Below, in pieces: positions 1-61,318 of a stretch of 61,318 nt of DNA. How positions within the stretch are numbered: the first letter of the stretch is position 1; each line of letters begins with the position of its first letter. Both the position numbers and the translations under genes were made by a program. The DNA comes from Hydrogenothermus marinus (GTDB lineage: Bacteria; Aquificota; Aquificia; Aquificales; Hydrogenothermaceae): the NCBI RefSeq assembly GCF_003688665.1, contig NZ_REFO01000015.1, forward strand, positions 1 through 61,318. Reading direction: 5' to 3'. The notes under the pieces were generated by a model. That model saw only the letters and a list, made by a program, of their open reading frames with translations, had not been told where the DNA came from and did no database searches.

Positions 1-87
1 TCTTTCTTATTACTACCTTATTTTTAATAATATTTCACTTATTTTTATTTTTGATTGCTTAATTTTAGAACACCTTTTAAAAAGAAC

Positions 88-115
88 TTGACAAATTTTA
101 GTAAAGTAATATTAT
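88..115 (+). promoter_or_regulatory. Sigma70-type promoter of hsp20
   Basis: A perfect TTGACA (88-93) is followed after 16 bases by TATTAT (110-115), five of six matches to the -10 consensus. It lies about 40 bases before the hsp20 start, which has a strong AAAGGAGG-type ribosome binding site at 138-145. No inverted repeat of the CIRCE type is visible between promoter and gene. Confidence 0.6.
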
Positions 116-152
116 ATTTTATATAATTAACTTTATAAAGGAGGGATGTAAG

Positions 153-605
153 ATGGACAGAAGAAATTTACCAGCATTTGGAGGATGGAATCCATTTAGA
201 GAACTTGCAAGAATTGAAAATGAACTTAACAGATTATTTACAGATGTATTTCCAGCACAAAAAGATATTTCAGAAGTTCAAGTTTGGGCTCCAAGAGTAG
301 ATATTTACGAAAAAGACAACAATATAGTTGTAGAAGCGGAAATACCAGGTGCTAAAAAAGAAGATATTGAAGTAAAAATCAAAGAAAACAACTTGGTAAT
401 AAGAGGAGAAGTTAAAAAAGAAGAAGAGAAAAAAGATGAAAACTATTACAGAAGTGAAAGATTTTATGGAAAATTTGAAAGAGTAATACCTTTACCAGCA
501 GAAGTAAAAGCCGAAGAAGCTAAAGCTGAAGTGAAAGATGGAATCTTAAAAGTAATTATTCCAAAAGAAACATCAGAAAAAGAAATAAAAGTAGAACTTA
601 AGTAA
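153..605 (+). CDS. Small heat shock protein, Hsp20/alpha-crystallin family
   Basis: ATP-independent cytosolic chaperone that holds unfolding proteins. The 150 residues match the usual bacterial size. A variable N-terminal arm (about 1-45) is followed by an alpha-crystallin beta-sandwich, with WAPRVDIYE opening the domain and the signature DGILKVIIPK near residues 129-138. The tail ends in an IKV triplet of the IxI/V type that docks neighbouring subunits in oligomers. The ATG follows AAGGAGGG by about seven bases. The gene stands alone between its own TTGACA promoter and a hairpin terminator, as expected for an independently induced heat-shock gene. Confidence in the family is very high; the client range is unknown. 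Confidence 0.96.
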   Translation: MDRRNLPAFGGWNPFRELARIENELNRLFTDVFPAQKDISEVQVWAPRVDIYEKDNNIVVEAEIPGAKKEDIEVKIKENNLVIRGEVKKEEEKKDENYYRSERFYGKFERVIPLPAEVKAEEAKAEVKDGILKVIIPKETSEKEIKVELK

Positions 606-612
606 TATTCGA

Positions 613-640
613 AAGGGGATGAATTATCCCCTTTTTTATT
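613..640 (+). terminator. Rho-independent terminator after hsp20
   Basis: An eight-base-pair stem (AAGGGGAT paired with ATCCCCTT) closes a five-base loop and runs into TTTTTTATTTT. It sits eight bases after the hsp20 stop codon, so it ends that monocistronic transcript. Confidence 0.85.
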
Positions 641-653
641 TTAAAATTTTTAT

Positions 654-926
654 ATGATTAAAATTTATCATTATGACGAAGAAAATTTTAAGCTTATTTT
701 CAGGCTTTATACAAAAGAAGGGATAAAGACTATTTCTAAAATTTTAGCTAAAATAAATGATAATATCTATTTAGATTGGGAATATATCTTAGAAGAATTA
801 GATGAAAGAGATCCAATTATTGGTAAAAGATTAACTATTGAATTAATAAAAACACCTTTTAAAAATTATATCTTAATTTCACCATACTCTAAAAAACTGG
901 AAATTTGTGCATTAATTCCTGTATAA
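654..926 (+). CDS. Hypothetical protein, 90 aa
   Basis: I do not recognise this protein. It is 90 residues with mixed charge, no signal peptide and no membrane segment. Predicted strand-rich stretches (KIYHYDEENFKLIFRLY, NYILISPYSKKLEICALIP) surround a central helix with an LEELDERDP stretch. The ATG lacks a clear ribosome binding site; it follows the hsp20 terminator by only 13 bases and precedes trpE by 30. Codon use resembles its neighbours. A small unknown gene is more likely than a chance ORF because the frame is open over the whole gap and ends just before trpE, but the start is uncertain. Confidence 0.5.
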   Translation: MIKIYHYDEENFKLIFRLYTKEGIKTISKILAKINDNIYLDWEYILEELDERDPIIGKRLTIELIKTPFKNYILISPYSKKLEICALIPV

Positions 927-955
927 TTTCAAGAAAAACATAAATGGATATGTAA

Positions 956-2443
956 ATGTCTGTAAGTTTATCCTTAGATAGTTTTAAAAAATTAGCAAAT
1001 AACTATAATGTTATACCTATATGGAAAGAAATTGTTTCGGATATTGATACACCTTTATCTGTATTTTTAAAAATAAAATCAGAAGATAGATTTAATTTCT
1101 TGTTTGAAAGTGTAGAACAAGGTGAAAATATTGGAAGATATTCATTTATAGGTTCATCAAAATCTGTATATATAAAATCTAAGAAAAGTTTTATAGAAAG
1201 TTACAATCAAGGGAAAGTAGAAATAAAAGAAACTAAAGATCCATTAGAAGAAATAAAAACTATTATAAAAAATTTCAAACCATATAAAGATGAAAATCTA
1301 CCTCCTTTCTGGGGCGGTATTGTAGGATATATAGGATATGACGTTATACACTTTTATGAGCCTATTCCTGATATAAAGCCTGATACTTTAAAACTTCCTG
1401 ATATATTCTTTTTCTTAAGTGATGAAGTTATAGCTTTTGATAATATTAACAAAAAAATTAAGATAATAGTCTCTGCATTTATTGATGAAAATTCAGATAT
1501 AGAAAAACTTTATGAAGAAAGTATTAAAAAAATAAATGAAATAGAATCTAAGTTAGAAGAAGAAAAAAATATAAAAAGATTATCAATTAAGGAAATTTCT
1601 TCAGTTAAAATAGAAAACTGGAAATCTAATTTCAAAAAAGAAGATTTTCTAAATGCTGTAAAAAAGGCTAAAGATTATATAAGAGAAGGTGATATTATTC
1701 AAGTAGTAATATCCCAAAGATTTTCTAAAAGATTAAATACTGAACCTTTAAATATTTATAGAGCTATTAGAATCATAAATCCATCTCCTTATCTTTTTTA
1801 TCTTGATTTAAAAGATATAAAGCTTATAGGTTCTTCTCCAGAAATACTTGTTTCTGTAAAAGATGGAAAGATATTTACTAAACCTATAGCAGGTACAAGA
1901 CCAAGAGGAAAAACTACAGAAGAAGATGAGAAGCTTGAAAAAGAGCTTTTATCAGATGAAAAAGAAAAAGCAGAGCATTTAATGCTTGTTGACCTTGCAA
2001 GAAATGATGTTGGTAAAGTAGCAAAAGCTAAATCTGTTAATGTAGATAGATTTATGTATATAGAGAGATATTCTCATGTAATGCATATAGTTTCTGATGT
2101 GTCAGGGCAATTAAGAAAAGATTTACATCCAATAGATGTTTTAAAATCAGTTTTTCCTGTAGGAACTGTAAGTGGTGCTCCAAAAGTTAGAGCTATGCAG
2201 ATAATAGAAGAACTTGAGCCAGATAAAAGAGGGCCTTATGCAGGAGCAGTAGGATATATATCTTTTGATGGAAATCTTGATACTGCAATAGCAATAAGAA
2301 CAGCTATAGTTCAAGGAGAAAATATATATATTCAAGCTGGAGCTGGAATTGTAGCAGATAGTATTCCTGAAAAAGAGTATGAAGAGACAGTTAATAAAGC
2401 AAAAGGAATGATAAAAGCAGTAGAAATTGCTGAAAATAGTTAG
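956..2443 (+). CDS. trpE: Anthranilate synthase component I
   Basis: Converts chorismate plus ammonia (from a TrpG glutaminase partner) to anthranilate, the first step of tryptophan synthesis. At 495 residues it has the full two-part build: an N-terminal regulatory domain (about 15-160) and a chorismate-binding domain (about 235-485). The latter carries the signatures PIAGTRPRGKT, DLARNDVGKVA and GTVSGAPKVRA. The conserved N-terminal region where tryptophan feedback binds (residues around 20-50) is present. No trpG lies next to it, so the glutaminase subunit must be encoded elsewhere. The gene converges on der, with nine bases between stop codons. TrpE rather than PabB is favoured by the full N-terminal domain and the overall match, but the two families are close. 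Confidence 0.93.
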   Translation: MSVSLSLDSFKKLANNYNVIPIWKEIVSDIDTPLSVFLKIKSEDRFNFLFESVEQGENIGRYSFIGSSKSVYIKSKKSFIESYNQGKVEIKETKDPLEEIKTIIKNFKPYKDENLPPFWGGIVGYIGYDVIHFYEPIPDIKPDTLKLPDIFFFLSDEVIAFDNINKKIKIIVSAFIDENSDIEKLYEESIKKINEIESKLEEEKNIKRLSIKEISSVKIENWKSNFKKEDFLNAVKKAKDYIREGDIIQVVISQRFSKRLNTEPLNIYRAIRIINPSPYLFYLDLKDIKLIGSSPEILVSVKDGKIFTKPIAGTRPRGKTTEEDEKLEKELLSDEKEKAEHLMLVDLARNDVGKVAKAKSVNVDRFMYIERYSHVMHIVSDVSGQLRKDLHPIDVLKSVFPVGTVSGAPKVRAMQIIEELEPDKRGPYAGAVGYISFDGNLDTAIAIRTAIVQGENIYIQAGAGIVADSIPEKEYEETVNKAKGMIKAVEIAENS

Positions 2444-2451
2444 GTAATATT

Positions 2452-3795
2452 TTATTTCTTTTCTATATGTCTGTCTCTAAGGATTAACTTCATAGGTGTT
2501 TTTTCTAATCCAAGTAATTTTCTTAAGTTATTTTCCAGATATTTAACATAATTTGCTTTAAATCCTTGAGGATAATTAACAAAAAGTAAAAATGCAGGTG
2601 GTTTTCCTTCAAGTTGAGTACCATAATATATCTTTAAAGGTTTTCCTTGATAAGTAGGAGGAGCTTGTAAAGTTTGAAGTTGTTTTAATGCTCTATTTAA
2701 TTTTCCTGTACCAACTCTTTTCCAAGCTTGATTATATACTTCAATAATTTCATTTAATAATTTATCTATATTTATTTTTTTCTTGGCAGAAACAAAAATA
2801 ATTGGTGCATATGGTAAGAAATAAAGTTTTTCTCTAATTTGAGTTTCTAAAGCTTTTAAAATATCTTTTCTTTTTGGAAGTCTATCTATTTTATTTACTG
2901 CTATGATAGCAGGTTTATAATACTTTTGAATAAGATGAGCTATTTTTTGATCTTGTTCTGTTGCTCCTTGCTCAGCATCTATTACTAATACTACTACATC
3001 TGCTTTTTTTATAGATTCTAAGGTTCTTCCTACACTGAAAAATTCTATTCCATAATCTATATTTTTCTTTTTCCTAAGCCCTGCAGTATCTAAGAATAAA
3101 AATTTTTGTCCATCTTTTTCAAAGATTGTATCTACTGTATCTCTTGTAGTTCCAGGGATGTTAGAAACTAAAGCTCTTTCTTCTCCAAGTATTGCATTTA
3201 ATAAAGAAGATTTTCCAGCATTTGGTTTTCCTACTAATGCTACTTTTATAAAATCTGATTTAGTTTCTTTTTCTTTATTTTCTTTTAAAGCTTCCCTTTC
3301 ATAATCAGGAATATCTTCTATTATTTGATCTAAAAGATCAGCTACTCCCATTTTTTGAATAGTAGAAATAGGAAAGATTTTATCAAATCCAAGTTCATAA
3401 AATTCATATATATTATCTTCCTTTTCTGGATTGTCTATTTTATTAACTGCTACATAAACAGGTTTTTCTGTTTTATGTAATATTCTTGCTATATCTTTGT
3501 CAGCTTCTGTCAGTCCTGTTTGCCCATCTACCACCAAAATAAAAGCATCTGCATTTTCTAACTCTTTTTCTATCTCTTTTCTTATATAAGGTGCAAATTT
3601 ATCTGTATCTGATTGGATATATCCGCCAGTGTCTACAATTTCAAAAGGAATATTCCTCCAATCAGTAGTTGAAATTAATCTATCCCTTGTAACTCCCGGA
3701 ATATCTTCAACTATTGCTTTTCTTTTTCCTATTATTCTATTAAACAAGGAAGATTTACCAACATTTGGCCTTCCAACTATGGCTACTCTATACAT
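2452..3795 (-). CDS. der: Ribosome assembly GTPase Der (EngA)
   Basis: Double GTPase needed for maturation of the 50S ribosomal subunit. The 447 residues contain two tandem G domains. The first has GRPNVGKSS (about 7-15), DTGG and NKID; the second has GKPNAGKSS (about 188-196), DTAG and NKID. A C-terminal KH-like domain, from about residue 350, binds RNA. Length and order are those of the family. The ATG at 3795 is the first methionine and directly precedes the standard MYRVAIVGRPN start. It is transcribed away from the rhodanese gene, with which it shares a 57-base divergent promoter region. Confidence 0.97.
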   Translation of the reverse strand: MYRVAIVGRPNVGKSSLFNRIIGKRKAIVEDIPGVTRDRLISTTDWRNIPFEIVDTGGYIQSDTDKFAPYIRKEIEKELENADAFILVVDGQTGLTEADKDIARILHKTEKPVYVAVNKIDNPEKEDNIYEFYELGFDKIFPISTIQKMGVADLLDQIIEDIPDYEREALKENKEKETKSDFIKVALVGKPNAGKSSLLNAILGEERALVSNIPGTTRDTVDTIFEKDGQKFLFLDTAGLRKKKNIDYGIEFFSVGRTLESIKKADVVVLVIDAEQGATEQDQKIAHLIQKYYKPAIIAVNKIDRLPKRKDILKALETQIREKLYFLPYAPIIFVSAKKKINIDKLLNEIIEVYNQAWKRVGTGKLNRALKQLQTLQAPPTYQGKPLKIYYGTQLEGKPPAFLLFVNYPQGFKANYVKYLENNLRKLLGLEKTPMKLILRDRHIEKK

Positions 3796-3852
3796 TCTTT
3801 TCCTCTTTATGTTATAAATATATTCTAATTAAAAAATTAAGGGGAATTAATA

Positions 3853-4221
3853 ATGAGATATATTTTAACTATTTTAGCATTTTTAAATATATCTTTTGCT
3901 TATGAAAATTTAAATCCAAAACAGTTTTACAATTTATTAAATAAAACAAAAGATGCAATACTTTTAGACGTAAGAACTCCTCAGGAGTTTTACCAAGAAG
4001 GACATATTCCAAATGCTAATTTAATTCCAGTTCAGCTTTTTAAATATATATTTTTAGCAGGGAAAGGAATAAAAGAAAGACCTGTATTTGTATATTGTAG
4101 AAGTGGTAATAGAAGTGCAATAGCATCAAAACTTTTAGAGAAGTGGGGAGTAAAAAAGGTTTATAATCTAAATGGTGGCATATTAAACTGGAAAAAAGAA
4201 AATCTTCCTATAGAAAAATAA
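3853..4221 (+). CDS. Exported rhodanese-like protein
   Basis: Single-domain rhodanese that probably acts in the periplasm. A short signal peptide (about residues 1-17, ending SFAYE) precedes the rhodanese fold. The active-site loop is CRSGNRS near residue 77, with the catalytic cysteine intact, and the strand motif LLDVRTPQEF lies near residue 40. Such proteins carry sulfur as a persulfide or move sulfane sulfur between thiols. That fits a sulfur-metabolising thermophile, but the physiological acceptor cannot be read from sequence. A second, cytoplasmic rhodanese is at 37.2 kb. The gene is followed by a 61-base gap and an aminotransferase with its own ribosome binding site. Confidence 0.9.
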   Translation: MRYILTILAFLNISFAYENLNPKQFYNLLNKTKDAILLDVRTPQEFYQEGHIPNANLIPVQLFKYIFLAGKGIKERPVFVYCRSGNRSAIASKLLEKWGVKKVYNLNGGILNWKKENLPIEK

Positions 4222-4282
4222 CTTAATAACAGTAATTACTGTAAAATATAAGTAATTAAAGTTTTAATCATAGGAGGATTTT

Positions 4283-5428
4283 ATGCTTATTAAAGAAAGA
4301 CTTTTTACTCCAGGTCCAGTACCACTTCCACCACAAGTAATAAAAGCTTTAGGACAACAGATAATACATCATAGAACACCTGAATTCACCAATGCGTTTT
4401 TACAAGTAAGAGAAAAACTTCAAAAACTTTTAAAAACAAAAAGAGATGTTTTGATGTTTGCATCTTCAGGAACAGGAGCTATGGAAGCTTCTATAGTTAA
4501 CTTTTTTAGTGAAGAAGATACTGTTTTAGTTATAAATGCAGGTAAATTTGGACAAAGATGGAGAGAAATAGCTAAAAGATATAATCTTAAAGTTATAGAT
4601 TATGAAATTCCTTGGGGAAAAACTTACGATAAAGAAAAATTAATCGAAATACTTGGTAAATATCCCCAAATAAAAGGAATATTAGTTCAACAGTCAGAAA
4701 CCTCAACAACAACTTATCATGATGTTAAATTTTTAGCAGAAAAAGCAAATGAAATGCTTGAAGACTGTCTTATTGTAGTAGATGGAATTACATCTGTAGG
4801 GGTTTATGAAGTTTATCCTGAAGAAGTTGGAATAGATATTTTAGTTACAGGCTCTCAAAAAGCTTTAATGCTACCACCGGGACTTTCTATTTTATATTAT
4901 AGTGAGAAAGCAGAAAAAAGACTTGATACATCAAACCTTCCAAAATATTACTTTGATGTAAAAGCAGAGAGCAAAAAACAAGCAAAAGGTCAAACTGCTT
5001 ATACACCTGCAATAAATTTAATACTTGCTTTAAATGAAAGCTTAAACTTAATCCTTGATGAAGGTTTGGAAAATCTTGCAAAAAGACATGAAGTTATGGC
5101 AAAAGCTACAAGAGAAGCAGTACAAGAACTTGGTTTAAAACTTTTATCTGAAAGTCCAGCAAACTCTGCTACAGGCGTTTATGCACCAGAAGGAATTAAT
5201 GCAGATGATTTAAGAAAACAGCTTTTAAAAATAGGATTTAGAGTTGCAGGAGGACAAGATCATTTAAAAGGAAAAATATTTAGAATTGCTCATATGGGAT
5301 ATTTTGATTTTATGGATATGATTCAAGTTATAGCAGGTCTTGAAATTGCTTTACAAAAAATAGGATATCCTGTTGAATTTGGAAAAGCAGTTTCTAAAGC
5401 TCAAGAAATAATAAGAGAGGTTTTATAA
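4283..5428 (+). CDS. Class V aminotransferase (alanine/serine-glyoxylate type)
   Basis: PLP-dependent aminotransferase of fold type I, 381 residues. The N-terminus FTPGPVPLPP is the classic start of the serine/alanine-glyoxylate aminotransferase group. The PLP-binding lysine is in VTGSQKALMLPPG near residue 196, preceded by the VVDGITSVG cofactor strand. Homologues in Aquificota and cyanobacteria were long annotated as a soluble hydrogenase small subunit; nothing here suggests hydrogenase activity. The ATG follows AGGAGG. It overlaps mtaP by one base (TAATG), so the two genes are translationally coupled. A role in glyoxylate, glycine or serine metabolism is likely; the exact amino donor is not decided. 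Confidence 0.9.
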   Translation: MLIKERLFTPGPVPLPPQVIKALGQQIIHHRTPEFTNAFLQVREKLQKLLKTKRDVLMFASSGTGAMEASIVNFFSEEDTVLVINAGKFGQRWREIAKRYNLKVIDYEIPWGKTYDKEKLIEILGKYPQIKGILVQQSETSTTTYHDVKFLAEKANEMLEDCLIVVDGITSVGVYEVYPEEVGIDILVTGSQKALMLPPGLSILYYSEKAEKRLDTSNLPKYYFDVKAESKKQAKGQTAYTPAINLILALNESLNLILDEGLENLAKRHEVMAKATREAVQELGLKLLSESPANSATGVYAPEGINADDLRKQLLKIGFRVAGGQDHLKGKIFRIAHMGYFDFMDMIQVIAGLEIALQKIGYPVEFGKAVSKAQEIIREVL

Positions 5429-6267
5429 TGCTTGGTGTTATTGGTGGTAGTGGTTTATACAAAATAGAAGGTTTAAAGCTTATTGATGAAGTTGAGCTAA
5501 ATACACCTTGGGGCAAACCTTCTGATAAATATATAATTACTGAATACAAAGGCAATAAAATTATCTTTCTTCCAAGACATGGGAGAGGCCATCTTTACCC
5601 ACCTCATCTTATAAATTATAGAGCAAATATATGGGGTTTTAGGAAGTTAGAAGTAAATAAAATTCTTTCTGTAAGTGCAGTAGGTGGAATAAATGAGAAC
5701 TATAAACCAGGCGATTTTGTAATATCTTATCAATTTTTAGATTTTACAAAAACAAGAGCATCTACTTTTTTTGAAGGAATATATACAAAAGAAGATGATT
5801 ATATTAAAGATGATTTAGTTAGCCAGTATTTGAAAGATAAAAGGGTAGTACATATAGATGTTTCAGATCCTTTTTGCCCTGAGCTTAGAAATAGTTTAGA
5901 AAATAGTTTGAAAAAACTAGGATTTAGTTATCATAAAAATGGAGTATATGTAGCAACTGAAGGTCCAAGACTTGAAACAGCAGCAGAGATAAAAGCTTTA
6001 AAAACCATAGGCGCAGATATTGTAGGAATGACTTTAGTGCCTGAGATTGTTTTAGCAAGGGAACTTGGAATGCATTTTGCCTCTGTGAGTGTAGTTACAA
6101 ATTTGGCTGCAGGAATAAAAGGAGAAAAACTAACTTCTGAAGAAGTAATTGAAATGATGGAAAGAAAAACAGAAGAGATAAAAAAATTAATACTTGATTT
6201 TTCAGAAAATCTTCCTACAAATTTTAAATGTGATTGCCAGTCAAGTTTAGAAGGAGCGGCTATATAA
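5428..6267 (+). CDS. mtnP: S-methyl-5'-thioadenosine phosphorylase
   Basis: Cleaves methylthioadenosine, a by-product of polyamine synthesis, into adenine and methylthioribose-1-phosphate using phosphate. The protein is 279 residues and starts directly with MLGVIGGSGLYKIEG, the family's phosphate-loop opening. It has the FLPRHGRGH motif (near 50-58), SVSAVGGIN, and the substrate loop TEGPRLETAAEI (about 188-199). The GMTLVPE segment and VTNLAAG follow. Length is typical. The start codon overlaps the preceding aminotransferase stop by one base. The C-terminal CDCQ stretch is a short cysteine pair seen in many thermophilic homologues. Inosine or adenosine specificity cannot be excluded. Confidence 0.93.
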   Translation: MLGVIGGSGLYKIEGLKLIDEVELNTPWGKPSDKYIITEYKGNKIIFLPRHGRGHLYPPHLINYRANIWGFRKLEVNKILSVSAVGGINENYKPGDFVISYQFLDFTKTRASTFFEGIYTKEDDYIKDDLVSQYLKDKRVVHIDVSDPFCPELRNSLENSLKKLGFSYHKNGVYVATEGPRLETAAEIKALKTIGADIVGMTLVPEIVLARELGMHFASVSVVTNLAAGIKGEKLTSEEVIEMMERKTEEIKKLILDFSENLPTNFKCDCQSSLEGAAI

Positions 6268-6272
6268 AAAAT

Positions 6273-7232
6273 TTGGAAGAAGTATTAATATTTAAAGTAG
6301 AAAAGGAATATAAAAATAAAAGAATAGATCAGTTTTTATCTATGGTCTATCCTGAATTTTCAAGAGCATATTATCAAAAATTAATAAAAGAAGGAAATGT
6401 ATTAGAAAAAGGAAAACCAATAAAAAAACCTTCTTTTAAAATTAAAGAAGGTCAAGAAATTACAATAATAATACCACCACCTCCAAGCCTTAATATAGAG
6501 CCAGAAAATATACCTCTTGATATATATTATGAAGATGAAGATTTAGCAGTAGTTTATAAACCACCACATATGGTTGTTCATCCTTCTGTTGGGCATACTT
6601 CAGGTACTTTAGTAAATGCTCTCTTATATCATTTTAAAAATGTATCTGAATATCAAGGAAGAGAAAGAGCAGGAATTATACATAGACTTGATAAAGAAAC
6701 TGCAGGACTTTTAATAGTTGCAAAATCAGAATTTGCCCATAAAGAACTTCAAAAACAGTTCCAAGAAAGGTTAGTTGATAAAAGATATAAAGCAATTGTT
6801 TCAGGAATTGTGAAAAAAGATCATGATCTTATAGATTTACCTATTGGTCGCTCTATTTATAATAGACAAAAAATGGGAATAGATGCAGTAAATCCAAGAG
6901 ATGCTCTTACAGAATATTGGGTAGAAAAAAAATGGGAAAAGCATAATTTATCTCTTGTTGATATTAAATTGCATACAGGAAGAACACATCAAATAAGGGT
7001 GCATTTTTCAGCAATAGGCCATCCACTTTTAAATGATAAAGTATATGGATTTAAAAAATCTTCTTTAAAATCAGAAGAGGCTAAAAAATCTTCTGATATA
7101 CTTGATTATCATGCATTAGTTGCTTATAAAATAGCATTTATCCATCCAAGAACAAATAAAAAAATAGAAATAAGTTTAAAAGAACTACCAAAACCAATAC
7201 CAGAAATTATTGAACTGTTAAACAAATCTTAA
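6273..7232 (+). CDS. rluD: 23S rRNA pseudouridine synthase, RluD family
   Basis: Isomerises uridines in 23S rRNA. An S4 RNA-binding domain (first about 75 residues, RIDQFL...GNVLEKG) is followed by the catalytic domain with HRLDKETAGLL, which holds the catalytic aspartate, and GRTHQIRVH. An ATG at 6234 would also be in frame but lies deep inside mtnP. I prefer the TTG at 6273: translation then begins MEEVLIFKVEKEYKNKRID, as in homologues, and AAGGAG lies at 6251-6256, although its 16-base spacing is long. The gene follows mtnP by five bases and converges on the leftward gene that ends one base later. Family assignment is firm; which uridines it modifies is not decidable. Confidence 0.92.
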   Translation: MEEVLIFKVEKEYKNKRIDQFLSMVYPEFSRAYYQKLIKEGNVLEKGKPIKKPSFKIKEGQEITIIIPPPPSLNIEPENIPLDIYYEDEDLAVVYKPPHMVVHPSVGHTSGTLVNALLYHFKNVSEYQGRERAGIIHRLDKETAGLLIVAKSEFAHKELQKQFQERLVDKRYKAIVSGIVKKDHDLIDLPIGRSIYNRQKMGIDAVNPRDALTEYWVEKKWEKHNLSLVDIKLHTGRTHQIRVHFSAIGHPLLNDKVYGFKKSSLKSEEAKKSSDILDYHALVAYKIAFIHPRTNKKIEISLKELPKPIPEIIELLNKS

Positions 7233-7670
7233 TTATTTTGGAGTTATCTCTTTTATAAACATTATTTTTATAGGTGTATTTGTTTGTGTTTCTAATTCAC
7301 TTAATCCAACAATAGCTTGATTATTTAAAATATATCCTTTAGTTTCATAATTTTTTATCTTTCCATTTTCATTACAGCTTATTTCAGAGATACTTCCATA
7401 AAACCTATTAAAATCTGTATTATATATTAAATATCCTATTGCATTACAGTTTTGAAGGATATTAGAACTAAATGTTATTGATATAGGATAAACTTGAGGG
7501 GGTTCTTTTTCCTGATAAGGGTTTAAAAACTCGGTATTAACACTTGGCTTTTTTGCAATAACTATTCCAACATTTAATTTTCCATCTACAATATCACCTT
7601 TTTTGATTAAAAACTTCTTTGCATAAGCAACATTCAAGACAATAAGCAGTAAAATAATCAATTTTTTCAA
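7233..7670 (-). CDS. Exported protein with a TraB/VirB10-like segment
   Basis: A 145-residue secreted protein with a clear signal peptide (residues 1-17, [17 protein letters not shown]). The mature part opens with [17 protein letters not shown], and contains [21 protein letters not shown] and an ISCNENGKI...TKGYI segment. This pattern (a conserved Cys pair, a ySxRfYg-like strand, then a yEVkGYi strand) resembles the first strands of the TraB/VirB10/TrbI outer-membrane barrel of type IV secretion systems, but the rest of that domain is missing and no other secretion genes are nearby. It overlaps uvrB by four bases (ATGA), so it is translated from the uvrB transcript. Function unknown; the TraB resemblance is by eye only. 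Confidence 0.75.
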
Positions 7671-9652
7671 AGGGATACAGCCACCTTTTTTAATTTTTCA
7701 ATTTTATCTCTTAGTTGTGCTGCTTTTTCAAATTCCCAATTTTTAGCATATTCCCACATCTGTTTTTCTAATTTTTCTATCTCATTTAAAAGTTCTTCTT
7801 CTGATGTTATATTATCGGGTATATCTTCATATATTTTTATCCCAATTTCTTCAAGATTTATAAGATCTTTTATTTCTTTTTTGATTGTTTTTGGAGTAAT
7901 ATTATGCTTTTCATTGTATTCTTTTTGTAGTTTTCTTCTTCTTTCTGTTTCTTTAATTGCTTTTTCCATTGCAGGAGTAATCTTATCTGCATATAAAATT
8001 GCTTTTCCATTTATATTTCTTGCCGCTCTTCCTATTATCTGGATTAATGCAGTTGTTGATCTTAAAAATCCTTGTTTATCTGCGTCTAATATAGCTACAA
8101 GAGAAACTTCTGGCATATCTATTCCTTCTCTTAATAAATTAACTCCAACAATAACATCATATTTTCCTTCTCTTAATTCTTTTATTATTTTTGCTCTTTC
8201 TATAGTATCTATTTCAGAATGAAGATATACTGCTTTTATATCTCTTTCAATTAAATAATCTGAAAGATTTTCAGCCATTTTTTTAGTTAATGTAATTACT
8301 ATAGCTCTTTCATTTCTTTCTTTTATCTTCCATATTTCAGAAATTAAATCGTCTATCTGCCCTTCTGTTGGTTTTACTATTACTTCAGGATCTAATAATC
8401 CTGTAGGTCTAATTATCTGTTCTATTATTATTCCTTTACTTCTTTCTATTTCCCAATCTGCAGGAGTAGCGGAAACATATATAGCTCTTTCTATTTTTTC
8501 TAAAAATTCATCAAATTTTAAAGGTCTATTATCAAATGCAGACTTCATTCTCCAACCATATTTAACAAGATTTTCCTTTCTTTTTCTATCTCCATTATAC
8601 ATAGCTCTAATCTGCGGTATTGTTACATGACTTTCATCTATAATAAGAAGATAATCATCAGGAAAATAATCAAGTAGTGTATAAGGTGGCTCTCCCGGTT
8701 TCCTTCCATCAAAGTATCTTGAGTAATTTTCAATTCCTTTGCATGTTCCAAGCTCTAAAATCATTTCTATATCATAGTTGGTTCTTTGCCATAATCTATT
8801 TGCTTCTATTTCTTTCCCAGCTTTTCTAAAATCTTCAACCTCTTTTTCTAAATCTTTTTGAATCTGTTTTACTGCATCTGCAATATCTGGTTTTGGTATA
8901 ACATAATGGCTTGCAGGAAATATTACTGCATTTTCAACTCTTTTTTTTGTATTTCTATTAAAAAGATCAAGTTCTGATATAGAATCTATCTCATCACCAA
9001 AAAACTCAACTCTTAAAATAGTATCTTCTGTATGAGATGGAATTAGTTCAATAGTATCACCTTTCACACTAAAAGTTCCTCTTTTAAAAGAATAATCATC
9101 TCTTTGATATTGAAGTTCTATAAGTTTTCTTAAAAATTGTTGTCTATCAATTGGCATCCCAACATAAAGTTGAAGTCTTAATTTTTCATAAAATTCAGGT
9201 GTTCCAAGTCCATATATACAAGAAACAGATGCTACAACTATAGTATCTGGCCTTTCTATTAAACTTTTTGTAGCTGAATGTCTAAATCTATCTATAGCAT
9301 CATTTATAGAACTATCTTTTTCTATATATATATCCTTTTCTGGAAGGTATGCTTCTGGCTGGTAGTAATCATAATAAGAAACAAAATACTCTACTGCATT
9401 ATCAGGAAAAATTTCTTTAAGCTCTCTATAAATCTGTGCCGCTAATGTTTTATTATGGGTTAAAACTAAAGCAGGTTTTCCATACTTTTCTATAGTCTTA
9501 GCAAAAGTAACTGTTTTTCCTGTTCCTGTTGCTCCAAGTAAAACCTGTTCTTTAACTCCATCTTTTAGATTTTTATAAAGCTGTCTTACTGCTTTAGGCT
9601 GATCTCCCGCAAGTTCAAAAGGAAGTTTTGCATTAAAAGGTGTTTTTATCAT
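7667..9652 (-). CDS. uvrB: Excinuclease ABC subunit B
   Basis: Damage-verification helicase of nucleotide excision repair, working with UvrA and UvrC. All 661 residues are present. The Walker A motif LGATGTGKT is near 39-47, and the beta-hairpin that inserts behind lesions is in [12 protein letters not shown]. The DEAD-like box IDESH is followed by motif VI in [10 protein letters not shown]. The C-terminal UVR coiled-coil domain, which contacts UvrC, ends the protein ([16 protein letters not shown]). It is the first gene of a two-gene leftward unit and lies 66 bases from the restriction gene upstream. uvrA and uvrC are not in the window. Confidence 0.98.
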
Positions 9653-9717
9653 AAAAAACCTCTATATTCAAAAATTTATCTTAAATAAATTAGAGAAAAT
9701 TTCTTCTGTTTCAATGA

Positions 9718-10248
9718 TTATACAAGATTTTTGATATACTCTTTAAGGTATTCATCTCCAACATAAAAGTTATTATCTTTGTAAATTTTTCCTTTATAAC
9801 TATAAATGAATACTCCATCACATTCATAAGGTAATATTATTCTCCATTTTCTTTTATTTTCAGGTTTTTTAGGATTGAAAAGTTCCTTATCTACATCAGG
9901 AGTTGTAAGAATATATTTAAAACCTTTATTTTCTTGTTTTACCTTTATAGACCAGTATGCAGTTTGACCACCTCTTTCTCTAAAAGATTTTTTAACTGAT
10001 ATTACACAAACAAGTTTATTGTCTTTTTTTCTTATTATGCATAAATCAGCATCTATCATTGCTTTTTCTTTACCATATGGAATATATAAAATAGAAAGAT
10101 CTTTTAGTACTTCAGAAGGTTTTCCTACGAAAAATTTTTCTTTTATAAAATTGTCTTCAAGAAGTAAATTTTTGACTTCTTCTTCTTTTGCTTTTCCTTC
10201 TTTAGAAGCTTTACTTTGTCTATTACTAATTATTTCTTTTTCTTCCAT
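9718..10248 (-). CDS. Type II restriction endonuclease (possibly BsaWI-like)
   Basis: A 176-residue protein divergent from a DNA methyltransferase, as in a type II restriction-modification pair. A PD-(D/E)xK-type core is visible: IDADLCII (near 75-82) supplies an acidic residue, and VISVKKSFRERGGQTAYW (near 93-110) carries an S-V-K catalytic triplet in place of ExK. The SxKxSxRER signature is known from several small type II enzymes, including the BsaWI (WCCGGW) group, where the second acidic residue is displaced along the helix. I infer the BsaWI relation from this motif and size; the recognition site is not known. A 63-base intergenic region separates the start codons of the two genes. Confidence 0.75.
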   Translation of the reverse strand: MEEKEIISNRQSKASKEGKAKEEEVKNLLLEDNFIKEKFFVGKPSEVLKDLSILYIPYGKEKAMIDADLCIIRKKDNKLVCVISVKKSFRERGGQTAYWSIKVKQENKGFKYILTTPDVDKELFNPKKPENKRKWRIILPYECDGVFIYSYKGKIYKDNNFYVGDEYLKEYIKNLV

Positions 10249-10311
10249 AATTTAGTTATGTTAAAATGATTTCAATCTTAAAAATAGCACCTAAAAAGTT
10301 GGGGTATAAAT

Positions 10312-11280
10312 TTGAAATATCTAACAGATAAAAAAACTAAAGAATTAAAAATTAGATTAAAATGGAATATTTTTGAAAAATTGAAAGAAATTTCTATCCT
10401 AGAAGAAAAAAGTTTCAATTATATTGTAAATGAATTACTTGATAAAATTCTTAATAAAAATCTAAAAACAAATAATATTCAGCAATTTTTTACAGAAAAA
10501 ACTAATTTAGTTTTTGATAAAGAAAATATAAAACTTTATCATAATGATTTTATTAAAGTTGATTTTTCAAAATATAAAGGAAAAATCAACCTAATTATCA
10601 CATCTCCTCCTTACAATCTATCTATTGATTATGGAAAACATAATGACAATTTAGATTATGAGGATTATTTATATTTTACAAAAAGCTGGCTTGAAAAGAG
10701 TTATCAGCTTTTAGCTGATGATGGAAGAATCTGTGTTAACATCCCTCTTGATAAAAATAAAAATGGATTAAAACCTATATATGCTGATTTTGTAGAAGTA
10801 GCAAAAGAAGTAGGCTTTAAATATCAATCTACTATAGTATGGAATGAACAAAATATATCAAGAAGGACAGCTTGGGGTTCTTGGCTTTCTGCTTCAGCTC
10901 CTTATGTTATAGCTCCTGTTGAAATGATTGTAGTAATGTATAAAAATCAATGGAAAAGGTTAAAAAAAGGAGAAAGTAGTATAGAAAGAGATGAATTTAT
11001 AGAATGGACAAATGGTGTTTGGACATTTCCTGGAGAAAGTAAGAAAAGAATAGGACATCCTGCACCATTTCCTATAGAACTTCCAAAAAGATGTATAAAA
11101 TTATTTTCTTATAAAGATGATTTAATTTTAGATCCCTTCGTTGGAAGTGGGACTACTTTAATTTCGGCATACCAAGAAGGAAGAAAGGCTATAGGAGTTG
11201 AGATAGACGAAAATTATGTTAACCTTTCAATTAAAAGATTACAGGAAATACCTAAAAATAGCTACCTTTTTTCTGTTTAG
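10312..11280 (+). CDS. DNA methyltransferase (beta class, N4-cytosine or N6-adenine) with RHH-like N-terminus
   Basis: Modification enzyme of the restriction pair, 322 residues. The catalytic motif IV TSPPYNL (near 97-103) comes before the S-adenosylmethionine motif I DPFVGSGTT (near 276-284), which is the beta-class order. Target-recognition sequence lies between (about 140-240). SPPY is common to N4-cytosine enzymes but also occurs in beta N6-adenine enzymes. The first 50 residues (LKIRLKWNIFEKLKEISI then SFNYIVNELLDKILN) have the strand-helix-helix pattern of a ribbon-helix-helix DNA-binding domain. That would allow autorepression in the shared promoter region. The start is a TTG at 10312, with GGGGT nine bases before it. 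Confidence 0.88.
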   Translation: MKYLTDKKTKELKIRLKWNIFEKLKEISILEEKSFNYIVNELLDKILNKNLKTNNIQQFFTEKTNLVFDKENIKLYHNDFIKVDFSKYKGKINLIITSPPYNLSIDYGKHNDNLDYEDYLYFTKSWLEKSYQLLADDGRICVNIPLDKNKNGLKPIYADFVEVAKEVGFKYQSTIVWNEQNISRRTAWGSWLSASAPYVIAPVEMIVVMYKNQWKRLKKGESSIERDEFIEWTNGVWTFPGESKKRIGHPAPFPIELPKRCIKLFSYKDDLILDPFVGSGTTLISAYQEGRKAIGVEIDENYVNLSIKRLQEIPKNSYLFSV

Positions 11281-11339
11281 TATATAATATAAGAATATTT
11301 TGCTGAAAATAAAATTAATATAAAAGGAGTAAGAAAGGA

Positions 11340-12698
11340 ATGAATGTAGCAGTTGAAGAAAAAGGGCTTTTAAGAACTTTAACTATTGAAGATGAAGGAC
11401 AAGAAATAAAAGATTTAGTAAACTCTGTATTAAAAGAAGTTTCAAAAAATGTTTCTTTACCTGGATTTAGAAAAGGACATGTTCCTCCTTCAATAATAAA
11501 AGCTAAATACAAAGATGCAATTAATGAAGAAGTTGCAAAAAAATATATAAATAAACATTTACCAGAAATTTTAAAAGAAAAAGATTTAGCACCAGTGTCT
11601 CCTAATTTAGATTTAGGAGAAATAAAAATAGAAAATGATAGTAAATTAAGTTTTAAAGTTAGATTTGAAGTTGCACCAGAATTTGAACTAAAAGATTATG
11701 AAGGACTTGAAATAGAGATGATCAAATATGAAGTATCAGATGAAGATGTGGAAAAAGCTATCCAAAGACTTTTAGAAGAAAATGCAAAATATGAAACTGA
11801 AGATAAAGCTATAGAAGAAGGCGATTTAGTTAAACTACACTATAAAATAACAGATGAGAAAGGAAATACAGAAGAAGATGAAATAGAAGCTATAATAGGT
11901 GCAAACCAATTAAGAAAAGAAATAGAAGATGAATTAAAAGGTAAAAAAGTAGGAGATAAAATACATTTAGAAAATGTGCCACTTTATAATGAAAAAGGTG
12001 AAGAATTTGGTAAAGCAACTGTTGATATAGAAGTTTTAGAAGTTAAGAAAAAAATAGTTCCTGAATTTAATGATGAGTTTGTAAAAGAACTTGGCCTTGG
12101 AGAAAATTTAGAAGAAGCTAAAAAGAAAATAAAAGAAGATTTAGAAAAACAAGTAAAAGAAGCAAAAGAAGCAGAATTAAAACAAAAAATATTAGATAAA
12201 TTAGCAGAGCAGTATGATTTTGAAGTACCTACTTCTTTAGTTCAAGCAGAATTAGAAGTTTTATTGCAAAATTATATGAGACAGCTTGAACAGTTTGGTG
12301 TAAAACCAAATCAAGATATGTTAATGGCAGCGGCTCAAGGTCTTGAAGCTACAGCTATAAAAAATGTTAAACTTGCATTTATCTTAAACAAAATAGCAGA
12401 TAAAGAAGGAATAGAAGTAACAGACGAAGAATTAAACCAAGAAATAGAAAAAATGGCTCAAGAATACCAAATATCTCCACAGCAAATGAAACAAATTATA
12501 GAAGAGCAAGGAGCTTTAGCAGGAATTAAATATAATTTATTAAGAGATAAAGTTCTTGATTTACTAAAAGAAAAAGTTAAAATTGTGGAAATGACTAAAG
12601 AAGAGTATGAAGCAAAATATGGTAAGGTAGAAGGACAACCTTTAGAAGAAACAAAAGAAGTTGAAGAAAAACAGGAGGAAACAAATGAGCAAAAATAA
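11340..12698 (+). CDS. tig: Trigger factor chaperone and peptidyl-prolyl isomerase
   Basis: Ribosome-bound chaperone that meets nascent chains at the exit tunnel. The 452 residues carry the three standard domains. The N-terminal ribosome-docking domain has the signature [14 protein letters not shown] (near 40-53, GFRxGxxP). The FKBP-type isomerase domain runs from about 150 to 240 ([10 protein letters not shown]). The C-terminal helical arms follow, with an acidic lysine/glutamate-rich tail. The ATG at 11340 follows AAAGGAGTAAGAAAGGA. It overlaps clpP by 14 bases. The tig-clpP-clpX order is widely conserved and couples folding with quality control. Confidence 0.97.
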
Positions 12699-13308
12699 AA
12701 ATGAAATAGATAAAATAGTAAGTCAGTTAGTTCCTATAGTTGTTGAGCAAACTCCAAGAGGAGAAAGAGCTTATGATATTTATTCAAGACTTTTAAAAGA
12801 TAGAATAGTACTTCTTGGTTTTCCAATTGACGACCATATAGCAAATCTTGTTATAGCCCAGCTCTTATTTTTAGAATCAGAAGATCCAGATAAAGATATA
12901 TATCTTTATATAAACTCTCCGGGGGGAGTAGTTACTGCAGGGCTTGCAATATATGACACTATGCAGTATATAAAACCTGATGTTGTTACAATATGTATGG
13001 GACAAGCAGCATCAATGGGAGCATTTTTACTTGCAGCAGGTACAAAAGGGAAAAGATATGCTCTTCCAAGTTCCAGAATTATGATTCACCAACCATTAGG
13101 AGGTTTTCAAGGACAAGCTACAGACATAGAAATACATGCTAAAGAGATATTAAGACTTAAAAAATACCTTAATGAAAAATTAGCAGAATTTACAGGAAAA
13201 TCTGTTAAAAAGATTGAAAAAGATACAGAAAGGGACTATTTTATGTCAGCAGAAGAAGCCAAAGAGTATGGCTTAATAGATAAAGTTTTACTTAAAAGAG
13301 GAGATTAA
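12685..13308 (+). CDS. clpP: ATP-dependent Clp protease proteolytic subunit
   Basis: Serine protease that forms the tetradecameric barrel used by ClpX. The catalytic serine is in [11 protein letters not shown] (near residue 101), the histidine in MIHQPLGG (near 126) and the aspartate further on. The open frame extends upstream to 12661, but the ATG at 12685 has AGGAGG placed eight bases before it and gives the usual length (207 residues). The N-terminus, including [20 protein letters not shown], is standard. Overlap with tig before it and a one-base overlap with clpX after it indicate a translationally coupled operon. Confidence 0.97.
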
Positions 13309-14570
13309 TGAGTAAAGATAAATGCTCTTTTTGTGGAAAGAGTAAAGAAGAAGCAAAAGTTTTAATAGCAGGACCAGATGATATTTATATATGTGATGAT
13401 TGTATAAATCAATGTAATCTTTTAATAAAAGAAGAACTGCAGAATACGGAAAATACAGAAGAACAGCTAAAAGAACTTCCAACCCCTGAAGAAATAAAGA
13501 AAAAATTAGATGAGTATGTAATAGGACAAGAAAGAGCTAAAAAAATTCTTTCTGTAGCAGTTTACAATCATTATAAAAGAATACTTTTTAAAGAAAAACA
13601 ATCAGCTTTTAATGAAGAAGATGTAGAACTTGAAAAAAGTAATATTCTTTTAATAGGACCTACTGGTTCTGGTAAAACATTACTTGCAAGAACCTTGGCA
13701 AAAATATTAAATGTTCCATTTGCAATTGCAGATGCTACAAACATTACAGAAGCAGGATATGTTGGTGAAGATGTAGAAAGTATTCTTGTGAGGCTTGTTC
13801 AAGCAGCAGATTATGATATAGAAAAAGCAGAGAAAGGCATTATTTATATAGATGAGATAGATAAAATAGCTAAAAAATCAGGAGAAAATCCATCTATTAC
13901 AAGAGATGTATCAGGTGAAGGTGTTCAGCAAGCCCTTTTAAAAATATTAGAAGGAACTGTTGCAAATATCCCACCTCAAGGTGGAAGAAAACACCCTCAC
14001 CAAGAATTTTTACAAATAGATACATCTAATATCCTATTTATTCTTGGTGGAGCATTTGTTGGCCTTGAAGATATTATAAGAAAAAGAATTGGTAAAAAAT
14101 CTATAGGATTTACATCTGATGTAAAAACAAAACAGGAAGAAAAAGATTTATTAAAACAAGTTAGAGTTGAAGATCTAATTCATTATGGCCTTATACCTGA
14201 ATTTGTTGGTAGAATTCCTGTTATAGCTACATTAGAAGAACTTGATGAAGACGCTCTGGTAAGAGTATTAACAGAACCTAAAAATGCTCTTATAAAACAA
14301 TACAAAAAATTAATGGAATTAGAAGGTATAGAATTAGAATTTACAGAAGAAGCTATAAGAGAGATTGCAAAGGAAGCAATAGCAAGAAAAACAGGTGCCA
14401 GAGGTTTAAGGGCTATAGTTGAAGAAATTATGCTTGATATTATGTATGAAGTTCCTTCTTTAAAGAAAAAAGGTCTTAAAAAGATAATAATAACAGAAGA
14501 TACTGTAAAAAATAAATCAAAACCTAAATTTATTTTTGAAAGGGAAAAAGAAGTAGAAAAAGCCAGCTAA
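13308..14570 (+). CDS. clpX: ATP-dependent Clp protease ATP-binding subunit ClpX
   Basis: AAA+ unfoldase that recognises tagged substrates and feeds ClpP. The N-terminal zinc-binding domain has [10 protein letters not shown] (near 5-14) and CDDCINQC (near 29-36). The ATPase domain has Walker A GPTGSGKT (near 117-124) and Walker [11 protein letters not shown]. The pore-loop GYVGEDVE is intact, and the LGGAF strand leads to the IGF-type ClpP-docking loop (KKSIGFTSD, near 265). Length, 420 residues, is typical. It starts in the clpP stop codon (TAATG). Confidence 0.98.
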
Positions 14571-14571
14571 A

Positions 14572-15156
14572 ATGAAAATTAAAAAGGTTGAATTTATTAA
14601 AAGTGCAGTAAAACCTGAAGATTATCCTCCACCAGATAAACCTGAGGTTGCCATAGTAGGAAGGTCAAATGTTGGGAAATCTTCTTTAATAAATTCCCTT
14701 TTAAATAAAAAGATAGCAAAAGTTAGTGCCACACCAGGAAAAACAAGGCTTATAAACTTTTTTAAAATAAATGATAACTTTTATTTTGTTGATCTTCCTG
14801 GCTATGGTTATGCCTCTGTTTCTAAAGCAGAAAGAAAAAAATGGCAAAAAATGATGGATTTATATTTTCAAACAAGAGAAAATCTAAAACTTGTTATACT
14901 TCTTGTTGATAGTAGACATAAACCTACAAACCTTGATTTTATAATGAAAGAGTATTTAGAAGCTTTAGAAATACCATATATAGTTGTTGGAACAAAACTG
15001 GATAAATTAAATCAAAGTGAAAAAGCAAAAGCAAAAAAGATAATAAAAGAAGTTTTAGAACTTGATGATACTATTCCTGTAATTTTAACTTCTGCTAAAG
15101 AAAAAATAAATTTAGATCAAGTTTTATTTTATGTAAATCAAGCCATATCAAACTAA
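14572..15156 (+). CDS. engB: Ribosome biogenesis GTPase EngB (YihA/YsxC)
   Basis: Small essential-type GTPase acting in 50S subunit assembly. The 194-residue protein is a single G domain: P-loop GRSNVGKSS (near 29-37), switch region TPGKTRLINFF, DLPGYG (near 78-83) and TKLDK (near 140). The PGKTR stretch is diagnostic for the EngB/YihA family. It begins two bases after clpX ends, so it is likely the fourth gene of the tig operon. Nothing unusual is seen. Confidence 0.96.
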   Translation: MKIKKVEFIKSAVKPEDYPPPDKPEVAIVGRSNVGKSSLINSLLNKKIAKVSATPGKTRLINFFKINDNFYFVDLPGYGYASVSKAERKKWQKMMDLYFQTRENLKLVILLVDSRHKPTNLDFIMKEYLEALEIPYIVVGTKLDKLNQSEKAKAKKIIKEVLELDDTIPVILTSAKEKINLDQVLFYVNQAISN

Positions 15157-15208
15157 ACTCTTACAATTCTTAATAATCATATGTTAAACTTAAGAAGATA
15201 AGATTTTA

Positions 15209-16618
15209 TTGTGGTTTTTTAGATTGGATAGAGATTTAATAATTTTAACATCTACAAATTTAATTATTTATATAATAAGAGAAAATAACGAAAATGTTGA
15301 ATTATATGTAGAAAATAAGGATGAACTTCAAAATGTAGGTGGAGTTTATAAAGGTAGAATTAAAAGATTAGCACCTGCAATGAATGCAGTCTTTGTTGAT
15401 ATAGGAAATGATAGAGAAGCCTTTTTACATGTAAAAGATATAAATAATTATAAATTAAATCAACCTATACTTGTTCAAGTTAAAAGGGGACAAATAGGAA
15501 ATAAAGGTGCAAAATTAACTGAAAAAATAGCTATTCCAGGTAAATATTTAGTTTTAACCCCAACAGTAAAAACAGTAAATATCTCCTCTAAATATACAGA
15601 TGAAAATCAAAAGGCTGTTTTAAAAGATAGAGTTAAAGATATTTTATCTGAATATAATCCAGAAAATTATGGCTATATTATAAGAACACTAACTTGTGAA
15701 GCATCAGATGAAGATATAATAGAGGATTTTTTAAATTTAAAATCAATATGGGAAAATATATTAAAAAGATTTGATAAAGTTAAAGCCCCTTCTCAGTTAT
15801 TCTTAGAAGACTATAAACTTTATACTATATTGAAAGATTATGCAGGTAAATTTAATAATATAATCACTGATGATATTAAGCTTTATAAGATCTTAAGAAA
15901 ATATACTAAAAACTTTTTTGGAAACATAGATATAAAGATAAAGCTTTTTAAAGAAAACAATAAAAGTCTTTATGAATATTATGAGATACCAAAAACTATT
16001 CATAAGATATTAAATCCTTATGTATGGTTAAAAAGTGGTGGTTATCTGGTAATTGAAGAAACTGAAGCCCTTGTTTCTATAGATGTAAATAGTGGTAGTA
16101 GTTGTAAAAGTAAAAATCTAGAAGAAACTGCTTTTGCTACAAATGTAGAAAGTTGTAAAGAAATAGCAAAACATTTAAGACTTAGAGATTTAGGAGGAAT
16201 AATAATTATAGATTTTATAGATATGAATGAAGATAGTAAAAAAGAAGAACTTATAAATATCTTAAAACAAGAAACTTTTTTTGATAAAAAGCCAATAAAA
16301 ATAAGAGGATTTACAAGTTTAGGATTATTAGAACTTACAAGAAAAAAAATAGACGAAAGTAATATAAAAAAATTATCCCAATTTTGTTATATTTGTAATG
16401 GAAAAGGTTATACAAAAAGTATTAATTTAGTATTATTTGATATAGAAAAGAAAATCCAATGTATAAAACCATTTGCAAAATTACAGATAAAAATTAATCC
16501 TTTACTTGAAAAAGGGTTAAAATTAATACTAAAAAATTTAGATATTTCTAAAAATGTTAAAATTATAAAAGATGAAAGATTATCTGTAGATAAATATATA
16601 ATAGAGAGAAAAGCATGA
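15209..16618 (+). CDS. rng: Ribonuclease G/E family endoribonuclease
   Basis: Endoribonuclease involved in rRNA and mRNA processing. The 469-residue protein has an S1 domain interrupting the N-terminal region (GVYKGRIKRLAPAMNAVFVDIG, roughly residues 45-67). The RNase H-like catalytic half has the metal-binding aspartates in IDVNSGS and IIDFIDM, and the zinc-link cysteines are in CYICNGKGY (near 395-403). It is about the length of RNase G and lacks the RNase E scaffold tail. The start is probably a TTG: 15209 or 15224 are both possible and neither has a strong ribosome binding site. It overlaps the following lipoprotein gene by four bases. Confidence 0.92.
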   Translation: MWFFRLDRDLIILTSTNLIIYIIRENNENVELYVENKDELQNVGGVYKGRIKRLAPAMNAVFVDIGNDREAFLHVKDINNYKLNQPILVQVKRGQIGNKGAKLTEKIAIPGKYLVLTPTVKTVNISSKYTDENQKAVLKDRVKDILSEYNPENYGYIIRTLTCEASDEDIIEDFLNLKSIWENILKRFDKVKAPSQLFLEDYKLYTILKDYAGKFNNIITDDIKLYKILRKYTKNFFGNIDIKIKLFKENNKSLYEYYEIPKTIHKILNPYVWLKSGGYLVIEETEALVSIDVNSGSSCKSKNLEETAFATNVESCKEIAKHLRLRDLGGIIIIDFIDMNEDSKKEELINILKQETFFDKKPIKIRGFTSLGLLELTRKKIDESNIKKLSQFCYICNGKGYTKSINLVLFDIEKKIQCIKPFAKLQIKINPLLEKGLKLILKNLDISKNVKIIKDERLSVDKYIIERKA

Positions 16619-17496
16619 AAAAATTATTAATAGTAGCTTTAGTATTTAGTTTATTTTTATCCTGTGCTAAAAAAGAGTTTTATCCAAAGGATATATACTA
16701 TCAAGGTATGAAAGCTTATAAAGAAAAAAAATATGATAAAGCAAAAGATTATCTAAAAAAAGCCATATACAAAGCAAAAGGTATGACAACTGAAGATATA
16801 ATGAATGCTAAATTTGCCCTTGCAAATATATATTTCCATCAAAAACAGTATGTAGATGCAATTGTAGAGTTTGAAGAATATATATCTATGTATCCTACTG
16901 CACCAAATATACCAGAAGCTCTTTATAAATTGGCTATTTCTTACTTAAAAGTTTCACCAGATTATCAAAGGGACCTTACATATGTAAGAAAAGCAGAAGA
17001 AAAAGCAAAAGAGATAATAATAAATTACCCTAATAGTAAATATGTAGAAAAAGCAAAAGAAATAATAAAGAAAGTTAAACAAATAGAGATTAAACATTAT
17101 AAAGATATAGCAGATTTATATGAGCATCTTGGGAAACCTTACTCAGCTTATTTTTATTACAACTTTATTTACAACAAATATTACAACTATATTGATAAAG
17201 ATTATATAAAGTATAAAATGGGAATAAATCTCTTAAAGACACAACAGCAGTATGAAGATACTATAGAAGACTATAAAGAAAAACTAAAAGAGTTAGAAGA
17301 AAAAATAAAGAAAGAGAAAAATTTAGATAAAAAGAATGTTTTACAAAATAGAAAAAAACTTTTAGAAGAGCAATTATATACATACGAAAAAAGAATCAAA
17401 GAAAGTAAAATAAAAGGTAAAGAAATATTAAAAGAACTTGCTAAAAAAGGGAAATATAAAAAAGAGATTGAAAATATCTTGAAAAAATATAATTAA
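16615..17496 (+). CDS. Outer membrane assembly lipoprotein, BamD-like TPR protein
   Basis: Lipoprotein of 293 residues with a type II signal peptide. The lipobox LFLSC puts the acylated cysteine at residue 17. Two or more tetratricopeptide repeats follow (for example YYQGMKAYKEKKYDKAKDYL and an ANIYFHQKQYVDAIVEFEEY-type repeat, about 30-130). Then come helices and a lysine/glutamate-rich coiled coil from about 200 to 270. BamD (YfiO) proteins dock to BamA and insert outer-membrane barrels; the TPR pattern and lipobox match. The long coiled-coil tail is an addition. Four-base overlap with rng suggests translational coupling. Confidence 0.82.
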   Translation: MKKLLIVALVFSLFLSCAKKEFYPKDIYYQGMKAYKEKKYDKAKDYLKKAIYKAKGMTTEDIMNAKFALANIYFHQKQYVDAIVEFEEYISMYPTAPNIPEALYKLAISYLKVSPDYQRDLTYVRKAEEKAKEIIINYPNSKYVEKAKEIIKKVKQIEIKHYKDIADLYEHLGKPYSAYFYYNFIYNKYYNYIDKDYIKYKMGINLLKTQQQYEDTIEDYKEKLKELEEKIKKEKNLDKKNVLQNRKKLLEEQLYTYEKRIKESKIKGKEILKELAKKGKYKKEIENILKKYN

Positions 17497-17531
17497 TACA
17501 TATATATAAAAGAAAAAAGGAGGTTTCACCT

Positions 17532-17885
17532 ATTAAAACAGAAAAAACTGTAAAAAAAATAGTAGAAGCAATAGAAGATAAAAAAGGTAAAGATACAGTT
17601 GTCTTAAATATTGGTAAAGTAAACCCAATAGCAGATTATATGATAATTACCTCAGGAGATGTTCCAACCCATACCAGAGCTATTGCAGATGAAATAATGA
17701 AAACTCTAAAAGAAGAAGGCTTAACCCACTCTCATGTAGAAGGTTATACAGAAGGAAGATGGATAGCTATAGATTATGGAGATATTATGGTGCATATATT
17801 TTTACCTGAACTTAGAGATTATTATCAACTTGAATGGCTTTGGCAAGATGCACCAAAACTTGAATTAAAAACAGCAGAAGGCTAA
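17532..17885 (+). CDS. rsfS: Ribosomal silencing factor RsfS, apparent ATT start
   Basis: Binds L14 on the 50S subunit and blocks 30S joining during starvation. The conserved core GKVNPIADYMIITSG and the later EGYTEGRWIAIDYGDIMVHIF are clear. From the first ATG (17640) the protein would lack its first helix. Upstream the frame stays open, with no ATG, GTG or TTG, to an ATT at 17532 that sits eight bases after a perfect AGGAGG (17518-17523). Starting there gives 117 residues, the family's usual length, and restores the helix VKKIVEAIEDKK. ATT starts are known for infC. The gene lies three bases before murI. Confidence 0.88.
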   Translation: MKTEKTVKKIVEAIEDKKGKDTVVLNIGKVNPIADYMIITSGDVPTHTRAIADEIMKTLKEEGLTHSHVEGYTEGRWIAIDYGDIMVHIFLPELRDYYQLEWLWQDAPKLELKTAEG

Positions 17886-17888
17886 TAT

Positions 17889-18671
17889 ATGTCTATTGGA
17901 GTTTTTGATTCTGGTATAGGTGGTCTTACTGTTTTTAAATCTATTTCAGAAAATTTTCCAGAAGCTAACATTTACTATATAGGTGATACTGCAAGAGTTC
18001 CTTATGGAAATAAATCAGCAGAAACAATAATAAGATATAGTCTTGAGCTTTCAAATTTTTTAATAAAAAACTTTAATGTTGATCTTCTTGTTATTGCTTG
18101 TAATTCTGCATCTTCTTATGCTTTTGAAACAGTAAAAAAATATACAAATATTCCTGTAATAGATGTAATTACGGCTGGAGTTTTAAATGCTATTTCTAAA
18201 ACAAAGAATAAAAAAATAGGAGTAATAGGTACTCAAGCTACCATAAGAAGTAAATCTTATGAAAAAAAAATAAAGGATATAGGAAAAGATTATCAAGTTT
18301 TCTCAAAAGCTTGTCCTTTATTTGTACCTCTTGTAGAAGAAGGAAGAATAAAAGGAAATATTACAAGACTTATAATAAAAGACTACTTAGACGATATTGT
18401 TAATGAAGGAATAGATACATTAATACTTGGTTGTACCCATTATCCTTTATTAAAGGATGAAATTAAAAATTTGTATCCTGATTTAAACATTGTCGATTCT
18501 ACAGATATAATTCCTCAATTTATTAAAAATCAAAATATTAATCTAAAAGAAAATGGAGAGAGAAGAATATTTATTACAGATGAATCTCCATCTTTTTATG
18601 TTCTAAAAGATTTATTAATACCGGATTTAGACATAGAAAAAGTTGAACTATCTGAAATATGTACACTATAG
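17889..18671 (+). CDS. murI: Glutamate racemase
   Basis: Makes D-glutamate for peptidoglycan. It is 260 residues with both catalytic cysteines: VIACNSASS (near 72) and LILGCTHYPLL (near 183). The opening IGVFDSGIGGLTVF and DTARVPYGNKS loops bind substrate. Length is normal. It begins three bases after rsfS. Other peptidoglycan genes in the window (murD, pgeF, rodA) are far away. The downstream gap of about 90 bases carries a likely promoter for the ATP synthase genes. Confidence 0.97.
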   Translation: MSIGVFDSGIGGLTVFKSISENFPEANIYYIGDTARVPYGNKSAETIIRYSLELSNFLIKNFNVDLLVIACNSASSYAFETVKKYTNIPVIDVITAGVLNAISKTKNKKIGVIGTQATIRSKSYEKKIKDIGKDYQVFSKACPLFVPLVEEGRIKGNITRLIIKDYLDDIVNEGIDTLILGCTHYPLLKDEIKNLYPDLNIVDSTDIIPQFIKNQNINLKENGERRIFITDESPSFYVLKDLLIPDLDIEKVELSEICTL

Positions 18672-18690
18672 CAATCTGTAAAATTAAGAC

Positions 18691-18720
18691 TTTACTATAA
18701 TTATAAAATTTTGCTATAAT
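18691..18720 (+). promoter_or_regulatory. Likely promoter of atpB-usp-atpE
   Basis: TTTACT (18691-18696) and a perfect TATAAT (18715-18720) are 18 bases apart in the murI-atpB gap. The -10 is perfect but the -35 is weak. It lies about 40 bases before the atpB start. Confidence 0.45.
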
Positions 18721-18761
18721 ATCTAAAGTTTGTCTTTACTAAACGATAGATGGAGGAAATA

Positions 18762-19400
18762 GTGGAAGGTCTTTACACAAACCATATAACGATGACAATT
18801 ATTGAAATGATAGTTGTATTTGCAATTTTTGCAATCTTTGCTAAAAATCCAAAATTGGTACCTTCTCCAATTCAGAATATATTTGAAGCTTATATTGACT
18901 TTGCAAAAAATATGATAGAAGAAAATATGGGAAAAAGAGGGATGAAATACTTCCCTTTAGTTGCAGGTATTGGCTTATTTGTATTCTTTGGTAATCTACT
19001 TGGAATGATACCAGGACTTGAAGCTCCTACTGCCAATATAAATACTACCTTTGCTTTAGCTCTTCTTGTATTCTTTTACTATAACTTTGAAGGAATTAGA
19101 GAACAAGGATTTTTTAAATATTTTAGCCATTTTTTTGGACCAATAAAGTGGATGGCTCCTTTATATTTTATAATAGAAATAATATCTCATTTAAGTAGAC
19201 CTTTAACTCTTGCTCTTCGTCTTTTTGCAAATATGACAAGTGGTGAAATACTAACTATAGTATTAATATTTTTAGTTCCTTTACTTGTTCCATTACCAAT
19301 AATGTTTATTCACCTTTTTGAAGTATTTTTACAAACTTATGTATTTATGATTCTTACAACTGCCTATATAGCAACTGCAATTATAGAACCTGAGCATTAA
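18762..19400 (+). CDS. atpB: ATP synthase F0 subunit a
   Basis: Membrane stator subunit that forms the two ion half-channels against the c ring. About 212 residues with five to six membrane helices. The essential arginine is in LSRPLTLALRLFANM near residue 150, and the last helices carry the family's conserved pattern. An ATG at 18750 is in frame, but it overlaps the TGGAGG ribosome binding site (18751-18756). The GTG at 18762 is correctly spaced and is preferred. The gene is followed within 14 bases by a universal stress protein gene and then by atpE, with no other ATP synthase subunits in the window. Confidence 0.95.
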   Translation: MEGLYTNHITMTIIEMIVVFAIFAIFAKNPKLVPSPIQNIFEAYIDFAKNMIEENMGKRGMKYFPLVAGIGLFVFFGNLLGMIPGLEAPTANINTTFALALLVFFYYNFEGIREQGFFKYFSHFFGPIKWMAPLYFIIEIISHLSRPLTLALRLFANMTSGEILTIVLIFLVPLLVPLPIMFIHLFEVFLQTYVFMILTTAYIATAIIEPEH

Positions 19401-19413
19401 TAAGGAGAAAAAA

Positions 19414-19806
19414 ATGGTAGATATCAAAAAGATAATAGTAAATATAGATATAACTGCAAGCTCAGTTAAAGCAATAGAGTGGGGAAAAACATTAGCAAAA
19501 TTATCAAATGCTGAGTTAATACTGTTTTACGATATGGAAGAAGTTAAAGCAGCTGAAGATTATGCAAATTTATTTGCATTTCCTTTAGATATTAATGTAG
19601 AAGAAAAAACAAAAGAAAAAGTAAAAAAAATATTTGAAGAATATATGAAAGAATTTGAAGGAAATTATAAATATGAGTTTTTCTGTTGTGGTAAAGATAA
19701 TTTAACAAGATACGTAGAAGAAAACAAAGTAGATTTAGCAATACTTGCTGAAAAATATTTATCAATTACACCAAAAATTAAATGTCCTGTTTTGATAACT
19801 AAATAA
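19414..19806 (+). CDS. Universal stress protein (UspA) domain protein inside the atp cluster
   Basis: Single UspA domain of 130 residues. The N-terminal strand IKKIIVNIDITASSVKAIEWG aligns with the usual start; the middle is degenerate. The nucleotide-binding motif GxxGxxxxxxGS expected near residue 110 is missing: the C-terminal part reads VDLAILAEKYLSITPKIKCPVLITK. ATP binding is therefore doubtful. It has its own AAGGAG site and sits between atpB and atpE with gaps of 13 and 27 bases, so it is co-transcribed with the membrane part of the ATP synthase. A regulatory or stress role for the enzyme is possible but inferred only from position. Confidence 0.8.
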   Translation: MVDIKKIIVNIDITASSVKAIEWGKTLAKLSNAELILFYDMEEVKAAEDYANLFAFPLDINVEEKTKEKVKKIFEEYMKEFEGNYKYEFFCCGKDNLTRYVEENKVDLAILAEKYLSITPKIKCPVLITK

Positions 19807-19833
19807 ATTAAATATCTAAGGAGGTCATACTTT

Positions 19834-20199
19834 ATGAGAAAATTTACAGTTTTCATGCTCTTACTCTTAGTTGCAGGTGCATATACAGGAGCTTTTGCTG
19901 ATCTTGGCAGTGCAGATGCTGAGAAAATTGCAAAAGCTATATTTTATGGTGCACTTGCAATAGGTGCTGGAGTTGCAGTAGGTGCTGCTGCTGGTGGTGG
20001 TGGTGCAGGTCTTGGTTCTGCAGTTCAAGGTGTTATTGAAGGAATGGCAAGAAACCCTAATATGGGTCCTAAACTTTTAACAACAATGTTTATTGGTATG
20101 GCACTTATAGAAACTTTTGTTCTTTATGGTTTCTTAATTGCAATCATATTCATGTTTACAGGAATCTACGACGGTTCTGCAGGATTTACTAGAGGATAA
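19834..20199 (+). CDS. atpE: ATP synthase F0 subunit c with N-terminal signal peptide
   Basis: Rotor-ring subunit. The 121 residues comprise a cleavable signal peptide (about 1-22, ending GAFA before DLGS) and a two-helix hairpin. The first helix is glycine/alanine-rich, the polar loop is ARNPN, and the ion-binding glutamate is in ALIETFVLYGF near residue 93. A signal peptide on subunit c is characteristic of Aquificota. The glutamine that supports sodium binding in the first helix (GxGQG in sodium rings) is replaced by leucine (GAGLGS), so proton use is likely. The ATG follows a strong AAGGAGGT. A terminator lies 41 bases downstream. Confidence 0.95.
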   Translation: MRKFTVFMLLLLVAGAYTGAFADLGSADAEKIAKAIFYGALAIGAGVAVGAAAGGGGAGLGSAVQGVIEGMARNPNMGPKLLTTMFIGMALIETFVLYGFLIAIIFMFTGIYDGSAGFTRG

Positions 20200-20240
20200 T
20201 AATTTAAAATTTTTGTGATATAATTTTTAGCCTTTTTTTA

Positions 20241-20270
20241 AAAGCGTATCCTTGAGATACGCTTTTTTTA
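20241..20270 (+). terminator. Rho-independent terminator after atpE
   Basis: A perfect ten-base-pair stem (AAAGCGTATC paired with GATACGCTTT) with the five-base loop CTTGA runs into seven T residues. It separates the atp genes from the rpmH operon. Just before it, at 20216-20224, is an extended -10 motif (TGATATAAT). If that motif is active, it would transcribe the rpmH operon through this hairpin. Confidence 0.88.
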
Positions 20271-20298
20271 TTCTAACTATTAAGGAGGTTTTTTATAA

Positions 20299-20439
20299 AT
20301 GGCTGAAAAAATACATAATAATTTATCAAACAAAAAAAGAAAAAGAACTTCAGGTTTTTTAGCAAGAAAAAGAACTAAATCAGGAAGAAAAATACTTGCA
20401 AGAAGAAGAAGAAAAGGTAGAAAAAGATTGGCAGTTTAA
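20299..20439 (+). CDS. rpmH: Ribosomal protein L34 (bL34)
   Basis: A 46-residue, arginine/lysine-rich ribosomal protein. The sequence contains SGFLARKRTKSGRKILARR and ends GRKRLAV, matching bL34 over its whole conserved part. The first ten residues (MAEKIHNNLS) replace the usual MKRTYQPS and look divergent. The ATG follows AAGGAGGT. It heads the conserved rpmH-rnpA-yidD-yidC-mnmE cluster, which lies near oriC in many bacteria. No dnaA gene is next to it here. Its last 13 bases overlap the proposed start of rnpA. Confidence 0.95.
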   Translation: MAEKIHNNLSNKKRKRTSGFLARKRTKSGRKILARRRRKGRKRLAV

Positions 20440-20783
20440 TTACAATAAAGAAATCTAAAGAGATAAAAGATATTTTAAAAACAGGAATAAGTTTTAAAGG
20501 AATTTATTTTATAGCATTAATAAAAAAGAATAATCTTAATTATCCAAGATTTGCATTTGTTGTATCTAAAAAATTTTCTAAAAAAGCTGTAGAAAGAAAT
20601 AGAGTAAAAAGGATATTAAGGGAAGCATTAAGATTAGTTCTTCCAAAAATGAAAAATTTTAGTTATGATATAGTTTTAGTACCAAAAAAAAATCTGTTAA
20701 AAAAGAAAATGTCTGATTTAAATAAAGATATAAAAGCTTTGATAGAGTTTTTAAGAGAGTTAAATGAAAAAAATTTTAATTAA
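20427..20783 (+). CDS. rnpA: Ribonuclease P protein component, non-canonical (ATT) start
   Basis: Protein cofactor of RNase P, which trims tRNA 5' ends. The reading frame 20421-20783 encodes the whole family: [19 protein letters not shown] then [11 protein letters not shown], the RNR signature helix, and a lysine-rich C-terminal helix. There is no ATG, GTG or TTG before the conserved core. The frame is closed upstream by TAG at 20418, so initiation must use ATT at 20427 or 20439. The 20427 start has AAAAGG nine bases before it and gives 118 residues, a normal length. It overlaps rpmH by 13 bases and yidD by 20. The first internal ATG (20650) would remove most of the protein. Confidence 0.88.
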
Positions 20784-20970
20784 TTTTATTAAGTTCTATC
20801 AGAGATTTATCTCACCTGCATTTCCTTCTTCTTGCAGGTATTATCCTACATGTTCCCATTATAGTATAGAGGCTATAGAAAAGTATGGTGTTTTAAAAGG
20901 TAGTGTTAAAGCTATATGGAGAATATTAAGATGTAATCCTTTTTCAAAAGGTGGAATAGATAAACCATAA
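20764..20970 (+). CDS. yidD: Membrane protein insertion efficiency factor YidD
   Basis: Small membrane-associated protein that helps insertion of inner-membrane proteins. The 68 residues contain the signature [20 protein letters not shown] followed by [11 protein letters not shown], and the usual [13 protein letters not shown] ending. An amphipathic N-terminal helix replaces a true transmembrane segment. It starts within the end of rnpA (20-base overlap) and is followed 14 bases later by yidC, its functional partner. Confidence 0.95.
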
Positions 20971-20984
20971 AGAGAGGTATATAG

Positions 20985-22592
20985 ATGTTTAATCAAGACA
21001 ATGATATGCACAAAAGAACATTAATGTTCTTTGTTATAGTTTCAGTTCTTCTTATTGGATATACAGTTATTAATCAGATAATTAATCCACCTACGGGAAA
21101 AGTTGAAAATAAAACAAATCAATCTCAAGTTGTAAAACAAGAATCTAACAATCAATCTTCTCCAAAACAAAAGAATCCTCAGCAAATAACATATTCTCAA
21201 TCAGGTAGTTACGACCTTTTGTTAAATAATGAAAGATTTAAAGCAGATGATTTTAAAGATATAGTTGAAATAAAAACTAGTTATGGAACAGTAAAAATAT
21301 CTAGAATTGGTGCAAGGATAATATCTATTTATATGGATAAATATAAAACAGATAGTATAAGTAAAGTAGCAAAGGAAAATAAAATATTTCCTACAGAAAT
21401 AATAACAACAAATCCAAAATTGACAGCTTTAATAAATTTTTCTAAGTATGATTTTAAACAAGAAGGCAATAAATATATTTTTACCTTAAAAAAAGATGGA
21501 ATTTCAATAACTAAAGAATTTATCTTAAATCCTGATGAAACTATTTCTTATAAATTAAATTATTCAGGTTTAAATAATGTTGGAATTGCTGTAATTAATG
21601 GAATTACTCCTGATCCTGAAAAATCAGCTTTTGGACATATAGGCTCTTTGATCAAAACAGACAAAGATTTAATAAAAATAGATGCTGATATCAAAACAAC
21701 CCAGATTATTAGAGGTAATATTATCTGGGCAGGTGAAGAAAATAAATATTTCCTCCAAGCTTTAGCTAACAAATCAGGATTTAGCACAACTTATGTAATA
21801 CCTATAGCAAAAGAAACTACAGTAACCCTTTCTGAAATAAAAGGTAATTTAGATGGCTTTTTCTTTGGAGGTCCAAAATTATATTCTTTACTTGGACAGA
21901 TAGAAGATAAATATAAAAAAGCTTGGGGAAAAGATCTTTCTTTAAGAAATACAATTGATTTTGGAATATTTGGAATACTTGGAAAACCTTTATTCTTAGT
22001 TTTACATTTTATTTACTCATTTATCCATAACTGGGCTTTAGCAATAATTATCTTAACTGTTATATTAAGAATTATTTTATTCCCATTAAATCATAAATCT
22101 TTAAAAGCTATGAAAAGGATGGCAGATCTTGCTCCAGAAATAAAAAAGCTGCAAAAGAAATACAAAGATGATCCTCAAAAACTCCAAGCTGAAATGATGA
22201 AACTTTATGCAGAACACGGTGCAAACCCAATGAGTGGTTGTCTCCCAATTATAGCTCAAATACCTATATTTATTGCTCTTTATAATGTTTTATTAGTTAC
22301 TGTAGAGTTAAAAAATGTTCCATTTTTATGGATTCCAGATTTATCACAGCAAGATCCTTATTATATTCTGCCTATATTAATGGGATTATCTATGGTAGCT
22401 CAACAATGGATAACTCCTTCTTCAGATAAAAATCAAAAAATAATAATGTATGTAATGGCAGCTGTATTTACTTTCTTATTTATGAGTTTCCCTGCTGGGC
22501 TTGTTTTATACTGGCTTACAAATAATATACTTGGAGTTTTCCAAAGTTTTATTATAAATAAATCAATGAATAAAGAAGGGAAAAAAGCTTGA
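20985..22592 (+). CDS. yidC: Membrane protein insertase YidC (Oxa1 family)
   Basis: Inserts and folds inner-membrane proteins, alone or with SecYEG. The 535 residues comprise an N-terminal membrane anchor (about 13-32), a low-complexity Gln/Asn/Ser linker, a large periplasmic beta domain (about 80-330), and the Oxa1-like core of five membrane helices. The core contains NWALAIIILTVILRIILFPL and GCLPIIAQIPIFIALYNVL. The cytoplasmic hairpin (LAPEIKKLQKKYKDDPQKL) is conserved. The layout is that of Gram-negative YidC. It precedes mnmE by 55 bases. Confidence 0.97.
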   Translation: MFNQDNDMHKRTLMFFVIVSVLLIGYTVINQIINPPTGKVENKTNQSQVVKQESNNQSSPKQKNPQQITYSQSGSYDLLLNNERFKADDFKDIVEIKTSYGTVKISRIGARIISIYMDKYKTDSISKVAKENKIFPTEIITTNPKLTALINFSKYDFKQEGNKYIFTLKKDGISITKEFILNPDETISYKLNYSGLNNVGIAVINGITPDPEKSAFGHIGSLIKTDKDLIKIDADIKTTQIIRGNIIWAGEENKYFLQALANKSGFSTTYVIPIAKETTVTLSEIKGNLDGFFFGGPKLYSLLGQIEDKYKKAWGKDLSLRNTIDFGIFGILGKPLFLVLHFIYSFIHNWALAIIILTVILRIILFPLNHKSLKAMKRMADLAPEIKKLQKKYKDDPQKLQAEMMKLYAEHGANPMSGCLPIIAQIPIFIALYNVLLVTVELKNVPFLWIPDLSQQDPYYILPILMGLSMVAQQWITPSSDKNQKIIMYVMAAVFTFLFMSFPAGLVLYWLTNNILGVFQSFIINKSMNKEGKKA

Positions 22593-22647
22593 AAAACTTA
22601 TTATTTTGGATATTTTAAGAGAAATCTGTTTTAGTCTTTGATAAACA

Positions 22648-23994
22648 ATGGAAAAAGATACAATAGTTGCTAATGCAACTCCTTTAGTAGCTTCAGCAGT
22701 TTCAATAATAAGAATTAGTGGTAAAGATGCTTTAAAAATAGGTAAATCTATCTTTTCAAGGAAAAATAATATTGAACCTAGAAAGGTTTATTTTGGTAAA
22801 TTTATAGATGATAAAGGAAATATTATAGATGAAGGCCTATTTATATATTTTAAAGCACCAAATAGTTTTACTGGAGAAGATGTTGTAGAGATACAAACCC
22901 ATGGAAGTGTTCCAGTCGTAAAACAGATTATAAAACAGACTATAGAAAAAGGAGCAAGATTTGCACAGCCAGGAGAATTTACAAAAAGAGCTTTTTTAAA
23001 TGGCAAGATTGACCTTACTCAAGCAGAAGCAATTGCTCAACTTATAGAAGCTAAAACAGAGAAAGCAACAAAAGCAGCAGTAAATTTACTTGAAGGAAAA
23101 CTTTCAAAACAGATAAAAAAATTAAAAGAAAAATTAATGAATATAAATATGTTAATAGAAGCAGAACTTAATTTCCCAGAAGATGTTGAAGAGATTGATA
23201 TGAATATTGTAAAAGAAAATTTAAAAGAAGTTATTGATGAAATAAAAAAATTAATTTCAACATATAAAAAAGGAAAAATTATAAATGAAGGTATAAAACT
23301 TGCTATAGTTGGAAGACCAAATGTTGGTAAATCTTCATTGTTTAATGCCTTAGTTGGATATGAAAGGGCAATAGTCTCAGATATACAAGGAACAACAAGA
23401 GATTTTATAGAAGAAAGTTATCAAATAGATGGAATACCAATTAGATTAATTGATACTGCTGGAGTAAGAGATGCAAAAGATGAGATAGAGAAAATAGGAA
23501 TTGAAAAAACAAAAGAGAAAATAAAAGAAGCAGATATAGTCTTATTTGTTTTTGATGTAAGTGAAGGATTTACAGAAGAAGATAAAAAAATATATGAAGA
23601 AGTAAAAGATAAAAATCCAATAATAGTTGGTAATAAAACTGATTTAATACTTGATAAAAATCAGAAAAAATGTTATTTTAAAGATATAATATATACAAGT
23701 GTAAAAAGTCAAAAAGGAATCTCTGAATTAGAAAAAGAAATACTCAAAAATTTACATTTAACTGAAGATAGTGATTCTGAAATTTATATTAATCTAAGAC
23801 ATCAAGAAAGTTTAAAAAAAGCTTTAGATGTATTAAATAAAATCTATACAAATTTTGAAAATTATAAAGACTTTAAAGAAATTTTAATGATTGATATAAA
23901 AGAAGCAGAGAATTATCTGTCTGAAATAATTGGAGAAATAGCAACTGAAGATATTTTAGGAAAAATTTTCAGTTCTTTTTGTATCGGAAAATAA
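22648..23994 (+). CDS. mnmE: tRNA modification GTPase MnmE
   Basis: With MnmG, installs carboxymethylaminomethyl groups at wobble uridine 34. It is 448 residues. An N-terminal tetrahydrofolate-binding domain (about 1-118, [11 protein letters not shown] then [14 protein letters not shown]) and a helical domain surround an inserted G domain. The G domain has GRPNVGKSS (near 218-226), DTAG and NKTD. The C-terminal CIGK, holding the catalytic cysteine, ends the protein exactly as in the family. The gene belongs to the rpmH-yidC cluster. Confidence 0.97.
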
Positions 23995-24013
23995 TCAAGG
24001 AGGATTACAGAAA

Positions 24014-25294
24014 ATGGCACAAACCATAAATATTAAGGATATTACTTTAGATCAAATGCAGAAAATGACTCTTGCAGAACTTCAAAAACTTGGGAAAGAT
24101 ATAGGCTTATCAAGAACAACAGGTTTAAAAAAACAGGAATTAATAACAAAAATTTTAGAAAAAAAAGCACAAGAAGAAGGATTAAATTTTATACAAGGTG
24201 TTTTAGAAGTTTTACCTGAAGGATATGGTTTTATAAGATCTATAGAGAATAATTATAATCCTCACTCGTCTGATATATATGTATCTCCTTCTCAAATTAA
24301 AAAATTTGGACTTAAAACAGGAGATTATATAGTAGGTATAGCAAGACTTCCAAGGGAAGGAGAAAAATATAGAGCTTTAATAAAAATAGATACTGTAAAT
24401 GGAATAAAACCTGAACAGTTAAGACCAAGAAAAAGCTTTGATAGATTAACACCATTTCATCCTACAGAAAGGTTTAATTTAGAGTATGATCCTTCTGATT
24501 TATCAACAAGGGTTGTAAGTTTAGTTTCGCCAATAGGTAAAGGGCAAAGAGGATTAATTGTTGCACCACCAAAAGCAGGTAAAACAGTTTTAATACAAAG
24601 GATTGCAAAAGCTTTAATTAAAAATCATCCTGAAGTTTATATAATTATTTTACTTGTTGATGAAAGACCAGAAGAAGTTACAGAAATGAGAAGAATAGTT
24701 GGGGAAGGTGCAGAAGTTGTTGCATCAACATTTGATGAGCCACCAGAAAGACATGTGCATGTAGCAGAACTTATTATTGAAAGGGCTAAAAGACTTGTAG
24801 AAAACGGACATGATGTTGTTATTCTTTTAGATTCAATTACAAGGCTTGCAAGAGCTTCAAATGCAATTACACCACCCACAGGAAGAGTTTTATCAGGAGG
24901 TATTGAGGCTACTGCTTTACAAAGACCAAAAAAATTCTTTGGAGCTGCAAGAAATATAGAAGAAGGAGGAAGCTTAACTATTCTTGCTACAGCCTTAGTA
25001 GAGACAGGTTCAAGAATGGACGATGTTATATTTGAAGAATTTAAGGGAACTGGTAATATGGAACTTTACCTTGATAGAAAACTTATGGAAAGAAGAATAT
25101 TCCCTGCTATTAATATAGCAAAATCAGGTACTAGAAAAGAAGAACTTTTACTTGAAGATTGGGAACTCCAAAGATTATGGATACTTAGAAAATTCCTTTC
25201 AACAATGGACGAAGTTGAAGCAATGGAATTTTTATTAAGTAAGCTTTCTAAATTTAAAACAAATGAGGAGTTCTTAAAATCTATGAATGCTTGA
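24014..25294 (+). CDS. rho: Transcription termination factor Rho
   Basis: Hexameric RNA helicase that ends transcripts. The 426 residues include an N-terminal helical domain (SAP-like, about 12-55), a cold-shock-type RNA-binding domain (PEGYGFIRS, about 70-75) and a RecA-type ATPase. The ATPase has Walker A APPKAGKT (near 181-188) and Walker [11 protein letters not shown]. The Q and R loops ([18 protein letters not shown]) are intact. It starts 19 bases after mnmE behind CAAGGAGG. No insertion or truncation is seen. Confidence 0.98.
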
Positions 25295-25360
25295 TATAGA
25301 AATTTAAAAATTATACAATATTTGTTTGCAATTCTTGAAAAATTTTATGGAGGTAATAAA

Positions 25361-25555
25361 TTGAAAAAAGGAATACACCCTAATATTGAGCCTACGAAAT
25401 TTGTATGTAGTTGTGGAAACCAGTTTGAACTTCTTTCTACTAAAGGTGGAACTGTTCATATTGAGGTTTGTAACCAATGCCATCCATTTTATGTTGGTAA
25501 GTTAAAAGTAAAACCATTATTTTTGGAGTTAAAAGGCGTTTCTAACGAGCAATGA
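25361..25555 (+). CDS. rpmE: Ribosomal protein L31 (bL31), zinc-binding form
   Basis: Ribosomal protein of 64 residues. Cysteines CSC (near 16-18) and CNQC (near 37-40) form the zinc site of the C+ type. An open frame extends upstream to 25322, but the TTG at 25361 has GGAGG seven bases before it and gives the family start [15 protein letters not shown]. The stop overlaps prfA by four bases (ATGA), so release factor 1 is translationally coupled to it, a conserved pairing. Confidence 0.95.
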
Positions 25556-26628
25556 AAAAAACATTACTTTTAAAAAAAGAGGAATTTAAAAAAAAGCTAA
25601 AAGACATAGAGGAAAAATTATCATCTCCTGAAGTAACATCTAATCCAAAAAAACTTCAGGAGATTGCAAAAGAACATAAAAATTTATCTCATATAGTTAA
25701 TTTATTTGATCAGTATGATAAGGTAAATGCAGACATCAAAGAGGCAAAAGAACTTTTAAATTCTCAAGATGAAGAAATAAAGGATCTTGCAGAAGAAGAG
25801 CTTGAATCTTTAAGAAAAGAAAAAGAAAGACTTGAAAAGGAAATTGAACTTGCTCTTATACCAAAAGATCCAAATGATGAAAAAGATGTTATTCTTGAGA
25901 TTAGACAAGGTGCTGGAGGAGATGAGGCAGCTTTATTTGCCGCTGAACTTTTAAGAATGTACCAAAGATATGCAGAAAAACATGGCTGGAAATTTGAAAT
26001 TTTAAGTTTACATGAAAATGAAAGGGGCGGAGTGAAAGAGGCTATAGCTTTAATAAAAGGAGAAGGTGCTTATTCAAAATTAAAGTATGAAAGTGGTGTT
26101 CATAGAGTTCAAAGGGTGCCAGAAACAGAAAGTTCAGGAAGAATACATACCTCAACAGTAACTGTTGCAGTATTACCAGAAGCAGAAGAAGTAGATGTAA
26201 AAATAAATCCTGACGACTTAAGAATAGAAACAATGAGAGCATCAGGTGCAGGTGGACAGCATGTTAATACAACAGATTCAGCAGTAAGAATTACTCATAT
26301 ACCAACAGGTATAGTTGTTTCTTGTCAACAGGAAAGATCTCAAATACAAAATAGAGCTAAAGCTATGCAGATTTTAAGAACCAGATTAAAAGATTATTAC
26401 GATAGAATAGAAAGAGAAAAAATAGAAAAAGAAAGAAAATCTCAAGTTGGAACTGGAGATAGAAGTGAAAAAATAAGAACATATAATTTTCCACAAAATA
26501 GAGTTACAGACCATAGAATAGGATATACATCTCATAGAATTCATGAAATATTAGATGGTGATTTAGACGAAATAATAGATCAACTTATATTGAAAGATCA
26601 AGAAGAAAAGCTAAAATCCATTGCTTAA
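25552..26628 (+). CDS. prfA: Peptide chain release factor 1
   Basis: Reads UAA and UAG and triggers peptidyl-tRNA hydrolysis. It is 358 residues. The catalytic GGQ is in [17 protein letters not shown] (near 228-244). The codon-reading region [18 protein letters not shown] carries PET at the PxT position typical of RF1, not the SPF of RF2. The N-terminal helical domain is complete. Its ATG overlaps the rpmE stop codon. A tRNA gene follows four bases after the stop. Confidence 0.97.
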
Positions 26629-26632
26629 TTTC

Positions 26633-26706
26633 GCGCCCGTAGCTCAACTGGATAGAGCATGTGACTACGGATCACAAGGTTGGGGGTTCAAGTCCCTCCG
26701 GGCGCA
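26633..26706 (+). tRNA. tRNA-Arg (anticodon ACG)
   Basis: A 74-base cloverleaf. The seven-base acceptor stem GCGCCCG pairs with CGGGCGC, with A as discriminator base. The anticodon stem TGTGA/TCACA encloses loop CTACGGA, giving anticodon ACG, read as ICG after deamination. The T arm holds GTTCAAGTCCC. No CCA is encoded (ATT follows the discriminator), so the CCA end is added after transcription. It lies between prfA and the convergent diguanylate cyclase gene, whose stop codon begins at the very next base. Confidence 0.95.
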
Positions 26707-27375
26707 TTAAGATATAATTACCATATTTTTTCCATTTCTTTTTGCTATATAAAGAGATTTATCAGCAACTTCAATTAAATCTAATATAATTTTTTCTAGT
26801 TTACAATCTTCATTACATAATAAAGATTCATCAAGTTCAGAAATACCTATTGAGATTGTTAGTTTTTTACCATAGTTTGCTTCAAAATATCTTTCTACTG
26901 CAGATCTTAATTTTTCTCCAACGAAGAAAGCTTCTTCCTTAGTTGTCTCAGGTAAAATAACAAGAAATTCTTCACCTCCTAATCTCCCAACATAATCAAT
27001 CTTTCTAATATTTGATTTTAAAATTTTTGCAACTTCTTTTAAAATTTCATCACCAAAATTATGTCCATAAGTATCATTTATTTTTTTAAAATCATCTATA
27101 TCTATAATCATTAGAGATAAAGGCCTCTTATATCTTTTTACTTTTTCAATTTCATACTCTAATATTTCATATAATTTTCTTCTATTATAAACATTAGTTA
27201 AAGTATCAAAATTTGCTACTTCATAAAGAAGATTTAAAGTATTAACAGTTTCTTTAATAAAGCTATTACCAATATATATAATCAAAAAGATTGCTAAATA
27301 AAAAGTTATATAGGAGATAGGTTTGTATGGTAAATTTATAATACCTATTAAATGGGCAATTGTAGTAAATATCAA
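26707..27375 (-). CDS. Diguanylate cyclase, GGDEF part of a frameshifted gene
   Basis: Makes cyclic di-GMP from GTP. The C-terminal GGDEF domain is complete: GRLGGEEFLVIL carries the GGEEF active site, and RKID exactly five residues before it forms the inhibitory RxxD site. DTLTNVYNRRKL opens the domain. The listed TTG start is arbitrary: the frame remains open upstream to about 27490, encoding further membrane helices (GGINNFGLIWSILLVAISY). The true N-terminus is the separate reading frame at 27477-27734, so the two pieces look like one membrane-bound cyclase split by a one-base deletion in a T run. The domain may be made from an internal start but would be poorly anchored. Confidence 0.85.
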   Translation of the reverse strand: MIFTTIAHLIGIINLPYKPISYITFYLAIFLIIYIGNSFIKETVNTLNLLYEVANFDTLTNVYNRRKLYEILEYEIEKVKRYKRPLSLMIIDIDDFKKINDTYGHNFGDEILKEVAKILKSNIRKIDYVGRLGGEEFLVILPETTKEEAFFVGEKLRSAVERYFEANYGKKLTISIGISELDESLLCNEDCKLEKIILDLIEVADKSLYIAKRNGKNMVIIS

Positions 27376-27476
27376 TACAAATAAATATGAAAAATTAAAT
27401 ATATTTGCTATTCTTACAGGAAGAAGATGATAAGAGATAGCTACTAAAAGAATAGACCATATTAATCCAAAATTAT

Positions 27477-27734
27477 TTATTCCACCAAAGAAAATGCAGC
27501 ATATGTAACTACTGCTGAAGAAATAAGCATTATTAATATAGATATTTCGTATTTATTTGTTCTTTGTAGATATATAAATCCAGATGTAAGTCCAATTTCA
27601 GATACTATATAAAATGGCAAGTAAGCTTTTAAATCACCGTAAAAATAATGTATAATAGCATATATAATAATGCTGGATGTGGCGATTAAATATAAATAAG
27701 ATATAATTTTTTTTATATCTATAATATTATACAT
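27477..27734 (-). CDS. N-terminal membrane segment of the split diguanylate cyclase
   Basis: An 85-residue frame with three hydrophobic helices (SYLYLIATSSIIIYAIIHY, AYLPFYIVSEIGLTSGFIYL and ISILIMLISSAVVTYAAF). It ends SLVE-stop just where the other frame continues with FFGGINNFGLIW. Membrane-anchored diguanylate cyclases commonly have a run of helices in which a TYAA-like helix is followed by a GGInNxGLxW loop. Adding one T to the TTTT run near 27491-27494 would join the pieces as TYAAFFFGGINNFG. It is therefore the start of the cyclase gene, disrupted by a natural mutation, a slippage site or a sequencing error. The ATG at 27734 is preceded by an A/T-rich region and a GGGG stretch. Confidence 0.7.
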   Translation of the reverse strand: MYNIIDIKKIISYLYLIATSSIIIYAIIHYFYGDLKAYLPFYIVSEIGLTSGFIYLQRTNKYEISILIMLISSAVVTYAAFSLVE

Positions 27735-27796
27735 AGCTATAAATTTTTTCCCCCAGAGTTAATAAATGATAACTAAAGTTAACCTTCAAGTCAATT

Positions 27797-28948
27797 ATGA
27801 TGAATTTTGAAAAATTTTTACTAAACAGCTTAAAATCCTTAGAAATAAAGGAACTTAAAAGAAATAGACTAATATTAAAAGAAAACATAATAAATTTTTC
27901 ATCTAATGACTATCTTGGATTAAAAGATAATCCAATTACAAAAGAGAATTTATGCAAAAATATAAAAAATCTTTCTCTTGGAAGTGGTGCATCTACACAT
28001 ATTTCTGGATATACAGAGATTCAAAAGAAATTAGAAGAAAAACTTTCTTCTTTTAAAGAAACAGAAAACTGTATTGTGGTAGGTTCTGGTTATCTTGCTA
28101 ATGTTGGTTTAATATCTGCCATTACAACTGAAAAAGATATTATCTTTTCTGACAGTTTAAATCATGCATCAATAATAGATGGTATTAGACTTTCTAAAGC
28201 TAAAAAAGTTATTTATAAACATAACAATATTGAAGATTTAGAAGAAAAGATAAAAAAAGAAAAGGTTAATGGAAATAGATTTATAATAACTGATGGTGTT
28301 TTTAGTATGGAAGGAGATATTGCAAAACTGGATAAATTATATGAAATTGCAGAAAAATATGATGCAGTTTTAATTATAGACGATGCTCATTCAACAGGGA
28401 TTTTAGGAGAAGGAAAAGGCAGTTTATTTCATTTTGGGTTAAAACCAAATAAAAGAGTTGTTCAGATGGGGACTTTATCAAAAGCAGTTGGAAGTTATGG
28501 ATCTTTCATATGTGGCACAAATCTTTTAATAGATTATTTAGTAAACAAAATGAGAACAGCTATATTTACAACTGCTTTGTCTCCGATACAAAATTTTATA
28601 TCCTTAGAAAATCTTAAGATATTAATAAATCAGCCAGAAAGAAGAAAAGATGTTTTACAAAAAGCTAAATATTTATATGAAAAATTAAAAGAAAGAGAAT
28701 TTAATATAAAATATTATGGTGTTCCTATTATCTCTTTAATATTAAATACACCAGAAAGAGCTATATACTATAGAGATAAACTACTTGAAAAAGGATTTTT
28801 TGTACAAGCAATAAGACCTCCAACAGTGCCGGAAGGAGAATGTAGATTAAGAATAACTTTGAGTTATAATCATAAATATGAAGAAATTGAAAATTTAATA
28901 AAAGCATTAAAAGAGGTGCAAGATGAAGAAATTAATAGAAAAAATTAA
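27797..28948 (+). CDS. bioF: 8-amino-7-oxononanoate synthase (alpha-oxoamine synthase family)
   Basis: PLP enzyme that condenses pimeloyl-thioester with alanine in biotin synthesis. It is 383 residues. NFSSNDYLGL (near 33-42) is the family opening. IIDDAHSTGILGEGKG and the PLP-lysine segment MGTLSKAVGSYGSF (near 222-235) are intact. The C-terminal AIRPPTVPEGECRLRITLS is the family's final substrate-binding motif. KBL (2-amino-3-ketobutyrate ligase) is a close relative; AIRPPTVPxG favours BioF. It overlaps the next small gene by 26 bases. No other biotin genes are nearby. Confidence 0.9.
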   Translation: MMNFEKFLLNSLKSLEIKELKRNRLILKENIINFSSNDYLGLKDNPITKENLCKNIKNLSLGSGASTHISGYTEIQKKLEEKLSSFKETENCIVVGSGYLANVGLISAITTEKDIIFSDSLNHASIIDGIRLSKAKKVIYKHNNIEDLEEKIKKEKVNGNRFIITDGVFSMEGDIAKLDKLYEIAEKYDAVLIIDDAHSTGILGEGKGSLFHFGLKPNKRVVQMGTLSKAVGSYGSFICGTNLLIDYLVNKMRTAIFTTALSPIQNFISLENLKILINQPERRKDVLQKAKYLYEKLKEREFNIKYYGVPIISLILNTPERAIYYRDKLLEKGFFVQAIRPPTVPEGECRLRITLSYNHKYEEIENLIKALKEVQDEEINRKN

Positions 28949-29159
28949 AACAGATAAAGGTATAAGCATCACTTTAGAACTTGATACAGAAAGAAATATA
29001 TATATTATGACTGTTGAAAAAGATAATGAAAAAGCAGTATTTGAGGGGAATATTTCAGAGATACAAGAAAAAGCAAAGAAATATTTTGTAAAATCTTTAA
29101 AAAATATAAAAAATAAGATAGAAATATCCATCTTAGAAGAACTTTTTAATAGGAGTTAA
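28923..29159 (+). CDS. Hypothetical protein, 78 aa
   Basis: A small lysine/glutamate-rich protein I do not recognise. It has the look of a compact alpha/beta fold: ISITLELDTERNIYIMTVEKD and AVFEGNIS strands, then a helix (QEKAKKYFVKSLKNIKNKI). There is no signal or membrane segment. The ATG at 28923 follows GAGGTG and lies inside the bioF end. The hydroxyacid dehydrogenase starts three bases after its stop. This coupling makes it a genuine gene, probably co-expressed with both neighbours. Confidence 0.75.
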   Translation: MKKLIEKIKTDKGISITLELDTERNIYIMTVEKDNEKAVFEGNISEIQEKAKKYFVKSLKNIKNKIEISILEELFNRS

Positions 29160-29161
29160 AA

Positions 29162-30121
29162 ATGAAAATAGTATTTTTAGACTCGAAAACAGTTGGAGAT
29201 GATATAGATCTTTCTATTTTTAACCAGTTTGGAGAGTTTATATCTTATAAAACTACTTTATCAAAAGAGCTTGCTTTAGAAAGGACTAAAGATGCAGATA
29301 TTATTATTACAAATAAAGTTGTAATTGATAAAGAGATAATTGACAATGCCAAAAATCTAAAATTAATATGTGAAGCAGCTACAGGATACAACAATATAGA
29401 TATTAATTATGCAAAAGAAAAAGGTATTCAAGTTAGAAATGTAGCAGGATATTCTACTGAAAGTGTTGTTCAACATACATTTGCAATGCTTTTTTATTTA
29501 CTTGAGCATTTAAAATACTACGATGAGTATGTTAAATCTGGGGAATATGCAAAAAGTGATATTTTTACACATATAGGAAAACCTTTTTGGCAGATACAAG
29601 GAAAAACTTGGGGAATAATTGGTCTTGGAACAATTGGAAGAAGAGTTGCAGAGGTAGCAGAAAGCTTTGGTTGTAATGTTATTTATTATTCAACATCTGG
29701 AGTAGAAAGAAAAGAAAAATATGAAAGAGTTTCCTTAGAAGAGCTTTTAAAAAGTTCAGATATTGTTTCAATCCATGCACCTTTAAATGAAAAAACAAAA
29801 GGTTTAATAGGATATGAGCAGATAAAATTAATGAAAAAATCAGCAATTCTTTTAAATCTTGGTAGAGGTGGCATTGTTAAAGAACAAGACTTGGCAAAAG
29901 CACTAAATGAAGATATTATTGCAGGAGCAGGTCTTGATGTTTTAGAAAAAGAGCCAATAACTCCAGATAATCCACTTTTAAAAATAAAGAATAAAGAAAA
30001 ACTTTTTATTACTCCACATATTGCGTGGACAAGTATTGAAGCAAGAAAAACATTAATAAATGAAATAGCAGAAAATATTAAAGCATTTTTAGAAGGTAAA
30101 GATAGAAATAGAGTTGCTTAA
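29162..30121 (+). CDS. D-isomer-specific 2-hydroxyacid dehydrogenase
   Basis: NAD(P)-dependent oxidoreductase of 319 residues that reduces a 2-keto acid or oxidises a D-2-hydroxy acid. The Rossmann fold motif GLGTIGRRVAEVAESFG is near 148-164. The catalytic arginine lies in NLGRGGIV, the glutamate in AGLDVLEKEP and the histidine in ITPHIAW. The sequence is closest in look to glycerate or hydroxypyruvate reductases. Exact substrate cannot be assigned by eye; candidates are hydroxypyruvate, glyoxylate or a branched 2-keto acid. Its ATG follows AATAGGAG. Confidence 0.9.
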   Translation: MKIVFLDSKTVGDDIDLSIFNQFGEFISYKTTLSKELALERTKDADIIITNKVVIDKEIIDNAKNLKLICEAATGYNNIDINYAKEKGIQVRNVAGYSTESVVQHTFAMLFYLLEHLKYYDEYVKSGEYAKSDIFTHIGKPFWQIQGKTWGIIGLGTIGRRVAEVAESFGCNVIYYSTSGVERKEKYERVSLEELLKSSDIVSIHAPLNEKTKGLIGYEQIKLMKKSAILLNLGRGGIVKEQDLAKALNEDIIAGAGLDVLEKEPITPDNPLLKIKNKEKLFITPHIAWTSIEARKTLINEIAENIKAFLEGKDRNRVA

Positions 30122-30187
30122 TTAGATTGCAAATTTTTAGAGATACTTTATATTTATGTTTAAATAATTGAAAAGAAGGTGATTGTT

Positions 30188-30385
30188 ATGGAAATAAAAA
30201 ATCAAGCAGAAGCTCAAGTAAGACTTTATAAAGATATGATGGATTTACAAAAACAGCTTGTAAATGATATATTACAAATGCTTCCTGCTCAAAATGTGCA
30301 AACAGATAGTTCCAAAGCAGTCCAGTCTTCTCCTGAAATTAAACCGCCAGAAAATCCAAATGGAACTATTTCAAAATATGCATAA
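30188..30385 (+). CDS. Small YjfB-like protein
   Basis: A 65-residue protein with the pattern of the YjfB family of putative motility proteins. The N-terminal part EIKNQAEAQVRLYKDMMDLQ and the segment QLVNDILQMLPAQNVQ are typical, followed by a Pro/Ser-rich tail. The longer frame starts with GTG at 30179, but the ATG at 30188 lies five bases after AGAAGGTGA and is a better start. Function is unknown in the family; a link to flagella is only suggested by gene neighbourhoods elsewhere, and no flagellar genes are here. Confidence 0.7.
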   Translation: MEIKNQAEAQVRLYKDMMDLQKQLVNDILQMLPAQNVQTDSSKAVQSSPEIKPPENPNGTISKYA

Positions 30386-30492
30386 TTAAAATATTTATCT
30401 TAATAATAAATGTAAGATAAAAAATAAATTTCCTTAGAGTTCTTTCAATTCATTGATTAAATTATAAATAATATAGTATATTTATAAGCCTT

Positions 30493-32937
30493 ATGGAAAT
30501 TTTAAAATATAAAAATAAAGTGGTTTATGAAAAATATTTACTACCTATAAGTCCACAATTTAAAGATATAAAATTTGAGAATAAACATTTAGAAAATTTT
30601 TTAAAAGAAAAAAAGATAAAATTATACTCTCATCAAGCAGAAGCTATAAATCTTATTAAAGATAATAAAAATGTAGTTATTACAACACCTACTGCATCAG
30701 GTAAATCTTATATTTATATATTTTCAATATTAGAAAAATTAGTAAAAAATCCTTATTCAACTTCTATTATTCTTTTCCCATTAAAAGCTCTTGCAAGGGA
30801 TCAATATGGAAAAATTCTTGATTTAATAAATGAGATAGGTCTTGATGCTACAGTAGAAGTTTATGATGGAGATACTCCAAAAGAAAAAAGAAGGCAAATA
30901 AAACAAAATCCACCAAACTTTTTAATTACAACTCCAGATATGCTTAATGTTGGAATACTTCCATATCATACCACTTGGTCTTCTTTTTTTGAAAATCTTG
31001 ATTTTGTAGTACTTGATGAAATTCACTCATATAGAGGAATTATTGGCTCTCATATATGCAATATAATAAAAAGATTAAAAAGAATAACTGCTTTTTATAA
31101 ATCAAAAAAGCCTATTTTTATTACAAACTCTGCAACTATCCATAATCCTGAAAAGTTTGCATCAAAATTAATTGGAGAAAAAGTAGTTGAAGTTTCAAAA
31201 TCAGGAGCAGGTAGTCCTCCTAAAGTAATCCAGATTTACCAAAATATGAGAACCTTAGAAGTAGCTGATTTAATTGCTGAAAATATAATAAAAGATATAT
31301 CAACCATTGTGTTTGTTGATTCAAGAAAGGAATCAGAACTTTTATCTTTAAGAGTAAAAGATACTTTAATAAAAAAAGGTAGAGAAGATTTAATAGATAA
31401 AGTAAGTCCATATAGATCAGGATATACTCCAGAAGAAAGAAGAGAGATAGAATTTAAGGCAATTACAAGGAATATACTTGCTTTAATATCTACAAGTGCT
31501 TTAGAAATGGGAATAGATATAGGTGATTTGGAATGTTGTATATTAGTAGGTTATCCGGGAACCCTTGCTCAGCTGTGGCAGAGATTTGGTAGAGCAGGTA
31601 GAAGAAATAAGAAAGCTTATAATATCTTAATTCCAAAAAGAAATGCATTAGACCAATATTTTGTTAAAAATCCTGAAGAGCTTTTCCAAAGACAGATGGA
31701 AGAACCTATTATTAATCCATATAACAAACATATATTAAGAAAACATATACCTGTAATGGCAAATGAGCTTCCTATAAAATTACAAGAATTAACAGAAGAA
31801 GAAAAAGAAGTGGCAAGACAGCTTTTTAAAGAAAAGAAAATCAGATTTTATAATAATAAACTTTATGCATCTAAGCAACAGCCTTTTAGTATTAGATCAG
31901 CAGGGCAAAGCTATAAAATTGTAGAAACAGTAAAAAATAAAATTATAGGAGATATATCTGAAGATATTCTTTTATATGAAGCTCATCCAGGAGCCATTTA
32001 TCTACATAATGGAGAAAAATTTGCAGTTGAGCATATAGATCAGAAAGAAAAAACTATTTATGTGGTAAAAACTTCTGTTTCTTATATTACAGAACCCTTA
32101 AAAGAAAGTTTTATTGATGTTATAGAAATAGAAGATAGTAAAAATTTAGGTAGTATTGAACTTTTTAAAGGAAAAGTTAATGTAAAAACTTCTGTTTTAG
32201 GATATACATTAAGAGATTTAGAAAGAGATGAAAAACTAAACGAGATATTCTTTTCAGAAGAAGAGATATTAACAAGAGAGTTTGAGACAGAAGGTTTTTG
32301 GTTTGCTATGCCTGAAAGTTGGGAAAAGTATATTATAAATGCAAACTTTAGATATAATATAAGACTTTTAAAAAGCTTTCTACTTGAAAAAGATAAAGAA
32401 ACCCCAGGATTTTTTGTTTATAAAGATTTAGCTTTTGAAAATTTAAGATTATTTATAGAAAAAGAAGATTTTGATTATCTGGAAATTGCTTTAAAAGCTA
32501 TAAATCCATTTCTTAACAAACTTTCAGAAAAAGATAGAAATAGGTTTAATGATATTGTAAAAAGAATAAGAGAAAGAAGAAAATCTTTCATAGGTGCTTT
32601 ACATGGAGTTGAGCATAGTTTAATTGGAATTTATCCTCTTTTTGCAATGAATGATAGATGGGATATAGGTGGAATTTCTACAAATTTTTCTCCTGATACA
32701 AATAAACCAACAATATATATATATGATGGATATGAAGGTGGTGTTGGTTATGCAGAAGTAGGATTTTATAGATTAAAAGAGATGATGGAAAGTGTTTACA
32801 AAAATATATCAAAATGTAAATGTTCTGGTGGTTGTCCTTCTTGCATATTTTCTCCAAAATGTGGAAATTCAAATGACTACTTAGATAAAACTGCTTCTAT
32901 ATTTTTATCCCATAAAATCCTTAAGAGTCTATATTAA
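30493..32937 (+). CDS. DEAD/DEAH helicase with zinc-cysteine C-terminus (YprA/MrfA type)
   Basis: Superfamily 2 DNA helicase of 814 residues. Motif I is TTPTASGKSY (near 64-73), motif II LDEIHSYRG is present, and motif VI is in LWQRFGRAGRR. The C-terminal DUF1998 domain ends with four cysteines: CKCSGGCPSCIFSPKCG. In Bacillus, MrfA (YprA) works with exonuclease MrfB in repair of mitomycin-induced damage. No MrfB-like gene is adjacent here. A promoter-like AT-rich gap of about 100 bases precedes it. Activity as a repair helicase is likely, but the pathway is inferred from the family. Confidence 0.92.
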   Translation: MEILKYKNKVVYEKYLLPISPQFKDIKFENKHLENFLKEKKIKLYSHQAEAINLIKDNKNVVITTPTASGKSYIYIFSILEKLVKNPYSTSIILFPLKALARDQYGKILDLINEIGLDATVEVYDGDTPKEKRRQIKQNPPNFLITTPDMLNVGILPYHTTWSSFFENLDFVVLDEIHSYRGIIGSHICNIIKRLKRITAFYKSKKPIFITNSATIHNPEKFASKLIGEKVVEVSKSGAGSPPKVIQIYQNMRTLEVADLIAENIIKDISTIVFVDSRKESELLSLRVKDTLIKKGREDLIDKVSPYRSGYTPEERREIEFKAITRNILALISTSALEMGIDIGDLECCILVGYPGTLAQLWQRFGRAGRRNKKAYNILIPKRNALDQYFVKNPEELFQRQMEEPIINPYNKHILRKHIPVMANELPIKLQELTEEEKEVARQLFKEKKIRFYNNKLYASKQQPFSIRSAGQSYKIVETVKNKIIGDISEDILLYEAHPGAIYLHNGEKFAVEHIDQKEKTIYVVKTSVSYITEPLKESFIDVIEIEDSKNLGSIELFKGKVNVKTSVLGYTLRDLERDEKLNEIFFSEEEILTREFETEGFWFAMPESWEKYIINANFRYNIRLLKSFLLEKDKETPGFFVYKDLAFENLRLFIEKEDFDYLEIALKAINPFLNKLSEKDRNRFNDIVKRIRERRKSFIGALHGVEHSLIGIYPLFAMNDRWDIGGISTNFSPDTNKPTIYIYDGYEGGVGYAEVGFYRLKEMMESVYKNISKCKCSGGCPSCIFSPKCGNSNDYLDKTASIFLSHKILKSLY

Positions 32938-33012
32938 GGATATAGTGTATTGCTTTTATTTATAAAACTAGTTATTTTTTATAAAAAATACTTTAATAGG
33001 AGACTCATTAAA

Positions 33013-33273
33013 ATGAAACATAAATGGACTAAAGAAGATGATTTAAAAGTCCTATATATATATTTGTATGGATATCCTAAATCTTATCCAACAGCAGAAG
33101 ACGTTGCAAATCTTATTGGCGTAAGTTCAAGTAGTTTAAAAATGAGAATTGCCAATTTTAGGTATTTAGATGGTAAAGGGGGATTATCAAATTATGCAGA
33201 TTTATCAAAAAAAGTTTATGATGAATATCGTTCTATACCAAAAGAAAAATTAAAAGAATTAGCAGGTTTTTAA
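33013..33273 (+). CDS. Small protein with Myb/SANT-like helix-turn-helix
   Basis: An 86-residue protein. It opens KHKWTKEDDLKVLYIYLYGY, reminiscent of a SANT/Myb-type three-helix unit, and continues with AEDVANLIGVSSSSLKMRIANF, a helix-turn-helix-like segment. Similar small domains are found at the N-termini of some restriction and HNH proteins. A longer frame from 32950 includes an unrelated hydrophobic stretch; the ATG at 33013 has AGGAGA ten bases before it and is preferred. It ends five bases before murD. DNA binding is inferred from the helix pattern; no target is known. Confidence 0.72.
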   Translation: MKHKWTKEDDLKVLYIYLYGYPKSYPTAEDVANLIGVSSSSLKMRIANFRYLDGKGGLSNYADLSKKVYDEYRSIPKEKLKELAGF

Positions 33274-33278
33274 AATCT

Positions 33279-34532
33279 ATGATTCTTATTTATGGAAAAG
33301 GAAAAACAGGAAGTTCTGTTTATAAGTTTTGTGAAAGGCATAATATTAATGCTAAACTTGTAGATGATAAAGATTTTAATTCAGATATTTTAAACAAAGT
33401 TAAAGAAATAATAGTTTCACCAGGAATACCTTTTTATCATAATATTTTTAAATTAGCTAAAAAAAATAAAATTCCAATTATTTCTGATATAGAGTTTGGA
33501 TATAGATTTTATAAAGGTAAAATCATAGCAATTACAGGAACAGATGGAAAAACAACAACATCTTCATTAATATACAAAATTTTAAAAGATGCAAAGAAAG
33601 ATGTTTATATTGGTGGAAATTATGGAATTCCTTTTTTAGAAATAGTTGAAAAAAACAATAATAATTCAATAGCAGTTTTAGAGCTTTCTTCATTTCAGTT
33701 ATATTCAATAAAAAATTTTAAGGCAGATATATCTTTAATTTTAAATATAGATACAGACCATTTAGATTGGCATAAAAAAAGAAAACATTATATTTTAAGC
33801 AAACTAAAAATAATAAAAAATCAAACAAAAGATGATTTATTAATAATTAATTCAAAAATTAAAAATCTTATAAAGGGCAAAACCTGTCCTAAAACTTTAA
33901 CAGTAGATATAAATAAATATATAAATGAAAATTTATTAAAGATAGAAAATATAGAAATTGATATTAATAATTTAAAATTAAAAGGAAAACATAACCTTGA
34001 GAATATAGCTTTTGCAGTTTTAACTACTTTAAATCTTGGTATAAACCCTGAAAAAATTAAAAAATCAGTTGAAGATTTTAAACCTATTCCTCATAGACTT
34101 GAATTTATAAAAAATATTAATGGAATTGAAATTTATAATGATGCAAAATCAACAACAGTTCATGCTACAGAAAAAGCTATCCAGTCTTTTAATAAAAAAA
34201 TTATATTAATAATTGGTGGAATAAATAAAGGTAGTGATTTTTCAATATTAAATAAATATGAAAATAAAATTAAAGCATTTATTTTAATAGGAAGAGATAA
34301 ACACCAGATAAAAGAACAGTTAACTTCTGATAAATCTTTTATTTACAATACAAATATATTTTTAGAAAATACTCTTGAAGATGCAGTAAAAAAAGCTTTT
34401 GAAATTGCTAAAGAAAATGAAATTGTTTTATTTTCCCCTGCTTGTGCCAGTTTTGATATGTTTAAAAATTATATAGATAGAGGTGAAAAATTTAAGGAGA
34501 TAGTTAAAAAGTATGAAACATCTGCAATTTAA
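33279..34532 (+). CDS. murD: UDP-N-acetylmuramoylalanine-D-glutamate ligase
   Basis: Adds D-glutamate to the peptidoglycan precursor UDP-MurNAc-L-Ala in the cytoplasm. It has 417 residues, slightly short. The N-terminal Rossmann-like domain opens IYGKGKTGSSVYKF. ITGTDGKTTTSSLI (ATP P-loop) is near 86-99, VLELSSFQL near 141-149, and NDAKSTTVHAT near 287. The C-terminal domain ends FSPACASFDMFKNY. It overlaps pgeF by 20 bases. It begins five bases after the small HTH gene. Confidence 0.95.
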   Translation: MILIYGKGKTGSSVYKFCERHNINAKLVDDKDFNSDILNKVKEIIVSPGIPFYHNIFKLAKKNKIPIISDIEFGYRFYKGKIIAITGTDGKTTTSSLIYKILKDAKKDVYIGGNYGIPFLEIVEKNNNNSIAVLELSSFQLYSIKNFKADISLILNIDTDHLDWHKKRKHYILSKLKIIKNQTKDDLLIINSKIKNLIKGKTCPKTLTVDINKYINENLLKIENIEIDINNLKLKGKHNLENIAFAVLTTLNLGINPEKIKKSVEDFKPIPHRLEFIKNINGIEIYNDAKSTTVHATEKAIQSFNKKIILIIGGINKGSDFSILNKYENKIKAFILIGRDKHQIKEQLTSDKSFIYNTNIFLENTLEDAVKKAFEIAKENEIVLFSPACASFDMFKNYIDRGEKFKEIVKKYETSAI

Positions 34533-35118
34533 AAATCTAAATATTATATATAGAGAAAAAGAAGATAATCCTGAAGAAGTTCTAAAAAATCTTCCTGTTA
34601 AAGATGTAATTTTTCCAAAGCAAACCCATTCTAATATAGTATGTAGTATTAATGATAATAATCTAAATATAAGCTGTGATGGTATATGGACAGATAAAAA
34701 GAATATGGCTATAGGTGTAAAAACAGCTGATTGTGTACCTGTTGTTTTGTCAGATTTTAAAAAGATAGCAGTTATCCATGCAGGTTGGAGAGGAATAGTA
34801 TCAGGAATTGTCGAAAATGCAATTAATCTATTTGATAATAAAATTGAAATAGCATATATTGCACCACATGCTAAAGTTTGTTGTTATGAAGTTAAAGAAG
34901 ATTTTTTTAAAAAAATAGGAAAAGATTATTTTAAGTATATAAAGAAAAATAGAAATAAAATATATTTTGATATGGAATTGGCAATAAAAGATAAGCTAAC
35001 GGTTAAAGCAAAACAAATAATAGATAGCGGAAAATGTACTATATGTTCTGAAAATCTATTTTCTTATAGAAAAGGAGATATAAAGGAAAGAATGCTAACT
35101 ATAGCATTCTTAGATTAG
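34513..35118 (+). CDS. pgeF: Peptidoglycan editing factor PgeF (YfiH / laccase-domain)
   Basis: Multicopper-oxidase-fold domain protein (DUF152/YfiH) of 201 residues. Bacterial homologues edit misincorporated amino acids in peptidoglycan precursors or act as purine nucleoside phosphorylases. The zinc ligands are present: QTHSNIV (histidine near 37), KTADCVPVV (cysteine near 79) and IHAGWRG (histidine near 96). The C-terminal NLFSYRKGD is the family end motif. The N-terminus is short compared with the E. coli protein (about 240). Its overlap with murD fits a peptidoglycan quality-control role. Confidence 0.9.
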   Translation: MKHLQFKNLNIIYREKEDNPEEVLKNLPVKDVIFPKQTHSNIVCSINDNNLNISCDGIWTDKKNMAIGVKTADCVPVVLSDFKKIAVIHAGWRGIVSGIVENAINLFDNKIEIAYIAPHAKVCCYEVKEDFFKKIGKDYFKYIKKNRNKIYFDMELAIKDKLTVKAKQIIDSGKCTICSENLFSYRKGDIKERMLTIAFLD

Positions 35119-35165
35119 TTTTAAAATCTAAAGCAGGTTTTTAATCTTTTTATATTCATATTTTT

Positions 35166-36572
35166 TTAATCTATACCCATTTTCCCTGGATTTATTAAAT
35201 CTAATGGATCAAAAACTCTTTTAATCTTTTTCATTATTTCAAGTTCTTGAGGTTTAAACTGTTTTGGCATAAATTCTGCTTTTGTAATACCAACTCCATG
35301 TTCTCCTGTAATAGAACCACCATATTCAAGAGCTAAATTAAACACTTCTTCTACTGCTTTTTCTGCTCTTGCTACTTCATCAGGATCAAGACCATTTATC
35401 ATAAAGTTTGCATGAACATTTCCATCACCAATATGTCCAAAATTAACCATCTTAAGATTGTATTTTTTTCCTATCTCTCTAAGTCTTGGAAGAGCTTCTG
35501 GTAAATAACTTCTTGGGAATACTATATCTTCATTTATTTTTGTTCTTGCAAGTTTTGCTACTGCAGGAGATAATGCCCTTCTTGCTTCCCATAGTTTTGC
35601 CGCATCTTGAGTAGTTTTTGCTATCTCAACTTTTGCTCCATTCATTTCGCATATTCTTGCTACTTCTGTTATTTCATCATCTATAGCTTTAGGATGACCA
35701 TCTACCTCTATTAAAAGTAAAACTTCTGCATCTCTTGGAAGGCCAAAATGTCCAAAGTCTTCAACTGCATTTATTGCAAGATTATCCATAAATTCCAAAG
35801 CAGAAGGAGATATTCCAGCTTTAAATATATCTTTAACAGTTTTTCCAACAGATGCAATATCTGAGAATATAGCTTTAACTGTTTTTGCTGCTTTTGGTTT
35901 TGGTATAAGTTTTAAAGTAATTTCAGTAAATAATCCTATTGTTCCTTCACTACCTATTAAAAGTCTTGTAATATCGTATCCTGCAACATCTTTTAAGGTT
36001 GGTTTTCCAGAATGGATAATCTCTCCATTATGAATTACTGTGTTTAATTCCATTACATACTCTCTTGTAACACCATATTTAACACATCTTGGACCACCTG
36101 CATTTTCTGCCACGTTTCCACCAAGTGTACAGAATTTATAACTTGCAGGATCAGGCGGATAAAATAAGCCTCTTTTCTCTACTTCTTTTTGAAGATTAAA
36201 AGTTATAACTCCCGGTTGAACTCTTGCTATTGCATTATCTTCATCTATCTCAAGAATTTTATCCATTTTTTCAAAAGATATTAAAACACCACCTTTTACT
36301 GGTAAAGCTCCACCTGTATATCCTGAACCAGCTCCTCTTGGAGTTATAGGAATTTCATTCTCATAACATATTTTTACAATTTTTTGAACTTCTTCTTGAG
36401 TTTCTGGAATAACAACAACATTTGGAAGCATCTTTATTCTTGTAGCATCATAAGAATATAAAAGTCTATCCATCTCATCATCTAAAACTCTATGTTCACC
36501 TAAAACTTCTTTTAAAGCTCTTTTTACATTATCTGGAACAGGTATTATCTCTTTTTGAACTGCATTAAACAT
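35166..36572 (-). CDS. FAD-linked oxidase, GlcD / D-lactate dehydrogenase type
   Basis: Flavoprotein of 468 residues that oxidises a 2-hydroxy acid such as glycolate or D-lactate. The PCMH-type FAD domain has PRGAGSGYTGGALPVKGG (near 79-96), with the family's Gly-rich loop. The C-terminal FAD-oxidase domain carries NFGHIGDGNVHANF and GGSITGEHGVG. No glcE/glcF or iron-sulfur partner gene is adjacent, so its electron acceptor is unclear. It is the first gene of a leftward pair with the anchored protein upstream by 16 bases. Confidence 0.9.
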   Translation of the reverse strand: MFNAVQKEIIPVPDNVKRALKEVLGEHRVLDDEMDRLLYSYDATRIKMLPNVVVIPETQEEVQKIVKICYENEIPITPRGAGSGYTGGALPVKGGVLISFEKMDKILEIDEDNAIARVQPGVITFNLQKEVEKRGLFYPPDPASYKFCTLGGNVAENAGGPRCVKYGVTREYVMELNTVIHNGEIIHSGKPTLKDVAGYDITRLLIGSEGTIGLFTEITLKLIPKPKAAKTVKAIFSDIASVGKTVKDIFKAGISPSALEFMDNLAINAVEDFGHFGLPRDAEVLLLIEVDGHPKAIDDEITEVARICEMNGAKVEIAKTTQDAAKLWEARRALSPAVAKLARTKINEDIVFPRSYLPEALPRLREIGKKYNLKMVNFGHIGDGNVHANFMINGLDPDEVARAEKAVEEVFNLALEYGGSITGEHGVGITKAEFMPKQFKPQELEIMKKIKRVFDPLDLINPGKMGID

Positions 36573-36588
36573 TTTTCTACCTCACAAT

Positions 36589-37134
36589 CTATTTTATTTC
36601 TTCAATATAGAATTTATCACCTTTTTTTTGAATGATAAATGTCAAAGATAGATTATACTTCTTTGCATCCTCAAATAAAAGATATATATCTGGATCATAT
36701 TTTTTTTCAAAATCTAAAACTTTATCTTTTATTTTTATTTTTCCATATATTTTTTTATCTTTTCTTGATACCTCAACTACTTGCCCTTTTGTTTCTAATA
36801 TTTTTACAATTTCATCTTGTTGGATATCTGTATTTTCCTGAGATGTATTTTTTTCATTTGTTTGAATTTTCTTATTTTTTACTTTTTCTTTTTTGACAGA
36901 TGCTTCTTTTGAATAACTATTTATATCTTTATTTTCCTCAGGTGTATCTTTTTCATTTGTTTGAATTACTTTATTTTCTGTATTTTTTTCATTAGCAGAC
37001 TTTTCTTTTGAATAACTATTATTTATTTTTGTATTTACTATACTTTCTGGCTTATAAAAAAGTTCATCTTTAAAAAGATAAAGTAAAACTATAACTGACA
37101 ATGTTATTAATGATATAATCATTAAGTGTTTCAT
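36589..37134 (-). CDS. Membrane-anchored lysine/glutamate-rich protein with internal repeats
   Basis: An unrecognised 181-residue protein. One N-terminal membrane helix (about 3-21) is followed by a charged, disordered linker (about 30-108) made of two 33-residue tandem repeats, each beginning NSYSKE. A C-terminal domain (about 110-181) looks folded, with alternating strands (GQVVEVSRKDKKIYGKIKIK) and YDPDIYLLFEDAKKY. The anchor and linker suggest a domain held away from the membrane in the periplasm. It begins the leftward unit containing the GlcD-type oxidase. Function unknown. Confidence 0.8.
   Translation of the reverse strand: MKHLMIISLITLSVIVLLYLFKDELFYKPESIVNTKINNSYSKEKSANEKNTENKVIQTNEKDTPEENKDINSYSKEASVKKEKVKNKKIQTNEKNTSQENTDIQQDEIVKILETKGQVVEVSRKDKKIYGKIKIKDKVLDFEKKYDPDIYLLFEDAKKYNLSLTFIIQKKGDKFYIEEIK
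36823..37020 (-). repeat. Two tandem 99-base coding repeats
   Basis: Residues 39-71 and 72-104 of the anchored protein are imperfect copies of one 33-residue unit: each starts NSYSKE and contains IQTNEK and an EN-D-I ending. The same repeat is visible in the DNA, so it arose by slippage or unequal crossing over. Repeat number may vary between strains. Confidence 0.75.
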
Positions 37135-37244
37135 TTAAATAACCTCTTAAAAATATTTGAATATTCTAACTATGATATAAATTATTGTTATACATTTATT
37201 CTTCATCTATATTTTAATAGAAAATTTAAAATGGAGGTAAATTT

Positions 37245-37595
37245 ATGTTCTTCGGTAGTGGAACAAATAATGATATTAATATCTCAGTTAGAGAATTAAA
37301 AGAAAAAATAGATAAAGGTGAAGATTTTATACTACTTGATGTAAGAGAGCCTCAAGAATATAATTTCTCAAGAATTAAAGAGAAAGATGCAATGCTCGTA
37401 CCATTAATGAGACTTCCTACAGTTTTAGATAAACTTCCAAAAGACAAGCCAATATATGTTTTATGTAGAAGCGGAAACAGAAGTTTGCAAGCTACAATCT
37501 GGTTGTTACAAAAAGGATATAAAAATGTAAAAAATGTAGATGGTGGTATTTTAGCTTGGTCTCAAGAAATAGATCCTTCTGTACCTCAATATTAA
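37245..37595 (+). CDS. Cytoplasmic rhodanese-like protein
   Basis: Single rhodanese domain of 116 residues without a signal peptide. LLDVREPQEY lies near 32-41, and the active-site loop YVLCRSGNRSL (catalytic cysteine near 75) is intact. It has AATGGAGG ahead of the ATG. It precedes the radical-SAM gene by three bases and is probably in one transcript with it and the aminomutase-like gene. The rhodanese could provide or shuttle persulfide sulfur; sequence does not show the partner. Confidence 0.9.
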   Translation: MFFGSGTNNDINISVRELKEKIDKGEDFILLDVREPQEYNFSRIKEKDAMLVPLMRLPTVLDKLPKDKPIYVLCRSGNRSLQATIWLLQKGYKNVKNVDGGILAWSQEIDPSVPQY

Positions 37596-37598
37596 AAA

Positions 37599-38519
37599 AT
37601 GTATAAATATATATTTGGCCCAGTCTTTTCAAGAAGATTTGGGTCATCTCTTGGTATAGATTTAAGTCCTGAAAAAAAATCTTGTAATTTTGATTGTTTA
37701 TATTGTGAACTTGAAAAATCAAGAACAACAGATAAGATAGAAAATGAAGCAAATCCAGAAGAAATTATAGAAGAAGTAAAAGATTTTCTTTTAAAAAATG
37801 AATATCCTGATGTAATAACAATCACTGCCAATGGAGAACCTACTTTATATTCTAAATTAGAAAAACTTATAGATGAACTTAATAAAATAAAAGGAAAATC
37901 AAAGCTTTTAATTCTTACAAATGGCTCTACAATATTTAATCTTAAGATACAAAACATACTAAGAAAATTAGATATTGTTAAGGTTTCCTTAGATGCTATA
38001 GATAATAAAATTTTCAAAAAAGTAGATAGACCATTAAATATTTCTGTAAATCAGATTATAGAAGGATTAAAAAGTTTTAGAAAAATTTATAATGGTTTGC
38101 TTGTAATTGAGATTTTAGTTGTAAAGAATATAAATGATAATCAAGATTTTAAGAAATTTGCCCAAATTTTAAAAGAGATAAATCCAGACAGAATAGATTT
38201 AGGAACAGTAGATAGGCCACCTGCTTACAAAGTTTATCCTGTTTCAAATAAAAAACTTTTAGAGATAGCTAAGTATTTTAAAGATTTAAATATAAATGTA
38301 GTCTATAGGAAAGAAGAAAATTTGCAAAAGTTTGATTATTCTAAGGAAGAAATAATAAACACCCTTAAAAGAAGACCTTTTACAATATCTGATATTGAAA
38401 ATCTTTTTTCTGAAAAATCAAAAAAGAATTTTAATGAGCTTTTATCTAAAAATATTGTAAAATCTAAAACTATTGGAAATGTAAATTTTTTCTATGTAGA
38501 GGATAATGTTAGAGCTTAA
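37599..38519 (+). CDS. Radical SAM protein (COG0731 family)
   Basis: Radical S-adenosylmethionine enzyme of 306 residues. The iron-sulfur cluster cysteines are in SCNFDCLYCE (near 28-37), followed by TITANGEPTLYS. The N-terminus YIFGPVFSRRFGSSLGIDL is the standard start of the COG0731 group, whose substrate is unknown and which is distantly related to the wybutosine enzyme TYW1. A C-terminal segment of about 70 residues (RRPFTISDIENLF) looks like a winged-helix domain. It overlaps the next radical-SAM gene by 14 bases. Confidence 0.85.
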   Translation: MYKYIFGPVFSRRFGSSLGIDLSPEKKSCNFDCLYCELEKSRTTDKIENEANPEEIIEEVKDFLLKNEYPDVITITANGEPTLYSKLEKLIDELNKIKGKSKLLILTNGSTIFNLKIQNILRKLDIVKVSLDAIDNKIFKKVDRPLNISVNQIIEGLKSFRKIYNGLLVIEILVVKNINDNQDFKKFAQILKEINPDRIDLGTVDRPPAYKVYPVSNKKLLEIAKYFKDLNINVVYRKEENLQKFDYSKEEIINTLKRRPFTISDIENLFSEKSKKNFNELLSKNIVKSKTIGNVNFFYVEDNVRA

Positions 38520-39639
38520 AGAAAATTACTGGAAAAAAATTCCCTATTTTTCAAATATTGAAAAAAATCAATGGGAAGATTGGAAATGGCAGATAAGAAA
38601 TAGATTAGTTTCTATAGAAGATATATTAAAAATTTTTAATCCTGAAAAGGATTTAATTAAAGCTTTTCAAAGAACCACACAGATTTATCATTTTGGGACA
38701 ACGCCTTATTATCTTTCTTTAATAAAAGAGTTTTCTTATAAAGATCCTATATTTAAACAGATATTTCCTCATTTAGATGAAATAGATGAAGAAAAACAAA
38801 AATTTGCTTATGAAGATCCATTTTTGGAAGATGGTTTTTTATCACCAGTACAAGGTTTAACTCATAGATATCCAGATAGGGTTTTATTTAGAGCTACAAA
38901 TTTTTGTAGTGTTTATTGTCGTCATTGTATGAGAAAAAGAATGTTTTTAGAAGAAGAAAGAGCAAGAACAAAAGAAGAATATGATCAAATGTTTGATTAT
39001 ATTAGACAGAATAAAAATATAAAAGAAGTTTTAATATCAGGTGGGGACCCTTTAACTTTACCAAATAAAAAGATTGAGTATATTTTAAAAAATCTTCAAG
39101 AAATAGAGCATATAGATATTATAAGAATTGGAAGTAGAGAGCTTGTTGTTAATCCATATAGATTTTTTGATGAAGATTTATTAAATCTATTTGAGAAATA
39201 TGATAAAGTTTGGCTTATTACCCATTTTAATCATCCAAATGAGATAACTAATATCACAAAAAAAGCAGTAAGAAATATTTTACAAACTGGAACACCTGTA
39301 TTAAATCAAACTGTTTTAATGAAAGATATAAATGATGATAAATATATAATTGAAACTCTTATGAGGGATTTATTAAAAGTAAAAATAAAGCCTTATTATC
39401 TTTTTTACTGCGATCCAGTTAAAGGTAGTATACATTTTAGAACAGATATTAAAAAAGGTATCGCAATAATAGAACATTTAAGAGGAAGAGTATCAGGACT
39501 TGCAACACCAATTTATGCTGTTGATCTTGAAAATGGACTTGGTAAAGTACCAGTTTTTCCAAACTATATCTTAGAAGAAGGAGAAAATTATATAATTTTT
39601 AGAAATTATGAAGGAAAAATTATAAAACAAAGGAAGTAA
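38506..39639 (+). CDS. KamA-family radical SAM aminomutase
   Basis: A 377-residue relative of lysine 2,3-aminomutase. FRATNFCSVYCRHCMRKRMF (near 122-141) carries the CxxxCxxC cluster motif. SGGDPL and the PLP-lysine region (YYLFYCDPVKGSIHF, near 298-312) are present. It is shorter than clostridial enzymes and longer than EpmB, so it could make beta-lysine as a solute, act on elongation factor P, or use glutamate. No epmA or beta-lysine acetyltransferase gene is adjacent. It overlaps the previous radical-SAM gene. Substrate is not assigned. Confidence 0.85.
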   Translation: MLELKENYWKKIPYFSNIEKNQWEDWKWQIRNRLVSIEDILKIFNPEKDLIKAFQRTTQIYHFGTTPYYLSLIKEFSYKDPIFKQIFPHLDEIDEEKQKFAYEDPFLEDGFLSPVQGLTHRYPDRVLFRATNFCSVYCRHCMRKRMFLEEERARTKEEYDQMFDYIRQNKNIKEVLISGGDPLTLPNKKIEYILKNLQEIEHIDIIRIGSRELVVNPYRFFDEDLLNLFEKYDKVWLITHFNHPNEITNITKKAVRNILQTGTPVLNQTVLMKDINDDKYIIETLMRDLLKVKIKPYYLFYCDPVKGSIHFRTDIKKGIAIIEHLRGRVSGLATPIYAVDLENGLGKVPVFPNYILEEGENYIIFRNYEGKIIKQRK

Positions 39640-39644
39640 TAACA

Positions 39645-40544
39645 TTGGAAGATATTACTGCTAAAAAGAAAGTTTTAATAATTACAATTATATTAAATCT
39701 TATAATTGTTTTTTCTCAGATAGGTTTTGGAATATTTGCTAAATCTACTGCTCTAATTACAGATGCAGTTCATAATTTTCAAGATGTTCTTTCTTTAGTA
39801 ATTGCTTTTATCGCTGCTGTTTTTGCTGTGAAAAAACCAACTTCAAAAATGACTTTTGGCTATCTAAGAGCTGAAGCTATGGCTGGTTTTATAAATTCTG
39901 CATTTTTGGTAGGTGCTATCTTTATTGTAATAATAACGGCTATAGAAAAAATAATCTATCCTGAAACTGTAAATAGTATTATTGTGATAATTGTTGGGAC
40001 AATTGCTTTAATTATAAACTCAATCTCTGCTTATATTTTAGGTTTTCACCATCATCATCACGAGCATAATCATGGACATACAGAAGATTTAAATATAAAG
40101 GCAGCTTACTTACATCTTTTAAGTGATGCTTTAATATCTCTTGGAGTTGTTTTAGGTGGAATTATTATGTATTTTACAAATATCTATTGGATAGACCCTA
40201 TTTTAGCAATATTATTTTCTCTATATATATTAAAAGAAACTATTCCTATTTTAAAAAAAACTTTTAACATACTAATGGAATCAGTGCCACATGGTTTTAA
40301 CTTAGAAGAAATTGAAAAAGAGATAAAAAGTTTTCCTGAAGTAAAAGAAGTTCATGATATTCATATATGGGCTTTATCTTCAAAAGATATTTATTTAACG
40401 GCTCATATTCTTCTTGATAATCAACCCTTAGAGAATATAGAAAAAATTACTCAAAAAATAGAAGAAAAGCTACGGAAAAAAGGAATAAACCATATAACTA
40501 TACAACCGGAGACCAAAAATTTTTATTGTAAAAATATTTATTGA
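39645..40544 (+). CDS. Cation diffusion facilitator, zinc/cobalt efflux
   Basis: Inner-membrane H+-coupled metal exporter of 299 residues, of the CzcD/ZitB type. Six helices are visible; the transport-site motifs are in ALITDAVHNFQD (helix 2) and AYLHLLSDALIS (helix 5). A histidine-rich cytoplasmic loop (FHHHHHEHNHGH, near 134-145) lies between helices 4 and 5. The C-terminal cytoplasmic ferredoxin-like domain (VKEVHDIHIWALSS) is present. The start is a TTG at 39645, five bases after the previous stop. Zinc is the most likely substrate. Confidence 0.92.
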   Translation: MEDITAKKKVLIITIILNLIIVFSQIGFGIFAKSTALITDAVHNFQDVLSLVIAFIAAVFAVKKPTSKMTFGYLRAEAMAGFINSAFLVGAIFIVIITAIEKIIYPETVNSIIVIIVGTIALIINSISAYILGFHHHHHEHNHGHTEDLNIKAAYLHLLSDALISLGVVLGGIIMYFTNIYWIDPILAILFSLYILKETIPILKKTFNILMESVPHGFNLEEIEKEIKSFPEVKEVHDIHIWALSSKDIYLTAHILLDNQPLENIEKITQKIEEKLRKKGINHITIQPETKNFYCKNIY

Positions 40545-40567
40545 CAAGCACATATAAAAGATAAAAT
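40541..40567 (+). promoter_or_regulatory. Possible promoter of the SprA-like gene
   Basis: TTGACA (40541-40546) overlaps the transporter's stop codon and is followed by TAAAAT (40562-40567), 15 bases on. The -35 is perfect, but the spacing is short and the -10 imperfect. Confidence 0.35.
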
Positions 40568-40601
40568 TTATAAAATAAATAACCGTTTCTAAAAAATAAA
40601 G

Positions 40602-41087
40602 ATGCAGGTAAATAATATATCTTTCCCTTATATATATGCCCCCGATTTTAATAAAATAGATAGATCAAAAGAGTTTACCTCTACACATATTTCTTCAAAG
40701 ACTTCAATTAAACAACAAAAAATAAATCAAATAATAAATGAGCTGAAAACTATTGAAAGAAAAGTTATAGCTCATGAATTGGCCCATAAAACTGTTGGTG
40801 GAGAACTGGCAGGTAGTGTACATTATCAATATGTAAAAGGACCAGATGGCAAGATGTATATAGTTGGTGGAGAAGTTCCTATCTATTTTAAAGAAGGGAA
40901 AACAGCAGAAGAAACAATAAAAATAGCAGAAAAAATAAGAGCTGCTGCTTTAGCCCCTGCAGATCCTTCACCACAGGATTTAAAAGTTGCAGCAAAAGCA
41001 ACTATGTTAGAAATAAAAGCAAGAATGGAACTTTCTTCAGAAAAAAATTTTAATCAAAAAAAAAATAAAATCAGCATCAGAGTTTAA
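40602..41087 (+). CDS. SprA-related putative metalloprotease
   Basis: A 161-residue protein of the SprA-related family. The signature VIAHELAHKTVGGELAGSVH (near 55-74) holds an HExxH-like HELAH zinc site. It continues with YQYVKGPDGKMYIVGGEVPI. The C-terminal part (RAAALAPADPSPQDLKVAAK) is also typical of the family. No signal peptide is seen; the first 40 residues are low-complexity. The biological role is unknown. It stands alone between a likely promoter and the phosphohexomutase gene. Confidence 0.85.
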   Translation: MQVNNISFPYIYAPDFNKIDRSKEFTSTHISSKTSIKQQKINQIINELKTIERKVIAHELAHKTVGGELAGSVHYQYVKGPDGKMYIVGGEVPIYFKEGKTAEETIKIAEKIRAAALAPADPSPQDLKVAAKATMLEIKARMELSSEKNFNQKKNKISIRV

Positions 41088-41137
41088 GCTTATCTTATGC
41101 TAAAATTATTCCTATGATCAATATTAAGGGGAGAAAA

Positions 41138-42517
41138 ATGTCTATCAAGTTTGGAACAGATGGTTGGAGAGCTATCATTGCTAAGGATTTTACCTTTGAA
41201 AACCTATCAAAAGTAGCTCAAGCTCATGCAGATTATCTTAAAGAAGAAGGAAAAAATAAAATAGCTATTGGATACGATCCAAGATTTATGTCTGAAGATT
41301 TTGCAGAGCTTGTAGCAGAGGTTTTTGCTTCTAATGATTTTAAAGTTATACTTTCAGATAGATTTTGTAGCACACCTGCTTTATCCTTAGCCGTAAAAGA
41401 GCTTGGTTTAGATGAAGGTGTGATGATTACAGCTTCTCATAATACTTACCAATATAATGGATATAAAGTAAAAGGTGGATATGGAGGTCCTGCTACTGCT
41501 TCGATGATAGAAAAGATTGAATCAAAACTAAAAACTGCAAAGCCAAAATTTGGAAAAAAAGAATGGGAAAAAAAAGATTTTAATAAGTTATATCTAAATA
41601 AATTATCTTCATATTTTGATAAAGAAGAATGGATGCAAAAAAATATAAAAGTAGTACATGATCCTATGCATGGAGCAACTATAGGATATTTAAGCAAAGT
41701 CTTAGGAGATTCAGCAGTAGAAGTTGAAGAGATTAATAACTATAGAGATGCATTTTTTGGATTTAAACATCCAGAACCAATAGATAAAAATTTAGGTTTA
41801 TTAAAAGGAAAAGTTGTAGCAGAAGAAGCACAATTAGGTATAGCAAATGATGGAGACGGAGATAGAGTTGGGATTGTAGATGAGGCTGGTGAATTTGTAA
41901 GCACTCAAATAGTTTATGTACTTTTATTACTTCATACTATAAGAAATAAAAAGATAGATGGAGCTATAGCAAAAACAGTTTCAACTACATATTTAGTAGA
42001 TAGAATAGCAAAAAAAGAAGGAAGACAAGTTTTTAAAACACCTGTAGGGTTTAAATATATAGCTGATTTATTTTTGAAAGAAAAAATAGCTTTTGGTGGT
42101 GAAGAGTCTGGAGGGTATGGTTTTGGATTCCATATTCCTGAAAGAGATGGTTTATTATCTGGTTTAATGATGCTTGATATGATGATTTTATCAAATAAAA
42201 CAGTTTTAGAACTTGTTGAAGATCTATTTAAAGAGTTTGGACCTGCTTATTATGAAAGAGTAGATTTAAAAGTAGAAGGGGATGAAGGTAGAAATTTAGT
42301 TAAAAAATTAAGAAAAGAGCCTATAAAAAAATTAGGGAAATATGAAGTAGCTGATATTGATTTAACAGATGGAATAAAATTTATATTAGAAGATGATAGT
42401 TGGCTACTTCTTAGAGCATCAGGAACAGAGCCTGTTTTAAGAATATATGCAGAAGCACCAGATAAAGAAAAAGTAAAATATTTAATAGAAGAAGCAAAAA
42501 AATTAATTGGAGGATAA
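41138..42517 (+). CDS. Phosphoglucomutase/phosphomannomutase family enzyme
   Basis: Alpha-D-phosphohexomutase of 459 residues. The active-site serine is in TASHNTYQYNGYK (near 99-111), where the usual P of TASHNP is T. The metal loop is NDGDGDRVGIV (near 237), the sugar-binding loop GGEESGG and the phosphate-binding loop RASGTEPVLRIY. The frame opens at 41114, but the ATG at 41138 is preceded by AAGGGGAGAA and begins KFGTDGWR as in homologues. It could act on glucose, mannose or glucosamine phosphates. It is followed two bases later by a conserved hypothetical. Confidence 0.92.
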   Translation: MSIKFGTDGWRAIIAKDFTFENLSKVAQAHADYLKEEGKNKIAIGYDPRFMSEDFAELVAEVFASNDFKVILSDRFCSTPALSLAVKELGLDEGVMITASHNTYQYNGYKVKGGYGGPATASMIEKIESKLKTAKPKFGKKEWEKKDFNKLYLNKLSSYFDKEEWMQKNIKVVHDPMHGATIGYLSKVLGDSAVEVEEINNYRDAFFGFKHPEPIDKNLGLLKGKVVAEEAQLGIANDGDGDRVGIVDEAGEFVSTQIVYVLLLLHTIRNKKIDGAIAKTVSTTYLVDRIAKKEGRQVFKTPVGFKYIADLFLKEKIAFGGEESGGYGFGFHIPERDGLLSGLMMLDMMILSNKTVLELVEDLFKEFGPAYYERVDLKVEGDEGRNLVKKLRKEPIKKLGKYEVADIDLTDGIKFILEDDSWLLLRASGTEPVLRIYAEAPDKEKVKYLIEEAKKLIGG

Positions 42518-42519
42518 TT

Positions 42520-42921
42520 ATGGAAGAGCACATTTATCAACCTTTTGATGTTAGAATGGCCGAAGATGGTGAAATAATAGCTATTGTTGAACCTGAAAGT
42601 TATTTAAAACAGATGATAGAAAATGAAGAAACATGCTGGGAAATGGAAGTAGATGTTGATTATGATAATGAAACAGATGAAGCTTATTTAATGATATTTT
42701 TACACAAAGATAATGGACAAATATTTATAGCTTTGCCTTATGGTGAAGCTTGGGATGCTCTTATAGATAAAGGAGTAATAACAATAGCACTTCTTACACA
42801 GTTTGATCTTGACCATGGAGATGTTAGCGATGCAATTACTATTTCAATAGAAATAGATGAGTTTAATAAAGGTTTTATTGCTGGTGCATCAAGAATGTGG
42901 GAAGCAGTTAAAAATATTTAG
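42520..42921 (+). CDS. Acidic hypothetical protein, 133 aa
   Basis: I do not recognise this protein. It is strongly acidic (many Glu/Asp), has no membrane or signal segment, and mixes strands and helices: MAEDGEIIAIVEPESY, EMEVDVDYDNETDEAYLMIF and IFIALPYGEAWDALIDKG. The compact make-up and conserved-looking tryptophans suggest a folded cytosolic protein. It is sandwiched tightly between the phosphohexomutase (two bases) and a thioesterase (two bases), so it is expressed with them. Confidence 0.8.
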   Translation: MEEHIYQPFDVRMAEDGEIIAIVEPESYLKQMIENEETCWEMEVDVDYDNETDEAYLMIFLHKDNGQIFIALPYGEAWDALIDKGVITIALLTQFDLDHGDVSDAITISIEIDEFNKGFIAGASRMWEAVKNI

Positions 42922-42923
42922 GT

Positions 42924-43319
42924 ATGGTTGTTTATTCAAGAAAAGTATTTTTTTACGAAACTGATGCTCAGGGGATAGTTCACCACTCAAACTATCCCCG
43001 TTATTTTGAAGAAGCAAGAGGCTATTTTTTAGAAAAGAATAATCTTCCTTATGAAAAAATAAGAGAAGAATTAGGATTAGATGTTGTTTTAACTCAGTTA
43101 AGCATTGAATATAAAAAATATTTAACATTTGGAGATTCTTTTTTTATTCATTTAAAACCTAAAATAGAAAATAAATATTTCTTTTCTTTTGAATATAAAT
43201 TAAAAAATCAAAAAAATAAAATCTGTTGTACAGGTGAAACAAAACATTGTTTTATAAGTATAAAAACAAAAAAGATAATATCTATACCAAAAGCTTTTTT
43301 AGATGTATTAAAAGATTAA
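42924..43319 (+). CDS. Acyl-CoA thioesterase, YbgC/4HBT family
   Basis: Hot-dog fold thioesterase of 131 residues. The active-site segment ETDAQGIVHHSNYPRYFEEAR (near 11-31) carries the catalytic aspartate and the HxxNY loop of the YbgC/FadM group. The rest forms the expected strands. Members hydrolyse short or aromatic acyl-CoA esters; in many Gram-negatives ybgC sits in the tol-pal operon, which is not the case here. The final residues and a tRNA-Leu gene on the other strand lie four bases apart. Confidence 0.9.
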   Translation: MVVYSRKVFFYETDAQGIVHHSNYPRYFEEARGYFLEKNNLPYEKIREELGLDVVLTQLSIEYKKYLTFGDSFFIHLKPKIENKYFFSFEYKLKNQKNKICCTGETKHCFISIKTKKIISIPKAFLDVLKD

Positions 43320-43323
43320 TTAA

Positions 43324-43410
43324 TGGTGCCCAGGGTGGGATTCGAACCCACACGCCCTTTCGGACACTACCCCCTCAAGATAGCGCGTCTGCCTGTTCCG
43401 CCACCTGGGC
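43324..43410 (-). tRNA. tRNA-Leu (anticodon GAG)
   Basis: An 87-base class II tRNA on the minus strand. The acceptor stem GCCCAGG pairs with CCTGGGC, followed by A and an encoded CCA (43324-43327). The anticodon stem CTATC/GGTAG holds loop TTGAGGG, giving anticodon GAG (leucine CUC/CUU). A long variable arm (TGTCCGAAAGGGCG) and T loop GTTCGAATCC are present. The CCA end is encoded, unlike in the tRNA-Arg of this window. Confidence 0.95.
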
Positions 43411-43428
43411 AAATGAGAAAAATATTAT

Positions 43429-46026
43429 ATGTCAAAGGATAGAAATTTGCAAGTAGTTTTACTTACAGAAGGTTCTGATTTAGATTCTTTATCTTCTGCA
43501 TACGCTTTAACTCTTTTAGAGAAAGACACATATATATATTTGCCCCATAGTTATTCAAATAGTATAAAAATAGCTTTAAGTTTTTTCAAAAATAAGCTAA
43601 ATCCTAAAATTATAAAAAATATAGATGTAAAAAAATTAGAAAAGATATTTATTGTAGATACTTCATCATATGAAAAAATAAAACAGATATTAAATGAAGC
43701 TAATATAAATAAAAGTATTGAAATAACTGCAATTGATCATCATAAAAGTTTTGAAAATTTTCCAAAAGATATAAAAAAAATAACTGTAAATTATGGTGCT
43801 TGTACTACATATTTTATAAAGCAAATAGAAGAAAAAAATATTAATATTGATAAAAAAGATGCAACAATCTTAGCTCTTGGTTTATATGAAGATACAGGTT
43901 CTTTTAGATATTCAAATACAACATATGAAGATATAAAAGCTTTAAGTTTTTTAGTAAAAAAAGGAATAGATTTTAATATCTTAAATGAGATATTATCAAA
44001 AAGGATAGATGAAAAAAGTTTAAAGGTGATTAATGAGCTTTTAGAAAATTTAGATATCTCATATATAGAAAATACAAAAATAGCTATATCAAAAGCCTTT
44101 TGTAATGAATACATACCTGATATATCCCAATATTTAAACTTAGTAAAAGAATTTTCAAGTCAAGATGCTTTATTTATATTAATAATATCAAAAAACAAAA
44201 TAACGATTATAGGAAGATCAAATGGAAAAATAGATGTTGCATCTGTTTTAGCAGTTTTTGGAGGTGGAGGACATAAGAATGCAGCTGCAGCAACTATAAA
44301 AAATGCAGATTATGAAGAAATAATAGATATTATAGAAACTCTTGTTTTAAAACAGATTTTAAAAGATAGAAAGGTTGAAGATATAGCAATAAAAAATTTT
44401 CAAGTGGTAGAAGAAAATACATCTTTAAATAATATAAGAAATTTAGATGAACCTTTTTTATTTGTAGTTGATAAAGAAGGTATATTTAAAGGAATACTTT
44501 TTACAAAAACAGTTAAAAATGCTTTAAAACATAAAGATATTAAAAATTTAACAGCAAAAGAGTTTTCTATTGATGATATTATAGTTTTTGATGCAAATAC
44601 ACCTATTTATGAAGTTGAAACAAAAGTTTTTTCTTCAAATCAAGATATATTCCCAGTTTTAAAAGATAAAAAACCTATAGGTTATATATCAAAAAAATCT
44701 TATATTGCATCTTTGCATATATCACCATTTGAAGAGGAAAAAGATATATTTAAATCAAGACAAAGATTATTTCCTAAGCATTATAATCTTAAACATAAAG
44801 TAAAAAAATATTTTCCTGAAAATATAATTGATATTTTTCTTCAACTTGGTAATACTGCAAAAAAATTAAATATGAAGATTTATCTTGTTGGAGGTATTGT
44901 AAGAGATATAATTCTGGGAAGGAAAAATTTAGATATAGATATATTAGTAGAAGGAGATGCTATCAAACTTGCTTATGAGTTTGCAAAAGAAAATGGTTTT
45001 GTATTTCATAAATTTGAAGAGTTTATGACTGCACAAATTAAAACAAAAGATAATATAAAGCTTGATTTTGCTACAGCAAGAAAGGAAATTTATGAATATC
45101 CTGGAGCGTATCCTAAAGTAGAAAAAGCAACCTTAAGAGAAGACTTATTTAGAAGAGACTTTACAATAAATACACTTGCTATAGATATTACTGAAGAAAA
45201 TTTTGGAATATTGCTTGATTATTTTTATGGCTATCAAGATATAAGAAATAAAAAAATAAGAGTTCTGCATGAGCTTTCATTTATAGAAGATCCAATAAGA
45301 ATATTTAGAGCTTTAAGATTTGCAGGAAGATTTGGATTTAAACTTGGAAGTCATACTGAAAAACTATTAAAGGTAGCTATTCAGCAAAACTTTATAAAAG
45401 TAGCCCCTGAAGGGAGAATAAATCTTGAACTAAACTTAACTTTTAATGAAGAAAATGTAATTGAAATCTTATTTTTAATGGATGAATATAAGCTGTTAAA
45501 TCATTTAATAAAATATTTTGTGCTAAATGATTTTAGAAAAAAAGTTTTAGAGAAGATAAGAGACAATATTTTATATTTTGAATTAATTTTTAACAAAAAA
45601 GCAGATAAATCTATAATCTATCTTTTAGGACTTTTATATCATCTTCCTTTAGAAATAGCTACTGAGTTTTTAGAAAAATATTATTTTGAAAAAGCATTTA
45701 AATCTTTTGAAGAGTTTTATTATCTAAAAGATAAAATAAATGAAAATTTAAAAAATAGTGAAATTTATGAATATATAAAAGGTATAACATTAGAAACAAA
45801 GATATTTTTAATATCATATCTACCTGAAAACTTATCTAAAAGAATTTTAGATATTTTAAACAAAGAGAAAGAAAAATTTATTACTGGAAAGGATTTAATA
45901 TCCTTAGGTTTGAAACCATCACCTAAATTTTCAAAAATACAAACTGAAATATTTAAAAAATATCTTGATAATGAGATAAAAGATAAAAAACAAGCTTTAG
46001 AATATATAAAACAAAAATTTTTATAG
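43429..46026 (+). CDS. tRNA nucleotidyltransferase with DHH and CBS domains (A-adding type)
   Basis: An 865-residue tRNA end-repair enzyme. The N-terminal DHH/DHHA1 phosphoesterase part has AIDHHKSF (near 102) and FGGGGHKNAAAATI. Two CBS domains (about 305-440) follow. The C-terminal half is a class II nucleotidyltransferase: LVGGIVRDIILGRKNLDIDI (near 484-503), then RRDFTINTLA and RIFRALRFAGRFG. In Aquifex, CC- and A-addition are split between two enzymes, and the DHH-bearing long form is the A-adding one; I infer the same here. It stands beside, but opposite to, tRNA-Leu. The N-terminal domain may hydrolyse a nucleotide or RNA end. Confidence 0.9.
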   Translation: MSKDRNLQVVLLTEGSDLDSLSSAYALTLLEKDTYIYLPHSYSNSIKIALSFFKNKLNPKIIKNIDVKKLEKIFIVDTSSYEKIKQILNEANINKSIEITAIDHHKSFENFPKDIKKITVNYGACTTYFIKQIEEKNINIDKKDATILALGLYEDTGSFRYSNTTYEDIKALSFLVKKGIDFNILNEILSKRIDEKSLKVINELLENLDISYIENTKIAISKAFCNEYIPDISQYLNLVKEFSSQDALFILIISKNKITIIGRSNGKIDVASVLAVFGGGGHKNAAAATIKNADYEEIIDIIETLVLKQILKDRKVEDIAIKNFQVVEENTSLNNIRNLDEPFLFVVDKEGIFKGILFTKTVKNALKHKDIKNLTAKEFSIDDIIVFDANTPIYEVETKVFSSNQDIFPVLKDKKPIGYISKKSYIASLHISPFEEEKDIFKSRQRLFPKHYNLKHKVKKYFPENIIDIFLQLGNTAKKLNMKIYLVGGIVRDIILGRKNLDIDILVEGDAIKLAYEFAKENGFVFHKFEEFMTAQIKTKDNIKLDFATARKEIYEYPGAYPKVEKATLREDLFRRDFTINTLAIDITEENFGILLDYFYGYQDIRNKKIRVLHELSFIEDPIRIFRALRFAGRFGFKLGSHTEKLLKVAIQQNFIKVAPEGRINLELNLTFNEENVIEILFLMDEYKLLNHLIKYFVLNDFRKKVLEKIRDNILYFELIFNKKADKSIIYLLGLLYHLPLEIATEFLEKYYFEKAFKSFEEFYYLKDKINENLKNSEIYEYIKGITLETKIFLISYLPENLSKRILDILNKEKEKFITGKDLISLGLKPSPKFSKIQTEIFKKYLDNEIKDKKQALEYIKQKFL

Positions 46027-46078
46027 TTTTTTCACTGAAAAAGTCTATATTATTAAGAAAAAATATAAAAGGTAGAAA

Positions 46079-46735
46079 ATGAAAATACTGATAGTGGAAG
46101 ATAATAAAGACTTAAATGAAACTATAAAAGAGATATTAGAAATTAATGGGTTTTTATCAGATTCTGCTTATGATGGAGAAGAGGCTTTAGACTTTATACA
46201 AAATTTTGATTATGACCTTATAATTCTTGATATTATGCTTCCTAAAATAGATGGTTTTCAAGTATGTAAAGAAATAAGAGATAAAGGAATAGATACACCT
46301 GTTTTAATGCTAACTGCAAAAGATACAACAAAGGATAAAGTAAAAGGACTTGATATTGGTGCAGACGATTATTTGGTAAAACCTTTTGAGATAGAAGAAC
46401 TAATTGCAAGAATTAAAGCTTTAATAAGAAGAACATCTTCTCAAAAAAAGGATATTATTAAAATTAGCAATTATATTTTTGATTTAAAAAATAGAAAAGT
46501 TTTTAAAGATAATCAGGAAATTCAACTTACACCAAAGCTATTTTGTATTTTAGAGCAACTCCTTAGAAATAGAGGAAATATAGTAAGTTATGAAAGTTTA
46601 ATGAATAAATGTTGGGATATAAATGATTATCCAACAAAAGAAACAGTTAGAGCAAATATAAAACTTTTAAGAAAAACATTGAATGATAAAGATTTAATAA
46701 AAAATATCACCGGTGTTGGTTATAAAATAGAATGA
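46079..46735 (+). CDS. Response regulator, OmpR/PhoB family
   Basis: DNA-binding response regulator of 218 residues. The receiver domain has the acidic pair VEDN near 8-11, the phospho-acceptor aspartate in LIILDIMLPK (near 51), and the KPF lysine near 101. The C-terminal winged-helix domain (about 126-218) is of OmpR type with RKVFKDNQEIQLTPKLFCIL. It is followed, with a four-base overlap, by the sensor kinase. The stimulus is unknown; no target site is evident in the window. Confidence 0.95.
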   Translation: MKILIVEDNKDLNETIKEILEINGFLSDSAYDGEEALDFIQNFDYDLIILDIMLPKIDGFQVCKEIRDKGIDTPVLMLTAKDTTKDKVKGLDIGADDYLVKPFEIEELIARIKALIRRTSSQKKDIIKISNYIFDLKNRKVFKDNQEIQLTPKLFCILEQLLRNRGNIVSYESLMNKCWDINDYPTKETVRANIKLLRKTLNDKDLIKNITGVGYKIE

Positions 46736-47892
46736 GATTAAATGAGTTTATAAAGGCCCGTCTTAAAATAACTTTTATTATTTCTTTTATAGCTACTATT
46801 ATACTTTCTGCTTTTGGTGGCACTGTTTATTATTATTATAAAAAGGAACTTGTTTTTGAAATAAGTGATAGATTAAAAAGTATTGCTTTTGATGTTGCAA
46901 GAAATTTAGAAAGTTCTACAGATGATTGGTCTGTTATTAATGAGTTAAAAATACCTGAAGATAATTTTGTTTGTATTTATAATTATTCAAATGGTCTTCT
47001 TTTTTATAATAAAAAAATGTGTAATTATAAAACTAATTTTACAGGATTTAAAGTTTTAGATGATAAAGTTATTTTTGGTATTACCTTAACAAAAAATTTT
47101 GATCAATATCATATATATGTTGGAGAAAATCTTAATAAAATCTTAAGATCTGTATATAAACTAAAAGCTACAATTTTTTATACTTTTTTTGGACTTTCTC
47201 TAATCATCTTTGTTTTTGCTTTTTATATATCAAAATATATAGTAAAGCCTCTTCAAATAGCATTGGAAACTCAAGAAAAGTTTATTCAAAACACATCTCA
47301 TGATTTAAAAACACCATTATCTATTATCTCTTCTAATTTTTATTTAATAAAACAGAAAAATTTTAAGAATATAGATAAAAATATAAATATTTTAGAGAAA
47401 AATATTGAGTATATGAAAAAAATAATAAATGATATGCTTTTTATGGCAAATATAGGTAATAAAGAAAAAACAAAACTTAATATAAATAGCATTTTAAAAG
47501 ATTTAATATCAGATTTTGAAACAGATATAAAAGAAAAAAATATAAACCTTGAGATAATAGAAAAGGAAAATATAGATTTTGTTGCAAATTATGAAGATAT
47601 AAAAAAGCTATTCTCAAATCTTTTAGAAAATGCAATTAAATATAATGAAGAAAACGGAGAAATAATAATAAAAATAGATAAAAAAGAAGTTTCAATAAAA
47701 AATACAGGACAGATTATTTCTGAAAAAGATAAAGATTTAATATTTGAAAGATTTTATAGAGGAGATAAAGCAAGAACTTCTCAAGGAACAGGTCTTGGCC
47801 TTTCTATAGTAAAAGAGATAGCAAAATCATATAATATAAAAATTAAGTTAAAAACAGACAAAAAATATAATGAATTTATAATAAAATTTTAA
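46732..47892 (+). CDS. Sensor histidine kinase
   Basis: Membrane sensor kinase of 386 residues. Two membrane helices (about 13-37 and 145-167) flank a periplasmic domain of about 105 residues. The phospho-accepting histidine is in TSHDLKTPLSII (near 188). ATP-binding N box LLENAIKYNEENG and G boxes TGLGLSIV complete the C-terminal part. No HAMP domain is obvious. It overlaps the response regulator gene by four bases and ends two bases before rodA, so it may be part of a three-gene unit. Confidence 0.94.
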   Translation: MRLNEFIKARLKITFIISFIATIILSAFGGTVYYYYKKELVFEISDRLKSIAFDVARNLESSTDDWSVINELKIPEDNFVCIYNYSNGLLFYNKKMCNYKTNFTGFKVLDDKVIFGITLTKNFDQYHIYVGENLNKILRSVYKLKATIFYTFFGLSLIIFVFAFYISKYIVKPLQIALETQEKFIQNTSHDLKTPLSIISSNFYLIKQKNFKNIDKNINILEKNIEYMKKIINDMLFMANIGNKEKTKLNINSILKDLISDFETDIKEKNINLEIIEKENIDFVANYEDIKKLFSNLLENAIKYNEENGEIIIKIDKKEVSIKNTGQIISEKDKDLIFERFYRGDKARTSQGTGLGLSIVKEIAKSYNIKIKLKTDKKYNEFIIKF

Positions 47893-47894
47893 CA

Positions 47895-48992
47895 ATGAAA
47901 AAAATTTTTGAAAGTTATGATTTTGTAATATTATTTTCTGTATTATTTTTAATATCAGTAAGTCTAATTGGTATTTATAGTGCAACAATAAATGAATCTT
48001 CTTCATATATAAAAAAACAGGTAATATTTGCAATCCTTTCTTTGATAATAATATTTTCATTACCTTTTTTAGATTATAGAAAGATAGTAAACAACTCTAT
48101 TTGGTTATATATTCTTGGGATTTTGTCTTTAATATATGTGAAATTTTTTGGGATAACAGTTCTTGGTGCTAAAAGATGGATAAAATTAGGATTTTTTTCA
48201 TTACAACCTTCTGAATTTATGAAATATATAGTTGTAATTTTTGTAGCATATATCTTAGCAGTTGCAAAAATTCCTATATCTTATAAAGATGTAGCAAAAA
48301 TATTAATAGTTGTTTCAATTCCATTTTATTTAACTTTAAAACAGCCAGATTTAGGAACTGCAATTACTATATTAATCCCTATTCTTTTTATTATATTTTT
48401 AGCAGGTTTAGATAAAAAATTTATAATAGGAAGTTTTTTAATTATAATCTTTTCTTCACCTTTTATATGGATGCATCTAAAAGATTATCAAAAAAATAGA
48501 ATTATTGCTTTTATCAAACCAGAGGCAGATCCATATGGTACTGCTTATCATATAATTCAATCAAAGATAGCAGTAGGCTCAGGAAAATTAGTTGGAAAAG
48601 GATTTTTACAAGGTACCCAATCTAAGCTTTTATTTTTACCTGAAAAACATACAGATTTTATATTTGCTACTTTAAGTGAAGAATTTGGCTTTGTATTATC
48701 GGCAATTATAGTTTTAGTTTTTCTTCTTTTAGCTTTAAGAATATTATACTGGGGAAGTAAAGTAAAAGATAAAGCTGGTAAGTTTATATGTTATGGATTT
48801 GGCGGTTTAATAGCAACACAAGCATTTATTAATATAGCTATGACTATAGGGTTTGCACCTGTTGTTGGAATTACTTTACCTTTTATTAGTTATGGTGGAA
48901 GTTCTTTAATTACTTTTTCTTTAATGGTAGGTACAGTTTTAAGTGTGATAAGAATCAATAAAATGCAAAAATTACAGTTTACAGGGGATTAA
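47895..48992 (+). CDS. rodA: Rod shape-determining protein RodA (SEDS glycosyltransferase)
   Basis: SEDS-family peptidoglycan polymerase of the elongasome, 365 residues, with about nine or ten membrane helices. The signatures are GAKRWIKLGFFSLQPSEF (near 93-110) and QPDLGTAITIL. The late loop LPFISYGGSSL (near 335-345) is the family C-terminal motif. RodA is favoured over FtsW by its size and by the lack of an FtsW-type C-terminal tail. It starts two bases after the kinase gene. Its partner PBP2 is not encoded here. Confidence 0.93.
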   Translation: MKKIFESYDFVILFSVLFLISVSLIGIYSATINESSSYIKKQVIFAILSLIIIFSLPFLDYRKIVNNSIWLYILGILSLIYVKFFGITVLGAKRWIKLGFFSLQPSEFMKYIVVIFVAYILAVAKIPISYKDVAKILIVVSIPFYLTLKQPDLGTAITILIPILFIIFLAGLDKKFIIGSFLIIIFSSPFIWMHLKDYQKNRIIAFIKPEADPYGTAYHIIQSKIAVGSGKLVGKGFLQGTQSKLLFLPEKHTDFIFATLSEEFGFVLSAIIVLVFLLLALRILYWGSKVKDKAGKFICYGFGGLIATQAFINIAMTIGFAPVVGITLPFISYGGSSLITFSLMVGTVLSVIRINKMQKLQFTGD

Positions 48993-48998
48993 TATCAC

Positions 48999-50081
48999 TT
49001 AAGATTTTATTAAATTTAAAAATTTATTAAATACAACATCTTTATGGAATTTTTTATTATAAATTTGATAAGATTCTTCTTGAAATTTATTTCTTAACTG
49101 CTTATTTTCTATAAGAATATTTACTTTTTTAATCATATCATTTATATCTCTAACTTTTGTTAGAAAACCATTAACTCCATCTTTAATAAGATAAGGGATA
49201 TTTCCTAAGTCTGTTGCTACAACAGAGGTTTTTGTTGCAAATGCTTCAATTATAGTTCTTCCAAAACTTTCATTAGCATAAGTAGGCATTAAAAAAATAT
49301 CAGATGCTATATAAAATTTTGCAACTTTTTTTTGAGGTCCTAAGATTAATATATCTTTGTTTCCTTCAAAGATTTTTTTTATTTCTTTTAGTTTTTTTCC
49401 TCCTCCAACAAGTATAGCTTTTAGATTTTTATGTTTATTTTTTAAAATCCTAAATACTTCAATAAACTCATTTATACCTTTTCCAATCTCTACTTTTCCA
49501 CAAAAAAGCATTATCATATCTTCTTCTGAAAAATTAAGCTCTTTTCTAATTTCCTTTTTTTTCTCATCAGAATATTTAAATTCCTCAGGATCTATAAAAT
49601 TGTATATAACATCAATTTTGTCTGGATCTACTTTTTCTTCATTTATAAGAAACTCTTTAACATAATCACTTACAGCTAATATTTTATCTACATTTGGAAA
49701 AATAAATTTTTTTATAGTAAAAGGCTGATTTGCAACCATATGTCTAAAAAGAAATATTCTTGCCTTTGATAGTTTACCAGCTACAAAAGCGTTTACATAT
49801 TCATTTCCATTATTTGCAATAATTACATCAGGTTTTATTCTTAAACTTTCTTTTATTAGTTTATAACTATTTCTTGGAGCAAATTCAGCTTTAAATTTTA
49901 CATATATTTTGTTATTAAAATCTTCTAATTTTGAATTTACAAAGCTATCCTTTGCAACAGCCAAAAATAGTTCTATATCTTTAACTTTTTTTAGAGAATT
50001 TGCAAAATCAACTGTATGTTGCTCTGTACCACCTGGATTTTTTACAGGTCTTCCATTTAACCATAATACTTTCATTATCAA
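48999..50081 (-). CDS. Glycosyltransferase, GT4 family (GT-B fold)
   Basis: Retaining sugar transferase of 360 residues with the GT-B build. The N-terminal acceptor domain begins VLWLNGRPVKNPGGTEQHTVDFA. The donor-binding domain contains MLFCGKVEIGKGINEFIEVF and GPQKKVAKFYIASDIFLMPT. The catalytic E-x7-E is in ESFGRTIIEAFAT (near 271-283). The GGTEQ loop suggests UDP-sugar transfer in exopolysaccharide or lipopolysaccharide synthesis. It is encoded with a polysaccharide deacetylase upstream (four-base overlap). Confidence 0.9.
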   Translation of the reverse strand: MIMKVLWLNGRPVKNPGGTEQHTVDFANSLKKVKDIELFLAVAKDSFVNSKLEDFNNKIYVKFKAEFAPRNSYKLIKESLRIKPDVIIANNGNEYVNAFVAGKLSKARIFLFRHMVANQPFTIKKFIFPNVDKILAVSDYVKEFLINEEKVDPDKIDVIYNFIDPEEFKYSDEKKKEIRKELNFSEEDMIMLFCGKVEIGKGINEFIEVFRILKNKHKNLKAILVGGGKKLKEIKKIFEGNKDILILGPQKKVAKFYIASDIFLMPTYANESFGRTIIEAFATKTSVVATDLGNIPYLIKDGVNGFLTKVRDINDMIKKVNILIENKQLRNKFQEESYQIYNKKFHKDVVFNKFLNLIKS

Positions 50082-50770
50082 AACCTTAAAAATTTCTCAA
50101 GAAAACTTAAGAATACAAAAACTCTGTTTCCAGCAACATTTATTCTTCCTATTTCATAAGGTTTATCTAAGGAACATCTTTTTTCTTCAACTAAAAATGC
50201 ATATTTATAGCCTGCTTTTTTTACCATTTCTGTTACTTTATCATTATAATATCCATATGGATAACAGAAAGTATCTATCTCAACTCCTAATTTATCTTCA
50301 AGTATTTTTTTAGAATCAAAAATCTCTTTTTTTAACTCTTCATCTGATAATTTTGTTAAATCAGGATGAGTTAATGTATGTGAACCTATTTTATAACCTT
50401 TACTTACTAAAAATCTTAAATCTTCCCAATCCATTATTTCTTTTTTTACATTTAATTTTTCATAATCCCACTCATTATATTTACCAACAAGTTTGGCAGG
50501 AACAAAAACATATCCTTTATAACCATATTTTTCAAGTAAAGGATAAGCATTTTCTATAAAATCCTTATAAGCATCATCAAAAGTTGGAATAACTGTTTTA
50601 TCTTCTATTTTATCTATTTCTGAATATTTATATCCAATTAATTTTAAAAATTTAAGTTGTCTTTCAAACTGTGCAGGTGTTATATAAAGACTTTTTAATC
50701 TTGCATTTCTTGGTGGTTTTGCTATGTTGTGGTACATTAATACTTTGCATGTTGATTTATTATTCATCAT
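50078..50770 (-). CDS. Polysaccharide deacetylase (NodB homology domain)
   Basis: Metal-dependent carbohydrate deacetylase of the CE4 family, 230 residues. The motif 1 aspartates are in PTFDDAYKDF (near 67-76), the metal histidines in SHTLTHPDLTKLS (near 125-137), and CYPYGYYN is the third motif. There is no evident signal peptide or membrane anchor, so it may act on a cytoplasmic or lipid-linked glycan or be exported by another route. It overlaps the glycosyltransferase gene by four bases. Confidence 0.9.
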   Translation of the reverse strand: MMNNKSTCKVLMYHNIAKPPRNARLKSLYITPAQFERQLKFLKLIGYKYSEIDKIEDKTVIPTFDDAYKDFIENAYPLLEKYGYKGYVFVPAKLVGKYNEWDYEKLNVKKEIMDWEDLRFLVSKGYKIGSHTLTHPDLTKLSDEELKKEIFDSKKILEDKLGVEIDTFCYPYGYYNDKVTEMVKKAGYKYAFLVEEKRCSLDKPYEIGRINVAGNRVFVFLSFLEKFLRF

Positions 50771-50837
50771 TACTATTTATATATCTCCGTAATAGCAATA
50801 TTTTTAGAGAATAGGAATATTTTATTGACAATTAAAT

Positions 50838-50876
50838 ATAAAAAATATAATCCCCTTCTTTTTTAAAGAAGGGGAT
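50838..50876 (-). terminator. Rho-independent terminator after rplU-rpmA
   Basis: Read leftward, a ten-base-pair or longer stem (ATCCCCTTCTTT paired with AAAGAAGGGGAT) is followed by TTATATTTTTT. It sits 24 bases beyond the rpmA stop codon. It also insulates the ribosomal genes from the deacetylase gene downstream. Confidence 0.85.
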
Positions 50877-50900
50877 AGGTTTAAGTGAAAATCAAACTAT

Positions 50901-51158
50901 TTATGCATTTACAGGATAAACACTTACTACTTTTTTACCTTTTGAGGTTTCAAACTTAACTTTACCATCAACAAGTGCAAAAAGAGTATAGTCTTTTCCA
51001 AGTCCTACATTTTTTCCAGGATATATTTTAGTTCCTCTTTGTCTTACAAGAATATTTCCAGCTTTTACAACTTGTCCATCATATCTTTTAACACCAAGGC
51101 GTTTCGATCTACTATCACGACCATTACGGGTTGAACCACCACTTGCTTTTGATGCCAT
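50901..51158 (-). CDS. rpmA: Ribosomal protein L27 (bL27)
   Basis: Ribosomal protein near the peptidyl-transferase centre, 85 residues. The N-terminus [20 protein letters not shown] lacks the cleavable extension found in Firmicutes and supplies the tail that reaches the active site. [15 protein letters not shown] is the core signature. It follows rplU by 17 bases with AGGAGG at its start, in the standard rplU-rpmA order, and ends at a strong terminator. Confidence 0.97.
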
Positions 51159-51175
51159 TATTTATGACCTCCTAC

Positions 51176-51466
51176 TTAAGATATTTCAGTTATTTTTAAT
51201 TCAGTAAATGGCTGTCTATGGCCATTCCATCTTTTATAATTTTTCTTTCTTTTAAATTTAAATACTATAACTTTTTTATGTTTTCCATGTTTTACAACTT
51301 CTGCTTTTACTTTTCCTTCTGTTTTTATATTTCCATTATCATCTCTAACTAATATAGCTGGAATTTCAACAGTTTCACCTTCATTAGCATTTAATTTTTC
51401 TACTCTTATTATAGATTCAGGTTCTACTCTATATTGCTTTCCACCAGTTTTTATAACAGCGTACAT
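51176..51466 (-). CDS. rplU: Ribosomal protein L21 (bL21)
   Basis: A 23S rRNA-binding ribosomal protein of 96 residues. It begins MYAVIKTGGKQYRVEPE and ends GHRQPFTELKITEIS, the usual landmarks. The open frame extends to 51499, but the ATG at 51466 is preceded by TAGGAGG about seven bases away and gives the family's start. It heads the rplU-rpmA pair. The upstream gap of about 70 bases holds the end of the broken EAL gene. Confidence 0.97.
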   Translation of the reverse strand: MYAVIKTGGKQYRVEPESIIRVEKLNANEGETVEIPAILVRDDNGNIKTEGKVKAEVVKHGKHKKVIVFKFKRKKNYKRWNGHRQPFTELKITEIS

Positions 51467-51537
51467 TAAAAACCTCCTATTTCTACTTTTAAATTGCAAA
51501 AAAATATTCTATCATAAATCAACACAAAATTTCTATA

Positions 51538-51945
51538 TCAGTTTACTACTAAAATTTCCTCAACTCTTAGAGGTTTACTTAAATAAAATCCTTGTAGTAA
51601 GTCAGTTCCAAATTTAGAAAGTATTTCTACAGTTTTTTCATTTTCTACAAACTCTGCTAAGGATTTTATATTAAGAATCTGACACATATTAGTAATAACT
51701 TGAACGATTTTCTGAGTTTCTTCTTCTTTATCTAAATTTACTATTAAGGAACCATCTATTTTTAATATATCTATAAGTTCTTTACTAACCATATCTACTA
51801 AAGTTTTTAAAGAAGAATAGCCACTTCCAAAGTCATCTATTACGAATTTTACTTTATGAGTTTTATTAAGATTTTCTAAAATATCAAAGTTTTCAAGAGC
51901 TTGCTGTTCTGTAATTTCTATAAGAAGATTATCTTTTCCATAAAT
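51538..51945 (-). pseudogene. EAL-domain phosphodiesterase, 3' fragment
   Basis: Cyclic-di-GMP phosphodiesterase fragment. Starting from about 51945 the frame reads YGKDNLLIEITEQQALEN, then FVIDDFGSGYSSL, ILKIDGSLI, LNIKSLAEFVEN and LLQGFYLSKPL. These are the second half of an EAL domain, with the metal-binding DDFG and catalytic KID motifs. The N-terminal half, including the EAL tripeptide, is absent here. A further short stretch reading KSISLKYLYISLLSEDKLFK lies on the same strand at about 52155-52245, beyond an IS-like insert, and probably belongs to the same domain. Neither part has a plausible start. Confidence 0.75.
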
Positions 51946-52152
51946 GTTAGTGAACTACTCCCCGCCCTTACGGACGGGGAGCTTCTGAGGGAGTTTGACA
52001 GCTTAACGCTGTCCTTGTCCCTCCTAGCAGGTTCACGCTGCCAACTACTCCTATCCCCTCATCAAGCAGGGATTCGGAGATACCTTTTAGTCTGTAAAGT
52101 CGTATCTTTACTACCTTCTTTAATCCTGTTTTATGGTAAATCCTTAAAAATC
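51946..52152 (-). mobile_element. IS200/IS605-like right end with tnpB 3' remnant
   Basis: A hairpin CTCCCCGCC-CTTAC-GGACGGGGAG lies at 51958-51981. Such GC-rich foldbacks mark the right ends of IS200/IS605 elements and stand out in this AT-rich sequence. On the minus strand the adjacent sequence encodes IRLYRLKGISESLLDEG and then SCQTPSEAPRP-stop, like the C-terminal tail of TnpB proteins. The rest of tnpB, including its catalytic part, is missing. The element splits the EAL gene. The region around a TnpB 3' end also encodes its guide (omega) RNA, which here could only be a relic. The exact left edge is uncertain. Confidence 0.6.
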
Positions 52153-52273
52153 AATAAGTTTAAATAGCTTGTCTTCTGAAAGCAGTGATATATATAGATA
52201 TTTAAGGGATATACTTTTAGTGGAGTATTATATTTAGGTGCTAATTAGAATGTAGGGTATAGGGTAAATTAAA

Positions 52274-52381
52274 GGGAGTGTCCACCAAAGTGTGTAAAAA
52301 TAATTCAATAAATTTTAGGAGGTGGACACTATGGAAGAAAAAATTAACTTAATCAAACAAAGAATTAGAGATTTAGTTTAA
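52274..52381 (+). mobile_element. Left end of an IS256-like element, decayed
   Basis: GGGAGTGTCCACC at 52274 followed by AAAGTGTGTAAAA looks like the terminal repeat of an IS256-type element. A transposase-like start (MEEKINLIKQRIRDLV) begins at the ATG 52331 after TTTTAGGAGG, but a TAA stops it after 16 codons and nothing recognisable follows. GTGTCCACC (52278-52286) and GGTGGACAC (52321-52329) form a perfect inverted repeat that includes part of the ribosome binding site. Only the first hundred bases of the element survive. Confidence 0.55.
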
Positions 52382-52616
52382 TAAACATTCCAAGAGTTAT
52401 TATCTTTATAAATCCAATCAATGAAAGCTTCTAAACTTTCCTGATCAAGAGTTTCTCTAATAATTGCATTTATCTTTTTATGTAATTCCTAAATCCTATT
52501 ACAATCTAAACCTTTAAACCTATATCAGCTACTTCTATATATTCTTATCTTTCCAGTTCAATTTATTCACTGGGTATTATCATTTTTTACTATACTTTCA
52601 ACAAGATCTTTTATTG
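52382..52616. other. Intergenic remnant sequence
   Basis: No complete gene is seen. On the minus strand, 52378 to about 52490 encodes an open fragment, KINAIIRETLDQESLEAF then IDWIYKDNNSWNVY-stop, of unknown family and without a start. The rest has stops in all frames. It looks like decayed coding sequence between an IS remnant and the next small gene. Confidence 0.4.
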
Positions 52617-52766
52617 TCAGGATGAAAATACAGCAGAAAGACCATATAGTATTAAAATAACAAAGAATATTGCTAAGAAAAATGCGCTTTTAATTAAAAA
52701 AATTGTTGCGCTTATGAATATTATAAAAAAGCCTATGATAAATAATAAAAACCCTAAAAACCACAT
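52617..52766 (-). CDS. Small hydrophobic membrane protein, 49 aa
   Basis: A 49-residue frame: MWFLGFLLFIIGFFIIFI, then SATIFLIKSAFFLAIFFVIL. It has two potential membrane helices and a short tail. The ATG at 52766 follows GAGGTGGA by about six bases. A TTGACA on the same strand at 52860-52865 could be its promoter, though the -10 is weak. Size and composition resemble the small membrane protein at 58.4-58.6 kb, which lies in a similar place downstream of the other DUF1232 gene. Function unknown. Confidence 0.5.
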   Translation of the reverse strand: MWFLGFLLFIIGFFIIFISATIFLIKSAFFLAIFFVILILYGLSAVFSS

Positions 52767-52948
52767 TATACTTCCACCTCATCCTTATTATCTTAGCTTT
52801 TTATTCCATACAGTTCAAATAAAACCCCTTTTAGTTTAGGTTAATAAAAAAATTTCTCTTGTCAAGTATTTTAACCTTTTTCATATGGCTAAAATACTTT
52901 TAAATAAAGTTAAAAAAAAATTTAGTATAAATCTAATCCAAATCTATC

Positions 52949-53344
52949 TTACATATTATTGATTTTCCACTTTTTGTACTTATGTAAGTCTTGTTCTACA
53001 AAATTTAAGCAAACAGCCATAACAGCTAAATCATCTAAATATCCAATTACAGGGATAAAATCTGGTATTACATCTATGGGGTTTAATACATAAAATAATG
53101 CCGCTATTATTGCCGCTATTGAAAACCAAGGAATTTTTCTATAACTTCCATTAAAATAATCCTTTATTAAAGAAAATAAAAGCTTTACATCATCTATATA
53201 TCTTCCAAGAGGACCACCTGTTTCAAATTTTTTTCTAATTTCTTCTTGTTTCTGTAAAACTTTTTCTAAATCTTCTTCTGTAATGTTTTTAGCTCTTTCT
53301 AAAAGTTCTTTTTTTGCATCATCTTTTGAAAAATTTTTTACCAT
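52949..53344 (-). CDS. DUF1232 (YkvA-like) membrane protein, copy A
   Basis: A 131-residue protein. A charged helical N-terminus (about 1-75) is followed by the DUF1232 core: IPWFSIAAIIAALFYVLNPI (near 78-97), then DVIPDFIPVIGYLDDLAVMA. The NPIDVIPDFIPxIGYxDD signature is diagnostic for the family; its function is unknown, and members sit in or at the membrane. A second copy lies at 59.85 kb. The two proteins are only moderately alike, yet their upstream regions are nearly identical over about 63 bases. It is transcribed in the same direction as cas6 upstream. Confidence 0.88.
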   Translation of the reverse strand: MVKNFSKDDAKKELLERAKNITEEDLEKVLQKQEEIRKKFETGGPLGRYIDDVKLLFSLIKDYFNGSYRKIPWFSIAAIIAALFYVLNPIDVIPDFIPVIGYLDDLAVMAVCLNFVEQDLHKYKKWKINNM

Positions 53345-53408
53345 TTTAAAACCTTCATAAATTATTTTTTCATATTATATTAACTAATTTTTTCCTAAAA
53401 TCTGACTA
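53345..53408 (-). promoter_or_regulatory. Promoter cassette of DUF1232 copy A
   Basis: Reading leftward: TAGTCAGATTTTAGG, then a TATAAT about 28 bases from the AGTCAG, then a GAAGG ribosome binding site. The block differs at only a few positions from the one at 60272-60335 before DUF1232 copy B, and the match ends abruptly at both sides. The box also occurs before the helical gene at 60.7 kb, and in a variant form before the GTPase pair. Confidence 0.55.
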
Positions 53409-53424
53409 TTATTTTTACTAAATA

Positions 53425-54174
53425 TTAAACAACTGAATTTTTAGTATTTATTATTTCTATCATCCCAAAACCTTGTGAATTTTTAGCTCCTAAACCACTA
53501 TCGTAAATAGCATTAAAAATTACTGGATCTATATTTATTTTAAACTTACCTTCTATACCTTTTATAAAGAAGTTTTTATACTTTAAAGGTACTTCTCTAA
53601 ATTTTGATATTAGCTTTATATCAAACTCAAAATCATCTATATTCATACCTGTTAAAATGCTATATTTTTTCTTTATATTTTCTTTTATTAATTGCTTAAA
53701 CTCTAAATCTGTAGGCCTATAATATTGAGTAAATTTCTTTCCATCTTTTGTTAAAGTTTTATAAACTGTTATTGGAGATAATGTTTTAATAATATTTGTT
53801 TCTTTTAAGTCTGGTTTTTTTAAAATTTGAATCTCTTCAAGAAATAATTTATTTTTTCCTAAATTTACTATATCTTTTTTTAAAAAGTTTTCTCCCCAAT
53901 TTAAGCCAATATCTTCTATAGCTGATGAAATAAATATTGTAATAGGTGTTTTATAAAATATCTCTTCATCTTTAATAATAAATTTTTCTGTATATATTTT
54001 AGAAAATGTAAAAAGTTTAAACTTTCTACCATTAAAGAAAAAACCAGTATCATGAAGATATTTAGCTATAGAACTTGGAAGACTTTTATATAACATAGCC
54101 TGAATTATCTCATTATGATGGATAGGTAAAGATATAAAATTTTTTTCTGAGTTAAGTACAAGCTTTATTCTCAT
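53425..54174 (-). CDS. cas6: CRISPR-associated endoribonuclease Cas6
   Basis: Repeat-cutting ribonuclease that makes crRNAs, 249 residues. The double ferredoxin-like fold is indicated by the N-terminal MRIKLVLNSEKNFISLPIHH and by the C-terminal glycine-rich loop GLGAKNSQGFGMIEI (near 227-241), the Cas6 signature. A histidine pair HHN near residue 20 is a candidate for the active site. The protein probably cuts the repeat found at 60.9 kb, whose minus-strand form ends in the 8-base tag ATTGAAAC typical of Cas6-processed arrays. No cas5, cas7, cas8, cas1, cas2 or cas10 gene is next to it. Confidence 0.9.
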   Translation of the reverse strand: MRIKLVLNSEKNFISLPIHHNEIIQAMLYKSLPSSIAKYLHDTGFFFNGRKFKLFTFSKIYTEKFIIKDEEIFYKTPITIFISSAIEDIGLNWGENFLKKDIVNLGKNKLFLEEIQILKKPDLKETNIIKTLSPITVYKTLTKDGKKFTQYYRPTDLEFKQLIKENIKKKYSILTGMNIDDFEFDIKLISKFREVPLKYKNFFIKGIEGKFKINIDPVIFNAIYDSGLGAKNSQGFGMIEIINTKNSVV

Positions 54175-54256
54175 AATTAATTTCCCATAGAAAAAATTTT
54201 TTAATTATGTTGTATGTAGATTTTTATCTTAAATCTTTAATTGAAAAAAAGCAATA

Positions 54257-54466
54257 GTGAAAAATAAAAATTCAAATCTGCTTTCCTATCCAGATAGATT
54301 TTTAGAAGATCATACCTTATATGTAATGGATATAGCTTCTAAGTTTCTTGAAAGAGATTTAGCAAATGCTAAAGATGAGATTTTAAAGGATTTTATCAAA
54401 ATTATTACCTTTTCCCATAATATTGTAAAATCTGCTAAACTCAATTTGACGAGAAAATTTTTTTAA
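54257..54466 (+). pseudogene. Cas3 HD-domain fragment (cas3'')
   Basis: A 69-residue fragment. LLSYPDRFLEDHTLYVMDIA matches the start of the Cas3 HD nuclease domain (the family's first metal-site histidine is in EDH). Then follows FSHNIVKS, where intact proteins have FSHDIGK: the HD aspartate is N and the glycine V. After this the sequence reads KLNLTRKFF and stops; the helicase is absent. A further short reading, NIYAGFLATEYE-stop at about 54490-54520, may be another scrap of the same gene. The gene is divergent from cas6 and starts with GTG. Confidence 0.65.
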
Positions 54467-54535
54467 TATAAATTTTAAATGTAGTTAATATTTATGCTGG
54501 TTTCTTGGCAACAGAATATGAATAAAGAATAAAGG

Positions 54536-54565
54536 GTGTGTAGCCTACCTATAAGGAATTTAGAT
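54536..54565 (+). repeat. Lone degenerate CRISPR repeat
   Basis: Reading on the plus strand it matches the array's minus-strand repeat at 26 of 30 positions. The core TGTAGCCTACCTATAAGGAA is exact; the last bases have decayed from GAAAC to TAGAT. Degeneration at this end is typical of the last repeat of an array. No further repeats lie to the left, so the rest of that array was lost. It is followed by the array-flank copy at 54587-54650. Confidence 0.9.
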
Positions 54566-54586
54566 TCTAAAAAAATTGATTTTTGG

Positions 54587-54650
54587 TTAAAGAGTAAATT
54601 TTGATTTTTAATAAAGCTAAAAATATACTTTTAAAGCTTTGAATTTACTT
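54587..54650 (+). repeat. Inverted copy of the CRISPR flanking sequence
   Basis: This 64-base stretch, beginning TTAAAGAGTA and ending GAATTTACTT, matches the reverse complement of 60808-60870 with only a few differences. Both copies directly follow a CRISPR repeat in the same relative orientation. Together with the repeat they form an inverted pair around the GTPase/CARF block. Confidence 0.9.
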
Positions 54651-54706
54651 AAAACTAAACACCGAAAAGATTTATACTGTCTTATAAATAAAGATTATAT
54701 ATAATT

Positions 54707-54731
54707 ATGTTAACGAAGAAATAGTTAACAT
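54707..54731 (+). promoter_or_regulatory. Palindrome upstream of the GTPase operon
   Basis: ATGTTAAC and GTTAACAT, eight bases each, are perfect inverted repeats separated by GAAGAAATA. The site lies directly before a TAGTCA box (54733-54738) and a TATATA/TATATT -10-like region (54762-54769). A dimeric regulator could bind here. It has no T-run, so it is not a terminator. Confidence 0.5.
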
Positions 54732-54798
54732 ATAGTCAAATTTAGTTTAAAATAGAGTTAGTATATATTATTAAAGCTTGATTAAAATGGAGGGAAAA

Positions 54799-56421
54799 AT
54801 GAAAAAATTTTCCGAATTTAAAACACAAGCAATATCAAAACTTAGCAATTGTAAAAAAATTCTTAATGAAGCAAAAGATCATATATCTGTAAATGATTAT
54901 TTAGAAAAAATAGATAGGACAATTGAAGATTTAAAAGAAGAAAAATTAAAAGTTGTATTTTTTGGTGGCTTTTCAGATGGAAAAACTACTATTTTATCTG
55001 CTCTATTGAACAGAACAGATTTAAAAATATCTCCAGCACCAACAACAGATAAAATAGAAGAGTATAAATTTGAGGATTTTATAGTAATAGATACACCAGG
55101 ACTTTTTTCTGAGCAAGAAGAACATGATGAAAAAACAAAACATTATATTTCTGAAGCTGACCTTATTATTTTTACAACTGATGCAGTAAATCCATTAAAA
55201 GAAAGTCAACATCCAACAATCAAATGGTTATTAAAAGATTTAGGAAAACTAAATCAAACTATATTTGTGATTAATAAACTAGACGAAACAGGAATAGATA
55301 TAGAAAATAGAGAAGATTTTGATAAAATGTGTTCAACGAAAAAGGAAGTTGTTGTATCTACTTTAAATAATATTTTAGAAGAAGAAAGAGATGATTATTT
55401 AACTGTATGTTTAATTGCTGATCCTTGGGGAATGGGCATTAAACACTGGTTAAACAATAGAGAAGAGTATGAAAGGTTATCAAATATAAAGCAGTTAGAA
55501 GAAATTATTGATTCTGTAATAAAAAGTAGAAAATATGACTTGATTCAAGAAAAAGTTAATTCTGTTTTACAAGATATTATATTAAATACCCAAGATAACT
55601 TATCAGAGTTAATAGAAGTATTTCAAGAAAGATTAGCGGACTTAGAAATAAAAAAGAAAGAATTAGAAAGTGAGTTAAATGGAATTAACTCTCAATTAGT
55701 AAAAGCAAGCAATAGAATTAAAAATAGATTAGACAGTTTAAGAAGAGATTTAATTTCTTCAGTTGCTTCTGCATCTAATATAGATGAACTAAAGCAATTT
55801 ATCCAGACTGAGATAGGAAATCCTAAGGAAGCAGAAGCATTAAAATCACAGATAGAACAGATATATAATGAAGAATTAGAAGATTTCCATAATTATTTAT
55901 TTAATGTTCAAAAAATATTAGAGGAAATAGCTCTTGCATATGAAGAAATAGATGATTTAATTTTAAATGTAGCTCAAAAGTTATCTTCTACAAGTCCAGC
56001 ATTAAAAGGTTTGTTAACTAATACATCAGAAACTTTAATAAAATCAACCATTTTTAAAACAAGAAAAATCTTTTCAATTCCAATAAAATTTAAACCATGG
56101 GGAGCTAATAAATTAGCAACAAACATTTCTACAATAGCAAGAATAGGAGGAGTGATTTTAGATGTTGCAGTAGCAGCAGGGAAAATATATAGTGATATTA
56201 AATTTAATAATAAAAAAGAAGAATTAAAAAATAATATAAATTCCCTTTTTGGAGAACTAATAAAAAATACAAATCCAGAAGTATTGAAAGAAATTTTTCC
56301 TGTAGTTGCTGAATATGAAAAAGAAGGAAAAATAGTACTAAAGCAGTATGAAGAAACAAAGGAAAATTTAGAAAAGTTAAAAAAACTGAATAATGTTTTA
56401 ACTAAATGCAAAGCTAATTAA
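54799..56421 (+). CDS. Dynamin-like GTPase A
   Basis: A 540-residue bacterial dynamin-like protein. The G domain has P-loop FFGGFSDGKTT (near 54-64), VIDTPGLF (near 96-103) and VINKLDETG (near 157-165). Long helices follow: an acidic/lysine-rich coiled coil (about 250-310) and an amphipathic region (about 330-400). Near 430-460 a hydrophobic stretch (IGGVILDVAVAAGKIYSD) could be the membrane paddle. The frame begins at TTG 54778, but the ATG at 54799 follows GGAGGG and is preferred. It is followed one base later by a second GTPase, as in bacterial DLP pairs that assemble together on membranes. No known defence family is matched by eye. Confidence 0.85.
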   Translation: MKKFSEFKTQAISKLSNCKKILNEAKDHISVNDYLEKIDRTIEDLKEEKLKVVFFGGFSDGKTTILSALLNRTDLKISPAPTTDKIEEYKFEDFIVIDTPGLFSEQEEHDEKTKHYISEADLIIFTTDAVNPLKESQHPTIKWLLKDLGKLNQTIFVINKLDETGIDIENREDFDKMCSTKKEVVVSTLNNILEEERDDYLTVCLIADPWGMGIKHWLNNREEYERLSNIKQLEEIIDSVIKSRKYDLIQEKVNSVLQDIILNTQDNLSELIEVFQERLADLEIKKKELESELNGINSQLVKASNRIKNRLDSLRRDLISSVASASNIDELKQFIQTEIGNPKEAEALKSQIEQIYNEELEDFHNYLFNVQKILEEIALAYEEIDDLILNVAQKLSSTSPALKGLLTNTSETLIKSTIFKTRKIFSIPIKFKPWGANKLATNISTIARIGGVILDVAVAAGKIYSDIKFNNKKEELKNNINSLFGELIKNTNPEVLKEIFPVVAEYEKEGKIVLKQYEETKENLEKLKKLNNVLTKCKAN

Positions 56422-56422
56422 C

Positions 56423-58375
56423 ATGCAAAGTTTAAGGCAAGAAATAAAATTTTTAGTTAATAGATTTATACGAGCTTCAGAAAAAGCCAAGCAAATTTCT
56501 TTTGAAGGTGTTGAAACTGAAAAAATAGATAATCTGAGAGATGCTATAACAAAAGAAGTTGAAAATTTAATTAATAACTTAAAAAGATTTCAAAATTTAG
56601 AGTGGGATACATTAAATATTGCATTTTTTGGCGAAACTAATGCAGGTAAAAGTACATTAATAGAAGCCCTAATTAAAGGTGATGGTAGAACTGTAGGAAC
56701 AGGAGTAAAAGATTTTACTACAGAAATAAAAAATTATTCTTTTGGTGAAAAAATTAAATTATTAGATATGCCTGGAATTGAAGGAGATGAAAAAAAGGTT
56801 AAAAATGAAATATGGAAAGCAGTTAATAAAGCTCATATTATATTTTATATATTTCCACATACAAAAGAACCAGAAAGGGAAACTTTAAAGAAAATTAGAA
56901 AGTATTTAAATAAAAATGCTTATGTATATGGATTAATAAATATTAGAGGTAATTTACCTAAGCAAGCATTAGAAAAGATTCTTAATGAAAATATTAAAAT
57001 TGTAAAAGAAAATTCTGAAAGACATCTTAAAGAATATCTTAAAGATGCTTTTAAAGATATTTTTATTGTTCATACATTATATGCTTTTTTTTCAAGAGCA
57101 AGACAGATACCAGATAACTTAAAAAATAGTTATGAAAAAGCTTTAAATATTTATCAATCAAAAGAAGAATTAGAAGAATTATCAAAAATAAAGCAGATAG
57201 AAGAGATTGTAAAAAAAGAAAATCAAAAAAAAGAGATAATAATACCTTGGGATAATACAAAAAAGATATTAAAATCTCAAGAACAAGTTATAAGTCAAAT
57301 TTTATATTTTAAAAAGGATATGGATAAAGCAATTAAAGATTTTAAAGATCATTTATATGCTACTAAAGAAAAATTAAAAAAAGAAAAAGAGTTATTAAAA
57401 AGCAATATTAACAGAGTTATAAATGTAGAATTATCAAAATTTGAAAGTGAATTGATAGAATTTTTATATACAGCAATAGATGAAGAATATGAAAAATCCT
57501 TTATCCAAAATAAAATTAAATCTATGCAAGATGATTTTATAAAAAAAGTTAATGAAGAAATAAAAAAAGAAATTAAAAGTTATTCTGATAATATTAATAA
57601 AAGTATAGAGTTATCTTTAGAAAAAATTAGGAAGTTAAAAAAATCTTTAGAATTCTTCTTTAAAAAGCAAACGAGATATAAAGGTATTGATGGAAACTTT
57701 TATATTAATTTAAATATGGAAAAAATATTAAATGAGCTTGAATTAAAAGGTGAAGAAATAATTTCAGAATTTGGTAGTATTGCGACAAAATTTATAGCAA
57801 TGCGTCTTACAGCATCTCTTAGTCCTATTTTAGGAATAGTAAATGGAATTATTTTTTCCATAGAAAAAATATGGGATTGGTTTGTCAGTAGACCAGAAAA
57901 GAAAAGATCAAAAGCAAGAAACCAAGCAAAAAAAGAAGTGAAAAAAACAGTTAAGAATTTGCAAAGGAAAATTTCTTTTGAAATTAAAAAAGTAATAAAA
58001 GAAAAAGAAGAAGAAATTAGACAAGTTTTTAGAGAATTTGATAAAGTTAAATATGATTTTAAAAAACTTTTAGACTTTTTACAAATAATTATAAATGATT
58101 TAAAGGATATTAATTACCAAACTTCAGAAACTTTCTTAAAATTTTTAGATGAAAATATAAAATTTGGATTTATACAGGTTTCTTTGAAAGAAGGTGTAAG
58201 TGTAATAGCAGTTTGTAATCCTTGTAATGCTTTATTGGAAAAATTAGAAATGCTTGGAATTAAAAAAGAAAATATTTTTATATTCTACTCTCTTTTAGAA
58301 ATGAAAAACTACATAGATTTAAATAAGGAAAAATCAGAACTTTTTAAAAGAGTTGCTGATATTAAACTATATTAA
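56423..58375 (+). CDS. Dynamin-like GTPase B with C-terminal extension
   Basis: A 650-residue partner GTPase. The P-loop is FFGETNAGKST (near 68-78), the switch motif LLDMPGIEGDE (near 113-123), and GLINIRG takes the position of NKxD. Long stalk helices occupy about 280-420. A hydrophobic patch (FIAMRLTASLSPILGIVNGI, near 454-473) followed by a basic run is a likely membrane insert. The last 65 residues form an extra domain, VSVIAVCNPCNALLEKLEML then FIFYSLLEMKNYID, with a CNPC cysteine pair. It is co-transcribed with GTPase A and converges on the small membrane gene (four-base overlap of ends). Confidence 0.85.
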   Translation: MQSLRQEIKFLVNRFIRASEKAKQISFEGVETEKIDNLRDAITKEVENLINNLKRFQNLEWDTLNIAFFGETNAGKSTLIEALIKGDGRTVGTGVKDFTTEIKNYSFGEKIKLLDMPGIEGDEKKVKNEIWKAVNKAHIIFYIFPHTKEPERETLKKIRKYLNKNAYVYGLINIRGNLPKQALEKILNENIKIVKENSERHLKEYLKDAFKDIFIVHTLYAFFSRARQIPDNLKNSYEKALNIYQSKEELEELSKIKQIEEIVKKENQKKEIIIPWDNTKKILKSQEQVISQILYFKKDMDKAIKDFKDHLYATKEKLKKEKELLKSNINRVINVELSKFESELIEFLYTAIDEEYEKSFIQNKIKSMQDDFIKKVNEEIKKEIKSYSDNINKSIELSLEKIRKLKKSLEFFFKKQTRYKGIDGNFYINLNMEKILNELELKGEEIISEFGSIATKFIAMRLTASLSPILGIVNGIIFSIEKIWDWFVSRPEKKRSKARNQAKKEVKKTVKNLQRKISFEIKKVIKEKEEEIRQVFREFDKVKYDFKKLLDFLQIIINDLKDINYQTSETFLKFLDENIKFGFIQVSLKEGVSVIAVCNPCNALLEKLEMLGIKKENIFIFYSLLEMKNYIDLNKEKSELFKRVADIKLY

Positions 58376-58629
58376 TTATCTTCTTCATCTGGATTAACAA
58401 AAAGCCTAAAAATTATAAGCCCTATAACAAAATAAAAAATACCTATACCAATCATATCTTCTGTGCTTACATTTCCACCGAGAAGATAATCTACTGTAAA
58501 GAAAGTTAATATAACAACAAAAATAGCTAACATAAAAAGATATTTAAGAATAACAAAAACACCGATAATCCCTAAAATTACCAAAAAGCCTATTATAAAA
58601 AAGATAATTAAACAACCAAGCTTTAGCAA
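58372..58629 (-). CDS. Small membrane protein, 85 aa
   Basis: Hydrophobic 85-residue protein with three helices: LGCLIIFFIIGFLVILGIIG, YLFMLAIFVVILTFFTVDYL and MIGIGIFYFVIGLIIFRLFV, and an acidic tail (NPDEEDN). The family is unrecognised. It follows the CARF-HEPN gene by 12 bases in the leftward operon, and its end overlaps GTPase B. A membrane partner for the HEPN effector or GTPases is possible but inferred only from position. Confidence 0.75.
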   Translation of the reverse strand: MLKLGCLIIFFIIGFLVILGIIGVFVILKYLFMLAIFVVILTFFTVDYLLGGNVSTEDMIGIGIFYFVIGLIIFRLFVNPDEEDN

Positions 58630-58641
58630 AATCCTCTCTCT

Positions 58642-60271
<1,630 letters not shown>

Positions 60272-60335
60272 TTAAAACCCTCCATAAATTATTTTTTTTA
60301 TATTATATTAACTAATTTTTTCCTAAAATCTGACT
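60272..60335 (-). promoter_or_regulatory. Promoter cassette of DUF1232 copy B
   Basis: Nearly identical to 53345-53408: TAGTCAGATTTTAGG, a TATAAT on the leftward strand, then a GGAGGG ribosome binding site. Its first three bases (TAG) also serve as the stop codon of the upstream helical gene. The identity ends at both sides. Confidence 0.55.
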
Positions 60336-60723
60336 ATTTTATAAATTCATCTATTTGTTCTTTTATTATGTTTTTTATTAAATCATTAATCTGTTTTTGA
60401 AATTCTTTGTCTTCTTCTATTAATTTTATAGATTTGTTTAAGATATTATTTATTGTTTCTTTTATGTTTTCATCATTTTTATCTAAGTATTCAACAACCG
60501 AATTTTTGGCATCTATTGCAAGTTTAGCAACTTCTTTATCATCTAAGGATTTTAGATTTTCTAAAGTTATTTCAAATAGTTTTTGAGATAATGCTTTTTT
60601 TGTTTCGGGTGTTAGATTTTTAAGTAAAAGATTTAAAAAGTCTGTTTTATTTATGTAATCTTCAATTTTTGGTTTTGCTAATTTTAGGATTTTAAATCCT
60701 TGTTCAAGAAAAAAATCTTTCAT
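60334..60723 (-). CDS. All-helical hypothetical protein, 129 aa
   Basis: A 129-residue protein, rich in lysine, leucine and asparagine, with no strands, signal or membrane helix: GFKILKLAKPKIEDYI, LLLKNLTPETKKALSQKLFE and IKETINNILNKSIKLIEED are typical helices. I do not recognise it. It is the first gene of the leftward operon and is preceded by an AGTCAGATTTT box (60778-60788) and a TATAAT, as are the two DUF1232 genes. Its end abuts the promoter cassette of DUF1232 copy B. A scaffold or adaptor role is only a guess. Confidence 0.75.
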   Translation of the reverse strand: MKDFFLEQGFKILKLAKPKIEDYINKTDFLNLLLKNLTPETKKALSQKLFEITLENLKSLDDKEVAKLAIDAKNSVVEYLDKNDENIKETINNILNKSIKLIEEDKEFQKQINDLIKNIIKEQIDEFIK

Positions 60724-60807
60724 TTAAACCTCTTTTAATGATTGATTATTTACTAATTATAAACTACAAAAACTTAAAAAATCTGACTTGGTTTTTAATT
60801 CTAATTA

Positions 60808-60870
60808 AAGTAAATTCAAAGCTTTAAAGTATATTTTCAGCTTTATTAAAAATCAAAACCTACTCTTTAA
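60808..60870 (-). repeat. CRISPR-flanking AT-rich sequence
   Basis: The 63-base stretch just left of the array matches the inverted sequence at 54587-54650 closely. If the array is transcribed leftward, as its repeat suggests, this is the trailer side; the conservation of the flank is also what one would expect of a leader, so both readings are noted. The first repeat begins 16 bases to the right. Confidence 0.85.
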
Positions 60871-60886
60871 TATGAATTTTTATAAA

Positions 60887-61318
60887 GTTTCAATTCCTTA
60901 TAGGTAGGCTACAAACATTTGGAGATTTTGCTGAAATGCTTATATTTGATGACAGTTTCAATTCCTTATAGGTAGGCTACAAACGCATTCAGAAGATGAA
61001 TGCCCACAAGAATATGAGTGTTTCAATTCCTTATAGGTAGGCTACAAACTTGTATATTCTTTACCGGGTGTAGGAGATGCTTTTCAAAAATGTTTCAATT
61101 CCTTATAGGTAGGCTACAAACGGTTCGTTGTTGTGAACCCTTGATCATAGGCGGCGGTTTCAATTCCTTATAGGTAGGCTACAAACTATGCAGGTGGTTC
61201 TATTCAAAGTGCTCATGAAGGAGGTTTCAATTCCTTATAGGTAGGCTACAAACAATCAAGAAAACTGTGTTTCGTCACGAAGGGTTCAGTTTCAATTCCT
61301 TATAGGTAGGCTACAAAC
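60887..61318 (-). CRISPR. CRISPR array, 7 repeats and 6 spacers, open at window end
   Basis: Seven perfect 30-base repeats start at 60887, 60955, 61020, 61092, 61157, 61224 and 61289. Spacers are 38, 35, 42, 35, 37 and 35 bases. On the plus strand each repeat starts GTTTCAATTCC and ends GGCTACAAAC. The reverse complement ends in ATTGAAAC, the 8-base tag that Cas6 leaves at the 5' end of crRNAs in type I-B and III systems, so transcription is probably leftward from a leader beyond the window. The last repeat coincides with the window's end. The adaptation genes are not present here. Confidence 0.95.

Follow-up and report, generated by a model that had tools for sequence, protein, structure and literature searches.

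We found that rsfS of Hydrogenothermus marinus starts, with near certainty, at an ATT codon behind a strong Shine-Dalgarno (SD) sequence, at position 17532 of the window, by which we mean the whole stretch of 61,318 nucleotides analysed. Start codons of the same weak class, AUH (ATT, ATC or ATA), are conserved at this place in Hydrogenothermaceae and recur in other phyla, and the weak start is specific to rsfS and infC, as judged against one control gene. In E. coli, the AUU start of infC is rejected by IF3 on the 30S subunit, by which means IF3 throttles its own gene. RsfS guards the 50S subunit and IF3 the 30S subunit against subunit joining. We consider it probable that, through a selected, IF3-discriminated AUU start, rsfS is controlled in the way that infC is.

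The rsfS start in the window

The features of the window referred to below are as follows.

16615..17496, plus strand: upstream gene, ending 35 bases before the rsfS start; from its sequence we take it to be lipoprotein-like
17518..17523, plus strand: Shine-Dalgarno AGGAGG, lying in an 8-base SD match AAGGAGGT at 17517-17524
17532..17534, plus strand: rsfS start codon ATT, 8 bases past AGGAGG, standing where solved RsfS chains have their residue 1
17532..17885, plus strand: rsfS coding sequence, 117 codons and stop
17640..17642, plus strand: internal ATG, first canonical codon of the rsfS frame, rejected as start
17889..18671, plus strand: downstream gene with an ATG start, presumably murI-like from its sequence
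20439..20783, plus strand: rnpA read from an ATT that shares bases with the rpmH stop and has no SD, which leaves the start uncertain

The sequence-only reading had placed the rsfS start at ATT 17532, behind a perfect AGGAGG and in a frame without a standard start codon, and direct reading of the sequence bore out both points. Positions 17517-17534 of the plus strand read AAGGAGGTTTCACCTATT, and the start region itself, AAAAAGGAGGTTTCACCTATTAAAACA, consists of AGGAGG, an 8-base gap and ATT. The frame opens at 17493 and stays open as far as its stop codon at 17883-17885; an NTG start further upstream was considered and rejected, the first ATG, GTG or TTG of the frame being the ATG at 17640. The pairing of SD and ATT goes beyond what chance would give: across the window, 23 ORF ends showed an SD match of at least 6 bases before a start-like codon, the match before ATT 17532 measuring 8 bases. 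At nine other ORF ends the only SD-preceded codons were non-NTG, and all nine lay inside longer ORFs having an upstream NTG.

The protein read from ATT 17532 matches PF02410 over positions 1-98 of 98 (profile search, E 1.6e-33), with the match starting at base 17553. It also aligns gap-free and in register with two solved RsfS chains, residues 6-113 on 6-113 of 2o5a and residues 2-109 on 2-109 of 9q40, and because this register holds from the first residues, ATT 17532 corresponds to residue 1. From its N-terminus on, the window protein is in register with the RsfS/MALSU1 family (PF02410), which it also resembles in sequence and length, the start codon of its gene being the sole difference. RsfS of other species is described as binding uL14 and blocking subunit joining (PMC9503621).

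A start at ATG 17640, which would give a shortened protein, is hardly credible. This ATG is the first canonical codon in frame, but starting there would cost 29 of the 98 PF02410 positions as well as the gap-free match to solved RsfS from the first residues, and no SD precedes it on direct reading. The stretch upstream of it also evolves as coding sequence does: in the Persephonella group, single-base codon differences between the start and the internal ATG are mostly synonymous (1049 vs 263, pairwise counts), indicating that the stretch is translated.

Weak starts of rsfS and infC in Hydrogenothermaceae

A PF02410 search detected rsfS in 39 of 41 Hydrogenothermaceae genomes, at 40 loci (one genome with two), all of which were read. 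Relatives keep the weak start, a check that the sequence-only reading had proposed: 27 of the 40 loci carry ATA (16), ATC (7) or ATT (4) behind an SD, and the codon aligns with the ATG of ATG-started members. For this count we required an SD match of at least 4 bases and the start column, -17, plus one locus at -20 (L005, which has a 3-codon insertion); the matches observed ranged from 6 to 10 bases, with a median of 7. There was no ATG, GTG or TTG between the upstream stop and the conserved Lys18 in 24 of the 27, and an NTG lay further up the open frame in one. The other 13 loci appear to start with ATG, at the homologous column in 11 and further up in 2, and no GTG or TTG start occurred among the 40.

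These data bear on two alternative accounts of the window. With the H. marinus genome in 18 contigs, a sequencing or assembly error might have destroyed a normal rsfS start, an outcome that the sequence-only reading had named as refuting its claim; however, the 27 AUH-started loci come from separate assemblies, including near-complete ones of 2-5 contigs (G015, G016, G018 and G028), which refutes such an error and leaves it a practically negligible chance. It is also very unlikely that the codon is unselected, with ribosomes leaving the upstream gene and re-initiating at any codon past an SD while codon identity drifts. Such coupling would suit the 17 of these loci in which a same-frame stop precedes the start by no more than 4 codons, but the upstream gene in the window ends 35 bases away, and drift should give GTG, TTG and other codons, whereas the loci show ATT, ATC, ATA or ATG alone, with ATA invariant in one genus.

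Indirect evidence suggests that the weak rsfS start codon is selectively kept across Hydrogenothermaceae, its third base being free to vary between T, C and A. In the Persephonella group the start is ATA at 14 of 14 loci; of the 35 codons up to the internal ATG, 33 vary at the third position and 8 at the second, and five other Ile codons common to all 14 loci each occur as two or three synonyms (ATA, ATT, ATC). Within the family, three changes between AUH and ATG, and six changes of the exact codon in all, were needed on a quick tree from RsfS, IF3 and RnpA pieces (three short proteins, outgroups by RsfS only, deep forks open). SD matches were longer before AUH than before NTG starts (Mann-Whitney p 0.003 in the family, 0.001 in Omnitrophota and 0.03 in Planctomycetota; in all three comparisons the rows are related and p is no more than a guide). 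RNA structure was rejected as a control element: the leader in the window folded somewhat better than its shuffled versions (z of -2.9), but the mean z was 0.07 over 26 family leaders, among which no common structure was found.

Among 85 loci of other Aquificota families, rsfS starts with ATG in Aquificaceae (56, assigned by eye on the sequence listing) and in f3/f4 (8), and with TTG behind an SD in 21 of 21 Desulfurobacteriaceae loci. Off the start column the automatic AUH verdict was too permissive, flagging 9 Aquificaceae and 3 f3 loci through chance SD matches. Automatic calls not at column -17 (L306, L310, L376, L338, L343, L378, L212 and L280) were likewise rejected, as was L273, which has ATA at this column and its SD match elsewhere. 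Two draft genomes each held a pair of rsfS matches (L014 and L041 in G027; L195 and L199 in G054, where one of the pair contains an in-frame TAG), most likely because the bin mixes strains. In a same-genus draft genome (G005), rsfS (L006) is divergent, starts with ATG and sits on a long branch, and may be misbinned.

The sequence-only reading had likened the rsfS start to that of infC, and infC of the same genome (L031, G000 contig C13, about 13.2 kb) indeed starts with ATT, behind GGAGG. We found infC in 36 of the 41 family genomes, with ATT in 33 and ATC in 3; its leader, GGAGGTAAATTAGCCATT, is nearly identical across the family, and it remains AUU or AUC in family genomes without an AUH-started rsfS. 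As a control we read smpB in genomes whose rsfS is or may be AUH-started (44 genomes, 39 with smpB, best 30 loci read). HMM-anchored reading located a canonical start codon within the open frame of every one of these 30, in two of them (L411 and L424) off its usual place.

A second ATT-started gene had been proposed in rnpA. At 20434-20447 of the window there is no canonical start past the in-frame stop, and ATT 20439 does overlap the rpmH stop, as TAATT, but the parallel is weak: it has no SD, and ATT is confined to the window's own genus (4 of 5 loci read). Most family genera start rnpA with ATG, and several, with Persephonella and g4 loci among them, have TAATG at the rpmH/rnpA junction in place of TAATT. 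Since smpB is canonical, rnpA mostly ATG-started and infC AUU- or AUC-started, the weak start is a property of rsfS and infC, not a general one of these genomes.

Recurrence in other phyla

In a scan of named genomes (best 80 loci), ATA stood at the homologous rsfS place in Omnitrophica and 'Nitrospirae' records. We sampled the phyla of three such records and found rsfS in 51 of 58 Omnitrophota, 8 of 8 Nitrospirae-type and 58 of 59 Planctomycetota genomes. Loci read numbered 51, 8 and 57, respectively, leaving out from the Planctomycetota sample G234 (match cut by the contig end) and one of two G226 fragments. AUH with an SD match of at least 4 bases occupied the start column in 16 of 51 Omnitrophota, 6 of 8 Nitrospirae-type and 10 of 57 Planctomycetota loci. 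When these phyla were pooled with the family (156 loci), the start column held 49 AUH codons with an SD match of at least 5 bases, and each of the 18 further columns tested held 2 at most.

An NTG further up the open frame was present in 2 of the 6 Nitrospirae-type, 5 of the 16 Omnitrophota and 6 of the 10 Planctomycetota AUH loci, which makes the Omnitrophota and Planctomycetota calls less secure; one Omnitrophota locus, L293, is better read as starting with ATG. Under a strict criterion (no NTG from the upstream stop to Lys18), 24 of 27 family loci were retained, along with 2 of 6 Nitrospirae-type, 5 of 16 Omnitrophota and 2 of 10 Planctomycetota loci. Other start codons at this column in Omnitrophota were mostly TTG (15) and GTG (9). 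In Planctomycetota, 14 of the 57 rows had neither an NTG near the start nor an SD-backed AUH, and 14 more were unclear. At two Planctomycetota loci (L328 and L333) and one Brocadiaceae locus (L271), TTA directly follows ACG at the homologous rsfS start, behind AGGAGG, GGAGG or GAGGT; a TTA or ACG start there would be another non-canonical codon.

Elsewhere, TTG and ATG prevail. Setting aside the 17 named loci whose titles indicate Aquificota, Omnitrophota, Planctomycetota, the PVC group or Nitrospirae left 63 of the 80, from other phyla, and in none of these did AUH stand at -17 behind an SD match of at least 5 bases; E. coli K-12 rsfS (L200) starts with TTG. TTG starts of rsfS are strikingly common, occurring in all Desulfurobacteriaceae loci, in Selenomonadales loci among L218-L274 and in E. 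coli K-12, a hint that low RsfS output may be widely wanted.

Proposed control by IF3 and known systems

The features that rsfS shares with infC are an AUH codon at the homologous N-terminus (ATT in the window and AUH in 27 of the 40 loci of the family), a strong SD before the weak codon (a match of 8 bases in the window and a median of 7 over the 27 loci) and, indirectly, a codon kept weak (ATA fixed in 14 of 14 Persephonella-group loci, three changes to or from ATG). In the mechanism that we propose, the strong SD would recruit the ribosome to the weak AUU codon of rsfS, and as AUH belongs to a class of codons that are discriminated against by IF3 on the 30S subunit, rsfS would be subject to IF3 discrimination like infC. 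When free 30S exceeds IF3, the infC and rsfS starts would both be read better and IF3 and RsfS would rise together; when IF3 is ample, synthesis of both would fall. Sharing the codon class and the strong SD, rsfS would be expected to follow the infC signal, a surplus of free 30S over IF3, and a role of this coupling in starvation, which the sequence-only reading had raised, is conceivable. Such control would be dispensable, as 13 of the 40 family loci show no AUH start.

More broadly, the anti-association factors of the two subunits might form a small regulon run by IF3, in which both IF3 and RsfS are set, via one start-codon checkpoint, by how much IF3 there is relative to free 30S. Such wiring would be maintained in Hydrogenothermaceae and found again in Omnitrophota, Planctomycetota and the Nitrospirae-type phylum; this wider idea is tentative, and we lean slightly against it. 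In E. coli lacking RimM, IF3 and RsfS both rise and occupy their subunits together (PMC13246957). It follows that such a joint rise is physiologically meaningful, and also that coupling of IF3 and RsfS can arise without an AUH start, since E. coli rsfS starts with TTG.

The main rival to IF3 control is that the weak start merely limits dose, keeping RsfS scarce relative to its operon neighbours since too much of it would block subunit joining, with swings in IF3 too small to matter. This would explain the conservation without any regulation. TTG is a weak but IF3-tolerated start, and its use in 21 of 21 Desulfurobacteriaceae loci, many Firmicutes and E. coli K-12 suggests that low output is generally wanted. 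In S. aureus, expression from the AUA start of ccpN and the AUU start of cvfC1 in poor medium is about 10% of that from AUG (PMC13009471). However, GTG, TTG or a weaker SD would serve to limit dose, and yet in the family a strong SD accompanies the weakest kind of start, and GTG and TTG are absent; we regard dose limitation by itself as unlikely, and prefer control by IF3.

To our knowledge, very few genes keep a start codon other than ATG, GTG or TTG from one species to the next. The addition of rsfS to the AUH-started genes is unexpected and may tie both anti-association factors to one checkpoint: by repeatedly joining infC, rsfS would link the two subunit-separating factors, which offers a simple explanation, open to test, for a joint setting of their levels. 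RsfS is likely mis-annotated, with a trimmed N-terminus, in these lineages, and gene finders limited to ATG, GTG and TTG would hide AUH wiring by such trimming. Aquificales have been re-annotated with ATT starts allowed (PMC4227106). We found no paper on a non-canonical rsfS start in the open-access literature, and the supplementary lists of PMC4227106 may record an extended rsfS.

Among known systems, infC is the closest: like rsfS, it has an AUH start behind an SD, kept in distantly related bacteria, and its product is a subunit anti-association factor. It is self-regulated, whereas rsfS would be cross-regulated by IF3 and has an AUH start in certain lineages only. Binns and Masters reportedly described, in 2002, an AUU start of E. 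coli pcnB, like rsfS a second chromosomal gene limited by AUU, although of unrelated function; we know of no recurrence of the pcnB start across phyla. Experiments have shown that IF3 represses the GTC start of Streptomyces sigR (PMC5472188). As we propose for rsfS, IF3 repression here acts on a non-canonical start outside infC; sigR differs in its GTC codon, in encoding a sigma factor and in being translationally coupled to the anti-sigma factor. Finally, S. aureus ccpN and cvfC1 (PMC13009471) share with rsfS a conserved AUH start and an extended SD, the low output being theirs; they differ in encoding a metabolic regulator and a small protein, not ribosome factors.
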